The notes under the pieces were generated by a model. That model saw nothing but the letters and a program-made list of their open reading frames with translations. It had not been told where the DNA came from and made no database searches. A DNA stretch of 39,980 bases, taken from a virus. Position numbers and translations under genes: made by a program. Positions within the stretch are counted from its first letter, which is position 1, and each line of letters opens with the position of its first letter. The stretch lies in the IMG/VR virus record IMGVR_UViG_3300019762_000074, positions 1 through 39,980 of that record; one strand, given 5' to 3'. Shown piece after piece: positions 1 to 39,980 of this stretch.

Positions 1-2
1 AA

Positions 3-38
3 GTGACGCCTTTTGGTATATTTGAAGAGGATCTATAA
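3..38 (+). CDS. Possible 3' end of a rightward gene (partial)
   Basis: An open frame enters from the left edge and ends at TAA (36-38), giving a tail VTPFGIFEEDL. Another frame ends at 25, so the frame is not certain. A strong rightward terminator starts 68 bases later, which fits the end of a rightward late operon. Too short to identify. Confidence 0.3.
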   Translation: MTPFGIFEEDL

Positions 39-105
39 GATAATGAAGGAATTAAAAGACTATCAGACATCCTACTAGGATAGTAGACCAGAATAAACAT
101 ATTAT

Positions 106-158
106 AACCCTGTAAGAGTCTAGCACTAAACATGTTAGAACCTTACAGGGTTTTCTTT
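106..158 (+). terminator. Intrinsic terminator, rightward
   Basis: A perfect 11-bp stem (AACCCTGTAAG 106-116 with CTTACAGGGTT 142-152) is followed by TTTTCTTT. It probably ends the rightward operon that enters from the left edge. Confidence 0.85.
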
Positions 159-1355
159 CGTCTGCTGTAAACGTCCTGTAAGGATTAACTCTATTAACAG
201 TCTCTATCATCTCTATAAGGTTCTCTTATCAGTACCTGTAAGCATCTGTTAGGTTTAGTGTTATGTATCAGTGTCTGTAAGGTTTATCAACCTAAAACGC
301 TTTAAAGGTATTTTCTATCAGTGTTTCACGTGGAACATAACCCCTAATAGTCTCCTACCAGCCCTAAACAGTACCATTCCAGTACACTATAAGCTTTTCC
401 TTATACCCACTATAAGCCCCCTAGCAGTTCTATTAGCTTTGCAAGTCCTACCAGCTCCCTAGCAGAACATGTAAATCCTATCCTTTCAGCCTCTTATAAT
501 AGCTTTCACCTATCTGTAAAAATTCACGGTTATTATTCTTATCATGAATTTCTAAGAGTACTAGCAGATAACTATAGACCAAAGCTATCAACACTTCCCA
601 GAACACCTACCAGACCTAGGAGGGATACTGTAAGGATCTAGTAGGTTGTGTGGGTACACTGGTAGGGGTATTTCTGTGAGATTCTAGGAGGACTTGAAGG
701 GCTGGGAGGGGGTGTGTTAAGCACCACAGGCGCTATTAGAAACTTCCAGAACCCCACCTACCAGATTTCTAAAAGTTCATTTTCAGACTCTTCTAACAGG
801 TTCATGTAACCTCCTGTAAGTCTCTAGTAGTCTTGTAAGGTTCTAAAAGGTTTCTAAGAGGGAGGGGTATAGAGGATCTGTAAGGTTCTAGCAGGCTCTG
901 TAAGGACTATTAGTGATAACTTGATAGATAGGGATATACCCATAGGGATGACTGAAGATACCTATAACATAGAATCTATCAGTTACTATACCCACTCTTA
1001 GGAAAGATAGGTTTGATAGGCCTAATAGACACCTAATGGGCATCTGTCCGCCCCTGTAAGCTATTAGCAGCCTATGTAAGAACACTAGCAGGTATTGTAA
1101 GGGTATTGATATAGAGTGTTTAGATATAAGAATAGATGTTTATAGAACAGAAGTGTATATAAGGGTATCTTTATAGAAAGGTAAAGAAAATTACAGGGTT
1201 GTTAGGTGTACGTGAGTAGCAGCGTTAATGTACACGTATAGTAGGAGTGTAATGGTTGATAGTGGCTATAGAAGTCTACAGGTAGAGGAGGAATAGATGT
1301 GTACAACATCCTCCATCTTTAAGGTCTGTAGAGTCTGTAAGGAACTCACAGGTTT

Positions 1356-1368
1356 TGTGTACACAGTG
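1356..1368. promoter_or_regulatory. Palindromic site TGTGTACACAGTG, copy 1
   Basis: TGTGTACACA is a perfect 10-bp palindrome. The same 13-mer, including the GTG on its right, recurs at 17988-18000 in the divergent control region at the other end of the leftward genes. It could be an operator or a replication-protein site; this is inferred from recurrence only. Confidence 0.4.
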
Positions 1369-1534
1369 GGTGTGATGGGAGTTACAGGGTTATAGGTGCT
1401 TACAGATTGAGGGTTTGTCTATTCGACTACTCCACCCTCTTCACGGATAGATTCCTATAGACGTGTGAAAGTCCTACAGGAATCTATAGAACCTTTCAGC
1501 TCTGTGTGTAGAAACCTGTAGGGAATTTTCTTAA

Positions 1535-1627
1535 AGTATTATATAGGAAAAAACAGTTTTAAAAGTCCCATATTCGTCCCACTTTGAGACACATGTAGTT
1601 TTCCCTTTTAGTATTATATAGGAAAAA
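1535..1627. repeat. Pair of identical 18-bp direct repeats
   Basis: AGTATTATATAGGAAAAA occurs at 1535-1552 and again at 1610-1627, 75 bases apart, directly downstream of the last leftward gene. On the minus strand each copy contains TATAATACT, which resembles a -10 box, but no -35 element lies at a normal distance. Function unknown. Confidence 0.6.
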
Positions 1628-1629
1628 TG

Positions 1630-2352
1630 TTAGGATTTGTCCCTTTTTGTCCCTGACAGATCTTTCAGGAGTCGATAGACCTTACTTCTACTGAAACCTG
1701 TAATCTCTATAATTTGAGGTGCATTCAAACCTTTAGATCTTAGTATGGATACCTTAACCTTATCATCCAAGCCTGCTACAGACTTTATGTGCTTGATCTC
1801 CTCTCCGTGCATCTCCTGTACAGCTTTAAACTCTTTCAGCTCAGCTTCAAGCTTCTTATTAGCCTCTAAGACCTGTTCAAGTTTATCACTACGCTTCTTA
1901 GCCTTGCCTACACTTTTTGTAAGCACACTTACAGATGTTGTCTTACGTAGACTTGGTTGATCCCATGTATCGTTAGCTTCCATTATCTTTCTCTGAGGAT
2001 GGTCTTTAACGTAATCTAAAGCGTCTTTAGTGTACTTAAAGTCTTTACCTTTCACTGCATTAAGCCACTCCTCATTCTCACCTACATCTACAGCTGCCTG
2101 AAGCATTGCATCTTTGTAATGCTTACCATCTAAGCTATACTTCACAGCCTCTTGACCGAACTGTTTAGTAGGGTACAACACCTGTTTACCACTATCTATA
2201 ATCTTCTGTACAATTACAGCCTTCTTCTGCTTGTTGTGATAAGCACTATAAGCTTCCAGTAGGCTTCTCTCTATCACATCTTCATAATACATGTCATAAA
2301 CCTCCCAAGGAGACATACTGACAATATCATCAAACTTAATATCTTTTTCCAT
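1630..2352 (-). CDS. Coiled-coil protein with C-terminal helix-turn-helix
   Basis: 240 residues and the last gene of the leftward cluster. Residues about 145-195 are rich in Lys, Glu and Leu and look like a coiled coil. The last 35 residues (SKGLNAPQIIEITGFSRSKVYRLLK) match the pattern of a resolvase/Hin-type helix-turn-helix, so DNA binding is likely. The start overlaps the helicase gene by 17 bases, which implies coupled translation and perhaps a shared role in replication. An initiator or origin-binding role is attractive because the repeat-rich region follows immediately, but that is inference. I do not recognise a named family. Confidence 0.8.
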   Translation of the reverse strand: MEKDIKFDDIVSMSPWEVYDMYYEDVIERSLLEAYSAYHNKQKKAVIVQKIIDSGKQVLYPTKQFGQEAVKYSLDGKHYKDAMLQAAVDVGENEEWLNAVKGKDFKYTKDALDYVKDHPQRKIMEANDTWDQPSLRKTTSVSVLTKSVGKAKKRSDKLEQVLEANKKLEAELKEFKAVQEMHGEEIKHIKSVAGLDDKVKVSILRSKGLNAPQIIEITGFSRSKVYRLLKDLSGTKRDKS

Positions 2353-3562
2353 AAAAATCTTTCACCTCACTTTTAATGATTACATTCTCACTACTAACGT
2401 GCTTAACAAATGACAGCTCTGTCAGATCCTTAATACGACTTAAAGCTACATAAAGCTGACCATGACCAAAACACCCCTTACCGATATGTACAGCTGCCTT
2501 CTCTAGTGTCATACCCTGACTCTTATGTACTGTCACAGCCCACCCAAGCTTAATAGGTAGTTGTGTATAAGACTCTTCAGACCACTTCTTAACACCTCCT
2601 TCAGAGCCCTGATAACCCACCTTATCCCAAGTGTATTGTTTAACCCTGACAGACTTTCCAGAGTCTAACAGGACATCTACACTCTTGTTATCAAACCCTG
2701 TCACGACACCTCTATCACCGTTAACATAACCATCATCAGGATTGTTAGCACACAACAACACCTTACAGCCCACCTTGATAGAAACACTTTCAGGCACTGG
2801 TACAGCTTTACCAAAACCTTTAGTCTTCTTGCAGTGGAACAACTTACTCTTACCTTTCAGTTCATTGTACCAGTGCTTGTTGATCTCATCAGAGTCTTTG
2901 TTGTAGCAGCACAAGTGTAGAGTGTCTGGACAGTTCTTATAGGGTTTTGCTAGGCACTGTAGTTCTTCTAAGGCGTTCTCATAGTCAACACCTTTACGGA
3001 TGTTGTTCAGAAGACTGGTATGGTGGTTGTTAGCTTGACGTTTAACTTCTGTGAGCTCTACAGTCTCAAAGTCCCAACAATTAGCTGAGAATGCAAAAGC
3101 ACTCTTATATTCTGTCTGGAACTTGATAGCCTCCCAACGTTGTACGATAGATTCAAGCTGATAGAAGTCTCCTGTCAGCACTACCTGCTTACCACCGAAA
3201 GGTGAGGAGTTCTTTAAGGCGTGTTTAAGTTTCAAGTCTATCAGGTCTAGGTAGTCTGAACGCAGCATACTCACTTCATCAATGATGATACGTTTAGTAC
3301 TCTTCAGCGCTTGTAGGTTCTTAGAGGGGAACTTATATTGATCATTCTCCTTTACACCACTTAAAGGTAGTCCAAAGAAGCTATGACAAGTGACACCTCC
3401 AATGTTGAGTGCTGCAATACCTGTAGGTGCTGCTAGGATTGTGTAGTCATCTGACACTTGATTGATAACAAAACTTTTCCCCACACCACCACCACCTGTC
3501 AGGAATATGTTAGCACCTGACAGGATCTTATCAATAGCTTCTTGTTGCTTTTCAGTGTTCAT
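2336..3562 (-). CDS. Pif1/RecD-like ATP-dependent DNA helicase
   Basis: 408 residues of a superfamily 1 helicase. The Walker A motif GGGGVGKS is at residues 23-30, the Walker B motif IIIDEVSML at about 92-100, and the C-terminal motif VTVHKSQGMTLEKA with GQLYVALSR is typical of UvrD-like domains of RecD/Pif1 and the T4 Dda group. Such enzymes unwind DNA 5' to 3' in replication or recombination. The start is preceded by ACGGAGAAG, the same ribosome-site context as the gene at 3834-4088. It overlaps the downstream helix-turn-helix gene. Confidence 0.93.
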   Translation of the reverse strand: MNTEKQQEAIDKILSGANIFLTGGGGVGKSFVINQVSDDYTILAAPTGIAALNIGGVTCHSFFGLPLSGVKENDQYKFPSKNLQALKSTKRIIIDEVSMLRSDYLDLIDLKLKHALKNSSPFGGKQVVLTGDFYQLESIVQRWEAIKFQTEYKSAFAFSANCWDFETVELTEVKRQANNHHTSLLNNIRKGVDYENALEELQCLAKPYKNCPDTLHLCCYNKDSDEINKHWYNELKGKSKLFHCKKTKGFGKAVPVPESVSIKVGCKVLLCANNPDDGYVNGDRGVVTGFDNKSVDVLLDSGKSVRVKQYTWDKVGYQGSEGGVKKWSEESYTQLPIKLGWAVTVHKSQGMTLEKAAVHIGKGCFGHGQLYVALSRIKDLTELSFVKHVSSENVIIKSEVKDFYGKRY

Positions 3563-3597
3563 TCACTTCTCCGTAATCATTGTAAGGTACACGTTTG

Positions 3598-3837
3598 TCA
3601 CGTATCCCGTGTACTTTTCCTATAAGGCTTAAAAACATCTCTCAGATACAACTCTAACACCTGACACTCTCTATCAAGATCTCCACCACCATCTTTCAGA
3701 GCCTTGTAGTATCCAAAGCTGAGTGTACCATCGTTAATACCATTAATCCACTGTAAACCCATCTCATCAATGTCCTCAAATGACAGTCCAAGAGTAATGA
3801 TATGTCGTGCAAGGTCGTGTACGCTGTTAGGTTTCAG
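3598..3837 (-). CDS. Small protein with probable CTG start
   Basis: An open frame of 79 codons fills what would otherwise be a 270-base gap. It reads as real protein (KPNSVHDLARHIITLGLSFED, then DEMGLQWINGINDGTLSFGYY) and ends at TGA 3598-3600. There is no ATG near its beginning. The first usable codon, CTG at 3837-3835, overlaps the TGA stop of the upstream gene as CTGA, exactly where neighbouring genes have ATGA. An ATG at 3762 would give a 54-residue form. It could use a rare CTG start, arise by -1 frameshift from the upstream gene, or be a decaying gene. No family recognised. Confidence 0.6.
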   Translation of the reverse strand: MKPNSVHDLARHIITLGLSFEDIDEMGLQWINGINDGTLSFGYYKALKDGGGDLDRECQVLELYLRDVFKPYRKSTRDT

Positions 3838-4088
3838 TTTACAACAATTTCCTGTTCGTTTAAATACTTAGCTAACATAACCAGTAGTATATCTAAACCC
3901 CCTTCCTCCACAAAGTGATCATATTCTATTTGACCACCATTAAGTGTCCTTTCAGCAAACTCGATCATGAACTGAAAATCTTCCTTAGTTAAAGGAATAC
4001 CTTTCATAATATGCTGGTAGTCTTTAATAGTTAGTTGTTTGGCAGAGTGACTAGGAACACTCTGAATAAGGTATTTCCAATAACTCAT
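3834..4088 (-). CDS. Hypothetical protein
   Basis: 84 residues starting MSYWKYLIQS, acidic in its second half (FVEEGGLDILLVMLAKYLNEQE). The ribosome site ACGGAGAAG precedes the ATG at normal distance. Its TGA stop overlaps a CTG that may start the next gene. No recognisable domain. Confidence 0.75.
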   Translation of the reverse strand: MSYWKYLIQSVPSHSAKQLTIKDYQHIMKGIPLTKEDFQFMIEFAERTLNGGQIEYDHFVEEGGLDILLVMLAKYLNEQEIVVN

Positions 4089-4137
4089 TTTACTTCTCCG
4101 TAATAAATGTTAGGTTTCATTTTACACCCTTACACCG

Positions 4138-4362
4138 CTAATAGTCATCATAATCGAGCAAAGGTTTACCGGACGCCTTTTGCATCAACTTTAAAGTATC
4201 TCCTAACTCCTCTAAAGATTCACACCAGTCTACATTAACAGGATCTACACTGATATTGCGCTCAACACCATCTGCATAATAGCACTCATGGATGGCGTAT
4301 GTATCAATCACGTTCCCAAATACCTGCACTTTACGTTTCACTACACGGTAATCCCAACTCAT
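4138..4362 (-). CDS. Conserved small phage-type protein (MSWDYRVV family)
   Basis: 74 residues. The opening MSWDYRVVKRK followed by YAIHECYYADG resembles a short protein common in phages and proteobacteria whose function is unknown. It ends DYDDY. GGAG lies seven bases before the ATG, and the ATG overlaps the upstream stop as ATGA, so translation is probably coupled. Confidence 0.8.
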   Translation of the reverse strand: MSWDYRVVKRKVQVFGNVIDTYAIHECYYADGVERNISVDPVNVDWCESLEELGDTLKLMQKASGKPLLDYDDY

Positions 4363-4547
4363 TTCAACACTCCATCTTTCACTAACTTAATGTACTCTTC
4401 AAGGTTTGCTTTCTTCCACTGTCTAACTTTCATAGGTTTATGATCATTAACATGAAAAACCTCACAGTCACACTCAACATACAACACCAGCTTCTTAAAG
4501 ACAAGCCCTTCCTGTACGTGCTTGTAGTTTCCTGTCAGTTTATCCAT
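4359..4547 (-). CDS. Hypothetical small protein
   Basis: About 62 residues, basic, with two Cys as CDC near the middle. Two ATGs compete. The one at 4553 overlaps the upstream stop but lies directly against GAGAGG. The one at 4547 (MDKLTGNYKH) has GAGAGG at a normal spacing of six, so I prefer 4547. Function unknown. Confidence 0.7.
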   Translation of the reverse strand: MDKLTGNYKHVQEGLVFKKLVLYVECDCEVFHVNDHKPMKVRQWKKANLEEYIKLVKDGVLK

Positions 4548-4549
4548 CC

Positions 4550-4957
4550 TCACATCCTCTCAGTCTTTGTAAGTAAGCTTAACAGCTCCTTAGAGAACTG
4601 TCTAGTCTCAGATGCACTCCTAGTATCCTTATAGACACACTTCAAGATATACTGTACACCTTCTGTGGAGTAATGTCCTTTATGGTCATCTTTCATGTAG
4701 TTATTGTAATGACCTATACTATTGAATTCATCACTAAGAGCTTCCAGCACCTTACAGAACCCTTCAGCCTTACGAGTGATCATAGCTTCTGTACACTTGT
4801 GATAAGTTCTCAGAAGCCACTCTTGCTCTGAGTTCTCCTTAACCTGATGTTCAAGCATCTTCTTAGTTGTCTCCAACTGCTCTTTCAGCTTCTCACACTC
4901 TCTGCGAGATTCTTCCAGTTGTCTTTCAAGTGTACTGTTAGATTTCCACATGTTCAT
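4550..4957 (-). CDS. Coiled-coil hypothetical protein
   Basis: 135 residues. The first 45 residues (LERQLEESRRECEKLKEQLE and following) form a clear coiled coil. The rest has scattered Cys and His without an obvious metal site. It overlaps its neighbours on both sides by four bases in a tight leftward operon. Function unknown. Confidence 0.78.
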   Translation of the reverse strand: MNMWKSNSTLERQLEESRRECEKLKEQLETTKKMLEHQVKENSEQEWLLRTYHKCTEAMITRKAEGFCKVLEALSDEFNSIGHYNNYMKDDHKGHYSTEGVQYILKCVYKDTRSASETRQFSKELLSLLTKTERM

Positions 4958-5304
4958 ACAACCTTCCCTCCCACTTCCTGATAAACATCTGCAAGAATAC
5001 TACTAACCTCTTCAATCTTGTCTGCAACACCGTAATGGATAGCTCTCTTATGATCTATCAGTAACATATCAATGAGCTTCAAGGTGGTGTCAAGTCTGTC
5101 AAGGAGTTCTAAGTCTAATCCTTCAGTGTCTTCTGTAGACATCATAAGAACCGTATCACGGGATTTGTTATTTAACTCTTTCAAGTGATCACTACCAAAC
5201 TCAAAGACTCTACCAGAGTGCTCTAAGCAACTTGGCTCTGTTTTACCAGTGCTTTTGTCGTACACTTCTGAGGTTGTGTGTTTACCCCATACTGTACAAT
5301 TCAT
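4954..5304 (-). CDS. Hypothetical protein
   Basis: 116 residues beginning MNCTVWGKHTTSEVYD. The second half is helical and acidic (DLELLDRLDTTLKLIDMLL). The ribosome site AGAGGGAAAG precedes the ATG. The stop overlaps the next gene's start by four bases. No family recognised. Confidence 0.75.
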   Translation of the reverse strand: MNCTVWGKHTTSEVYDKSTGKTEPSCLEHSGRVFEFGSDHLKELNNKSRDTVLMMSTEDTEGLDLELLDRLDTTLKLIDMLLIDHKRAIHYGVADKIEEVSSILADVYQEVGGKVV

Positions 5305-5316
5305 ATAACTTTCCCT

Positions 5317-5793
5317 CTATAATAACCTTTCAATTTGGTGTTTAGTCAAGACAATATCCTCAGAGGAGGTCTTCATCTCGCATCTTTCGTCTGTGAAGAA
5401 TCCTTCTGCGAACATGTTAATACTCTTGACTCCATACTTCTTTAACACCTCTGAGAGATCCTTACAGAAGTTATTACGACTGAAGTAACCTTCAACCTCA
5501 CGTACATCCTCAAGAGAATCTACAAGCCGTTGCTGTGTGCTGTTACAGACTTTACTCTCAGTTACTCTAAAACTTCTCAGTAGTCGGGTTTGTTGATCTA
5601 CTGTAAATATATCCTCTGTGGTTCTACCATTGTACGCTAGGAACCCATCAATTATCCAGAACTCTGTACCACTGAAACGAGACCCTTTATGGTGTATAGT
5701 GCAAGGGCTTATATGCCACAGTTCAGGCTCATTCTCTAGACTATCCTGAATGGCTTGAACAAGTTTTTCCATATTCTCTTGCTTACTATTCAT
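5317..5793 (-). CDS. Hypothetical protein
   Basis: 158 residues, mixed alpha/beta in appearance, with the segment GTEFWIIDGFLAYNGRTTED near the middle. GGAGATTGT precedes the ATG, and the start overlaps the upstream membrane-protein gene by four bases. No domain recognised. Confidence 0.77.
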   Translation of the reverse strand: MNSKQENMEKLVQAIQDSLENEPELWHISPCTIHHKGSRFSGTEFWIIDGFLAYNGRTTEDIFTVDQQTRLLRSFRVTESKVCNSTQQRLVDSLEDVREVEGYFSRNNFCKDLSEVLKKYGVKSINMFAEGFFTDERCEMKTSSEDIVLTKHQIERLL

Positions 5794-6098
5794 CCTACAA
5801 TCTCCTTATAATATTCTACCATCTTCTCATCACACTCTGAGGAGTTCAACACATACCATAGAAGTGTTATGTAGATTAGTTTTAATAGTGATCTTACCAG
5901 AAAATATAAGATTGTATATGAAACTGTCAGAGCCAGCCATAGCACTAAGAAGCGCTCTACTTTAACACTCTCTAAGTTAACATCAATTAGGATCATTACT
6001 AGGACACATAATGCAAATAACCCAAAATATGTCAGCTCACCTTTAAGACTGAACAGATTTCCTTTCAGCATCTTCCAGTAACTATAATGTTCTTTCAT
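5790..6098 (-). CDS. Small integral membrane protein
   Basis: 102 residues with three hydrophobic segments: about residues 23-39 (LTYFGLFALCVLVMILI), 49-67 (FLVLWLALTVSYTILYFLV) and 70-83 (LLKLIYITLLWYVL). AGGAGAAG precedes the ATG. It is the first gene after the putative promoter at 6121-6156. A holin role is possible for any small phage membrane protein, but there is no direct support. Confidence 0.77.
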   Translation of the reverse strand: MKEHYSYWKMLKGNLFSLKGELTYFGLFALCVLVMILIDVNLESVKVERFLVLWLALTVSYTILYFLVRSLLKLIYITLLWYVLNSSECDEKMVEYYKEIVG

Positions 6099-6120
6099 AT
6101 TCTTCTCCTTTGTTTAATTT

Positions 6121-6156
6121 CCTCACAGCCTATCAAAGCACTGTGAGGGTTGTCAA
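6121..6156 (-). promoter_or_regulatory. Possible leftward promoter with inverted repeat
   Basis: On the minus strand TTGACA (6151-6156) is followed after 18 bases by TAGGCT, a weak -10. An 8-bp inverted repeat (CCTCACAG 6121-6128, CTGTGAGG 6141-6148) spans the -10 region. No U-tract follows on either strand, so this is not a simple terminator. It lies between the genes at 6161 and 6098. Confidence 0.45.
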
Positions 6157-6160
6157 ACGC

Positions 6161-6469
6161 TTATTCAAAACTTAACAGTTTCTTATAGAGTTCCTGCTTG
6201 TCTTTCTTGAAGGTTTCTGGGAAGGCTTCAAGTTCTTCAGGGATCTTGTTACTTACTATAGATATAATATCTTCTGGTGACATATCAATATCACAGTAGT
6301 GTTTAACTGTGTAATTATAGAATCCTTGCAACCCTTCCAGTACCTCATTACCCTTCTCAATCCAGACACTGTGCAACCACTTAAAGGTTTCTAGCTGTGT
6401 GCTGTTAGTTGGACTGGAAGATTCCTGTAAGAGTTCTTTCAGTTGGTTGTATTCTTCTAAGTAGTTCAT
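6161..6469 (-). CDS. Hypothetical protein
   Basis: 102 residues, acidic and largely helical (MNYLEEYNQLKELLQESS at the start, ETFKKDKQELYKKLLSFE at the end). GGAGG lies six bases before the ATG. The start overlaps the lipoprotein stop by four bases. Function unknown. Confidence 0.75.
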   Translation of the reverse strand: MNYLEEYNQLKELLQESSSPTNSTQLETFKWLHSVWIEKGNEVLEGLQGFYNYTVKHYCDIDMSPEDIISIVSNKIPEELEAFPETFKKDKQELYKKLLSFE

Positions 6470-6684
6470 TCAGTGCCTCCTACACGCCACCCTTTAGGTA
6501 GCGGCTCTCTCGTTTTCTTCAGTCTTGTACCGTCATTACAGATAAAGTCACCTCCACCGAGGAAGATACGGTAGACACCTCCTAGATCCTTACATTGGTA
6601 CTTAGCGTAAGCTTCTGTAAGGTCACTTGTACAACCTGTCAGGATCACTAACATGGTTGCTACCGTTGTTACTTTCAGTTTCAT
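6466..6684 (-). CDS. Small phage lipoprotein
   Basis: 72 residues. The N-terminus MKLKVTTVATMLVILTGC is a signal peptide with a lipobox LTGC, so Cys18 should be lipidated and the protein anchored in the inner or outer membrane. The remainder is short, with two more Cys (YQCKD, FICND) that could form a disulfide. Candidate roles for phage-encoded lipoproteins include superinfection exclusion or receptor blocking; an outer-membrane spanin is possible, but no spanin partner is seen. The start overlaps the 50-residue gene upstream as ATGA. Confidence 0.8.
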   Translation of the reverse strand: MKLKVTTVATMLVILTGCTSDLTEAYAKYQCKDLGGVYRIFLGGGDFICNDGTRLKKTREPLPKGWRVGGTE

Positions 6685-6833
6685 TTTATGTCTCCTTCAG
6701 CTTTACTAGGGTAATAATAGTGGCATTTACCTTCTGTCCATTCCATCACAAAATACGTAGAAGAGTCTGACAGCGCTTCTAGGATTGTGTCAACGTACAA
6801 GATTCCCTGTGAGGTTACTGCTATGAGTTTCAT
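6681..6833 (-). CDS. Small hypothetical protein
   Basis: 50 residues, MKLIAVTSQGILYVDTILEA, then a Tyr-rich segment HYYYPSKAEGDIK. Both ends overlap neighbours as ATGA (6681-6684 and 6830-6833), which is strong support for a coding role in this tightly packed operon. Function unknown. Confidence 0.72.
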   Translation of the reverse strand: MKLIAVTSQGILYVDTILEALSDSSTYFVMEWTEGKCHYYYPSKAEGDIK

Positions 6834-7090
6834 TCAAACCACCTCATATCTTTACACATTCCCTTAGCTGCTAGATAGAAAGCCATTACATCTTCCTTAC
6901 TGGATGTGTCTGGGTCGTAATAGTCAACCTTATAAAGTCCTTGCATCTCAGAGTGAAGTCCTGAATCAAAACAAAACTCAAACTTCCTATCCCAGTCAAA
7001 CCTGTCATCCTCTACAATGCTTGAAAGCTCCTTGAACATCTCCACGTACTTATCTTTCACTTCTGTATCTAAGTCTTTATATCTAAACAT
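6830..7090 (-). CDS. Hypothetical acidic protein
   Basis: 86 residues, acidic, beginning MFRYKDLDTEVKDKYVEMFK. It contains SIVEDDRFDWDRKFEFCFD and ends AAKGMCKDMRWFE. Its stop overlaps the next start by four bases. No family recognised. Confidence 0.75.
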   Translation of the reverse strand: MFRYKDLDTEVKDKYVEMFKELSSIVEDDRFDWDRKFEFCFDSGLHSEMQGLYKVDYYDPDTSSKEDVMAFYLAAKGMCKDMRWFE

Positions 7091-7092
7091 CT

Positions 7093-7521
7093 CTAATACA
7101 CCTCTTCAACCACTGCAAATTGTTTACATTTAACATACCGTTTGTCTGAATGACTCCAAAGACAGATTGCAGGGTAGTGAGGAAACCTTGCAGGCTCTAA
7201 AAAGAACTTCTCACCATCTGACACTCTTACAAGTCTTACAGACTCCTCATTAACGTGCCACCTGCCTAAGTGTCCGTAGAACACCCTACCATAAACCTCA
7301 CCGTCAATCCAGATAGGCTTGGTAGAGTGTTCAAATAAATCATAAGTGGTATACATTGTCTTGATACGTTTAGGTGTTCCGTATAAGAGTTTGTTATAGT
7401 GCTCTAACTTACGCTTATAGATCCTCTTAGGTCTTACCTCTTTGATGTACACCACCAGTAAGAAGACTGACATCACTCCTCCTATGCAACCTACAATAAC
7501 ACCTATAATTAAGTCTGTCAT
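7093..7521 (-). CDS. Membrane-anchored hypothetical protein
   Basis: 142 residues. One N-terminal transmembrane helix (about residues 4-27, LIIGVIVGCIGGVMSVFLLV) is followed by a basic stretch (EVRPKRIYKRK), which predicts a cytoplasmic C-terminal domain. The soluble part contains GEVYGRVFYGHLGRWHVNEE. GGGAGG precedes the ATG. Function unknown. Confidence 0.76.
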   Translation of the reverse strand: MTDLIIGVIVGCIGGVMSVFLLVVYIKEVRPKRIYKRKLEHYNKLLYGTPKRIKTMYTTYDLFEHSTKPIWIDGEVYGRVFYGHLGRWHVNEESVRLVRVSDGEKFFLEPARFPHYPAICLWSHSDKRYVKCKQFAVVEEVY

Positions 7522-7524
7522 CTC

Positions 7525-7752
7525 TTAAACCTCCCTCAAGTCATACCGATACCACCTATCAGGTCTTCCATAACCACTCCAATACCTGCAAGAATGCTCA
7601 TAACGGTATAGGAAACCTTTCAGGTAAATGTCAAAGATTATAAGATCTATCTGTCCATTCTTATCATACACTCCAAAACGCTGTACATCCCTTCGCTGAA
7701 CACTGTTACGGATTCTATCCCACTTATACTTGCTGATAGTTTTCTTTTTCAC
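7525..7752 (-). CDS. Hypothetical protein, paralog of the next upstream gene
   Basis: 75 residues using a GTG start at 7752, with GGAG about eight bases upstream. A longer in-frame reading from 7806 is less likely because it has no ribosome site and overlaps the neighbour far more. The N-terminus (V)KKKTISKYKWDRI closely resembles that of the upstream gene, as does a later YLKGFLYRYEH segment (YYQGFWYHLEK in the neighbour). The two genes therefore look like a tandem duplication. Function unknown. Confidence 0.7.
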   Translation of the reverse strand: MKKKTISKYKWDRIRNSVQRRDVQRFGVYDKNGQIDLIIFDIYLKGFLYRYEHSCRYWSGYGRPDRWYRYDLREV

Positions 7753-7981
7753 TCTCCAAGCTCCTATAAAATTTAGCTGACACAACCTTCCAGCTTTTCT
7801 TATCAACCACCTTCTCGAGGTGATACCAGAAACCCTGATAGTAAACCTTTGTCAGATTCATTGCAAGGTCTTCTGAGTGGTCTGGAAACACCTCAAAGGT
7901 TGCGTTGTAAGTTGGTGACTGTTTAAGGATCAACCTGCAGATCCTGTAATACTTAGAACGGCTAATAGTTTTCTTTTTCAC
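7724..7981 (-). CDS. Hypothetical protein, paralog of the next downstream gene
   Basis: 85 residues with a GTG start overlapping the upstream TGA as GTGA. The N-terminus MKKKTISRSKYYRICR and the segment YYQGFWYHLEK match the following gene. Its 3' end overlaps that gene by 29 bases. Function unknown. Confidence 0.72.
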   Translation of the reverse strand: MKKKTISRSKYYRICRLILKQSPTYNATFEVFPDHSEDLAMNLTKVYYQGFWYHLEKVVDKKSWKVVSAKFYRSLESEKENYQQV

Positions 7982-8448
7982 GACTCTAACCTCTCCTGTA
8001 CACGCTTGTTAAGTGCTTTCACTTCTTCTGTCATCCATTCACGTTTGTCTTCAATGATAGTGTCAGGGTTTTCTAAAAGGAGTCCTATTAGGATTGTTAT
8101 GTCCTCATCTGACAGCCCCTTAAAGATGCCCTTCTTAGTGACGAACATCAGCTTATCCTTACGAATACTTAAACGCATCGCTCGAAAACTACCTTCGAGA
8201 CAACCCCCTATAATGTACTGGTCATCTCCTACATCTATAATGGAATTTCTAGACCCCAATACTATCTTAACATCTGTCAGTTCTTCTGACAGGACGTACA
8301 AGTAGTCTAGTGTTTGCTGATCAGTATTGTCAACCTCCTCCTTAGACTCTTTACACTCGTTGTCCGGTTTACTGTCAGACACCCAAGTCCACAACCACAA
8401 GCAGATTATGAATAAGACAATAATGATAAATATAATTTCAGGTTTCAT
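7978..8448 (-). CDS. Membrane-anchored hypothetical protein
   Basis: 156 residues. An N-terminal hydrophobic helix (about residues 4-22, IIFIIIVLFIICLWLWTWV) is followed by an acidic soluble domain. The domain contains VVLGSRN-like and DDQYIIGGCLEG segments and ends with charged helices. The ribosome site is GTGAGAT. Function unknown. Confidence 0.75.
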   Translation of the reverse strand: MKPEIIFIIIVLFIICLWLWTWVSDSKPDNECKESKEEVDNTDQQTLDYLYVLSEELTDVKIVLGSRNSIIDVGDDQYIIGGCLEGSFRAMRLSIRKDKLMFVTKKGIFKGLSDEDITILIGLLLENPDTIIEDKREWMTEEVKALNKRVQERLES

Positions 8449-8802
8449 CTAATATCTCACAACTCTTACAAGTAATCCTTTCTTCTTAGCAGACTCTATC
8501 ATGTTCTTAGTGCCTCTACTAGACCCATCCCAGAAGGCTATCAGGTGTGTCCCATAGTTTGCCATCTCACTGTTACGGACGTGACCAGCAGCCTTACCAT
8601 ATTTATCCCAGTCAGCTGGAAAGCTCTTTACAGGATAACCTTTAGATTCTGCCCAGAGCTTACCTACAGTGTCAGCACCTCTAGCTTCTCCACAGACCAC
8701 TTCAATGTCTTTCAAGTTAGCTGTCAGTTTGTCTAAGGTCTTGAAGCCTCTGGTAGTGTCTATGAAGTCTCTACCACCTGCTACGATTAGTTTAGCTGTC
8801 AT
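8449..8802 (-). CDS. SLOG-family nucleotide-binding protein (YAcAr/DUF2493-like)
   Basis: 117 residues. The N-terminus KLIVAGGRDF is the typical opening beta-strand and glycine turn of the DUF2493/YAcAr group, and VVCGEARGADTVGKLWAESKG is its conserved GxxxGAD motif. HLIAFWDGSSRGTKNMIESAKKKG is the conserved C-terminal part. SLOG domains are Rossmann-like folds that bind nucleotides or nucleotide-derived signals; the phage members have no established role. The stop abuts the next gene, and the start overlaps the upstream gene by four bases. Confidence 0.9.
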   Translation of the reverse strand: MTAKLIVAGGRDFIDTTRGFKTLDKLTANLKDIEVVCGEARGADTVGKLWAESKGYPVKSFPADWDKYGKAAGHVRNSEMANYGTHLIAFWDGSSRGTKNMIESAKKKGLLVRVVRY

Positions 8803-9041
8803 TCTCCTTTCACCTCCATTAACAGTTTAATCTTACAGTCTTCTACAACCGTCTTATAGAACACTTCCAGAATCTCCTTACCGTCTACATAATAGGTTTC
8901 GGTCAACCCTTCTGAGAAATCACCCTGACTGGTCTTCTCCATCTTTGCATAGTTACAGTCAACGTCTCTCAGCTTGATTGACAGGAGTTCTTCAAGGCTA
9001 TCTGAGATTGCCTCTTCATAGTCTACTGTTACAGTGCTCAT
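8799..9041 (-). CDS. Hypothetical acidic protein
   Basis: 80 residues, MSTVTVDYEEAISDSLEELL, with LTETYYVDGKEILEVFYKTV in the second half. It is the first gene after the promoter at 9090-9118. AGGGA lies shortly before the ATG. Function unknown. Confidence 0.75.
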   Translation of the reverse strand: MSTVTVDYEEAISDSLEELLSIKLRDVDCNYAKMEKTSQGDFSEGLTETYYVDGKEILEVFYKTVVEDCKIKLLMEVKGE

Positions 9042-9063
9042 ACATTCCCTTCAGATAAAATAA

Positions 9064-9100
9064 AAGCCTAACACAGGCTCTATAAGCTCATGTTAGGCTT
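9064..9100 (-). terminator. Intrinsic terminator, leftward, overlapping a promoter
   Basis: A perfect 10-bp stem (AAGCCTAACA 9064-9073, TGTTAGGCTT 9091-9100) is followed on the minus strand by TTTTATTTTAT. It ends the transcript of the exported-protein gene at 9121. The upstream arm overlaps the -10 of the promoter at 9090-9118, so RNA started there contains only one arm and should escape termination. Confidence 0.82.
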
Positions 9101-9118
9101 TCTGTTAGTCTCTGTCAA
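9090..9118 (-). promoter_or_regulatory. Leftward promoter TTGACA-N17-TAACAT
   Basis: On the minus strand a perfect -35 TTGACA (9113-9118) is followed by 17 bases and TAACAT (9090-9095). Transcription would begin near 9083, in the loop of the terminator hairpin, and run into the gene at 9041. Confidence 0.72.
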
Positions 9119-9120
9119 GA

Positions 9121-9438
9121 CTATTTGTTAACACCTTTCAGGCATTCTAAAAACTTCTTATTAGCGAACTCTGAGATTGCACTCTTACGATAAGCATCTG
9201 TACTGTAAAGAGGTGAATTACTGTAAGCCTCAATAGCGATACTGTCGAGGTATTGCCAACCTTGCTTTTTATGTACATCTAACATAACTCGTAGAGGTAC
9301 ACCTTCTTGGCGTTGTGACATAACCATTGTAGCTGCATCACTCAAGTCTTCACAGTGCTTGCGATTATTATCTTCAGCCATTGCAGGAGCACAAGCTACA
9401 AGAATTGCAGAAGCTGTTAATGTTGTTAGTAGTTTCAT
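9121..9438 (-). CDS. Exported protein with signal peptide
   Basis: 105 residues. The N-terminus MKLLTTLTASAILVACAPAMAED is a signal peptide. It may be cleaved after AMA by signal peptidase I; LVAC also fits a weak lipobox. The mature part has two Cys (KHCEDL, FLECLK) that could pair in the periplasm. An imperfect palindrome AGGAT-N7-ATCCT (9462-9478) lies just upstream. The gene ends at the terminator 9064-9100. Function unknown; periplasmic or envelope location is likely. Confidence 0.82.
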   Translation of the reverse strand: MKLLTTLTASAILVACAPAMAEDNNRKHCEDLSDAATMVMSQRQEGVPLRVMLDVHKKQGWQYLDSIAIEAYSNSPLYSTDAYRKSAISEFANKKFLECLKGVNK

Positions 9439-9468
9439 ATTAATACCTTTTAATAGTTGATAGGATTA

Positions 9469-9597
9469 TCAATATCCTAAATAAGAAGGCTTCCCACAGG
9501 GTCTGTAAGGTCGCTGTTTAGTTTTCTGAATAGCCCAATACCAGATTGGAGCTGTCAGAATCATTGGTAGTATTGTTATAGTGAGTAGAAAAGACAT
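9469..9597 (-). CDS. Small membrane protein
   Basis: 42 residues, MSFLLTITILPMILTAPIWYW followed by a basic tail (IQKTKQRPYRPCGKPSYLGY). One transmembrane helix with a cytoplasmic basic end is predicted. AGGA lies eight bases before the ATG, and the gene begins right after the stop of the upstream gene at 9599. Function unknown. Confidence 0.65.
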   Translation of the reverse strand: MSFLLTITILPMILTAPIWYWAIQKTKQRPYRPCGKPSYLGY

Positions 9598-9598
9598 C

Positions 9599-9808
9599 TT
9601 ACAAGTCCTCTTTCACATCACACTCTTCAGGTTTACGACACTTAGCAGAAACACTGCTAGTATCACTTCGATCTGACTTAAAGCATAAACCATTCTTATA
9701 GTGCTTGCAAGTGTTTTCAGTGTTAAAGACGCTATCGAATTTATCTTTATAAACACTCGAAGCTCTGGTAGCTAGTCTATCACCTGTTACATCATTAGTC
9801 GCTGTCAT
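9599..9808 (-). CDS. Cysteine-containing small protein
   Basis: 69 residues. The C-terminal half has four Cys (CKHYKNGLC, then AKCRKPEEC) that could bind zinc or form disulfides. The start overlaps the upstream small gene as ATGA. No family recognised. Confidence 0.72.
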   Translation of the reverse strand: MTATNDVTGDRLATRASSVYKDKFDSVFNTENTCKHYKNGLCFKSDRSDTSSVSAKCRKPEECDVKEDL

Positions 9809-9912
9809 ATCTCTCCATCATCTTTCAGTTCCTCTTCAAATTCTCTCTCAGACTGCCTTCTACGATCTGACAGTCCCTTCTTAGTCTTCTTCACAACCCT
9901 GCGAGTTCTCAT
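9805..9912 (-). CDS. Very small basic protein
   Basis: 35 residues, MRTRRVVKKTKKGLSDRRRQ then an acidic tail. GAGGAA lies just before the ATG and the TGA overlaps the next ATG as ATGA. The strongly basic start could contact nucleic acid, but no function is known. It overlaps the upstream small gene by 32 bases. Confidence 0.55.
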   Translation of the reverse strand: MRTRRVVKKTKKGLSDRRRQSEREFEEELKDDGEI

Positions 9913-10033
9913 CTAGTTCCTCCAAAGCTGCTTTAATGATCTTAGACAAGTTTGAATACTCTGCCAAGCCTATATCTACACTAGGACTGTCAAGGTATTC
10001 TTGGATTGATATCAGTGCTTCTTTATAGCTCAT
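9881..10033 (-). CDS. Small hypothetical protein
   Basis: 50 residues, MSYKEALISIQEYLDSPSVD, acidic and helical, ending DENSQGCEED. The ATG overlaps the end of the macro-domain gene by 11 bases; no clear ribosome site is seen, so it would rely on coupling. It fills a gap in the operon. Function unknown. Confidence 0.55.
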   Translation of the reverse strand: MSYKEALISIQEYLDSPSVDIGLAEYSNLSKIIKAALEELDENSQGCEED

Positions 10034-10469
10034 AGATGTATACATTATCTGGAAGCTCCTCTATGTATTTTACAAGAACATCTTTAGTTAACCCTCCATG
10101 ACTGATAGCAGGATAAGGTACTGCAAATAACCTGTTAGGTTTCCTCTCAGTTAACACCTTTAGATACTTTATAGATGCTTTCACTAAGCCTAAAGGGCTT
10201 TTATCCTTCCAATCCACTTTAGTCTGTAATGCAAAGATGTTAGTGTCTGTATCTTTAACTATCAGGTACGTCTCAGGGTTCTTACAACCACTTATAACCT
10301 CTCCAAGCCTCTTGTCAATACCTTTGAACTTATCTCTGACAACTTTAGCATTACCAGCACCCATAACAAGCCTACCATCTTTTGTCAGGACACTGTTAGC
10401 CGTGAAGCCTACGTAGTCATACTTATAGAACTCAGAGTCATTATATAAATCACCTTTCATGTAGTGCAT
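10023..10469 (-). CDS. Macro-domain protein (ADP-ribose-binding fold)
   Basis: 148 residues. The stretch FTANSVLTKDGRLVMGAGNAK matches the macro-domain core, where an N-terminal strand is followed by (V/A)MGxGxA. FAVPYPAISHGGLTKDVLVKY matches the second ligand-binding loop. Macro domains bind ADP-ribose or remove it from proteins or small molecules; phage forms are usually of unknown target. AGGAA lies before the ATG at 10469. It lies next to thyX and not far from a SLOG gene, so nucleotide metabolism or counter-defence are both possible. Confidence 0.85.
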   Translation of the reverse strand: MHYMKGDLYNDSEFYKYDYVGFTANSVLTKDGRLVMGAGNAKVVRDKFKGIDKRLGEVISGCKNPETYLIVKDTDTNIFALQTKVDWKDKSPLGLVKASIKYLKVLTERKPNRLFAVPYPAISHGGLTKDVLVKYIEELPDNVYIYEL

Positions 10470-10485
10470 ATAAGATTCCTATAGA

Positions 10486-10521
10486 AGCCCTGTCAAGCTC
10501 TTGGAGGAGTCTGACAGGGCT
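10486..10521 (-). terminator. Hairpin after thyX, possible terminator
   Basis: A perfect 10-bp stem (AGCCCTGTCA 10486-10495, TGACAGGGCT 10512-10521) lies just past the thyX stop. On the minus strand it is followed by TCTATAGG, a poor U-tract, so termination may be partial. Confidence 0.5.
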
Positions 10522-10528
10522 GTGAGGG

Positions 10529-11503
10529 TTAGTCTTTGTAATCCCAGCAAGCGTTGTTAGGGATCAACTGACGGTACTGAATCCATCCTTTTAGGTTTCC
10601 TGACCAGTAGTTACCATCGACATCCTGATGAGTGACACCTTCAACATCTCCCATAGGATGAAAAGGGTTATCTTTAGGTGCACTCATAGGTGTTGCTTGG
10701 TGCTCAAAAGGACTAGCATGAACTGGTTGTGACTCTACAAGCTTGTCGTAGATCATTAAAGCTTTCTCCAATCCGTTATCTAAAACTCTGTAGCTGACTT
10801 GAGCACAGCAGCTGGCAGACACTTTCAGAGCTTCTTCTGATGATAGCATGACAACACCATCTTCAGTGTCTACACAGTAACCTATACCGTGCTCATCATC
10901 TATGAAGTAATCTACATAAGGTGTGTGGTACTCTCCAGCTGTCAGTTCTTGACTGACAGCATTCTTGTAAGATTTGTACATACAGTCTGCAAGTTCTTTA
11001 ATTTCTGGTTGAGCATCTGAGTGACATCGTAGCCAGAAGAAGTTATCGAACTCTGTAGCCGTTAGTACAGTTTTCATCATCTGAAAAGGTTCTAAGAGTC
11101 GGTTTACGATCTGTTTGTGATACCCAGCATCTGCCATAGCTTCCGCAGCTTTTGCTGCTTCTTCTGCCGATAGCTCCCACCATTCATCTACAGAGAACTC
11201 CTGACCGATATCATCTAAAACTGCATTTACACACTGCTCAACAGCTTGCATACCTGCTTGGTTTTTACCCCAATGGATAGGTGTTGCAGGATTTTCACGA
11301 ACCTGTTCAATCATTTTACTAATAGGTACTGCGCGACTACTCATAGCGTTACGAGAGAATAAACGGTGCGTCATAATCTCACTGTGAATGAATCGTGGGT
11401 ACTCTAACTCAAATGTACAGATGACCTTACCAGACTCTGAAACACTTTTAGCTACAACCTTAGCTGTAATACCACCTTTACCTTCTGTAATCGCTTTATA
11501 CAC
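10529..11503 (-). CDS. thyX: Flavin-dependent thymidylate synthase ThyX
   Basis: About 324 residues from a GTG start at 11503, with AAGGAG six bases upstream; the longer reading to 11575 would overlap the upstream gene by 62 bases and has no ribosome site. ThyX makes dTMP from dUMP using FAD and methylene-tetrahydrofolate. The signature (R/T)HRxxSxNxxSxR is present at residues about 45-57 as THRLFSRNAMSSR. A later RxLxPNxx-like segment is WIQYRQLIPNNACWDY. It supplies thymidine nucleotide for phage DNA synthesis. Compared with common 220-250-residue ThyX proteins it is longer, as phage forms often are. Confidence 0.93.
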   Translation of the reverse strand: MYKAITEGKGGITAKVVAKSVSESGKVICTFELEYPRFIHSEIMTHRLFSRNAMSSRAVPISKMIEQVRENPATPIHWGKNQAGMQAVEQCVNAVLDDIGQEFSVDEWWELSAEEAAKAAEAMADAGYHKQIVNRLLEPFQMMKTVLTATEFDNFFWLRCHSDAQPEIKELADCMYKSYKNAVSQELTAGEYHTPYVDYFIDDEHGIGYCVDTEDGVVMLSSEEALKVSASCCAQVSYRVLDNGLEKALMIYDKLVESQPVHASPFEHQATPMSAPKDNPFHPMGDVEGVTHQDVDGNYWSGNLKGWIQYRQLIPNNACWDYKD

Positions 11504-11513
11504 TTTAATCTCC

Positions 11514-11945
11514 TTAATCGTTATATTCTTTATAGAACTTAAATTGTGACCACAGCCACCCTTCATAGTCTTCATCTTTTCTCACATTGTCTGTGCAAAA
11601 GCCATAACCAGAAGTCTTAATAACTATCTCACCCTGTTTGTTTATAAAGGCGTTGTGTACTAGCTCTGGTTCTTGTCTGTTTACAACCACTAACAGGTTA
11701 TCTTGCAAGGCATTATTAATATCATTACAGAGTTCTTTATGGATGTTCCTAATCTCATCGTAAGGATCTTCTACAACCTTATAAGCAACTACATCAAAGC
11801 TACTGTAAGAGTTGTGCCAGCCGATATCACTCGCTTTAACACCTGTAGTGATCTTCCCAGACCTGTCTTTAGTGTCAACGATTACATGAGACTCTACAGG
11901 ACACTTACCAGTCTTGTAAGGTGGTGAATGTTCAATCCATTCCAT
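11514..11945 (-). CDS. Hypothetical protein
   Basis: About 143 residues from ATG 11945 (MEWIEHSPPYKTGKCPVESH), which has GAGG nine bases upstream and overlaps the previous gene by 14 bases. It contains GIGWHN-like DIGWHNSYSSFDVVAYKV, a pattern seen in phage proteins of unknown role. It sits directly before thyX. Confidence 0.78.
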   Translation of the reverse strand: MEWIEHSPPYKTGKCPVESHVIVDTKDRSGKITTGVKASDIGWHNSYSSFDVVAYKVVEDPYDEIRNIHKELCNDINNALQDNLLVVVNRQEPELVHNAFINKQGEIVIKTSGYGFCTDNVRKDEDYEGWLWSQFKFYKEYND

Positions 11946-12225
11946 CTGACACACCCTCAAAGTTACTCATAATCATATCTAACAGCGCTTCTCCTAGCAC
12001 TCCTTCCAGCTCCTCAAAGGTTGTCTCATAGTAGCTGACACAATCCTCTGAGACATCTGTAATGTCACTAATGCTTCCCTGTACAGTATCTACCATACGA
12101 ATGTAAATATCTTCAGCGTCAAAGTGTGCTGTCAGGTAACATCCAGAAGCACTGTCAAAGTGGCTTACATAATTGGTAGCGTTAGTTACAGCGTGTTCAT
12201 AATATAGTTCTGTAATGGGTTTCAT
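11932..12225 (-). CDS. Hypothetical acidic protein
   Basis: 97 residues, MKPITELYYEHAVTNATNYV, very acidic, ending SNFEGVSDGMD. AAGGATG precedes the ATG, which overlaps the upstream stop by four bases. Function unknown. Confidence 0.75.
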   Translation of the reverse strand: MKPITELYYEHAVTNATNYVSHFDSASGCYLTAHFDAEDIYIRMVDTVQGSISDITDVSEDCVSYYETTFEELEGVLGEALLDMIMSNFEGVSDGMD

Positions 12226-12500
12226 ACAGCATCCTTAACATCATTCTTCCAGTGCTGACAGCCGTTAATCAGCTTACGTTTGATAGCATCTGCAAACTGA
12301 CGCTTACCTTTATTCTCCTGATACTCTTCTTCAATAAACTTCTCAAGAGTGTCTTCAAACTGTGTAACAAATTCTTTACACATCTCTAAAGCCTTCAAGG
12401 TGACTACAGATTGCTGTGAAGTAATAACCTCGCGTTCAATCTCTTTACGAACCGCTTTCAGCTCTTTCTCTTTTAGGTATTTCAGGCCGGACTTACTCAT
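12222..12500 (-). CDS. Helical hypothetical protein
   Basis: 92 residues, almost wholly helical and highly charged (KEKELKAVRKEIEREVIT and later KFIEEEYQENKGKRQF). AGGAGAAAC precedes the ATG. It overlaps both neighbours by four bases. Function unknown. Confidence 0.76.
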   Translation of the reverse strand: MSKSGLKYLKEKELKAVRKEIEREVITSQQSVVTLKALEMCKEFVTQFEDTLEKFIEEEYQENKGKRQFADAIKRKLINGCQHWKNDVKDAV

Positions 12501-12712
12501 AGTGTTTCTCCTAGTGTTTTAATAGTGATAAATTCCCAGTCGTACAGGTCATCTAAGTCTTCAGCGTCTAAAGAGGTTGCTTCCGTTAGTTTTTGAAGAA
12601 CTAGGCTTTCAATGTCTTCACAACTATCAGGTACTTCGAACACTCCCTCATTGTTATTTCCTCCGAAAGAACCTCCGAAGTCGTACTCACACCAAACTTT
12701 AATATAGCTCAT
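12497..12712 (-). CDS. Hypothetical acidic protein
   Basis: 71 residues from ATG 12712 (MSYIKVWCEYDFGGSFGGNN), chosen because AGGAGAAAT lies at normal spacing; an upstream in-frame extension has no ribosome site. The sequence contains EVPDSCEDIESLVLQKLTEA. Function unknown. Confidence 0.76.
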   Translation of the reverse strand: MSYIKVWCEYDFGGSFGGNNNEGVFEVPDSCEDIESLVLQKLTEATSLDAEDLDDLYDWEFITIKTLGETL

Positions 12713-12725
12713 AGTATTTCTCCTA

Positions 12726-13013
12726 TTAGTGTACGTTTGTAGTGTTGCTTTTATAAGCCTTAAAGACATCCTCTGAGAACTGTTCAGGTTCTGCCTTAAT
12801 CACTTCAATGAACTTCAATAACACGTCTTCAGCATTCTGGAAGGTCATGTTATAGCGACCTACTAGGAATGGTTGTATGCGTGTTAATACAAGTCCTACA
12901 AGACCCTGCTTTTGTTCTGTAGATAGACTATCGGCGTTAAGATTGCTGTCAGTTTTGTTGCAGAGTTCTGCTAGGTCGTTTACAAGCATAATGTACGTGT
13001 ATTCGTTATTCAT
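12726..13013 (-). CDS. Hypothetical protein
   Basis: 95 residues, helical, MNNEYTYIMLVNDLAELCNK, ending AYKSNTTNVH. TAGGAGCTT precedes the ATG. No family recognised. Confidence 0.75.
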   Translation of the reverse strand: MNNEYTYIMLVNDLAELCNKTDSNLNADSLSTEQKQGLVGLVLTRIQPFLVGRYNMTFQNAEDVLLKFIEVIKAEPEQFSEDVFKAYKSNTTNVH

Positions 13014-13022
13014 GTCAAGCTC

Positions 13023-13412
13023 CTATTCTTCAAATCTTTCTTTCAGTTGTAAGTAGACTTCATAGTCTTTGTTATCGAACTTTGAGAGCTTTTCTTCTAG
13101 TTCTGAAATCTCTTTCAGGTACTTATCAATCATTTTATCCTTATAACGTCCTGTCATATTTCCTGTTCCAATGAACCTGACAAAACCATCACTATCAAAG
13201 CTAACAGTAGAGTATTTGTACTCAGACTTAACTAGCTCGTCTAAAGCTCTAAGGTCATCGATAAAGCTGTCAATGTTCTTATCACAACAGTTCATGTGAT
13301 CGTCTAAGTAATAATAGCTTATTGCCTTCTTATTACCGTTTTTCAAGTCATTTACATTTTTATAAAGAGTCTCTATTCTTCTCTCAATATTCTGTTTATT
13401 TGCATATATCAT
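13023..13412 (-). CDS. Coiled-coil hypothetical protein
   Basis: About 129 residues from ATG 13412 (MIYANKQNIERRIETLYKNV), which has GAGGAAAG upstream; the longer reading to 13442 lacks a site. The C-terminus (YLKEISELEEKLSKFDNKDY) is a likely coiled coil. It lies directly downstream of the M15 peptidase gene. Function unknown. Confidence 0.75.
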   Translation of the reverse strand: MIYANKQNIERRIETLYKNVNDLKNGNKKAISYYYLDDHMNCCDKNIDSFIDDLRALDELVKSEYKYSTVSFDSDGFVRFIGTGNMTGRYKDKMIDKYLKEISELEEKLSKFDNKDYEVYLQLKERFEE

Positions 13413-13425
13413 CTTAAACTTTCCT

Positions 13426-13878
13426 CTAAGGATTAAATACAAACAAACTTCTATGATTTGGAGGGTTATTACGAGAGCCTATATGAACCCACGTATCAGT
13501 CTCCATTTCAAGTTCTGTCAACCACTTCAGCTTACCAGCTTCTTTCAGATCCATGATAAGACCTCTCAGCCAATCTGCATCTTTACTATAATCTCCTTTC
13601 AACCATCTTGCAAGCTTAGGATCAAATGCCCTACCAGAGGCATGACCAGAGGTTGGAGAGTAGTACGAGTCACCTACAGTACGTAGTCCAGACTCTGTAT
13701 AGTTTCCTCCCCAGATCCAGTCATTGATAATGATAGGCTCATCAGCGTACTCTCGGATGATGTCAAGGTCTGTCAGCAGCCCAGCATCCAACAGTCGTAA
13801 AGACTTCTCACCTTCCTTCTCATACACTTTAGGACTTACAAGTTCCTGTAAGGTGAAATGCTTAGGTTTATAGTACAT
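13426..13878 (-). CDS. M15-type zinc peptidase, likely endolysin
   Basis: 150 residues. SGHASGRAFDPK gives the M15/D,D-peptidase metal-site pattern SxHxxGxAxD (His79, Asp86), and WVHIGSR gives the third ligand His132. The fold cleaves peptide cross-links in peptidoglycan, so the gene may encode the lysis enzyme. There is no signal peptide, so it would need a holin. It is encoded among early leftward genes rather than in the late region. AGGAGAAC precedes the ATG. An alternative is a host-wall-modifying enzyme used at another stage. Confidence 0.83.
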   Translation of the reverse strand: MYYKPKHFTLQELVSPKVYEKEGEKSLRLLDAGLLTDLDIIREYADEPIIINDWIWGGNYTESGLRTVGDSYYSPTSGHASGRAFDPKLARWLKGDYSKDADWLRGLIMDLKEAGKLKWLTELEMETDTWVHIGSRNNPPNHRSLFVFNP

Positions 13879-13893
13879 CTTTTAGTTCTCCTC

Positions 13894-14136
13894 CTAACAA
13901 TAAGCCCACATAACAGGCTTTACATTTTCACTGAAAGGTTCTCCACCTTCTACATGGTAATACTGTGGAGCTTTGCTATAACCACCTGCATGTACCTTAC
14001 GATACCCTTTCAGCACCTGATAATCTTCTGTTAGAACTAACACATGTACACCAACAGGTTCAAGTAGACTGAAGGTGTTCCATTTGAGACGCTGGAAGTT
14101 CTCTAATATTTGTTCTGGTGTTAACTGATGATCCAT
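13894..14136 (-). CDS. DUF551-like hypothetical protein
   Basis: About 80 residues from ATG 14136, one base after the upstream TGA (TGATATG). The layout FSLLEPVGVHVLVLTEDYQVLKGYR followed by VKPVMWAYC recalls the DUF551 group (short proteins with VLVxxxDG and a C-terminal Trp). The similarity is by pattern only. Function unknown. Confidence 0.65.
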   Translation of the reverse strand: MDHQLTPEQILENFQRLKWNTFSLLEPVGVHVLVLTEDYQVLKGYRKVHAGGYSKAPQYYHVEGGEPFSENVKPVMWAYC

Positions 14137-14137
14137 A

Positions 14138-14347
14138 TCAACTTTCTCTCTCAAGTTCTGGCAGACTCTTAATAAACTTCCTTACTTCATTGTAAGCTGT
14201 CCAGATACCCTTATAGAACACTACCAGCCCTTCCACATCGTTAGAGTAGTATTGGAAGTTGTTATCAGAAATTGCCTGATAGTGTTTGATATTGTGCTTC
14301 CATTTTCTAGGAGCTGGAAGGCAAGCTATAGTTGTTTTCATATGCAT
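14138..14347 (-). CDS. Hypothetical protein
   Basis: 69 residues, MHMKTTIACLPAPRKWKHNI, basic at first, then QYYSNDVEGLVVFYKGIWTA. The ATG at 14347 overlaps the upstream TAA as TAATG, with AAGGAGAC nine bases before. Function unknown. Confidence 0.72.
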   Translation of the reverse strand: MHMKTTIACLPAPRKWKHNIKHYQAISDNNFQYYSNDVEGLVVFYKGIWTAYNEVRKFIKSLPELERES

Positions 14348-14586
14348 TATGAGATGTCTCCTTTGGTGTATACTAAAATGTCATCTACATAAACCTTAGC
14401 ATCTTTAGCTTTATCAATTATAGTCGATAGATCACTTATGTAGTCTAGTGTATCACCTACTTCAAGTCTAAAATTACAGAGCACCTTTTCACCATAACTA
14501 TAGATGTTTATGTAAGAATAAATACCCCGCTTAGCTTTATGTAAGCGCATAGAGATTCCTTTAATATCTTCATAGCTAATACTCAT
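14347..14586 (-). CDS. Hypothetical protein, tandem paralog A
   Basis: 79 residues. The C-terminal LSTIIDKAKDAKVYVDDILVYTKGD aligns with LSTLVNKADSATVFLGLDVIHTRGD of the upstream gene, so the two are tandem paralogs that have diverged in the N-terminal half. AGGAGATT precedes the ATG. Function unknown. Confidence 0.74.
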   Translation of the reverse strand: MSISYEDIKGISMRLHKAKRGIYSYINIYSYGEKVLCNFRLEVGDTLDYISDLSTIIDKAKDAKVYVDDILVYTKGDIS

Positions 14587-14588
14587 TC

Positions 14589-14831
14589 TTAAAAATCTCC
14601 TCTAGTGTGTATCACATCCAGTCCTAGAAAAACCGTAGCACTGTCAGCCTTATTCACCAGAGTGCTTAATACTTCTACCTCACTGATATTGATACTACTG
14701 ATATCTTTGAAAGTAATCTGACATTCAATATCAGGATCTGTACTCCCGTAAGAGGTGTAGTGAAACACTCCATCAATAACTTGACAGAACTCTAAAGGTA
14801 TGTTTTTAGTTAACTCGTACTTGTTATTCAT
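14589..14831 (-). CDS. Hypothetical protein, tandem paralog B
   Basis: 80 residues, paralogous to the gene just downstream in its last 25 residues. AGAGGATAG precedes the ATG. It is the first gene after the promoter-hairpin element at 14853-14909. Function unknown. Confidence 0.74.
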   Translation of the reverse strand: MNNKYELTKNIPLEFCQVIDGVFHYTSYGSTDPDIECQITFKDISSINISEVEVLSTLVNKADSATVFLGLDVIHTRGDF

Positions 14832-14852
14832 TCTTCTATCCTCTCCAAGACA

Positions 14853-14909
14853 CTGTAAGGGTTCTTAAAACCTAAAATGATCTTACAACACCCTTACAGT
14901 CCCTGTCAA
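14853..14909 (-). promoter_or_regulatory. Leftward promoter inside a 10-bp inverted repeat
   Basis: On the minus strand TTGACA (14904-14909) is followed after 18 bases by TAAGAT (14880-14885). A perfect 10-bp inverted repeat (CTGTAAGGGT 14853-14862, ACCCTTACAG 14890-14899) has one arm in the promoter spacer and one downstream of the start point, so only readthrough RNA holds both arms. Confidence 0.62.
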
Positions 14910-14915
14910 CTACTA

Positions 14916-15644
14916 TCAGCCAATGAAAGCCTTCATCAGTACATCTTTATTCTTACCAGTCTCCACTCCCAGAGCCGCTGCAATCGCATGATAGTCTGTA
15001 ACACCAGCTACTAAAAGCGTGTTAGTCAACTGTAGACAAGCGATATAAGCGTTCATTGCAGGTAGATGACCACGTTGTTCAATGTAACTCACAGTGCTTC
15101 CAAAGCCTCCTGTCAGCTCTTTAGGAGTGTATCCTGTAGCAGCTTTAGTGATCACTCGGAAGAAATTGGAGTGCATGTGAGGTGATTCTGGATAGACACT
15201 CGCAATAGTGTTCTGCAAGGCTTTCTCCAGTTTCTCATAGCGACTAATAATCTCAGGTGTCAATGTGATACTGGAAGCGATACTTGCAGCTTCTGTGACG
15301 TTGCCTGTTGTCAGATGTTCAAAGGCTTTGACAGCACTCTTATAGAAGTTCTTATCAATAAACATAGCATACTTCAAGACTGTGTTGAGACTACCGAATA
15401 TCTTAGTAGCACGGGCTTTACCTGTCTTGATAACATAACTATCGAAGTCTTCAGGAATGGGGACATTTTGTCCCGATTCTACAGAGATCACTTCAATGTC
15501 ATTCTGACCACGGAAGAACTTAGAAGCCTTCTTACTGTCAGAGGCTCCAGAAGCCTTATAGATGTCATTCAGGCAATAACGACCATTATCATCCATCTCT
15601 ACACTTACAAGTTTATCATTCAGTTTTACAGTTAGTTTATCCAT
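14916..15644 (-). CDS. KilA-N domain protein
   Basis: 242 residues. The N-terminal 100 residues (GRYCLNDIYKASGASDSKKASKFF, then a gap and YVIKTGKARATKIFGS with LKYAMFIDKNFYKSAVKAFE) have the order of a KilA-N DNA-binding domain. The C-terminal part (SNFFRVITKAATGYTPKELTGG and beyond) is the kind found in phage antirepressor-like proteins. It may regulate transcription by binding DNA or a repressor. AAGGAG lies seven bases before the ATG. Confidence 0.87.
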   Translation of the reverse strand: MDKLTVKLNDKLVSVEMDDNGRYCLNDIYKASGASDSKKASKFFRGQNDIEVISVESGQNVPIPEDFDSYVIKTGKARATKIFGSLNTVLKYAMFIDKNFYKSAVKAFEHLTTGNVTEAASIASSITLTPEIISRYEKLEKALQNTIASVYPESPHMHSNFFRVITKAATGYTPKELTGGFGSTVSYIEQRGHLPAMNAYIACLQLTNTLLVAGVTDYHAIAAALGVETGKNKDVLMKAFIG

Positions 15645-15654
15645 TCCAATCTCC

Positions 15655-15918
15655 TTAATAGTTTTCTAATGCTTCAATAACACTTTTAGCCTGATTAACA
15701 GCCTTCTCTTCAGTAATACTGTCAAACACATTTTCAATATACTCCCACTTCTTTTCCTCTGACAGGTGATCTTTAGGGTAAATATAATATTTACATACTC
15801 CAAGACCTTCAGGTTTAAACATGACATCTACACAAGGGTTATGGTTCTCGTCTGTCATCATAACTACAAGAACCTGACCAACCTCTTCATTGTTATACAG
15901 TTTAGCAAAATTATCCAT
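15655..15918 (-). CDS. Hypothetical protein
   Basis: 87 residues, MDNFAKLYNNEEVGQVLVVM, with a C-terminal helical part (DSITEEKAVNQAKSVIEALE). TAGGAGAGT precedes the ATG. It is the first gene after the promoter at 15980-16008 and lies directly upstream of the KilA-N gene. Function unknown. Confidence 0.75.
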   Translation of the reverse strand: MDNFAKLYNNEEVGQVLVVMMTDENHNPCVDVMFKPEGLGVCKYYIYPKDHLSEEKKWEYIENVFDSITEEKAVNQAKSVIEALENY

Positions 15919-15948
15919 CTAGGACTCTCCTATTAGTTTCTTAAAAGA

Positions 15949-15969
15949 CCTGACAGGGAATCTGTCAGG
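15949..15969 (-). terminator. Intrinsic terminator, leftward
   Basis: An 8-bp stem (CCTGACAG 15949-15956, CTGTCAGG 15962-15969) with a five-base loop is followed on the minus strand by TCTTTT. It lies just after the likely start point of the promoter at 15980-16008, so it would act on both readthrough and new transcripts. Confidence 0.65.
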
Positions 15970-15979
15970 CTTGTTAGTG

Positions 15980-16008
15980 ATCTTATATTAGTCTGAGAGG
16001 TGTGTCAA
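15980..16008 (-). promoter_or_regulatory. Leftward promoter TTGACA-N17-TAAGAT
   Basis: Minus-strand TTGACA (16003-16008), 17 bases, then TAAGAT (15980-15985). The same two boxes and spacing occur at 17817-17845. Transcription would start near 15973, directly before the hairpin at 15949-15969. Confidence 0.72.
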
Positions 16009-16010
16009 CA

Positions 16011-16277
16011 TCATTCTACAGGAATCCTATAAAACCTTACACTACCTTCCACCTCAAACCCTGTCAGACCTTTCAGCCACTCCTGATAGCCTTTAAAGTC
16101 CTTAAAGTCATACCTCTCATTAGTCCACTCTAAGAGACCTTCAGGAACCTCTCTAGGGAATCCGTGTAAGTATCCTTGAGGGATGTCTACCATGATCTTG
16201 TAGTTATCCATCTTAAAGCACCTTTCAGCTGAGTTTCCAAGGACGGGTTCAGGTTGTTTCATCTGGTAATTACTCAC
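16011..16277 (-). CDS. Hypothetical protein
   Basis: 88 residues with a probable GTG start (MSNYQMKQPEPVLGNSAERC); an ATG at 16262 is the alternative, but neither has a strong ribosome site. It contains YRFPVE-like SVRFYRIPVE at its end. It ends directly at the promoter/terminator element 15949-16008. Function unknown. Confidence 0.65.
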   Translation of the reverse strand: MSNYQMKQPEPVLGNSAERCFKMDNYKIMVDIPQGYLHGFPREVPEGLLEWTNERYDFKDFKGYQEWLKGLTGFEVEGSVRFYRIPVE

Positions 16278-16296
16278 AGCATTTGTACCCTTGTCA

Positions 16297-16473
16297 TTAT
16301 TCCTTAACCTCTAACATTCGCTCATGGAAATCTTCACGAATCCTGTGATATATCTGACCAGAGATCATGCAACGATACACTATCAGCCGCTCACCTCTAA
16401 GTTCTCCAGCTCCATTAGAAACACCTAACAATTCGTACTACCCACCTTTAGATTTTGATGTGTACACCTTCAT
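16297..16473 (-). pseudogene. DUF1653-like gene interrupted by an in-frame amber codon
   Basis: The frame begins MKVYTSKSKGG, meets TAG at codon 12 (16438-16440), then continues as 46 codons of good protein (YELLGVSNGAGELRGERL, then VYRCMISGQIYHRIREDF) to TAA at 16297-16299. The downstream part follows the DUF1653 pattern YxVLGvA...VVYR...F. The ATG overlaps the upstream stop as ATGA, as in intact neighbours, so the start is real. Other genes in the window end in TAG, so wholesale amber recoding is unlikely. It may be a nonsense mutation, a readthrough gene or a sequencing error. Confidence 0.65.
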
Positions 16474-16787
16474 AGCTTACCTCCAACATAATCAAAGCCA
16501 TTCCCCTGATACATCTTCACCTTCCTTTTCAGCTTACTATAATGTCCTGCACCATACTGCCACAAATACCTTACAGAATCCTTACCAGAGCTGTCAGTCA
16601 CCACCTGTAGTCCTACAAAGTAGGTGGTAGGATCATCATCAGCGTGTACATAGAAGTTGTGCTGATAGATAAGCGTCTGTAGAAGCTCCTGTACGTCCGC
16701 TGAGAGGGCGTGTAAGCTAACCTGATCCATTCTACTATATTTCCCTAAACGGTATTCTACCAGCTTTTTAGCACTGTTAGAATCCAT
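16470..16787 (-). CDS. Hypothetical protein
   Basis: About 105 residues from ATG 16787 (MDSNSAKKLVEYRLGKYSRM), with GGAGG seven bases upstream. The protein ends KVKMYQGNGFDYVGGKL. The stop overlaps the start of the amber-interrupted gene as ATGA. Function unknown. Confidence 0.77.
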   Translation of the reverse strand: MDSNSAKKLVEYRLGKYSRMDQVSLHALSADVQELLQTLIYQHNFYVHADDDPTTYFVGLQVVTDSSGKDSVRYLWQYGAGHYSKLKRKVKMYQGNGFDYVGGKL

Positions 16788-17112
16788 GTTTAACCCTCCA
16801 CGCATTCTCCATCATTTTATAAGCATCTTCTACAATCCTTGGACACTCATTGTGTATAATATTAACGACTTGTGGATTAACTCCGTAATGTCTTACTAAC
16901 CCTCCGAAGCACTCTTCAAGCCAACTTAGATGAAACCTATTTGACCCTGTAAGGTCTATAGTCAGCACCTCACCATCCTTAAGCTCGTCTAAATGTTGCT
17001 TTAGGATGAAATCCCTAACTTCCTCTCCAGATGTATGCCCGCAATGGCTAGACTCTATACAGTACCTTCCAAATGGTTTTACCTCGTAATCTTTCACTAA
17101 ATTAATATACAT
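16777..17112 (-). CDS. DUF4325 (STAS-like) protein
   Basis: 111 residues. TSGEEVRDFILKQHL, then LTIDLTGSNRFHLSWLEECFGGLVR, matches the DUF4325 pattern (SGE near the start, a beta strand with D, then S-x-LxExFGGL). The family resembles STAS domains and is found alone in phages and bacteria; its role is not established. AAGGGC precedes the ATG. It overlaps the neighbours by 11 and 1 bases. Confidence 0.8.
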   Translation of the reverse strand: MYINLVKDYEVKPFGRYCIESSHCGHTSGEEVRDFILKQHLDELKDGEVLTIDLTGSNRFHLSWLEECFGGLVRHYGVNPQVVNIIHNECPRIVEDAYKMMENAWRVKHGF

Positions 17113-17576
17113 TATACTTGCCCTTCTAAATGTTCTACCAGTTCATTGATAGGTGTCCAGTCAGAATCTTTAATTTCCCACCAAGCTTCGTGTAGGTCAT
17201 CTGACAGGAACACCTTATCAGATTCAAAGAGACTTTTCAGTTTTCTGAGAGGTTCTTTTAGGTGGCTGTAAGTGTATAGGTAGTGGTCTACGAATCTGTC
17301 ATAAGTTGAAAATACATGACCTACAATCTTCACCGTCACAGGTAGTTTACACTTTGTTGTTAACTTAACGTTAATCCAATCCTTAGCGTCATAATAACAG
17401 TAGCATTTACGTGTCCTGAAAAATCCCTTTTCGATAGTACAGAACTGCTCCTTATCACACTCCTTCAACTGTTTATTAACAACACTGATAACGTCATCAA
17501 GATACTTTGAGAATGCTTGTAACTTAACCCTGTCAGCGTCTGTCACGTTTACTTCAGCATAACCTTTAAAGCACAT
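17112..17576 (-). CDS. Hypothetical protein
   Basis: 154 residues from ATG 17576 (MCFKGYAEVNVTDADRVKLQ), with GGAG seven bases upstream, in the end of the previous gene. The sequence includes RTRKCYCYYDAKDWINVKLT. No family recognised. Confidence 0.76.
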   Translation of the reverse strand: MCFKGYAEVNVTDADRVKLQAFSKYLDDVISVVNKQLKECDKEQFCTIEKGFFRTRKCYCYYDAKDWINVKLTTKCKLPVTVKIVGHVFSTYDRFVDHYLYTYSHLKEPLRKLKSLFESDKVFLSDDLHEAWWEIKDSDWTPINELVEHLEGQV

Positions 17577-17784
17577 CACCAGTCTCCTTTAAGCTGATTA
17601 GTTGTGAACATACACTAAACACTACAGACAACCCTACAAACACACCTCCAGCGTAGTGTAAGGAGCTGTCAAGGTAATCTAGTGCTGTCAGGCGGTATAA
17701 AAGTTCTACAGCTACACTCAATGTAAAGATATAAACTACAGGTAGTGTTAAGCTACCTGAAAGGTCTTTTAGGAAATCACTCAT
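17566..17784 (-). CDS. Small membrane protein, first leftward gene
   Basis: 72 residues with two hydrophobic segments (about 13-30, LPVVYIFTLSVAVELLY, and 44-63, AGGVFVGLSVVFSVCSQL). CAGGAGTAG precedes the ATG. It directly follows the promoter at 17817-17845 and should be transcribed first in the leftward cluster. Function unknown; exclusion or holin-like roles are open. Confidence 0.75.
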   Translation of the reverse strand: MSDFLKDLSGSLTLPVVYIFTLSVAVELLYRLTALDYLDSSLHYAGGVFVGLSVVFSVCSQLISLKETGDVL

Positions 17785-17816
17785 TTTCTACTCCTGTTGT
17801 TAGTGAACCTGTAGGT

Positions 17817-17845
17817 ATCTTATAGGGTCTGTTAGTTCCTGTCAA
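17817..17845 (-). promoter_or_regulatory. Main leftward promoter TTGACA-N17-TAAGAT
   Basis: Minus-strand TTGACA (17840-17845), spacer of 17, TAAGAT (17817-17822). It heads the whole leftward cluster and matches the promoter at 15980-16008. Confidence 0.78.
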
Positions 17846-17987
17846 CCACTTTATATAAAGATTCCTGACAGTGTTTAACAGAGCTATAAGAGTCTGAAAG
17901 GTGTCTACACGTTGAGGGATTAAATATGGTGAAACCAAATCCCAATCTGACAGTACCTTTAGTCTCTTTAAGTTATTGTCAGCTTTC

Positions 17988-18000
17988 TGTGTACACAGTG
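17988..18000. promoter_or_regulatory. Palindromic site TGTGTACACAGTG, copy 2
   Basis: Identical to 1356-1368. Here it lies in the 458-base divergent control region between the leftward promoter and the first rightward gene, as expected of an operator. Confidence 0.45.
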
Positions 18001-18071
18001 TTTGACAGACCCTTAAAGGTATTCTATAGTCTGTATTAACGGATTTCTTCTCTATCTATCCGTATCTTTAG

Positions 18072-18213
18072 ACCTCTGAAAGAGCCTTAAAGAAACTATC
18101 AGGTGTTCCCTTATAGTGTAAGGCCGTTAAGAACTGTCTAATATACGTAAGCTTTAGTACTCTGGAAGAACCCTTGGAGAAATTATGAGGCTCCTTATAA
18201 TGTAAGGCCGTTA
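18072..18213 (+). repeat. Two imperfect tandem repeats with -10-like boxes
   Basis: A unit of about 58 bases occurs at about 18072-18129 and 18158-18213. The best-kept part is CTTATARTGTAAGGCCGTTA at 18110-18129 and 18194-18213. Each copy carries a -10-like box (TATAGT 18112-18117, TATAAT 18196-18201) in the same place, 42 bases before the rightward regulator's ATG in the second copy. No good -35 is seen, so an activator could be needed. The rest of 17846-18071 shows only the palindrome at 17988. Confidence 0.6.
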
Positions 18214-18242
18214 GCATGAAATTCATAGTGAGGAGAATTAAC

Positions 18243-18704
18243 ATGAATAACACTGATACACTAGGCTGGAGTGATCTGAAGAATCTACGGAAGTCTTTAG
18301 GTGATAAATCAGCTAAGGTAAAGTTCCACCTAGAAGACGCTGACAGACCTGTTAAGCGCAACTGTATTGTTAACAGTGTTCTATACGATATGCAGGGTAG
18401 AAGACCTTCAGACACTTTCTGTTCTGTTAATGACGCTATCATTGGTGCTTGTAGTCTCACTGATAGGTTAACTGATAAGGCTCTGAAAGCAACTACAGTT
18501 TATCTGATATTACAGACAATCCATAACATCTCTACAAAGACTATTCAGTGTATGTTCGGGATGTCTGACAGGCAAGCTAGGAAGTATGTACAGATCTGTA
18601 GAATCCTAATGCCAGTGTTAGAGAACACCTTTCAGAAGTTTGAAGAAAGTCTTGACATCGTTTCTGAGATAGACGATACTGTAGTTCAACTTAAAGAAAA
18701 CTGA
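18243..18704 (+). CDS. Putative regulator, first rightward gene
   Basis: 153 residues from ATG 18243 (MNNTDTLGWSDLKNL), with AGGAGA six bases upstream; the longer reading from 18216 has no site. The central segment TTVYLILQTIHNISTKTIQCMFGMSDRQARKYVQI looks like a helix-turn-helix in which MSDRQARKYV is the recognition helix. As the first gene of the rightward transcript, under a repeat-bearing control region, it may control late or middle expression. No named family. Confidence 0.8.
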   Translation: MNNTDTLGWSDLKNLRKSLGDKSAKVKFHLEDADRPVKRNCIVNSVLYDMQGRRPSDTFCSVNDAIIGACSLTDRLTDKALKATTVYLILQTIHNISTKTIQCMFGMSDRQARKYVQICRILMPVLENTFQKFEESLDIVSEIDDTVVQLKEN

Positions 18705-18713
18705 GAGAATGCT

Positions 18714-18749
18714 ATGAATAACTTAAAGAAACTAACAGGAGGCTCTTAA
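18714..18749 (+). CDS. Possible 11-codon leader peptide
   Basis: ATG at 18714 reads MNNLKKLTGGS and ends TAA at 18747-18749, overlapping the next ATG as TAATG. Weak ribosome site. It may be a coupled leader or chance. Confidence 0.25.
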   Translation: MNNLKKLTGGS

Positions 18750-19072
18750 TGCGGTGTATTTGTTGTAATAATCCAATGCCTTACAAGTCTAAGATGCGTC
18801 CTGTAACCACGTATTCAGGCGAGATGAAAGACAAGTTTAAGGATCACATGGAAGACTTCCCTTGGCAGTCTGAAGAGAGTCTTTGTAGGGACTGTTTAGA
18901 ACCAATCAAGAGTATTAACAGTGACACTAACGAGAGCTGTGTAATGTATGGTGCAGCATACTCTCAGGAGGACGTTTCAGAAGACCTAGCGTATGACCTG
19001 TCAGGTAACAGTCAGTTGGTTGATAAGGACTATCAGGGATGGGGAGAGAAATTGAAGTTGTATGATAAGTAG
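18749..19072 (+). CDS. Zinc-finger-like small protein
   Basis: 107 residues. CICC at residues 3-6 and CRDC near residue 48 make two Cys pairs that could hold one zinc. The middle has PVTTYSGEMKDKFKDHMEDF. AGGAGG precedes the ATG. Proteins of this layout are common in phages and of unknown role. Confidence 0.75.
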   Translation: MRCICCNNPMPYKSKMRPVTTYSGEMKDKFKDHMEDFPWQSEESLCRDCLEPIKSINSDTNESCVMYGAAYSQEDVSEDLAYDLSGNSQLVDKDYQGWGEKLKLYDK

Positions 19073-19125
19073 TGACAGGTTCTGATAGATGTATTGTAAG
19101 GGTATTACAAAGGGCTTGTAAGGTA

Positions 19126-19154
19126 TTGACAAGTGTTTCTGATAGGTGCATTAT
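19126..19154 (+). promoter_or_regulatory. Rightward promoter TTGACA-N17-CATTATATA
   Basis: TTGACA (19126-19131), 17 bases, CATTAT (19149-19154) continuing ATAAC. The same boxes at the same spacing recur at 23619 and 31700. It would make the structured leader 19155-19565 and the genes at 19566 and 19888. Confidence 0.68.
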
Positions 19155-19559
19155 ATAACTTGCAGGCGAGAGATTGGTGGTGATATGAAAGATGACTATG
19201 AAGGTTTCTGAAGAAGATTGGTTTTAGTTCTGTCGTCAGCTAATCTCAGAAGCAGTCTAGCATTAGGCTCTTGGTAGGCTTCTCTGAGAGATTGACAAGG
19301 TATCGGAAGTGATGTTAGCTTACAGCTACTGATATAGAAAGCTGATAACTCAGTCAAAGAGTATAAAAGTCATCCTTCTAGGAGTTAGTAGCTTGTACTA
19401 GGAGGATGTAGGACACTTAGAGGTGTATAAAGATGTAAAGATACACACTGAAAGTATCTAAGCTGGAGGTGGTCAAACGATAAGTGGTGAGGGTTCGTAA
19501 CCTTGCAAGTCGTCAACGCTGTGAAGCTGTGGGCGCAACCTTTGAATTGACTATTAGGG
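19155..19559 (+). other. Structured untranslated region
   Basis: About 400 bases without a gene, directly after a promoter. A compound stem pairs AATCTCAGAAGC (19242-19253) with GCTTCT (19278-19283) and GAGATT (19288-19293), with a CTGA bulge. A second stem of 11 pairs joins CATCCTTCTAG (19371-19381) to CTAGGAGGATG (19398-19408). No tRNA cloverleaf, intron core or open frame of note was found. It may be a long structured leader or a small-RNA source. Confidence 0.5.
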
Positions 19560-19565
19560 GTGTTT

Positions 19566-19748
19566 ATGGAAGACTATAAAGATCGTATTAAAGAAGAGTT
19601 GTCAGAATTAGAAGGTAAGCTTGAGAAGCTGGAAGCTTTTATCAGGACACCTAAGTTTGATAAATTAGAGTCATCTGAACGTGGTAAGCTTATAGTTCAG
19701 AACGATATTATGAAGCAGTATGTACAGGTTCTTGAAGACCGTTTATAG
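19566..19748 (+). CDS. Small conserved phage protein, coiled coil
   Basis: 60 residues from ATG 19566 (MEDYKDRIKEELSELEGKLE), with AGGGG five bases upstream. The pattern DYKxRIxEExxEL..KIxKLExFI..F..L...ER.LI..Q..xMxxYxxxLxxRL is that of a very widespread short phage protein (crAss001_48-related group) of unknown role. 139 non-coding bases follow, with only a small GTCTACCAGAC hairpin. Confidence 0.82.
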   Translation: MEDYKDRIKEELSELEGKLEKLEAFIRTPKFDKLESSERGKLIVQNDIMKQYVQVLEDRL

Positions 19749-19887
19749 TAGGTCTGAGGTCTACCAGACGTAATCAGACTCTCTGTGGTGAAACTTAGAA
19801 GGTTCTTCTAGCACCGCTTAGAGATTGTCCTTGTAGTGTTCTATGAGGTGGTTTGGTAGAATTTTAAATTATCTTTTAGGAGTGTTT

Positions 19888-20055
19888 ATGAGTTTATTGA
19901 GTGTTTTGACAGTAGTTTTTATTGTACTTAAACTGATGTCAGTGATTGATTGGAGTTGGTTCCTTGTACTTCTTCCAACGATCCTACATATTATCTTATT
20001 CGTGTCAGCTTTTGCATGGCTGAGTTACATGAAATCTAAAGGTCACAAACGATAG
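19888..20055 (+). CDS. Small membrane protein, holin-like size
   Basis: 55 residues from ATG 19888 (MSLLSVLTVVFIVLKLM), chosen because TAGGAG lies at proper distance; an ATG at 19843 lacks a site. Two transmembrane helices (about 3-18 and 24-47) and a basic C-terminus (MKSKGHKR). The layout fits a class II holin, but the neighbours are not lysis genes, so this is weak. Confidence 0.7.
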   Translation: MSLLSVLTVVFIVLKLMSVIDWSWFLVLLPTILHIILFVSAFAWLSYMKSKGHKR

Positions 20056-20138
20056 TTCTAATAGCGCCATAACCTCTGGCTTCTTTGATTCATTTATCAG
20101 AGTCTGTCAAGTTATGGCCTTCTCCTACAAGAACATCA

Positions 20139-20288
20139 AAGAACACTCTAGCGAGGTTGACACCACTCTGAGGGCTGCCACTCCTACAGTTGCTTAGAGC
20201 GGCTACGTGTCTATGTGGTAGGGAAGGTATTAGGTGTACATGAAAGCCAATCATAACGCTTGCATCTAATAACAACTAGAGTGTTCTT
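20139..20288 (+). ncRNA. Candidate structured RNA upstream of the terminase genes
   Basis: A perfect 13-bp stem closes the element (AAGAACACTCTAG 20139-20151 with CTAGAGTGTTCTT 20276-20288). Inside it, GACAC (20159-20163) pairs with GTGTC (20207-20211), CTCTGAG (20166-20172) with CTTAGAG (20193-20199, one G-U), and ATGT (20213-20216) with ACAT (20238-20241). Just upstream, GCCATAAC (20066-20073) pairs with GTTATGGC (20110-20117). The gap 20056-20393 has no convincing gene. It could be a leader, a packaging-related RNA or a packaging site. Confidence 0.5.
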
Positions 20289-20325
20289 CCATGTTCTAAT
20301 AAGCTTACAATGTAAGTTCCTCTCA

Positions 20326-20363
20326 GGGATGCTATCAGCAGAGATGTTGGTGCATCCCTTTTT
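20326..20363 (+). terminator. Intrinsic terminator before terminase
   Basis: GGGATGC (20326-20332) pairs with GCATCCC (20352-20358), followed by TTTTT. It should cut off or reduce transcription from the 19126 promoter just before the terminase genes. Confidence 0.8.
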
Positions 20364-20393
20364 CAGTTCTATCAATAAAATTAAAGGTGGTAT

Positions 20394-21134
20394 ATGAGTG
20401 AAAAGAAACAGCTAAGGTCATGGCTTCCAAAGGATCAGGAAGTGATTGAAGAGATGCTAAGAGATAATCCAGTAGTAGAAGCTGATCTATCAGACCTCCT
20501 AGCAACAGCTGACAAGACTGTTAAGAGCTTGAAGGTGAATCATAACGGTGTGTGGTTCTGGAAGGCCTATGCGGACAAGAAAGGGGATGTATGGGTAACT
20601 AACGTAAAAGATCCACGTATCATCAATACAGTGACAGGTAAGATGCGGGGTAATCTGTCATGGGCTGGAGAGGGTGGTAATCCTGCTGGTAAGCCTCAAG
20701 GAGCTGTTAACCGTAAGACTGCTAAGAGTGTCTGTGATTCTCTGGGAGTTCATCCTATGGAGCTGATAGCGGCTTATATGAGTAAGGATAGGAAGCTTCT
20801 CAGGAAGTATGGGATCTATGAGAAGGAGTATAAGACGATTACAGCAGCTCAACAGTTGAAGTCTGCAATGTATCTGGGAGATAAACTGCAAGCGAACTTG
20901 AAGCCAGCTGAGATGGGGTTAGATGGGGAGGCTAGACTGTCTGTAGAGGTAACAGAGGAAGAAGCGCGTAACCAGATTCAAGTGTACCTGCCAGCTAACC
21001 AACAGAAGGAAATCTTAGATATCGGTGTAGAGCAATACCTTGAAGACCATAAAGAAGAACTGGAAGCCTACGATAAAGGTAATGAAGATGACGCTTTAGT
21101 CTGGTCAGTAACTGAAAGCGACTCTCAGGAGTAG
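20394..21134 (+). CDS. terS: Terminase small subunit (putative)
   Basis: 246 residues. It directly precedes the large subunit with eight bases between them. AGKPQGAVNRKTAKSVCDSLG, then MELIAAYMSKDRKLLRKYGI and ITAAQQLKSAMYLGDKLQANLKP, resembles small-terminase-type proteins in which a GRPxGxxN motif is followed by a helical repeat region. It would recognise phage DNA and deliver it to the motor. The first 100 residues are unusual and not recognised. The ribosome site is AAAGGTGG. Confidence 0.75.
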   Translation: MSEKKQLRSWLPKDQEVIEEMLRDNPVVEADLSDLLATADKTVKSLKVNHNGVWFWKAYADKKGDVWVTNVKDPRIINTVTGKMRGNLSWAGEGGNPAGKPQGAVNRKTAKSVCDSLGVHPMELIAAYMSKDRKLLRKYGIYEKEYKTITAAQQLKSAMYLGDKLQANLKPAEMGLDGEARLSVEVTEEEARNQIQVYLPANQQKEILDIGVEQYLEDHKEELEAYDKGNEDDALVWSVTESDSQE

Positions 21135-21142
21135 GAGGTTAC

Positions 21143-22609
21143 ATGGCAACATCTGAAAGAGAAAAGGTTAATGTAGAGATACTTACAGCCACTGAAGAGA
21201 CTATGAATCAGAAGTCTAAGGCTCGTAGGGATCTTGTTGAGAGGATTGACAAGGCAGATTTCAGCAACTTCGACGCTTCTCCTTGGAAAGATCCTAATAC
21301 TATCAGACCAATCCCCGGCAAGCAAGAGCAGTTCATCCTATCGGATTCTGATATAACATTCTTTATCGGTGGTAGTGGTACGGGTAAGTCTGAGGCGATG
21401 GTCTTAGATCAACTACAGCATGTTAAAGATCCTAACTATGAGTCTATTACGTTCCGTAGGACTACTAAGTCACTGAAAGGTGCTGGTGGTATCTTTAATA
21501 AGGCTGGTAGGGTCTATGAGCGTCTAGGTGCTGAGAAGAAGCTGCAAGATTTGATGTATACGTGGCCTTCAGGTGCTACGGCACGATACTCTCACTTGGA
21601 GCACGGTTTAGCAACAGCAGAAGCTAATCACGCCGGTCTCGAATACGCCAGAATCTACTATGATGAATTACATACTTTCGATAAAGACAGCTTCATGTTC
21701 ATGCTTTCTCGACTACGCTCTAATGCCGATGTAGATGCAGCTGTAAAAGCTACTATGAACCCTACACCTAAGGAGACTATCGGGGGTTGGATACATGAGT
21801 TCCTAGAAGGGTTCTATATTGATGAGTACGGATATCCTATTGAAGAGAATAGTGGTAAGAAGAGGTATTTTATCACAGACGATAATGGTACGTTAATCTG
21901 GGCAGACCACCCAGAAGAACTACAGGCACAGTATGGGTATGATTGCGCCCCTATGTCGTTCACAGCTATTACAAGCTGCATCATAGACAACCCTGTTCTT
22001 ATGTCCCTACAGCCACGTTACCTACCGTCTCTTAAGAACATGGGACGTATTGCTAGGGAAAGATTACTCTACTGTTGTTGGAATGTATCACCGAAAGGGG
22101 CAGGTTACTTCCAGAGGGAATGGATTGAATATGTTGACGGTAAGGATCTACCAAAGCTTAATAAGGTTATCAGGGCTTACGATCTAGCAGCTAGTGTCAA
22201 GAGTGAGATCAATTCAGACCCAGACTGGACAGCTGGTGTGAAGATAGGCCTAGGTGAGGATGGTTGCTTCTATGTAATGAATGCTAAAGAGATTCTAGCA
22301 CGACCTGCTGGTGTTGCTAAGTTGATACAAGAAACTGCTGTTATGGATGGTAAGAACGTACCTATAGGAATCCCTCAAGATGCCGGTGCGGGTGGTCTTA
22401 TCCAGTTTGAGCACTACGCTAAACCTCTTATTTTGAAGGGTTATAAGGTTAAGAAGGCAAAGACCCGTAAAGGTAAGCTTGAAAGGTTTTCAGGATTCTC
22501 TAATGCCGCTGAAAATGGCATGGTTAAGATTGTAAAAGGGGACTGGAACGATAAGTATATCACACAGCTGGAAAACTTTGATCCAGATCGTAAAAGGCAA
22601 CATGACGAT
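21143..22609 (+). CDS. terL: Terminase large subunit, exon 1
   Basis: 489 codons. The packaging ATPase has Walker A GGSGTGKS at residues 76-83 and Walker B IYYDE at 171-175, with a coupling motif TMNPTP later. The nuclease domain begins at VIRAYDLAASV (motif I Asp). The exon ends ...KRQHDD, at the conserved acidic motif III, and unspliced RNA meets TAA at once (22610-22612). The remaining motif is in exon 2 (22879-22995); the joined protein has 527 residues. GTAGGAGG precedes the ATG. Confidence 0.94.
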
Positions 22610-22878
22610 TAACTGACAGGTCGTCAATAAACCCATTGAATTGCTGGAACATCTCTCAGAGACTATCAGCAGCTAAGATACTTAATAGGTATAAAGTTCA
22701 ACGGCCATCGAAAGCACACTAATAGTGCCACTATTAGTGGAAGCGAGTAGAGTAGACTGTAAGTGCAGTCGAAGCGGTGGGGTGCAGTTATGCACATGAT
22801 ATGGTCTGATCTTACAGGCGACTGTAAGCAGCTCTTAGAGAGCGGGATAGTATTAACGACACTATCTGAACACAAATG
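22610..22878 (+). ncRNA. Group I self-splicing intron in terL
   Basis: 269 bases, no open frame. P1: exon TGACGAT (22603-22609) pairs with GTCGTCA (22620-22626), giving the U-G pair at the 5' splice site. P3: CCCATTG 22632-22638 with CGGTGGG 22775-22781. P4: TGCTG 22642-22646 with CAGCA 22667-22671. P5: TCTC 22652-22655 with GAGA 22659-22662. P6: ATACTT 22678-22683 with AGGTAT 22687-22692. P7: GGCCAT 22703-22708 with ATGGTC 22801-22806. P7.1: CACTAATAG 22717-22725 with CTATTAGTG 22731-22739. P7.2: GACTG 22755-22759 with CAGTC 22766-22770. P8: GTGCA 22782-22786 with TGCAC 22791-22795. P9: CTTACAG 22811-22817 with CTGTAAG 22822-22828. The intron ends in G (22878). The P7.1/P7.2 pair points to subgroup IA. 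Confidence 0.95.
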
Positions 22879-22995
22879 CTAGTCGATGCAACATCCGATG
22901 CCTACAACTTCCTAGTATCTGGCAGAAAGCTTCCAGACAACTTCAAGTTATCCATGCCAGCGGAACTAGGAAAAACTAATCCTTTTAACTTCTAA
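22879..22995 (+). CDS. terL: Terminase large subunit, exon 2
   Basis: 38 codons reading LVDATSDAYNFLVSGRKLP onward to TAA (22993-22995), with no start codon of their own. Joined in frame after ...KRQHDD they give HDDLVDATSDA, the usual motif III of large-terminase nucleases (D/E-x-VDAxxDA). Splicing is therefore needed to complete the nuclease active site. Confidence 0.92.
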   Translation, partial: LVDATSDAYNFLVSGRKLPDNFKLSMPAELGKTNPFNF

Positions 22996-23003
22996 CATTT
23001 CTC

Positions 23004-23061
23004 TTGACAGCTTCCTCTCAGCGCTCTAACATCCTTATTGTCATATAAACACTGAGAGGAA
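23004..23061 (+). promoter_or_regulatory. Rightward promoter inside a ribosome-site hairpin
   Basis: TTGACA (23004-23009), 17 bases, TAACAT (23027-23032), start expected near 23039. A perfect 10-bp inverted repeat (TTCCTCTCAG 23012-23021, CTGAGAGGAA 23052-23061) encloses the start point, and its second arm contains the GAGAGG ribosome site of the gene at 23069. RNA read through from terL can fold and hide that site; RNA from this promoter cannot. Confidence 0.7.
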
Positions 23062-23068
23062 CTTCAAG

Positions 23069-23296
23069 ATGACTTTAGATATTAAAATGTATGATACAGG
23101 CGACTGTAGTAGACTCGATGTAGATTTCTTACAGTATTGCTTAGAGCATGGTGATAAGATACATCTGATTAACAATGCAAATTACTTCAACTATTACTGT
23201 GAGCAATACTTAGAATACCTTTTAGAAGTGTTTGATAAAGACTTTCTGAAAGCTAATGTAACCTTTGAAGGTTTTGAAAGTAACCTCCTAGACTGA
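23069..23296 (+). CDS. Hypothetical acidic protein, hairpin-controlled
   Basis: 75 residues, MTLDIKMYDTGDCSRLDVDF, with a Tyr-rich middle (NYFNYYCEQYLEYLLEVF). Its ribosome site GAGAGG is in the hairpin described at 23004-23061. Function unknown. Confidence 0.75.
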   Translation: MTLDIKMYDTGDCSRLDVDFLQYCLEHGDKIHLINNANYFNYYCEQYLEYLLEVFDKDFLKANVTFEGFESNLLD

Positions 23297-23314
23297 TTAA
23301 GGAACTGTAAGAAC

Positions 23315-23581
23315 ATGGGTAAGACATTTCGCAAGGAACGTACAAAACCTAAAGGGACTAAGAAACCTATCAAGCGTTGTAAGAAGGTTGATGGCGAGGC
23401 TCTCGTAAACACTATCAGTCCTGATTGGGATCTGGAAGAAGACTTCACAGATCAACCTGAACCTCTGTTTGATAATTATGAGTGTTTCTGTGAGGACTCT
23501 GACATCTCTCACTGTGGATTGTGTTATACAATGACAGAAGATGGTCAGTTGGTTCACAAGGAAACTGGAGAGGTATTATAG
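23315..23581 (+). CDS. Hypothetical protein with basic N-terminus and Cys cluster
   Basis: 88 residues. The first 30 are very basic (KTFRKERTKPKGTKKPIKRC). The C-terminal half has Cys as ECFCED and HCGLC, a possible zinc site. No clear ribosome site beyond AAGGAACTG. Function unknown. Confidence 0.7.
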   Translation: MGKTFRKERTKPKGTKKPIKRCKKVDGEALVNTISPDWDLEEDFTDQPEPLFDNYECFCEDSDISHCGLCYTMTEDGQLVHKETGEVL

Positions 23582-23618
23582 CCTAAATGTTACACTATAA
23601 CATTTCTGTAAATAAAAC

Positions 23619-23647
23619 TTGACATCATTTCCTTAATCCCACATTAT
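23619..23647 (+). promoter_or_regulatory. Rightward promoter TTGACA-N17-CATTATATA
   Basis: TTGACA (23619-23624), 17 bases, CATTAT (23642-23647) continuing ATATC. A 7-bp inverted repeat (TTTCCTT 23628-23634, AAGGAAA 23661-23667) spans the -10 and start. A terminator follows within about 60 bases. Confidence 0.7.
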
Positions 23648-23678
23648 ATATCCTATCAACAAGGAAATACAACACCAG

Positions 23679-23720
23679 AGCCTGAAAGGAACTTAAAACG
23701 CCTTTCAGGCTTTCGTGTTT
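23679..23720 (+). terminator. Intrinsic terminator before portal gene
   Basis: An 11-bp stem (AGCCTGAAAGG 23679-23689, CCTTTCAGGCT 23701-23711) is followed by TTCGTGTTT. RNA from the 23619 promoter would end here after about 65 bases unless antiterminated. Confidence 0.72.
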
Positions 23721-23752
23721 GAATCCTCAAAAGTTACATCGGAGGACTTTTA

Positions 23753-25174
23753 ATGGCTGATAAAACAGCTCCAAGAGTTCTAGGTGCAACAGGCTTACGT
23801 TATGCAGCTGGTAGAGTACAAGAAGACGAACTAGCAAGAGATCTTAGATTCCCTCAAAGTCTTATCACATATAATAAGATGGAAAGTGATGCTATTGTAG
23901 CTGGCACACTGTTTATGATTAAGCAGTTTATGCGAAAGGTACAATGGGATGTAGAACCTAAAGGTGGCCTTGAAGCTTCTGACTATGCTAAAGAGAAAGC
24001 TGACATTATCCGTGACAACCTCTTTAATGGTATGGAGAGATCCTTTGACCAACTTATGAGTGACATCTGTTCATTCATTAAGAATGGCTTTGGATTCCAT
24101 GAACCTACCTTCAAGGTTGTAGACGGTAATATACTCTGGAAGGACTTTCCTGCTAGACCTCCTTCAAGTATTAAAGGGTTTGTCTTTGATAAGCAAGGTT
24201 ATGTAACTCATGTAGAACAGTATCAGGTTAATAACTCCTTCAATGATACTAACAGTCTCTATTTGAGTACAACTAAAAAGATCCCTTACAGCCGCCTGTT
24301 ACATTTTAGAACAGATAGTGAAAAGAACAATCCTCTAGGTCGATCAATCTTAAAGAACGCTTACAGAAGCTGGTACATTAAGAGTAAGCTAGAAGAACAT
24401 GAAGCTATCGGTGTAGAGCGTGAAATGAACGGTATTCCTTTCATACGTGCTCCTAGTGAAATCACCAGTGCTACAGAAGATTCTGAACATTATCAATCAT
24501 ACCTGCAAGTGTTAAAGACCTTACAGAACATGAGAAATAATGAACAGGCAGGTTTAATGCTTCCCTCTGATAGAGATGAAAGTGGCAACCTGTTCTTTGA
24601 CTTTGAGCTTATTCAGAACGCTGGTGGGCGCTCTTTAGACACCTCTAAGATTATTGAGAGGTGGGACTACAGGGTTGCTCAAAGTCTTCTGAATGACTTC
24701 CTTCTAATGGGCAGTAGCTCTACTGGTAGTTTTGCTTTAAGTGATAACAAGGTTAACACATTTGTACAGTCACTGGAAGCCTACCTTGAAGTGATCAGTG
24801 AGCAGTTTAACAGACGTGCTATTAAAGATCTCTATATTCGTAATGGATGGGATCTTAAAGAAATCTGTAAGCTGGTTCATAAGCCTATTTCAAGTCCTAC
24901 TATCTCTGAGATTGCAGACTTCTTACAGAAAGCTGACGGTTACATCACACCTGACAAGACCTTTGAGAACTTTGCTAGACGTGAGATTGGAGCACCTGAT
25001 AGGGATGAAGAAGAACTCTATCTGGATAAACCTACAGCAGCTCACCAGAGTACATCTCAGCGTATTGCTATGGAGAATGCAGCGGCTAAGAATAATCCTC
25101 TTAGTAATGAAATGGAAGATCTTGAGAAGAGTCTTGTGAGGTCACTAGAAGGTAATTATAACGGAGAAGCTTAA
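23753..25174 (+). CDS. Portal protein (DUF935/Mu gp29-like)
   Basis: 473 residues. RVQEDELARDLRFPQSLITYNKM, then SICSFIKNGFGFHEPTFKVV and FPARPPSSIKGFVFDKQGYV, follow the order of the DUF935 portal group; the C-terminal half carries FNRRAIKDLYIRNGWDL. Portal rings sit at one capsid vertex and pass DNA in and out. GGAGG lies before the ATG. The stop overlaps the next ATG as TAATG. Confidence 0.9.
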   Translation: MADKTAPRVLGATGLRYAAGRVQEDELARDLRFPQSLITYNKMESDAIVAGTLFMIKQFMRKVQWDVEPKGGLEASDYAKEKADIIRDNLFNGMERSFDQLMSDICSFIKNGFGFHEPTFKVVDGNILWKDFPARPPSSIKGFVFDKQGYVTHVEQYQVNNSFNDTNSLYLSTTKKIPYSRLLHFRTDSEKNNPLGRSILKNAYRSWYIKSKLEEHEAIGVEREMNGIPFIRAPSEITSATEDSEHYQSYLQVLKTLQNMRNNEQAGLMLPSDRDESGNLFFDFELIQNAGGRSLDTSKIIERWDYRVAQSLLNDFLLMGSSSTGSFALSDNKVNTFVQSLEAYLEVISEQFNRRAIKDLYIRNGWDLKEICKLVHKPISSPTISEIADFLQKADGYITPDKTFENFARREIGAPDRDEEELYLDKPTAAHQSTSQRIAMENAAAKNNPLSNEMEDLEKSLVRSLEGNYNGEA

Positions 25175-25662
25175 TGAAAGAGAAAGAAAGTATTCTGAAA
25201 GCTTTCTCAGGCTTACTTGACGGTATTCTGGGAGGCTCTGATAAGGAACAGTTAGAGTCTCCTGTAGAAGTCTGTAAGGCTGTAGACACTGAGAAGAAGC
25301 AAGCAACATTTCTAGCTATGATGGCCTATAAGGATGTTACAGAGTTTGACTTACATGAAGACACTTGGGAAGTAGATACAATCGCTAAGGCTTGTCATAG
25401 CTTTAATATAGATTGTATGAAGACTAACCTTGGTCATCTAGTAATGACAGATGATTCTGTAGCAACGATTGTAGAGTCCTACATTGCACCTGTAGATATG
25501 ACTCTAGGTGATAAATATATCACTAAGGGTAGTTGGCTGCAAGTGTGGCAGTTTGCTGATGATAGTATCTGGCAGGGTGTTAAGAAGGGTTACTGGACTG
25601 GTATCTCACCAGCATTCCTAGCGAAGTATATGGAGCTTAAAGATGACTCAGAAGAAAGCTAA
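25174..25662 (+). CDS. XkdF-like head maturation protease, N-terminal part
   Basis: 162 residues. FDLHEDTWEVDTIAKACHSF, then TNLGHLVM (His88), VESYIAP, ITKGSWLQVWQF and KKGYWTGISPAF (Ser145), is the order of the XkdF-like phage serine protease domain (Peptidase_S78_2). It should cut the scaffold during capsid maturation. The family usually continues with an ALV...GAN...LLMK segment; here that is found at the start of the next frame, so the domain looks divided. Confidence 0.87.
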   Translation: MKEKESILKAFSGLLDGILGGSDKEQLESPVEVCKAVDTEKKQATFLAMMAYKDVTEFDLHEDTWEVDTIAKACHSFNIDCMKTNLGHLVMTDDSVATIVESYIAPVDMTLGDKYITKGSWLQVWQFADDSIWQGVKKGYWTGISPAFLAKYMELKDDSEES

Positions 25663-26389
25663 AAGGTTGATCACTGATATGAGCTTTAAGGGTGAGAATG
25701 CTCATATGGCTCTTGTCAGTGTTGATCAAGGTGGTGGAGCTAATGGTGTAAGTACACTGTTAATGAAAACTGCTGAAGATACAAGTGAAATGAATAGTAA
25801 GCAGATTGAAAGTCTCAAAGAGATTATCAAAGCTGTTCAAGGTGTTAGTGATGAAGAAGCCTCTCAGATGATTGGCAATGTTATCACTGATAAAGAAGCT
25901 GGTGGGGTTTCTCCTGTCAGTGAAGTTAGTAAGGCTTCTAATGAAGCTGAAGAAACCCCAAATGAGGATAATAAAATGTCTGATGTAGAACAGCAGGAAG
26001 AGTTCCAAAAAGCTCTTGCAGCTAAAGAAGCTGAAATGAAAGCTCAGTACGAAGAACTTGAGAAAGGTCTGAAAGCTAAGTTGGCAGAGTTTGAAACAGC
26101 TAAAGAAGCTGAGGTGTTAAAGGCTGCCGAGCAAGAAGCTCTTCTTTACAAATCTCTAGGTGTCACTGAAGAAACTAAAGGTGAGTTTGCAGTAGCTCTG
26201 ATGAAAGCTAAAGGTGACGACTCAATGAAACCTATTATGGCTGCTTTGGAGAAAGCTCAGAACATTATCAAGCAAGTTGAAGACGGTACTTTCGTAGAGA
26301 AAGGTCATAACGTGGAAGCTACTAATGAAGATCTTACATTAGATGAACAGCTTGCTCAAAACATTCAGAAATCAGCAGAATCTAAATAA
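25643..26389 (+). CDS. Scaffold-like protein, continuing the protease domain
   Basis: 248 residues in the +1 frame relative to the protease, overlapping it by 20 bases. The first 40 residues (ITDMSFKGENAHMALVSVDQ, then GANGVSTLLMK) look like the end of an XkdF domain. Residues about 110-180 are coiled coil (EEFQKALAAKEAEMKAQYEE). An inner ATG at 25976 (MSDVEQQEEF) has GAGG upstream and would make a free 137-residue scaffold, as in lambda Nu3 inside C. Confidence 0.82.
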   Translation: MTQKKAKRLITDMSFKGENAHMALVSVDQGGGANGVSTLLMKTAEDTSEMNSKQIESLKEIIKAVQGVSDEEASQMIGNVITDKEAGGVSPVSEVSKASNEAEETPNEDNKMSDVEQQEEFQKALAAKEAEMKAQYEELEKGLKAKLAEFETAKEAEVLKAAEQEALLYKSLGVTEETKGEFAVALMKAKGDDSMKPIMAALEKAQNIIKQVEDGTFVEKGHNVEATNEDLTLDEQLAQNIQKSAESK

Positions 26390-26402
26390 GAGGTATTAAA
26401 AG

Positions 26403-26804
26403 ATGAGTGGAGTAATTTACACACAACCTAAGCGTTACAGTGATCTAGTTAAGAAAGAATTCTGGCAGCAAGAAGGCTGGTGTCCGGAAGAAGGTATTGT
26501 CAATGTAGCGTCTGAAACCGCACTGACTATTGGTAGTGTTATGGGCAAGATTACAGCATCTGGTAAGTATGTACCAAGTGATCCAGCAGCTGTAGATGGT
26601 TCTGAAGTAGCTGTAGCTATCGTAGCAGAGAACATTACAGTCCCTGCAACTACTGACACCAAAGTACAGTTGATTGTAGATGGCCCTATGATTGTTGCTG
26701 AACAGTCTCTTGTATTTGATGTAGCACATGACGCTGGTCAGACTACTACAGCTCTGGCAGAACTGGCAGCTATAGGCATCAAAACTAAGACTCAACTTTA
26801 CTAA
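26403..26804 (+). CDS. Head decoration protein (lambda gpD-like)
   Basis: 133 residues. The pattern ETALTIGSVMGKITASGKYVPSDPAAVDGSEVAVAIV is that of the lambda gpD/HDPD family, which binds as trimers on the capsid surface and stabilises it. The order protease, scaffold, decoration protein, capsid matches lambda C-Nu3-D-E. AGAGGTATT precedes the ATG. Confidence 0.9.
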   Translation: MSGVIYTQPKRYSDLVKKEFWQQEGWCPEEGIVNVASETALTIGSVMGKITASGKYVPSDPAAVDGSEVAVAIVAENITVPATTDTKVQLIVDGPMIVAEQSLVFDVAHDAGQTTTALAELAAIGIKTKTQLY

Positions 26805-26817
26805 GGAGTAATCTATA

Positions 26818-27861
26818 ATGGCAAACGCTCGTAATTTTCTAAACAACGGTACTCTGACAGATTTTACCCGTAGTATTAACTCCTTCCCTAATATGTGGGG
26901 TCTGGTTGGTAATATGGGTCTGTTCTCTGACCAAGGTGTTGCACAAGACAATATCACCATCGAATCCCGTGATCAAACTATTGGTCTTATTGGCGACACC
27001 CCACGTGGTGTACGTGATTCTGTAGTTGGTAAAGATGACAAGTATGTAACCCGTGCCTTCGCTATCCCTCATTTTGCTGTACAGGATCGCATTGAACCTA
27101 AAGACCTACAGGGTGTTCGTCTGTATGGTACTGACAATGAACCTGACACTCTGATGAGGGCTCGTACACGTAAGCTTGAGCAACTTCGCAAGTCCCTGAT
27201 GATCACTAAAGAGCACCTGCGAGTACAAGCTATCAAGGGTGACATTGTAACAGCTAATGGTAACTCCTTCAGTAACCTGTACACCGACTTTGGTGTTACT
27301 CAGAAGTCTGTAGACTTTGTACTTGGTACAGCAGCTACTAAGATCAATGATAAGATTGAAGAAGTAATTGCTCACATCCAAGATAACCTATTTACTGGTT
27401 CTGTGCCGGATGAGATTGTTGTACTGTGCTCTCCTAGTTTCTTCGGTAAGCTGGTAAGCCACTCTAAGGTTGAAACCTACTACGGTAACTACCTGAACAC
27501 TAACCAACAGAATGGTGAGCAGGTAGTACGAGATCGTCTAGGTACTGGCTTGTACCGTACATTCGCTCATAAAGGTCTGGTGTTTGTAGAGTATCGTGGT
27601 AAGTACAACTATCAGGGTGCTACAGTTGACCTGATTGAAGCTGATGATGCTTACGCATTCCCTATGGGTGTAGATGACCTGTTCACCGGCTACAACGCCC
27701 CAGCAGACCACTTAGACTTCGTAAACACTCTGGGTGAACCGATGTACGCATTTGAACACACTGATCCTCGTGGTTTCTACCATGAAATCTTTGCTGAAAT
27801 GAACTACCTGCCAATGGTTAAAAGGCCGCAGGCTGTTGTCAAGTGTACTACTAGCAACTAA
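26818..27861 (+). CDS. Major capsid protein (lambda gpE family)
   Basis: 347 residues with HK97-fold capsid features of the lambda E family: TIGLIGDTPRG, then AIPHFAVQDRIEPKDLQG and RKLEQLRKSLMITKEHLR in the first half, and VVLCSPSFFGKLVSH with FVEYRGKY in the second. AAGGAGTA precedes the ATG. Codons are more regular than in neighbours, as usual for a highly expressed gene. It is followed at once by a terminator. Confidence 0.94.
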   Translation: MANARNFLNNGTLTDFTRSINSFPNMWGLVGNMGLFSDQGVAQDNITIESRDQTIGLIGDTPRGVRDSVVGKDDKYVTRAFAIPHFAVQDRIEPKDLQGVRLYGTDNEPDTLMRARTRKLEQLRKSLMITKEHLRVQAIKGDIVTANGNSFSNLYTDFGVTQKSVDFVLGTAATKINDKIEEVIAHIQDNLFTGSVPDEIVVLCSPSFFGKLVSHSKVETYYGNYLNTNQQNGEQVVRDRLGTGLYRTFAHKGLVFVEYRGKYNYQGATVDLIEADDAYAFPMGVDDLFTGYNAPADHLDFVNTLGEPMYAFEHTDPRGFYHEIFAEMNYLPMVKRPQAVVKCTTSN

Positions 27862-27871
27862 AAGTAATTAT

Positions 27872-27908
27872 AAGGCTGTCATGTCAACTTAGGCTTGGCA
27901 GCCTTTTT
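27872..27908 (+). terminator. Intrinsic terminator after capsid gene
   Basis: AAGGCTG (27872-27878) pairs with CAGCCTT (27899-27905), with TTTTT at 27904-27908. Confidence 0.8.
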
Positions 27909-27910
27909 AG

Positions 27911-27955
27911 TTTCTTATTTAAGAAACACTAAAACATCACATTACAGTGTTTCTT
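27911..27955 (+). promoter_or_regulatory. Alternative hairpins after capsid terminator
   Basis: AAGAAACACT (27921-27930) can pair with AGTGTTTCTT (27946-27955) as a perfect 10-bp stem. Its first six bases can instead pair with TTTCTT at 27911-27916. The two folds exclude each other. Possibly an RNA switch or processing site ahead of the gene at 27982. Confidence 0.45.
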
Positions 27956-27981
27956 ATATAGCAAACTAAAGGAGGTTTGGT

Positions 27982-28320
27982 ATGGGATACGGTATAAGTA
28001 AATCTGAAGAAATCTCATCAGACTCTACAGACACTTTTGAAGTAGTCGTCAATAACAATGCAAGATCCTATCAGATTTTTGTAAAAGCTGATCAACTCCT
28101 TACCAGTGGGTACTTGATCGTTAAAGCGTTAAATAGCACCAACGACAGGTATCAGGATGTGATAACAAAAGATGGTAGGATGGCTAAGATAAGCTTAACA
28201 GAACCTGACAGTATGTTGATAGTTGGTAACAGTATTAATAGCTTCAAGTTCACACCAGTAGACTTAGAGTCTGGTAAGAACTATCAGGTCTTTGTAGAGA
28301 ACCTTGGAGTGTGGCAATGA
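27982..28320 (+). CDS. Structural-region hypothetical protein, beta-rich
   Basis: 112 residues, rich in Ser, Val and Asn (TDTFEVVVNNNARSYQIFVK), probably a beta-sandwich. It lies between the capsid and connector genes. AGGAGG precedes the ATG. It may be an accessory head protein. No family recognised. Confidence 0.75.
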   Translation: MGYGISKSEEISSDSTDTFEVVVNNNARSYQIFVKADQLLTSGYLIVKALNSTNDRYQDVITKDGRMAKISLTEPDSMLIVGNSINSFKFTPVDLESGKNYQVFVENLGVWQ

Positions 28321-28883
28321 GTGTAGTGCAGGAAAACACTTCAATTATTGACGGTAACGTCTACGAGGGTAATGCAGCCTTTACTGTTCAAAGTTATACT
28401 GAAATTAACTCTAAGAATGGTACACAGTTTGAGTGTCAGATAATCTTTGAGAACATCCAGAGTAATACACCTCAGACCTTTTCATTCACTACAGGATCTG
28501 ATCCGGTTATTGTAAAATCGAGAGGTATTTCTGGAGAGTTCTCTAATATCAACTATGACATATATAGAGATTCTACAGTTACAGGTGGAACCAGTGTGTT
28601 AGTATCTAACTTGAATGACAGAAACTCTGTAGTAAATCAAGTTGATGTGACATTGAATCCGACATTAACAGTGAAAGGTGATCTATGGAGTCCTCATAAG
28701 ATTGTAGGCTCTGGTACTAATAAGTCTGTTTCTTATGGTACCCCTCAAGGTGAGAGGATTCTTAAAGAGAATACATCGTATGTTGTAGAGGTCATAAATA
28801 ACGATGTTACAACAATACCAATCCTCGTAGTTGACCTTTCATGGTATCAAGGACAGTTAGACTTAGATATTCGTAAAACTTAA
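28317..28883 (+). CDS. Structural-region hypothetical protein, beta-rich
   Basis: 188 residues from ATG 28317 (MSVVQENTSIIDGNVYEGNA), overlapping the upstream TGA as ATGA; TTGGAG is at normal distance. Strand-rich (QFECQIIFENIQSNTPQTFS). Like its neighbour it may be an accessory head protein. Function unknown. Confidence 0.76.
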   Translation: MSVVQENTSIIDGNVYEGNAAFTVQSYTEINSKNGTQFECQIIFENIQSNTPQTFSFTTGSDPVIVKSRGISGEFSNINYDIYRDSTVTGGTSVLVSNLNDRNSVVNQVDVTLNPTLTVKGDLWSPHKIVGSGTNKSVSYGTPQGERILKENTSYVVEVINNDVTTIPILVVDLSWYQGQLDLDIRKT

Positions 28884-28900
28884 CAAAGGACACTAATAAT

Positions 28901-29407
28901 ATGACCTTCACATACGATCCAGCCCTTACAGACTCTATCAGTCAAGTAAGAGATATGGTAAGGGATGTGAGTCAAGACTATTATACCTTTGAAGATGAAA
29001 CTATCAACTACTACTTAAACGTAGCAAATGGAAGTGTTCTGGGAGCTGCTGAACAGGCAGCTTTTAGACTCTGGCAAGACTTCACAGCTCAGGCTGAAGT
29101 ATCTGAAGTGGATAAGACTCGTATTGAGAATAAGAACACTGCGAAGTTCTATAAAGACATCTATGAGGATATTAAGAGAGAGAACAAGAAGTCTAAGATG
29201 TTTAGTAGTGGTAAATCTCCCGTGTTCTTTGGAGGTATTGATAGGTCATCTTTCAACGCTAATAGAGAAGACAAATCCCTTACACCTAACGACTTCACTA
29301 AAGATATGGAGAACTTTGATAGGCGTTATCCAGAGCTTACAAAGGTTGGTGAAACACCTTTAGACACCTCCTACTACTTAGAGGATGACTACTATGAGGG
29401 ATCATAA
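28901..29407 (+). CDS. Head-tail connector (adaptor) protein
   Basis: 168 residues. SISQVRDMVRDVSQDYYTFEDETINYYL has the layout of phage head-tail adaptors (LRxxIxD...FsDexI..YL), and a helical bundle follows. Its place after the capsid gene and before stopper and tail genes supports this. The last 14 bases overlap the next gene. Confidence 0.7.
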   Translation: MTFTYDPALTDSISQVRDMVRDVSQDYYTFEDETINYYLNVANGSVLGAAEQAAFRLWQDFTAQAEVSEVDKTRIENKNTAKFYKDIYEDIKRENKKSKMFSSGKSPVFFGGIDRSSFNANREDKSLTPNDFTKDMENFDRRYPELTKVGETPLDTSYYLEDDYYEGS

Positions 29408-29795
29408 AAGTCTCCTTACAAGAAACCATACCCGCGCTTGGAGAACCACCTTCAAGTCTATGTTAAAACCTGTCACATTTGAAAGGGAAGCTACAGACGG
29501 TGAGAGGAATCCTGTGACAGGTGTAGAGACAGGTGGTACTAATGGTATCTCAGAAGCTGTCAGCGGTATGTTCAGAGAAGTGGATGTAAAGATTCAGGAT
29601 GGTGTGAATATCACTAACACTGATAGTCAATTTACAGTCCTTCAAACAGACCTGAAGAAAGCTTCTGACAGTTCTCTTATACGTCCCTTAGAGAATGACA
29701 GTATTACTGATAGCTTGTCTAATAAGTGGCGTGTTATTCAAGTGCTAAATGACCCTACAGACATCTTCTGGCATTTAATTATCAGGAGGCTGTGA
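29394..29795 (+). CDS. Head closure (stopper) protein, putative
   Basis: About 133 residues from ATG 29394 (MRDHKSLLTRNHTRAWRTTF), with GAGG nine bases upstream; an ATG at 29385 is too close to it. The body ends SNKWRVIQVLNDPTDIFWHL, which resembles small beta-barrel stoppers that end in a 'W.V' strand. Called mostly from position. Confidence 0.65.
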   Translation: MRDHKSLLTRNHTRAWRTTFKSMLKPVTFEREATDGERNPVTGVETGGTNGISEAVSGMFREVDVKIQDGVNITNTDSQFTVLQTDLKKASDSSLIRPLENDSITDSLSNKWRVIQVLNDPTDIFWHLIIRRL

Positions 29796-30220
29796 TGGCT
29801 AAAGATGATTGGAGTGACCTGTCAGATTGCTTCTATGAGATGGCTGGAGACACTGTACAGGAAGCTAAGAAAGATATTGTAAGATCTTTCATGCACAATG
29901 TAGCACAGCCTCTTACAGCCTCTGGTTATGCTCCTGTAGACACTGGTAATTGGATTGCTAATAATGTGGTTGTCTATAATACTCCTAATGATGAAGAGAA
30001 TGACAGCAGAGATGAAGACGGTCTTATGACTACCCTTAGAGCTGACTATAAGGTGGAGCAGTCTAAGCCATTCCAAACTGTAGCTGTTCAGAACAACACT
30101 GAGTATAACCTTGAAGTAGAGTATACAGGTTGGACTAATAAGTCTGGTACAGTGACTACCACACCACCTTACAGACCTTACAGAACAGCCTTTGAGAAAC
30201 TAAGAGACTCTATAAAATGA
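29795..30220 (+). CDS. HK97 gp10-like tail component
   Basis: 141 residues from ATG 29795, overlapping the previous TGA by one base, with AGGAGG upstream. APVDTGNWIANNVVVYN, then VQNNTEYNLEVEYTGW and PPYRPYRTAFEKL, follow the gp10 order (PVDTGxxR..., Y...VEyG, ...P..P....A). Members help join the tail to the head. Confidence 0.8.
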   Translation: MAKDDWSDLSDCFYEMAGDTVQEAKKDIVRSFMHNVAQPLTASGYAPVDTGNWIANNVVVYNTPNDEENDSRDEDGLMTTLRADYKVEQSKPFQTVAVQNNTEYNLEVEYTGWTNKSGTVTTTPPYRPYRTAFEKLRDSIK

Positions 30221-30624
30221 ATATGAAGCCTTCTGAGGTGAGGGCAGCTCTAATCAATCATTTCTATACTAACTACTCCGAGACTCCTGTCGAGTATGAT
30301 AATGTCCAGCTAAAAGAAGCTGATAAGAAGAACCCTTTCGTTTCTTTCAATATTAGATTCACTAACGGACAAACAATCATAAAAGGTGATGGAACTATCA
30401 CTAGACACTCAGGAGTTGTGTTTGTAGATGTACGTGTACCTGTCCTTACATCCGATATCAGAGCCTTTGAGATTGCTGATAAGGTTTGTGAGGTGATGGA
30501 AAGATCACGTATTAATTACAACGGTTCTAGTGTCACTACAGATGCTTCAGAGCTTGGTAGACCTATTAGTTATAATGATGAGTATTATCTGCTCCCTGTC
30601 TCAATCCCTTTCAGAGCGACTTAA
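30217..30624 (+). CDS. Tail terminator protein
   Basis: 135 residues. MKPSEVRAALINHFYTNYSETPVEYDN, a mid segment FVDVRVPVLTSDIRAFEIADKVCEVMER and the C-terminal YYLLPVSIPFRAT match the lambda gpU/DUF4128 layout. It caps the tail tube and stops its growth. The ATG overlaps the previous stop as ATGA. Confidence 0.82.
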   Translation: MNMKPSEVRAALINHFYTNYSETPVEYDNVQLKEADKKNPFVSFNIRFTNGQTIIKGDGTITRHSGVVFVDVRVPVLTSDIRAFEIADKVCEVMERSRINYNGSSVTTDASELGRPISYNDEYYLLPVSIPFRAT

Positions 30625-30664
30625 ACTTTTAAGCCTCTTCCAGAATCTTTAACTGTTGTTAGAG

Positions 30665-30680
30665 ATATTTAGCTAAATAT
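30665..30680. promoter_or_regulatory. 16-bp perfect palindrome upstream of tail tube gene
   Basis: ATATTTAGCTAAATAT is self-complementary over its full length and lies 23 bases before the major tail gene. It is AT-rich, so chance is possible; a dimeric regulator site is an alternative. Confidence 0.4.
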
Positions 30681-30703
30681 ACCCTTATAAGGAGACATAA
30701 TAC

Positions 30704-31654
30704 ATGTCTGATTCCAATGCGGTGGTACTCCGTTATGTACCAGAAACAACTTACGGTGAGACTCCAGTAGATAGTACAGACTGGAAGACACTACGATGGA
30801 CTTCTGAGACGTTTACAGCTTCTCCAGAGACTACACAGTCCAGTGAGATTCGTAAAGACCGTGCTGTAAGTGATATGCCTAAAGTTAACACTACAGTTAA
30901 TGGTGGCTTCAACTTTGAGTTCTCTGCTAACACTTTTGATGAGTTTGTAGAAGCTGCTCTAGGTGGTACATGGGCACAAGATGGCGTTAATCTATGGGAC
31001 ATCGTAGAACAGGGTACAACTTACCGTTCTTTCAGTGTTGAGAAGGAATACTCGGATCTTACGAAGTTTGTAGGCTTCAAGGGTATGCGCGTAGGCACTT
31101 TCAACTTCTCCTTAGCGTTTGGTAGTATCATCACAGGTGATGTAGGTTTGGCGGGTAGTGATGGCGTCACCGCTACAACCTCTCTGGTAGGTGCTGGTAG
31201 TACAGCTCCTGCTACAACTACACCGCTTATGACAGCATCTTCAGATGTTGGTAGTGTTAAGATTGATGGTGTAGAGGCTACAGTATGTCTGACAGGTCTT
31301 GACTTGTCTATTGACAACAATCTACGTGCTATCAACTGTATTGGTCGTGACACACCTAAAGATCAGAAGATAGGTACTTGTAACATCTCTGGTACAGCTA
31401 CTATGTATCTTGATGCAGATGCTTTCGCTCTCTATCAAAGCGCTCTAGCTAACTCAGAGGCATCCTTGGAGTACACTGTAACTGACGGTACTAACTCCTT
31501 CACCATCTTCCTACCACGCATTAAGCTCTCAGGTGACACTCCACAGGCTGGTGGTCTGGATCAGGATGTAACCTTCACTATGACCTTTATGGCTCTTATT
31601 GATGATGTAGAAGGCACTCCTATACGCATCACTCGTACACCTAACGTAGTTTAA
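30704..31654 (+). CDS. Major tail tube protein
   Basis: 316 residues. LRYVPETTYGETPVDSTDWKTLRWTSE, then SSEIRKDRAVSDMPKVNTTVNGGFNFEFSA, is the start of the phage tail-tube family seen in siphoviruses (Phage_tube_2). The C-terminal GDTPQAGGLDQDVTFTMTFMAL is the closing strand region. It forms the hexameric rings of the tail. AAGGAGAC precedes the ATG. Confidence 0.9.
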   Translation: MSDSNAVVLRYVPETTYGETPVDSTDWKTLRWTSETFTASPETTQSSEIRKDRAVSDMPKVNTTVNGGFNFEFSANTFDEFVEAALGGTWAQDGVNLWDIVEQGTTYRSFSVEKEYSDLTKFVGFKGMRVGTFNFSLAFGSIITGDVGLAGSDGVTATTSLVGAGSTAPATTTPLMTASSDVGSVKIDGVEATVCLTGLDLSIDNNLRAINCIGRDTPKDQKIGTCNISGTATMYLDADAFALYQSALANSEASLEYTVTDGTNSFTIFLPRIKLSGDTPQAGGLDQDVTFTMTFMALIDDVEGTPIRITRTPNVV

Positions 31655-31699
31655 TCGTAGGTTTTCATCTCAGATGGCATTACAGCCTGTATAATTATC

Positions 31700-31728
31700 T
31701 TGACAGGTTATAGTAATTCTATCATTAT
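31700..31728 (+). promoter_or_regulatory. Rightward promoter TTGACA-N17-CATTATATA
   Basis: TTGACA (31700-31705), 17 bases, CATTAT (31723-31728) continuing ATAAT. Same layout as 19126 and 23619. A strong terminator lies about 70 bases downstream of the expected start. Confidence 0.72.
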
Positions 31729-31756
31729 ATAATACATAACAACAATAACAGTTTGT

Positions 31757-31805
31757 GAGGCTGCTTCTCATGTTTGTCCGTGTGAGAAGACTGACAGCCT
31801 CTTTT
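31757..31805 (+). terminator. Two-part intrinsic terminator before tail chaperone
   Basis: GAGGCTG (31757-31763) pairs with CAGCCTC (31795-31801), and inside it CTTCTCA (31764-31770) with TGAGAAG (31783-31789). TTTT follows at 31802. It lies between the promoter at 31700 and the gene at 31858. Confidence 0.8.
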
Positions 31806-31857
31806 AACATCTTAACCTAACGGACTTAATCTTACAATAACGGATGAGGTATACAGC

Positions 31858-32238
31858 ATGGCTTTTATTATTAACAACATTGACGTAGACGCTAAACAAA
31901 AAGGTGTCTGGAAAGAATTTAAAGACGGTGGTGAATTTAAGATTACTCACATGTCTAGTGAAGATTTCATCAAAGCCCGTGAAGAAGCTAACGAGATGGA
32001 AGATGAAGAAGCTAAGAATAAACATCTAGCTAAAGCTATGATCAAAGATTGGAGAGGTGTTGTAGATACTGAAGGTAATGAACTGAAGTTTGACCCTGAC
32101 ATTGTAGCTCAAGAGCTTAAAGACAACTCAGAGTTCTACACCTTCGTGCTCACTACAGCAACTCAAGAAGAAGACTATAAGCGTGTAAAAGAAGCTAAGA
32201 AAGCTGAGAAAGTAAAAAAGCCTTCGAGTGGCAACTAA
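31858..32238 (+). CDS. Tail assembly chaperone, short form (gpG-like)
   Basis: 126 residues. Acidic, with a conserved-looking core (GGEFKITHMSSEDFIKAREE) and Lys-rich C-terminus (KKAEKVKKPSSGN). Equivalent of lambda gpG, which binds the tape measure while the tail is built. The end of the frame holds the slippery heptamer at 32214-32220. Confidence 0.87.
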   Translation: MAFIINNIDVDAKQKGVWKEFKDGGEFKITHMSSEDFIKAREEANEMEDEEAKNKHLAKAMIKDWRGVVDTEGNELKFDPDIVAQELKDNSEFYTFVLTTATQEEDYKRVKEAKKAEKVKKPSSGN

Positions 32239-32549
32239 AGCATTCTAACAATGATAAGTCAGGACTATATGACATCATTGCAAAGAAAACTGGTAAGACT
32301 CCTAAAGGTGCTGTAAACAAACCTGTCTTCACTCCTGAAGATCACTGGTATATTAACACTTTCTACACGTTAAACCTTAGCAGACAATCTGGTATGTCTC
32401 TGGGAGCTATCCCTATAAGTGAGATTACTAACTATTACAACGAGTTTGAAATGATAGATTCTAAGAGGTGCTTCCTTAAAGTGATGCAAGCACTAGATAG
32501 TGTCTACTTAGAGCACGTTAACAATCAAAATAAGAAGTCTGCTAGTTAG
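31858..32549 (+). CDS. Tail assembly chaperone, frameshift fusion (gpGT-like)
   Basis: At A AAA AAG (32214-32220; in frame as gtA AAA AAG) a -1 slip moves the ribosome into a frame open from 32220 to TAG (32547-32549), for 109 more residues (AFEWQLKHSNNDKSGLYDII, ending VNNQNKKSAS). The fusion has 230 residues. The second frame has no start codon, and a G-GT pair before the tape measure is standard for long-tailed phages. A AAA AAG is one of the strongest bacterial slippery sites. Confidence 0.92.
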
Positions 32550-32556
32550 ATTATAT

Positions 32557-32593
32557 GAGGGAGGTTGTAGACACTTACAGCTTCCCTCTTTTT
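32557..32593 (+). terminator. Intrinsic terminator before tape measure
   Basis: GAGGGAGG (32557-32564) pairs with CTTCCCTC (32581-32588, one G-U), followed by TTTTTG. It would lower transcription into the very long tape measure gene. Confidence 0.75.
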
Positions 32594-32622
32594 GTTTCTA
32601 TAAGAATTAACAGGAGTGAGAT

Positions 32623-35600
32623 ATGGAGAAAAGGTTAAGCCTTACCATTGACCCTAAGAAAGCTGAAGAAGGTGCTAAGAAGGTTTCAAGCCTCCTAAAA
32701 GACCTGACAAAGCAAGCTGATAAGTTACAGAAAGCTTTAGATAAAAAGAAAGAACTTGAAGTCACTCTCAGTAAATCAGCTACTAAGAAGAACCTTAAAG
32801 AATCCCTTGATAACATCACACTGAATAAGAAGGTTGAGCTATACGCTACTAAAGCAGATACTACTAAGTCATTACAAGGCACACTTAACAGTCTAAACCT
32901 CACAGCCGCTGTTAAGTTCAAGTCTCAGGGTGCTGTAATCGCCCCTACAGCTTCTTCTAATACACCACCTAGTAACCCTATGGGTAAGACTGGAATCCCT
33001 CAATTAGATCTTGTAGGTGGTTCTACACAGCTTGATAATTACACCTACAAGCTCAATCAGGTGTTTGCTGTAAGTGATCTTGTAGGGAAGAAGACAGACC
33101 AACTTAACAATGAAGTGACAGACCTTGAACTAGCTATGAGACGGGCTACAGGGGCTGTAGATGATAACTATAATAAGCTAGAACTATACAACACTGAAGT
33201 AGGTAAAGAGCTTCTACTCACTAATGAGATGGTTAAAGCTAGACGTAAAGCTATTACAGAAGTCTCAAAGGAAGCTAAACTCACTGACCACCTTAATGAG
33301 CAGACTGCTGAGAATGAAGCTAAGCTTAAGATGCTCTCTCAGGGTTACTATCAGCACAATGCTAATGTAAAAGAAGCTATCAGGGTTGAGGAGAAACTAG
33401 TAGCCACTAGAGCTAAACTTAACAATGTTAATTCAGACTCTGCCAGAGAACTGAAAGCTCTTGAGAAGCAACTGAAAGAAGTTGATGATGTTAACAATCA
33501 GGTAGGTAAGTCTTCACGTAACTTACAGCGCTCTATGATGGGTGTTGGTATTGCTGCAAGCATGTTCTCAGGCACTATGATCATTGAAGATCTCTTAAGA
33601 ACTGCTGATGCTTACACAGAACTACAGAACAAACTGGTAGTTGTTACAGGCTCTACAGAAGGTCTGACACAGGCTACAAGTGATCTTGTACAGGTAGCTT
33701 TCAATTCACGTACATCTCTTGCAGCTACTGTAGACCTCTATTCTAAACTTAACCGTGTTAACAAACAGTACGCTTACAGTCAGAGAGAGATCCTTACAAT
33801 CACTGAGACTGTATCCAAAGCTGTTGCTATGTCTGGTGCTTCTACAGCTGCGGCTGAAGGTGCTGTTATCCAGTTTGCTCAGGCACTGGCAGGTGACTTC
33901 AAGACCTCTGGTCAGGAACTTAACAGTATTCTTGAACAGACTCCGGGTCTTTCAGAAGCTCTAGCAGATGGTCTTAGTAAAGTTGGTAATGTTGGTGAGA
34001 TCACTTCCAGTCAGCTTAAAAAGTTGGCCTCAGAAGGCCTTATCAGCACTAAAGATGTTATGGAAGGTCTGATAGCAGTATCTGACGATATCGGGGTAAA
34101 GTTTGACCTATCCTTGAAGACTGTGACACAGAGTTGGCAAGGGCTTACAGATGCATTCACTGTTAGTTTAGGTAAGTTCGATCAAGCTAGTGGTGTTACC
34201 AGAAGTTTGTCGGAGTCTATTGATGAACTGACGCAGAACCTTATAGACTCTCAAACAGCTCTAGGTGCTCTGGTAGGTTTAATGTCAGGTGGCGCATTGC
34301 TTGCTATTGGTGGTACTGTAGCAGCTCTAGGTGCTCTTGTAGGTCTACCAATATTAGCAGGAGCTTCGGCATTCTTAGCGTTATCTACTGCGTTAGGTGC
34401 TGTTGCCGCTCAATCTGATGATATGGCTGATAAGATCAGTAAAGCAGCTGAAGAGGTGAAAGGGTTAGATGATGCTCTAACGGCATTGGCTAATAAACAG
34501 CAAGCTGGTATTGAGCTTGAAAGTAGAATCAAAGAGCTTGACAAGATTGATAGTCTAATCTCAGAGCAAGAAGAGAAGATTAAAAAATTATCTGAAGCTA
34601 GAGACACATCACGTATAGACGATAACTTCACTAAACAACTTGCAGATCAAGTTAAAGATCTTGAAGGTGAACTTGAAGGTCTTTATCAGAACAGAGAGAG
34701 GATTCAAGAGTTTACCGACAAGGTTCTGAAGAAGATTCTTACAGGTGATTTTGGAGAAGGTAAACCTCCTGTAATTAAGAACCTTGAAGCTATAGAGTCT
34801 GCATTATTGAAGATAACAGACCCTAAGAAGTATTCTGCTATTGAGAAACTTAATGAACAAGAAGCTACATTAGGGAAGCTATTAGAGCAAGGTTTAGACT
34901 ACAAACGCTATCAAGAGGCGATGAATCAGGTACAACTTGAGTATGTTGAATCCCTGAAAGAAACTAAAGGTGCTCAGAAAGACCTTAACACGGCTTTTGA
35001 CGATTACATAGCTGGCTTGCAGAGCCAGTTAAATCTGGTAGGTGAATCTGAACTATCAACTGCACGTTATAACTCTAAGTTACAGGCTAAAGCTTCCTAT
35101 GAGAAGCAATATAGTGATCAGCTGAAGACTGGAACTATTACCCTGTCAGACTATAACAAAGGTGAAGAGAAAGCCATAAGGTTAGCTGAACAAAAGACTG
35201 AAGCTATCTATAAGCAGAGACAGGCGCTTAAAGAAACTCAAGATATACTCAAAGGTTTTGAAGACACATCTGATTATCTAAGCAGTGTTACTGGTGGACT
35301 CTCTCAGCAGATAGAAGAGATCAATAGAGCTGTTAATGCTGGTATTCTTGCTGATAATAAAGCGACACTGGATCATTTAGATGGACTGAATGTTAGATTA
35401 AAGCAAGCTGAAGACCAAGTAAACTCTGACTGGGACTTCACAGGTCTTACAGAACTCCAGAATAAACTGGCAGAGATTGATAGCACATTAGGTGCTGATA
35501 GTGAAGAGGCTAAGAAAGCTAAAGCTATGGCTTACACAGCATTCTTTAGTGGTTTTAGAGATGGTCTAGCAGATGCTATTGCTACAGGTGACTATAGTGG

Positions 35601-38274
35601 TATTGGTGCTGGTATAGCCTCTACAATCTCCTCATCAATTGGTACAGGTATCTCTCAGTCTATCACTAAGAGTTTAGGTGACTCTTTAGGTGGTGGTCTT
35701 GGAGGAGGCCTTCTCAGTGGTGCTTTAGGTGCTGTAGGCGGTGGTGTTGTTAGTGGTCTTGTAGGTGGTATTCTATCAGGTTCTAAAACAACGCTGAAAG
35801 GTGAAGGTTATAGAATTGGTATCGAGTCAGGAGAGCTATTTAGTGCAGAACTGTCAAAGTCATTCAAGAGGTCATCTTTCTTAGGCTCTAAGAGCTGGAC
35901 AGAATACACTAAGTTATCTATAGCGGAATTTGATAGTTTAGCAAACTCTATTACTGAATCTTCTGATTCTATGACGGTTGCTGCTAAGTCACTAGGAGGT
36001 AGTGTTAGCACCTTCACAGGGGTTCTGAGCAATAAGGATGGATCTCTAGCTGATGGTATCGAAGAGTACACAAACAAAACAGCTGAACAATCTTTTGCTG
36101 CTATAGAGAAGTTTAAAGAAGTTGGTGAAACATTTGAAGAAACTTTCATCAAACTTGGAAATATTGCCAAGAATGTAAATGAATCTCTAAGGCTTACTGG
36201 CGCTGATGTACTTGTAAATCGTGATAGTCAAATACAAAGTCGTGCAGCAGAACTAAAGTCACAGTATGAGAAAGCCTATCAGGATGCTATTGATATAGAG
36301 TTTAATGTTGCATCACAGATAGTATCAAGAGCTATAACGGGTGATAAGTTCAACCAAGAATTTATCTCAAGTATCCGTCCGATGTTGGAGAAAGGATTAG
36401 CTGAAGGTCTGAGACTTGGTGATATCGTTACTATGATTGGGTCTGGTGAAACTGAACTAACCGAAGGGATGGATTTCTCTGGATTAGCTAGTGTCTACAG
36501 TTCAATACGTAAAAACTTTAAAGATCTTGCAGCAGCTGTTGAAAACTCAGATGAAATACTTTCAAGGATTGGTGACACCCTGAAAGAGTCTGTAGTTGAG
36601 TACAATGATAGATTGATCACCAGTCTGTCTGAAATAGAGAACATTAGTAAAGAAGATGCTCAAAGTCTTCTAAGCAGCCTCTCACAGTCTTTCGCTGAGA
36701 ACTACCTGACAGAACAGGAAAGACTTGAGAATAGTATAGCTAATGCGAAGTTTGATTTCATTTCTTTAGGTTTCTCTGAGTCAGACCTATCAGCATCAAA
36801 AGAACAAGTCAAGGCGTTCTATGAACAAGTAAGTTCACCCGAAGAACGTGCAAGAGTGTTAGCCGCAGCAGATGCTTTGGTGCAGTACAACAAGACTCTT
36901 GAAGAGCAAGAAGTTCTGCTGAAGAAACAGAAAGAATTACTTGAAGATCAACTTAACGATAATACAAACGCTCTCATTGTTAACCTGTCAAACCTGATAG
37001 ACGCTGAAGTTATCACTATTGAGAACTCTTTTAGTTCAATCTTCACAAGCCTTACAGAAGGTATAAACTCTTCTGAGGTAGCTATTAGTAAACTTAACAA
37101 TGCTGTGTCAGCTATTAAGTCAGCTATTGAATCTGTATCTCTACAGTCAACATCATTGTCAGTGAGTAGGCGGTCAGCAGCCCTAACAAGACTTGATAAT
37201 GTCCTTGTAGATGCGAGAGCTGGCGGTAGTGTTGATAGTGACGTTATCTCATCTATCAGTAGCGCTTTAAGTTCTCCTGATATGAGCACCTTCACATCCT
37301 ATTTGGATTATGCTAGGGAGCAGTCAAGAGCGCTTAACAGCCTCTACGAATTAGATAGTATTACAGGTGATCAGTTATCAATAGAAGAGAAGACCCTCAA
37401 AGAGCTTGAAGATAATAAACTGATTCAAGAAGAGTTAATGAACTCTCAGATTAAGACCTTGGAAGACCAGCTCACAGAGGCTAAAAAACAATCTGATTGG
37501 CTGCAAGGAATCAACACAGGGTTTGGTGACCTATCTAGTGTCATAAAAGCTCTTCAGGAACAGTCAGGTGTTGTTGTAGGCAGTACAGGAGGTCAGGTAT
37601 CTGATAGTGAGATTAAAGCTTATATCCAGAAAGCTTTCACAACCTTTGGTACAAACTCTCAGGGTGCGCTGTCAGAACAAGGTAGTAGGTATCTATACAA
37701 CCTTGCAAGTCAGTATGGTGTAGATACTGACAGGGTTGATAGTTTACTGTCAGGCTCTCTTAATTGGGTTAACGACAGAGAGTTACCTAATACAGGTTCA
37801 GGTATTACCCCTGATAAACCTACGGTGTCTGATGCGGATATTCAGTGGACTATCAATGATGCCATAGAACGCTTCGGTGCTAATAATCAAGCTTGGATGT
37901 ACTTATATAACAGAGCTAAAAGCTTTGGTATATCTACTGACAGGATTGATAAGTTCTTAGACGGTACTAATGAATGGATTGACTCTCAAGGTCTTCCTAA
38001 GATTCATGGAAGCCATGCTGAAGGTGCTGACAACATCCCTTACGATAACTATGTAGCTAATCTTCATAAAGGTGAGATGGTGTTGACAGCACCTGTAGCT
38101 GATCTTATCAGGAACTCTGTAGGTGATAATCAGATGGTTGAACTTATTAGAGAACTGATAGGTGTTATTAAGTCAGACTCTTATAACATTAACAGGAAGC
38201 TATCTTATCTACAACCTATGTTCGATATCTTAGACAAGTTTGATACTGCTGGACTCCCTCCTGAGAGGACTTAG
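32623..38274 (+). CDS. Tape measure protein
   Basis: 1883 residues; its length sets tail length. Residues 1-130 are Lys-rich coiled coil. Residues about 300-460 hold the tape-measure N-terminal domain (TELQNKLVVVTGSTEGLTQA, FAQALAGDFKTSGQELNSIL). Hydrophobic segments are at about 546-592 and 992-1055 (the second very Gly-rich), as expected for a protein that enters the host membrane. Long coiled coils follow. Two diverged repeats of about 58 residues are at about 1661-1719 and 1737-1792, and a C-terminal HxEGADNIPYDNYVANLHKGEMV is typical for the family. Confidence 0.95.
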   Translation: MEKRLSLTIDPKKAEEGAKKVSSLLKDLTKQADKLQKALDKKKELEVTLSKSATKKNLKESLDNITLNKKVELYATKADTTKSLQGTLNSLNLTAAVKFKSQGAVIAPTASSNTPPSNPMGKTGIPQLDLVGGSTQLDNYTYKLNQVFAVSDLVGKKTDQLNNEVTDLELAMRRATGAVDDNYNKLELYNTEVGKELLLTNEMVKARRKAITEVSKEAKLTDHLNEQTAENEAKLKMLSQGYYQHNANVKEAIRVEEKLVATRAKLNNVNSDSARELKALEKQLKEVDDVNNQVGKSSRNLQRSMMGVGIAASMFSGTMIIEDLLRTADAYTELQNKLVVVTGSTEGLTQATSDLVQVAFNSRTSLAATVDLYSKLNRVNKQYAYSQREILTITETVSKAVAMSGASTAAAEGAVIQFAQALAGDFKTSGQELNSILEQTPGLSEALADGLSKVGNVGEITSSQLKKLASEGLISTKDVMEGLIAVSDDIGVKFDLSLKTVTQSWQGLTDAFTVSLGKFDQASGVTRSLSESIDELTQNLIDSQTALGALVGLMSGGALLAIGGTVAALGALVGLPILAGASAFLALSTALGAVAAQSDDMADKISKAAEEVKGLDDALTALANKQQAGIELESRIKELDKIDSLISEQEEKIKKLSEARDTSRIDDNFTKQLADQVKDLEGELEGLYQNRERIQEFTDKVLKKILTGDFGEGKPPVIKNLEAIESALLKITDPKKYSAIEKLNEQEATLGKLLEQGLDYKRYQEAMNQVQLEYVESLKETKGAQKDLNTAFDDYIAGLQSQLNLVGESELSTARYNSKLQAKASYEKQYSDQLKTGTITLSDYNKGEEKAIRLAEQKTEAIYKQRQALKETQDILKGFEDTSDYLSSVTGGLSQQIEEINRAVNAGILADNKATLDHLDGLNVRLKQAEDQVNSDWDFTGLTELQNKLAEIDSTLGADSEEAKKAKAMAYTAFFSGFRDGLADAIATGDYSGIGAGIASTISSSIGTGISQSITKSLGDSLGGGLGGGLLSGALGAVGGGVVSGLVGGILSGSKTTLKGEGYRIGIESGELFSAELSKSFKRSSFLGSKSWTEYTKLSIAEFDSLANSITESSDSMTVAAKSLGGSVSTFTGVLSNKDGSLADGIEEYTNKTAEQSFAAIEKFKEVGETFEETFIKLGNIAKNVNESLRLTGADVLVNRDSQIQSRAAELKSQYEKAYQDAIDIEFNVASQIVSRAITGDKFNQEFISSIRPMLEKGLAEGLRLGDIVTMIGSGETELTEGMDFSGLASVYSSIRKNFKDLAAAVENSDEILSRIGDTLKESVVEYNDRLITSLSEIENISKEDAQSLLSSLSQSFAENYLTEQERLENSIANAKFDFISLGFSESDLSASKEQVKAFYEQVSSPEERARVLAAADALVQYNKTLEEQEVLLKKQKELLEDQLNDNTNALIVNLSNLIDAEVITIENSFSSIFTSLTEGINSSEVAISKLNNAVSAIKSAIESVSLQSTSLSVSRRSAALTRLDNVLVDARAGGSVDSDVISSISSALSSPDMSTFTSYLDYAREQSRALNSLYELDSITGDQLSIEEKTLKELEDNKLIQEELMNSQIKTLEDQLTEAKKQSDWLQGINTGFGDLSSVIKALQEQSGVVVGSTGGQVSDSEIKAYIQKAFTTFGTNSQGALSEQGSRYLYNLASQYGVDTDRVDSLLSGSLNWVNDRELPNTGSGITPDKPTVSDADIQWTINDAIERFGANNQAWMYLYNRAKSFGISTDRIDKFLDGTNEWIDSQGLPKIHGSHAEGADNIPYDNYVANLHKGEMVLTAPVADLIRNSVGDNQMVELIRELIGVIKSDSYNINRKLSYLQPMFDILDKFDTAGLPPERT

Positions 38275-38320
38275 CTATAAATACCTCTGACAAGGATGTC
38301 AGACCCTTAAAGGAGATGAT

Positions 38321-39220
38321 ATGAGGATTATAAAACCTATTACGATTACAGACAGTGTTGTTGTTTCTAATAATATTACACCATCAACGTTACCTGAGTG
38401 GAGTAGTGGAAACCCTTACACGCAAGGAGATACGGTTAAGATTGAGAGTGTTCATTCAGAGTACGAGTGCCTTATCAATAACACTAATCAGAATCCTTCA
38501 ACCAACCCTTTAGACCCTTCAGGGAACCCTTATTGGTTAAGGACAGGTTCTACTAACGACTGGAGGTTATTCGACACTAAGACAAGATCACCCAGTGTAA
38601 ACCCTTCTAATATCACATTAACCTTACAGAGTTCTTCATCTATCACTGGTGTTGCCTTAATTAACATCAAAGCTAGCACTCTAAACATTACTGTAGAGGC
38701 TGGTGGGCAGATTAAATATACAAAAGATGTGCAATTAAGGGAGTTAGTCTATACATATACTGACTGGTTCTTCTCGCCTATTGAAAGTATTACAACAGTT
38801 GTGAAGTTAGACCTTCCGTTATACACCAATGCTGAGATAACTATCACTGCTGACAGTAGTGCTGGTGATGTAGAGATTGGTGAGTTAGTTCTAGGTAGTG
38901 TGCAGACTATCGGTTGCGCTCAATACGGATCTTCTGTAGGTATTAATGATTACTCTACGAAAGAAGTGGATGACTTTGGAAACTTCATAATCGTTGAAAG
39001 GGGGTTTGCTGACAGGATTGAATACGATGTAGAGATTGAATCAACAGATACAAATAAAGTTAAGAAACTACTAGCTCAATATAGAGCTAAACCTTTAGTT
39101 TATGTAGGACACCCTGATAGACCTGAGCTAACAACCTATGGATACTACAGGCGATTTCAGGAAGTATTAAGAGACTTCTCAACAACTACGATGACTTTAG
39201 TTGTGGAAGAAATTATCTAA
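38321..39220 (+). CDS. Tail-tip protein with carbohydrate-binding-like N-terminus
   Basis: 299 residues. TLPEWSSGNPYTQGDTVKIESV, then YECLINNTNQNPSTNP, resembles a CBM5/12 (chitin-binding type 3) module, often found on phage tail proteins. The rest is beta-rich and ends with FQEVLRDFSTTTMTLVVEEI, like distal tail proteins. It probably sits at the tail tip after the tape measure. A small hairpin (TCTGACA/TGTCAGA, 38286-38303) precedes it. Confidence 0.75.
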   Translation: MRIIKPITITDSVVVSNNITPSTLPEWSSGNPYTQGDTVKIESVHSEYECLINNTNQNPSTNPLDPSGNPYWLRTGSTNDWRLFDTKTRSPSVNPSNITLTLQSSSSITGVALINIKASTLNITVEAGGQIKYTKDVQLRELVYTYTDWFFSPIESITTVVKLDLPLYTNAEITITADSSAGDVEIGELVLGSVQTIGCAQYGSSVGINDYSTKEVDDFGNFIIVERGFADRIEYDVEIESTDTNKVKKLLAQYRAKPLVYVGHPDRPELTTYGYYRRFQEVLRDFSTTTMTLVVEEII

Positions 39221-39229
39221 GGAGATACT

Positions 39230-39980
39230 ATGAGTATTGATCAAGTTATTACTGAATACACTGGTAACGTTCCTAATAGGGATGAACCAGAGACTTTTGA
39301 TGGAGATGTTGGCAACTATCTTACATATACTTCAACAACAGCCCCTCAGATCAACCAGTGGGCTACAGAAGCTAACGCATTGGCTGGTAGTATTAATAGC
39401 ACAGCAGGTGATGTAGAGACTGATAAGTTAACTGTGGAGGACTATAAAAACCAGACATTGGTTTATAGGAATGAAACAGAGATATTTAAAGACTCAGCAG
39501 AAACTGCTGCAGCAGCAGCTCAAGCAGGTGCAGGGTTGCCGACTGTCGGAAATGACGGTGACGTTTTAACGCTGATAGATAGCATGAATAATACAGTTGC
39601 GTTTAAACCACCATTGAAGGACAGATATTCAGACTTAATTGTTAGCAACTGGACTATCAGAACCTCTGTCGTTGATAATATTTGGAGCGCTATCTGCTGG
39701 TCAGCTGAACTGGGTCTATTTTGTGCTGTTGCGGTATCAGGCACAGGAAATCGAGTTATGACATCACCAGATGGGATTAACTGGACTATTCGAACCTCTG
39801 CTGCTGATAATAATTGGCGCTCTATCTGTTGGTCTGCTGAACTGGGTCTATTTTGTGCTGTTGCGGAATCAGGCACAGGAAATCGAGTTATGACATCACC
39901 AGATGGGATTAATTGGACTATTCGCACATCTGCTGCTGATAATGCTTGGAGCGCTATCTGCTGGTCAGCTGAACTGGGTC
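39230..39980 (+). CDS. Tail fibre/receptor-binding protein with propeller repeats (partial)
   Basis: An open frame starts at ATG 39230 (MSIDQVITEYTGNVPNRDEP), after GGAGATACT, and runs off the window after 250 codons. The N-terminal 120 residues include an Ala-rich stretch (SAETAAAAAQAGAG) seen in tail-fibre proteins. From residue 140 a 44-residue unit (NWTIRTSxxDNxWxxICWSA then ELGLFCAVAxSGTGNRVMTS and PDGI) repeats. The units resemble beta-propeller blades with the motif TSPDGINWT. Confidence 0.82.
   Translation, partial: MSIDQVITEYTGNVPNRDEPETFDGDVGNYLTYTSTTAPQINQWATEANALAGSINSTAGDVETDKLTVEDYKNQTLVYRNETEIFKDSAETAAAAAQAGAGLPTVGNDGDVLTLIDSMNNTVAFKPPLKDRYSDLIVSNWTIRTSVVDNIWSAICWSAELGLFCAVAVSGTGNRVMTSPDGINWTIRTSAADNNWRSICWSAELGLFCAVAESGTGNRVMTSPDGINWTIRTSAADNAWSAICWSAELG
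39647..39980 (+). repeat. 132-bp tandem repeats in tail fibre gene
   Basis: Units start at 39647, 39779 and 39911, the last cut by the window edge. Long stretches are identical between copies (for example from CTGAACTGGGTCTATTTTGT to TCACCAGATGGGATT), so the copies are recent or kept alike by recombination. Confidence 0.9.

Follow-up and report, generated by a model that had tools for sequence, protein, structure and literature searches.

Group I introns in terL, the gene for the terminase large subunit, are already published, and for one of them that lacks an endonuclease gene splicing has been shown. The terL intron of Vibrio phage ICP1 has no endonuclease ORF inside; its splicing was demonstrated by RNA-seq and RT-PCR, and a homing endonuclease gene adjoins the intron in an arrangement of collaborative homing (PMC10448857). 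Group I introns in terL are also reported for the Bastillevirinae SIOphi, phiAGATE and Moonbeam; for the first two, splicing was demonstrated either in vitro or in the infected cell, and spliced terL of phiAGATE appears after the midpoint of infection (PMC11878797). In Lactobacillus phage LL-H (NC_009554), terL is likewise annotated as two pieces around an intron.

Here we analyzed a record (the window; 39,980 bases) of a tailed, uncultured virus that infects bacteria. Its terL very probably carries an endonuclease-free group I intron that lies at a homing site just behind the HDD codons, splices during infection and arrived by homing. Like ICP1, the window has an endonuclease-free intron in a TerL homolog, but the ICP1 intron lies in the Walker A region and not at the nuclease site. 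The Bastillevirinae introns are of the same class but interrupt a different TerL family (phrog_675). LL-H, named as precedent in the original prediction, does possess a terL intron, but this one contains HNH ORF168 and follows exon 1 at about residue 137, well away from the nuclease motif; ICP1 and the Bastillevirinae are the closer parallels. Pseudomonas phages KIL1-5 (NC_030934) share the site of the window (between GAC GAT and xVDATSDA), the guide pairing and the group I core, but their intron has 770 nt and an HNH ORF, and TerL is about 41% identical. Finally, the intron in Drulisvirus gp19 (maturase B; e.g. OQ503491, PV872879) shows the guide GUCGUC of the window against exon GACGAU and a similar core, but sits behind the Asp-Asp of PDD/IET (slashes within motifs mark introns) in a different TerL family, probably at Walker B. 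We found no paper in the open-licence literature describing an intron at the HDD site, and the present case adds a member to the published group.

Results

The ORF at 21143-22612 encodes the terminase large subunit, and its stop codon lies directly behind RKRQHDD. The gene is divided as follows.

terL exon 1, 21143..22609, plus strand: 489 codons ending in ...RKRQHDD; product matches Terminase_6N, Terminase_6C and phrog_979
Predicted group I intron, 22610..22878, plus strand: 269 nt, no ORF; first UAA is an in-frame stop, last base is G; RF00028 match and covariation
terL exon 2, 22879..22995, plus strand: LVDATSDAYNFLVSGRKLPDNFKLSMPAELGKTNPFNF plus stop; coding 22879-22992, then TAA

Exon 2 is open over 38 codons and keeps VDATSDAYN. 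Excision of 22610-22878 fuses HDD to LVDATSDAYNFLVSGRKLPDNFKLSMPAELGKTNPFNF and restores the host frame. The Terminase_6C score is 54.4 bits for unspliced and 70.7 bits for spliced TerL, a gain of 16 bits; the match to the 155-position profile stops at 143 in the former and at 153 in the latter. This bears out the claim that joining HDD to LVDATSDA restores the C-terminus. Judged from the sequence, the insertion point is between ...QHDD and LVDATSDAYNF..., immediately behind the HDD triplet.

The catalytic residues of the G20c terminase are H427, D428 and D429 (PMC5389553). By analogy, the HDD of the window would represent the catalytic residues, encoded by the three codons that close exon 1 and kept in the unspliced product. 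This assignment leans on G20c because a search by sequence for a solved structure of a relative gave no credible match. The unspliced 489-aa protein, ending at the catalytic Asp, would then probably be nuclease-dead, not motif-less. The original prediction had placed the intron within nuclease motif III. The location at the catalytic HDD stands, but the insertion follows the triplet; the associated claim that unspliced RNA yields a product without its last nuclease motif is not upheld on the G20c analogy, by which HDD stays in exon 1 and only the segment behind it is lost.

Could TerL simply end at HDD, with the downstream frame open by chance or belonging to another gene? An annotation program would indeed close TerL at 22612, as happened in the KIL1 record. 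However, homologs are unbroken through the site: intron-less genes read HDDFVDSTSDAYNW (uncultured locus L004), HDDQVDATSDAF (LPML1) and KDDQVDATSDAF (EC6). Among isolate TerLs sampled down the match ranking, the alignment of 56/60 extended at least as far as residue 499. The gene was continuous through the site in 78 of 80 uncultured loci; one of the others reached its contig end and one had an intron, although the selection of these loci favours uninterrupted genes and the counts are not an unbiased frequency. Homologs ending at HDD had been named beforehand as the observation that would overturn the prediction; those compared carry on through xVDATSDA, and a TerL ending at HDD was ruled out. 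Together with the Rfam match and the covariation described below, this makes a gene without an intron hardly credible.

A covariance-model search, proposed as a check by the original prediction, was run on the whole window using cmscan and matched RF00028 (group I intron) at 22551-22828 with 49.7 bits (E 7.5e-10; E 9.4e-12 for the same match on a 501-nt stretch). No further Rfam family and no other intron was found in the window at E 0.1. The curated gathering score of RF00028 is 50 bits, 0.3 bit above the score of the window intron, which is therefore overlooked by a default annotation run. The Rfam alignment puts P1 too far upstream; P1 is actually formed by exon GACGAU and GUCGUC at 22620-22625. 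Splice sites were set by comparison with intron-less homologs and with introns at the same site, which are found in the uncultured loci L002 and L085 and in KIL1. As foreseen, P1 contains a U-G pair at the 5' splice site (the wobble U22609.G22620) and the intron ends in G (G22878), as do the introns of L002, KIL1 and L085. No ORF lies inside 22610-22878, and neither the GIY-YIG model, the HNH_3 model nor the L002 protein detected an endonuclease gene in the window, a contig that is itself a fragment. For these reasons, we do not class the window intron as self-mobile.

In agreement with the original prediction, P3, P4, P5, P6, P7, P7.1, P7.2, P8, P9 and two 3' hairpins can all be written as contiguous helices. 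Percentages refer to cells paired in an alignment of seven introns.

P1, 22604..22625, plus strand: 22604-22609 (GACGAU, exon) with 22620-22625 (GUCGUC, guide); same pairing in L002, KIL1 and L085
P10 side of guide, 22618..22619, plus strand: AG with C22879-U22880; 2 bp only
P3 5' strand, 22632..22638, plus strand: partner 22775-22781; 95.2% paired, two-sided changes
P4 enclosing P5, 22642..22671, plus strand: P4 22642-22647/22666-22671; P5 22652-22655/22659-22662
P6 and P6a, 22672..22697, plus strand: P6 22672-22673/22696-22697; P6a 22678-22681/22689-22692
P7 5' strand GGCCAU, guanosine-binding helix, 22703..22708, plus strand: partner 22801-22806; 97.6% paired
P7.1 and P7.2, 22717..22770, plus strand: P7.1 22717-22726/22730-22739; P7.2 22755-22759/22766-22770
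P3 3' strand, 22775..22781, plus strand: from the seven-intron alignment
P8, 22782..22795, plus strand: 22782-22786/22791-22795; aligns poorly across the set (67.7%)
P7 3' strand AUGGUC, 22801..22806, plus strand: from the seven-intron alignment
P9, 22811..22828, plus strand: 22811-22817/22822-22828; 100% paired, five pairs changed on both sides
P9.1, 22831..22843, plus strand: 22831-22835/22839-22843, 3-nt loop; read from the sequence, outside the covariation count
P9.2, 22846..22866, plus strand: 22846-22851/22861-22866; read from the sequence; similar hairpins in L002, L085 and L004

The alignment comprised the introns of the window, L002, KIL1, Drulisvirus gp19, L004 (Walker A), the uncultured locus L003 (Walker B) and a phiKZ-type phage. 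The helices of the window were scored on it, with 500 shuffles and sliding of the partner strand as controls. Overall, 91.2% of cells were paired, compared to a shuffled mean of 71.8% and to 34-45% in the slid controls. Two-sided changes were seen in 33 pairs versus 17 in shuffles, and none of the 500 shuffles reached as high a value. Support was strongest for P3, P4, P6, P7 and P9, each of which showed two-sided changes, and the P3-P8/P4-P6 core typical of group I introns, including the P7 pseudoknot, is present; P4 was paired in 100% of cells and had changed on both sides in four pairs. A possible counterpart of the P7.1/P7.2 extension of group IA introns lies between P7 and P3. Within it P7.2 covaries; P7.1 is present in the window alone among the seven introns and therefore lacks comparative support. 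The E-value, the covariation and the slid controls rule out a chance fold. Judged by its sequence, the element in terL is a group I intron, and the predicted ORF-less intron of 269 nt is thereby confirmed.

The fold has two oddities. The P7 strands of the window had been read as a compensating change. This holds for pair 4, where U-A of the reference GACUAU/AUAGUC is replaced by C-G, a true compensating change, but not for pair 2, which shows a one-sided change to G.U in the window and is A-U in all six relatives. We take pair 2 to be the equivalent of A265-U310 in the guanosine site of the Tetrahymena ribozyme; because of this location, the G.U may weaken splicing. A search for other introns with a GGCCAU P7 strand gave 25 pattern matches, seven with ATGGTC or ATGGCC downstream; the three inspected were not intron-like. 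The second oddity is P10, which has 3-5 bp in the sister copies (CAAGU/ACUUG in L085, UAUGU/ACAUG in L002, CAG/CUG in KIL1) and 2 bp in the window (CU/AG). In L002, KIL1 and L085 the P10 guide sequence varies along with the downstream exon, a co-change that supports the predicted 3' splice site of these copies; the P10 of the window is the weakest. Given the G.U and the 2-bp P10, splicing in the window may be slow or dependent on help.

Carried further, a G.U confined to the window, a P10 shorter than in all sisters and the missing ORF could mark a decaying intron with a still recognisable fold, in which splicing is cut and either little or no full-length terminase is made or another nuclease is used. 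Yet the remaining core helices are intact and covary, and exon 2 has stayed open with its conserved motif. Moreover, terL is essential in tailed phages, so that selection should remove a dead intron. We consider decay very improbable and infer that the intron splices.

We compared the window with other alleles of the site. L002, whose TerL exon 1 is 87% identical to that of the window, has its intron at exactly the nucleotide used in the window; this intron measures 990 nt and holds an ORF of 240 aa that matches phrog_2081, HNH endonuclease. This ORF sits between the P9.1 arms CACUCUC and GAGAGUG; in the window, P9.1 reads as closed by its 3-nt loop. The 770-nt intron of KIL1-5 occupies the same site, and the HNH ORFs of KIL1 and L002 are 59% identical over their shared length. 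L085 has a 228-nt intron at this site with no ORF and no immediate stop. RF00028 scores of these introns (L002 78.1, KIL1 68.9, L085 85.5 bits) all pass the cut-off. Exact-pattern scans of viral_contigs for more copies returned L002 only; L085, the fourth lineage, came from a profile search. The idea of a relic free of mobile genes is not supported, as related phages show this site with an ORF-containing intron, with an ORF-less one (L085 being a second such case) or empty.

In the KIL1 record (NC_030934.1, our L031), the intron lies at 3786-4555 and is unannotated as a terL intron, as in KIL2-5. The annotated TerL stops at the TAA of the intron, and the last exon (36 residues, QVDATSDA...FAFYR) is missed. 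The paper describing the KIL phages does not mention splicing or homing. The 12-kb contig of L085 has three more group I intron matches, including 2946-3160; one is in the gene after terL, which is probably the portal gene. Two tRNA genes lie 5' of terS in L002, L003 and L004; Rfam detected none in the window, the stretch upstream of its terS (before 20394) included.

When the C-terminal domains of 87 TerLs were placed in a tree, at least three gains or losses of the HDD-site intron were required, and this minimum was stable across the bootstrap range. KIL1 is placed beside the near-identical, intron-less L074, L077 and L078, while the window and L002 stand beside L004 and L069, both intron-less at the HDD site. 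As at least three changes are needed and occupied copies are found beside empty ones, the intron was gained or lost repeatedly. Next to the intron, the 5' exons of the window and L002 are identical at 23/25 positions, compared with 16/25 and 18/25 in the comparisons with L004. With so few bases, this is no more than suggestive of co-conversion.

Further introns were seen in related terminase genes. The terL gene of L004 has two more ORF-less group I introns (3157-3413 and 3698-3956), and so have L005, L006 and L008; the sites in these four loci are Walker A (GG/AAGSGKS) and just before Walker B (I/YFDE). L003 has the Walker B intron without the Walker A one, and the truncated L007 shows a Walker B intron. 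Between terS and terL of L004 (1939-2964) and L005, a GIY-YIG-like ORF (weak, below the Pfam cut-off) adjoins the Walker A intron, a layout that resembles ICP1. A 36% identical relative of this ORF is found in L003, which lacks the Walker A intron, and a fragment in L008; none was found beside the Walker A intron of L006. Breaks in Walker A, the motif from which TerL homology begins, are also seen in ICP1 (L067, about 1240-1490) and in Rheinheimera phage Barba6A (L068, around 1500); the Barba6A record seems to be intron-split, with the terminase annotation covering the downstream part alone. The break of LPML1 is near Walker B, those of vequintaviruses at FDEG and before DNPV, and those of KIL1 and A110a before DNPV. 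In Drulisvirus and similar records (L037-L040; about 2007-2395 in L038), a group I intron interrupts gp19 at PDD/IET; the annotation presents this gene as a pair of terminase pieces. The terL introns tend to lie in conserved motifs, in keeping with the target choice of homing endonucleases (PMC3984707).

Discussion

We propose that the transcript made during infection folds and that guanosine bound in P7 would attack after U22609. The freed U22609 would then attack after G22878, joining the exons to encode a 527-aa terminase. Unspliced RNA would be translated up to the UAA of the intron, giving the 489-aa protein with the catalytic Asp as its last residue. The intron may have arrived by homing, with an HNH endonuclease supplied from the P9.1 loop of sister copies such as L002 and KIL1 or in trans, and the window copy would have lost its endonuclease ORF or never carried one.

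Slow splicing could also serve regulation, timing a switch from the nuclease-dead packaging ATPase to the full terminase and delaying DNA cutting to late infection. The immediate UAA does define a truncated product ending at HDD, and the timing of spliced phiAGATE terL would fit such a delay (PMC11878797). However, near relatives do without the intron, which is therefore dispensable, and the same-site intron of L085 has no immediate stop. A regulatory intron is thus quite improbable, and we favour an endonuclease-free homing intron that is removed during infection.

The guide GUCGUC targets GAC GAT, the codons of Asp-Asp. It is conceivable, if rather unlikely, that one intron lineage thereby invaded packaging motors at two catalytic Asp-Asp sites that are not equivalent, behind HDD in the window, L002, KIL1 and L085 and behind PDD in Drulisvirus gp19. 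If true, such introns would spread by RNA complementarity, through ectopic homing or reverse splicing, beyond homing between homologous alleles.

For the KIL phages, our data mean that terL is annotated too short. More generally, an allelic series exists at one nucleotide beside a catalytic aspartate, whose alleles are empty, lack an ORF (228 and 269 nt) or carry an HNH ORF (770 and 990 nt), one of them in isolated phages. This series makes the gain and loss of endonuclease genes, as well as the cost of an active-site intron, directly testable.

Follow-up and report, generated by a model that had tools for sequence, protein, structure and literature searches.

Translation of a 75-aa phage gene is probably set by where its transcript begins: of the explanations that we weighed, a T4-like mechanism is the best. 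The gene follows the terminase large subunit gene (terL), and its leader would act in cis as an RNA device that makes translation depend on the origin of the transcript. RNA reading through from terL would contain both arms of a hairpin, which would pair in an 18-bp stem over the Shine–Dalgarno sequence (SD), the spacer and the AUG and render the gene almost untranslatable. RNA from a sigma-70-type promoter nested in the same hairpin would start in the loop at about 23039, lack the 5' arm and leave the SD exposed. The 75-aa gene would in this way be decoupled from transcription of terL, its expression relying on its own promoter alone. On this model, the claim that can be made is that the gene would be insulated from terL transcription; the early/late switch of T4 is no part of it.

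The DNA analysed here (the window) is an entire IMG/VR virus record of 39,980 bases from an uncultured tailed phage. Among the genes that run rightward are terL, portal, head maturation protease, major head protein and tape measure; a Dda-like helicase and a thymidylate synthase are among those that run leftward. The 75-aa gene lies on the same strand as terL, and no intrinsic terminator is listed between the terL intron and the gene. The features of this region are:

21143–22609, + strand: terL exon 1 (PHROG 979, terminase large subunit, E 1.3e-139)
22610–22878, + strand: group I intron in terL, 269 nt, without an ORF (Rfam RF00028, E 1.7e-11)
22879–22995, + strand: terL exon 2 with the stop codon (LVDATSDAYNFLVSGRKLPDNFKLSMPAELGKTNPFNF, then stop), in agreement with the terL C-termini of relatives
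23002–23021, + strand: 5' arm of the hairpin (10-bp core 23012–23021, outer pairs 23002–23010)
23004–23009, + strand: -35 box TTGACA (6/6), of which UUGA also pairs in the outer stem
23027–23032, + strand: -10 box TAACAT (4/6), 17-nt spacer from the -35 box
23052–23069, + strand: 3' arm of the hairpin (core 23052–23061), covering the SD, the spacer and the A of the AUG
23055–23060, + strand: Shine–Dalgarno GAGAGG, read from the sequence
23069–23296, + strand: putatively controlled gene, encoding an acidic orphan protein of 75 aa (no match in PHROG and none convincing in Pfam)
23315–23581, + strand: second small gene, 88 aa, orphan
23619–23647, + strand: portal promoter TTGACA-17-CATTAT, conserved in the related contig L013
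23753–25174, + strand: portal gene (PHROG 113, E 1.9e-73)

An earlier note on this sequence placed the nested promoter right after terL, which holds only by way of exon 2, past the group I intron: the reading frame has an apparent stop at 22612 and its true stop at 22995, beyond the intron and 9 nt before the -35 box. The intron scores 49.7 bits against Rfam RF00028, just below the gathering score of 50, and its splice sites were read from the sequence (GACGAT/GTCGTC P1 with U.G). Exon 2 is the conserved terL C-terminus, as found in relatives both with and without introns. At the same terL site, one relative (L002) has an intron containing an ORF of ~240 aa without a Pfam match, and an intron end is likewise seen in another (L020).

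The inverted repeat that the note had described is present and is stronger than described. Both arms are exact (TTCCTCTCAG at 23012–23021 and CTGAGAGGAA at 23052–23061), and the 10 bp given for them is the core of a longer predicted stem, in which 23002–23007, 23009–23010 and 23012–23021 pair with 23052–23069. This stem has 18 bp, two one-base bulges (C23008 and C23011) and a 30-nt loop, and it ends on the A of the AUG, the ATG of the 75-aa gene being at 23069. Folding of the leader has a z of -4.2, and the duplex energy of the stem was reached in 0 of 20,000 shuffles. An inverted repeat of at least 10 bp across the SD zone arose in 0.08% of shuffles of this leader, and no other of the 62 gene starts in the window has so long a repeat over the SD zone. 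An intrinsic terminator at 23004 was ruled out, as there is no T-run.

The internal promoter claimed in the same note was also supported as a prediction, with TTGACA, a 17-nt spacer and TAACAT belonging to an enriched class: matches to TTGACA-(16 to 18)-TAASAT number five in the window, where shuffles lead one to expect 0.07 (at 23004 on the + strand and at 9118, 14909, 16008 and 17845 on the - strand). All five precede gene starts, and four of them begin 3–9 nt from an upstream stop codon. The enrichment, together with the placement before gene starts, makes the promoter at 23004 credible as a class member. Spacing from its boxes gives a predicted transcript start at about 23039–23040, past the 5' arm and in the loop. 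Judged by its boxes, the nested promoter is of host sigma-70 type and not a phage late promoter. A candidate T4-type late promoter at ~23044 (TATAAACA) was rejected, as its RNA would begin within the SD and L013 does not conserve it. A scan for the shared spacer TTGACAGNNACTAACAG hit 28 contigs; all of them lacked homology to the window and a -10 box that matched, and the hits were taken as chance.

We computed how readily the SD opens in each RNA. The cost was 18.5 kcal/mol in the read-through RNA and 2.4 kcal/mol in RNA from the predicted start. In short RNAs with any start from 23030 to 23049 the SD opened at a computed ~2 kcal/mol, so the masking claim is independent of the exact start. 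T4 gene e, the classic example of this design, run through the same script as a positive control, gave the same pattern, with 13.6 kcal/mol for the long RNA versus 4.4 kcal/mol for the short one.

The hairpin recurs in L013, a contig with a portal 93% identical to that of the window. After terL it carries TTGACAG, CCTCTCAG, TAACAT and CACTGAGAGGAA, and so keeps the promoter and both arms. Its loop differs in sequence and has 8 extra nt, and its stem has 11 perfect pairs, a C.A mismatch having become T-A. Pairing is favoured because the arms outlived the loop; the right arm is invariant between these two sequences, so there are no compensatory changes to read. Codons 1–42 of the 75-aa gene, with its start codon, are deleted in L013 and the hairpin is retained. 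The remaining 31 C-terminal codons keep the frame and the stop, and 11 of 19 differences fall at third positions. This pattern is consistent with a recent deletion, which would explain the persistence of the hairpin. More distant relatives pass from terL to portal with a promoter and without such a hairpin, and we infer that the small genes are an insertion in the terL–portal gap.

Related contigs vary further in this region. L013 has an ORF between terS and terL (378–1190) with a weak resemblance to GIY-YIG (Pfam E 0.036, below the cut-off) and, inserted after terL, a gene for an RlaP-like nucleotidyltransferase (3010–3984, Pfam E 1.4e-10). The terL–portal gap of L003–L008 holds TTGACACT/AGTGTCAA and GTGTCAA-N4-TTGACAC repeats that overlap the portal promoter at its -35 box and are repressor-operator-like. 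The portal leader of the window contains a strong hairpin (23671–23719) that is conserved in L013, and L003-type relatives have an unrelated GC-rich hairpin in its place. An 8-bp repeat around the portal promoter (23627–23634 / 23660–23667) is not kept in L013 and was treated as chance. Elsewhere in the window, an inverted repeat with 25-nt arms separates the terminator of the major head protein gene from the SD that follows (27906–27970), and a tandem repeat with a 132-bp unit (2.5 copies, 39647–39980) runs off the contig end. Comparison of the region with isolated phages gave short, low-scoring matches only, a tblastn search with the 75-aa protein gave no match among isolated phages, and bacterial genomes searched with a portal alignment gave none. 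No credible fold match emerged for the 75-aa protein from its predicted structure (pLDDT 78).

Two further TAASAT-class promoters are nested in the same manner:

9063–9118, - strand: second nested promoter (TTGACA 9118–9113, TAACAT 9095–9090, arms 9101–9091 and 9073–9063)
14852–14909, - strand: third nested promoter (TTGACA 14909–14904, TAAGAT 14885–14880, arms 14900–14890 and 14862–14852)

Each lies within a perfect 11-bp inverted repeat, and the SD is unmasked at both. At 9118 a U-rich tract, UUUUAUUUUAUC, comes after the 3' arm; in read-through RNA this hairpin would be terminator-like, and the local RNA would form only a weaker one. At 14909 a long hairpin adjoins the SD GAGAGG of an 80-aa gene without covering it; the gene before this promoter has a product with a KilA-N domain (Pfam E 6.5e-6). 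For the genes next to these two promoters no homologues were found, which precluded a covariation test of their hairpins. Perfect repeats of at least 10 bp with loops of 3–45 nt number 13 in the window versus 2.6 in shuffles, and three of them enclose class promoters (23004, 9118 and 14909), with unlike arm sequences. Relative to the non-coding rate of 0.9%, nested repeats at 3 of 8 class promoters have a P of ~4e-5 and at 3 of 14 a P of 2e-4, both indicative values, as the first case had already been seen when we settled on the geometry. Masking of the SD may be one form of a wider insulation from read-through. Points against the T4-like reading of 23004 include the L013 hairpin, which stands without a start codon, and the unmasked SD at the two other nested promoters.

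The main rival is that such hairpins are general read-through insulators or RNA ends, which terminate the upstream transcript, protect its 3' end or are cut by RNase III, the promoter lying inside the hairpin because intergenic gaps are short and SD masking at 23004 being incidental. We regard this as a serious minority prospect. It would account for nested 10–11-bp repeats with unlike arms at three of eight class promoters, for UUUUAUUUUAUC after the 3' arm at 9118, for a 14909 stem that merely adjoins the SD and for the closeness of most TAASAT promoters (4/5, at 3–9 nt) to an upstream stop. However, the 23004 hairpin has no U-tract and a loop of 30 nt, and an end hairpin would have no reason to stop exactly at the A of the AUG. 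Chance is less probable still: a pyrimidine-rich promoter spacer might complement a purine-rich SD region without function, given that a 10-bp repeat has a ~5% probability of occurring somewhere among 62 gene starts (0.0008 each) and that relatives without the small gene also lack the structure, but this fits poorly with an 18-bp stem unmatched in the 20,000 shuffles, with L013 keeping both arms across a changed loop and with two further nested repeats in the same genome. We consider it very improbable that the arms form a DNA operator, each being a half-site bound by a regulator that acts across the promoter. The predicted start site is close to the centre of the dyads, and TTGAC/GTCAA palindromes overlap the portal promoter -35 box in some relatives, but the arms differ among the three nested promoters, leaving no shared site, and from the window to L013 the arm spacing shifts by 8 bp, which is not a helical turn.

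A broader proposal, which we hold tentatively and think unlikely as it stands, is that a promoter inside its own hairpin is a general form of punctuation in this phage: read-in RNA would fold the hairpin, local RNA could not, and the outcome (translation block, SD-abutting hairpin or termination) would be set downstream of the 3' arm. Under such punctuation, 23004 could invert the timing of T4, with the gene switched on by a promoter of the leftward-gene class and off in RNA read through from terL. Insulation across several promoters is a more novel possibility than the T4-like reading of 23004, and with three such promoters in a single genome, a general insulation rule can be put to a direct test. 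The T4-like mechanism that we prefer for 23004 would mean that the T4 design recurs with host-type promoters, in a phage without evident T4 kinship at these genes. The small gene that it would guard sits between two essential packaging genes, and the device would offer an added gene a simple way to escape being driven by its neighbours.

In T4 gene e, the SD is part of the 3' strand of a helix that only the longer, upstream-initiated RNA can form, and the promoter lies in the region of the 5' strand, leaving the short RNA open (PMC3014915). The locus at 23004 is alike in that the long RNA is predicted to mask the SD and the short RNA to be open, with the same computed behaviour. The earlier note had invoked the logic of gene e, and the architecture, the energetics, the T4 control and the persistence in L013 all speak for it; the promoter type of T4 does not carry over. 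Gene e has gp55-dependent late promoters (TATAAATA) and a separation of early and late expression, whereas 23004 has a sigma-70-like promoter, structural genes on both sides and an unrelated gene; TTGACA-17-TAACAT, and no TATAAATA, is nested in its hairpin. T4 soc, I-TevI, I-TevII, I-TevIII and segB and Aeh1 mobE likewise have a hairpin that sequesters the ribosome-binding site (RBS) and that RNA from the gene's promoter is unable to form (PMC2988022). Those genes encode homing endonucleases or a capsid decoration protein, whereas the gene after 23004 is a 75-aa orphan outside the nearby intron, with no kinship to lysozyme, Soc or homing endonucleases by PHROG, Pfam, phage tblastn or fold. In the collection of papers that it covered, our literature search turned up no non-T4 examples of the nested-promoter design, which is no proof of absence. 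In seg43(25) of Aeromonas phage 25, a stable hairpin lies directly upstream of the RBS, which is not sequestered (PMC2988022); the side finding at 14909, not 23004, resembles this arrangement, with its hairpin adjoining the SD without covering it. As for e and I-TevI, the SD and AUG at 23004 are predicted to lie in a stable helix of the long RNA (18 bp, 18.5 kcal/mol), and RNA from the nested promoter is predicted to lack the 5' strand. The locus would work like T4 e, soc and I-TevI but is not related to them, differing in gene, promoter type and phage.
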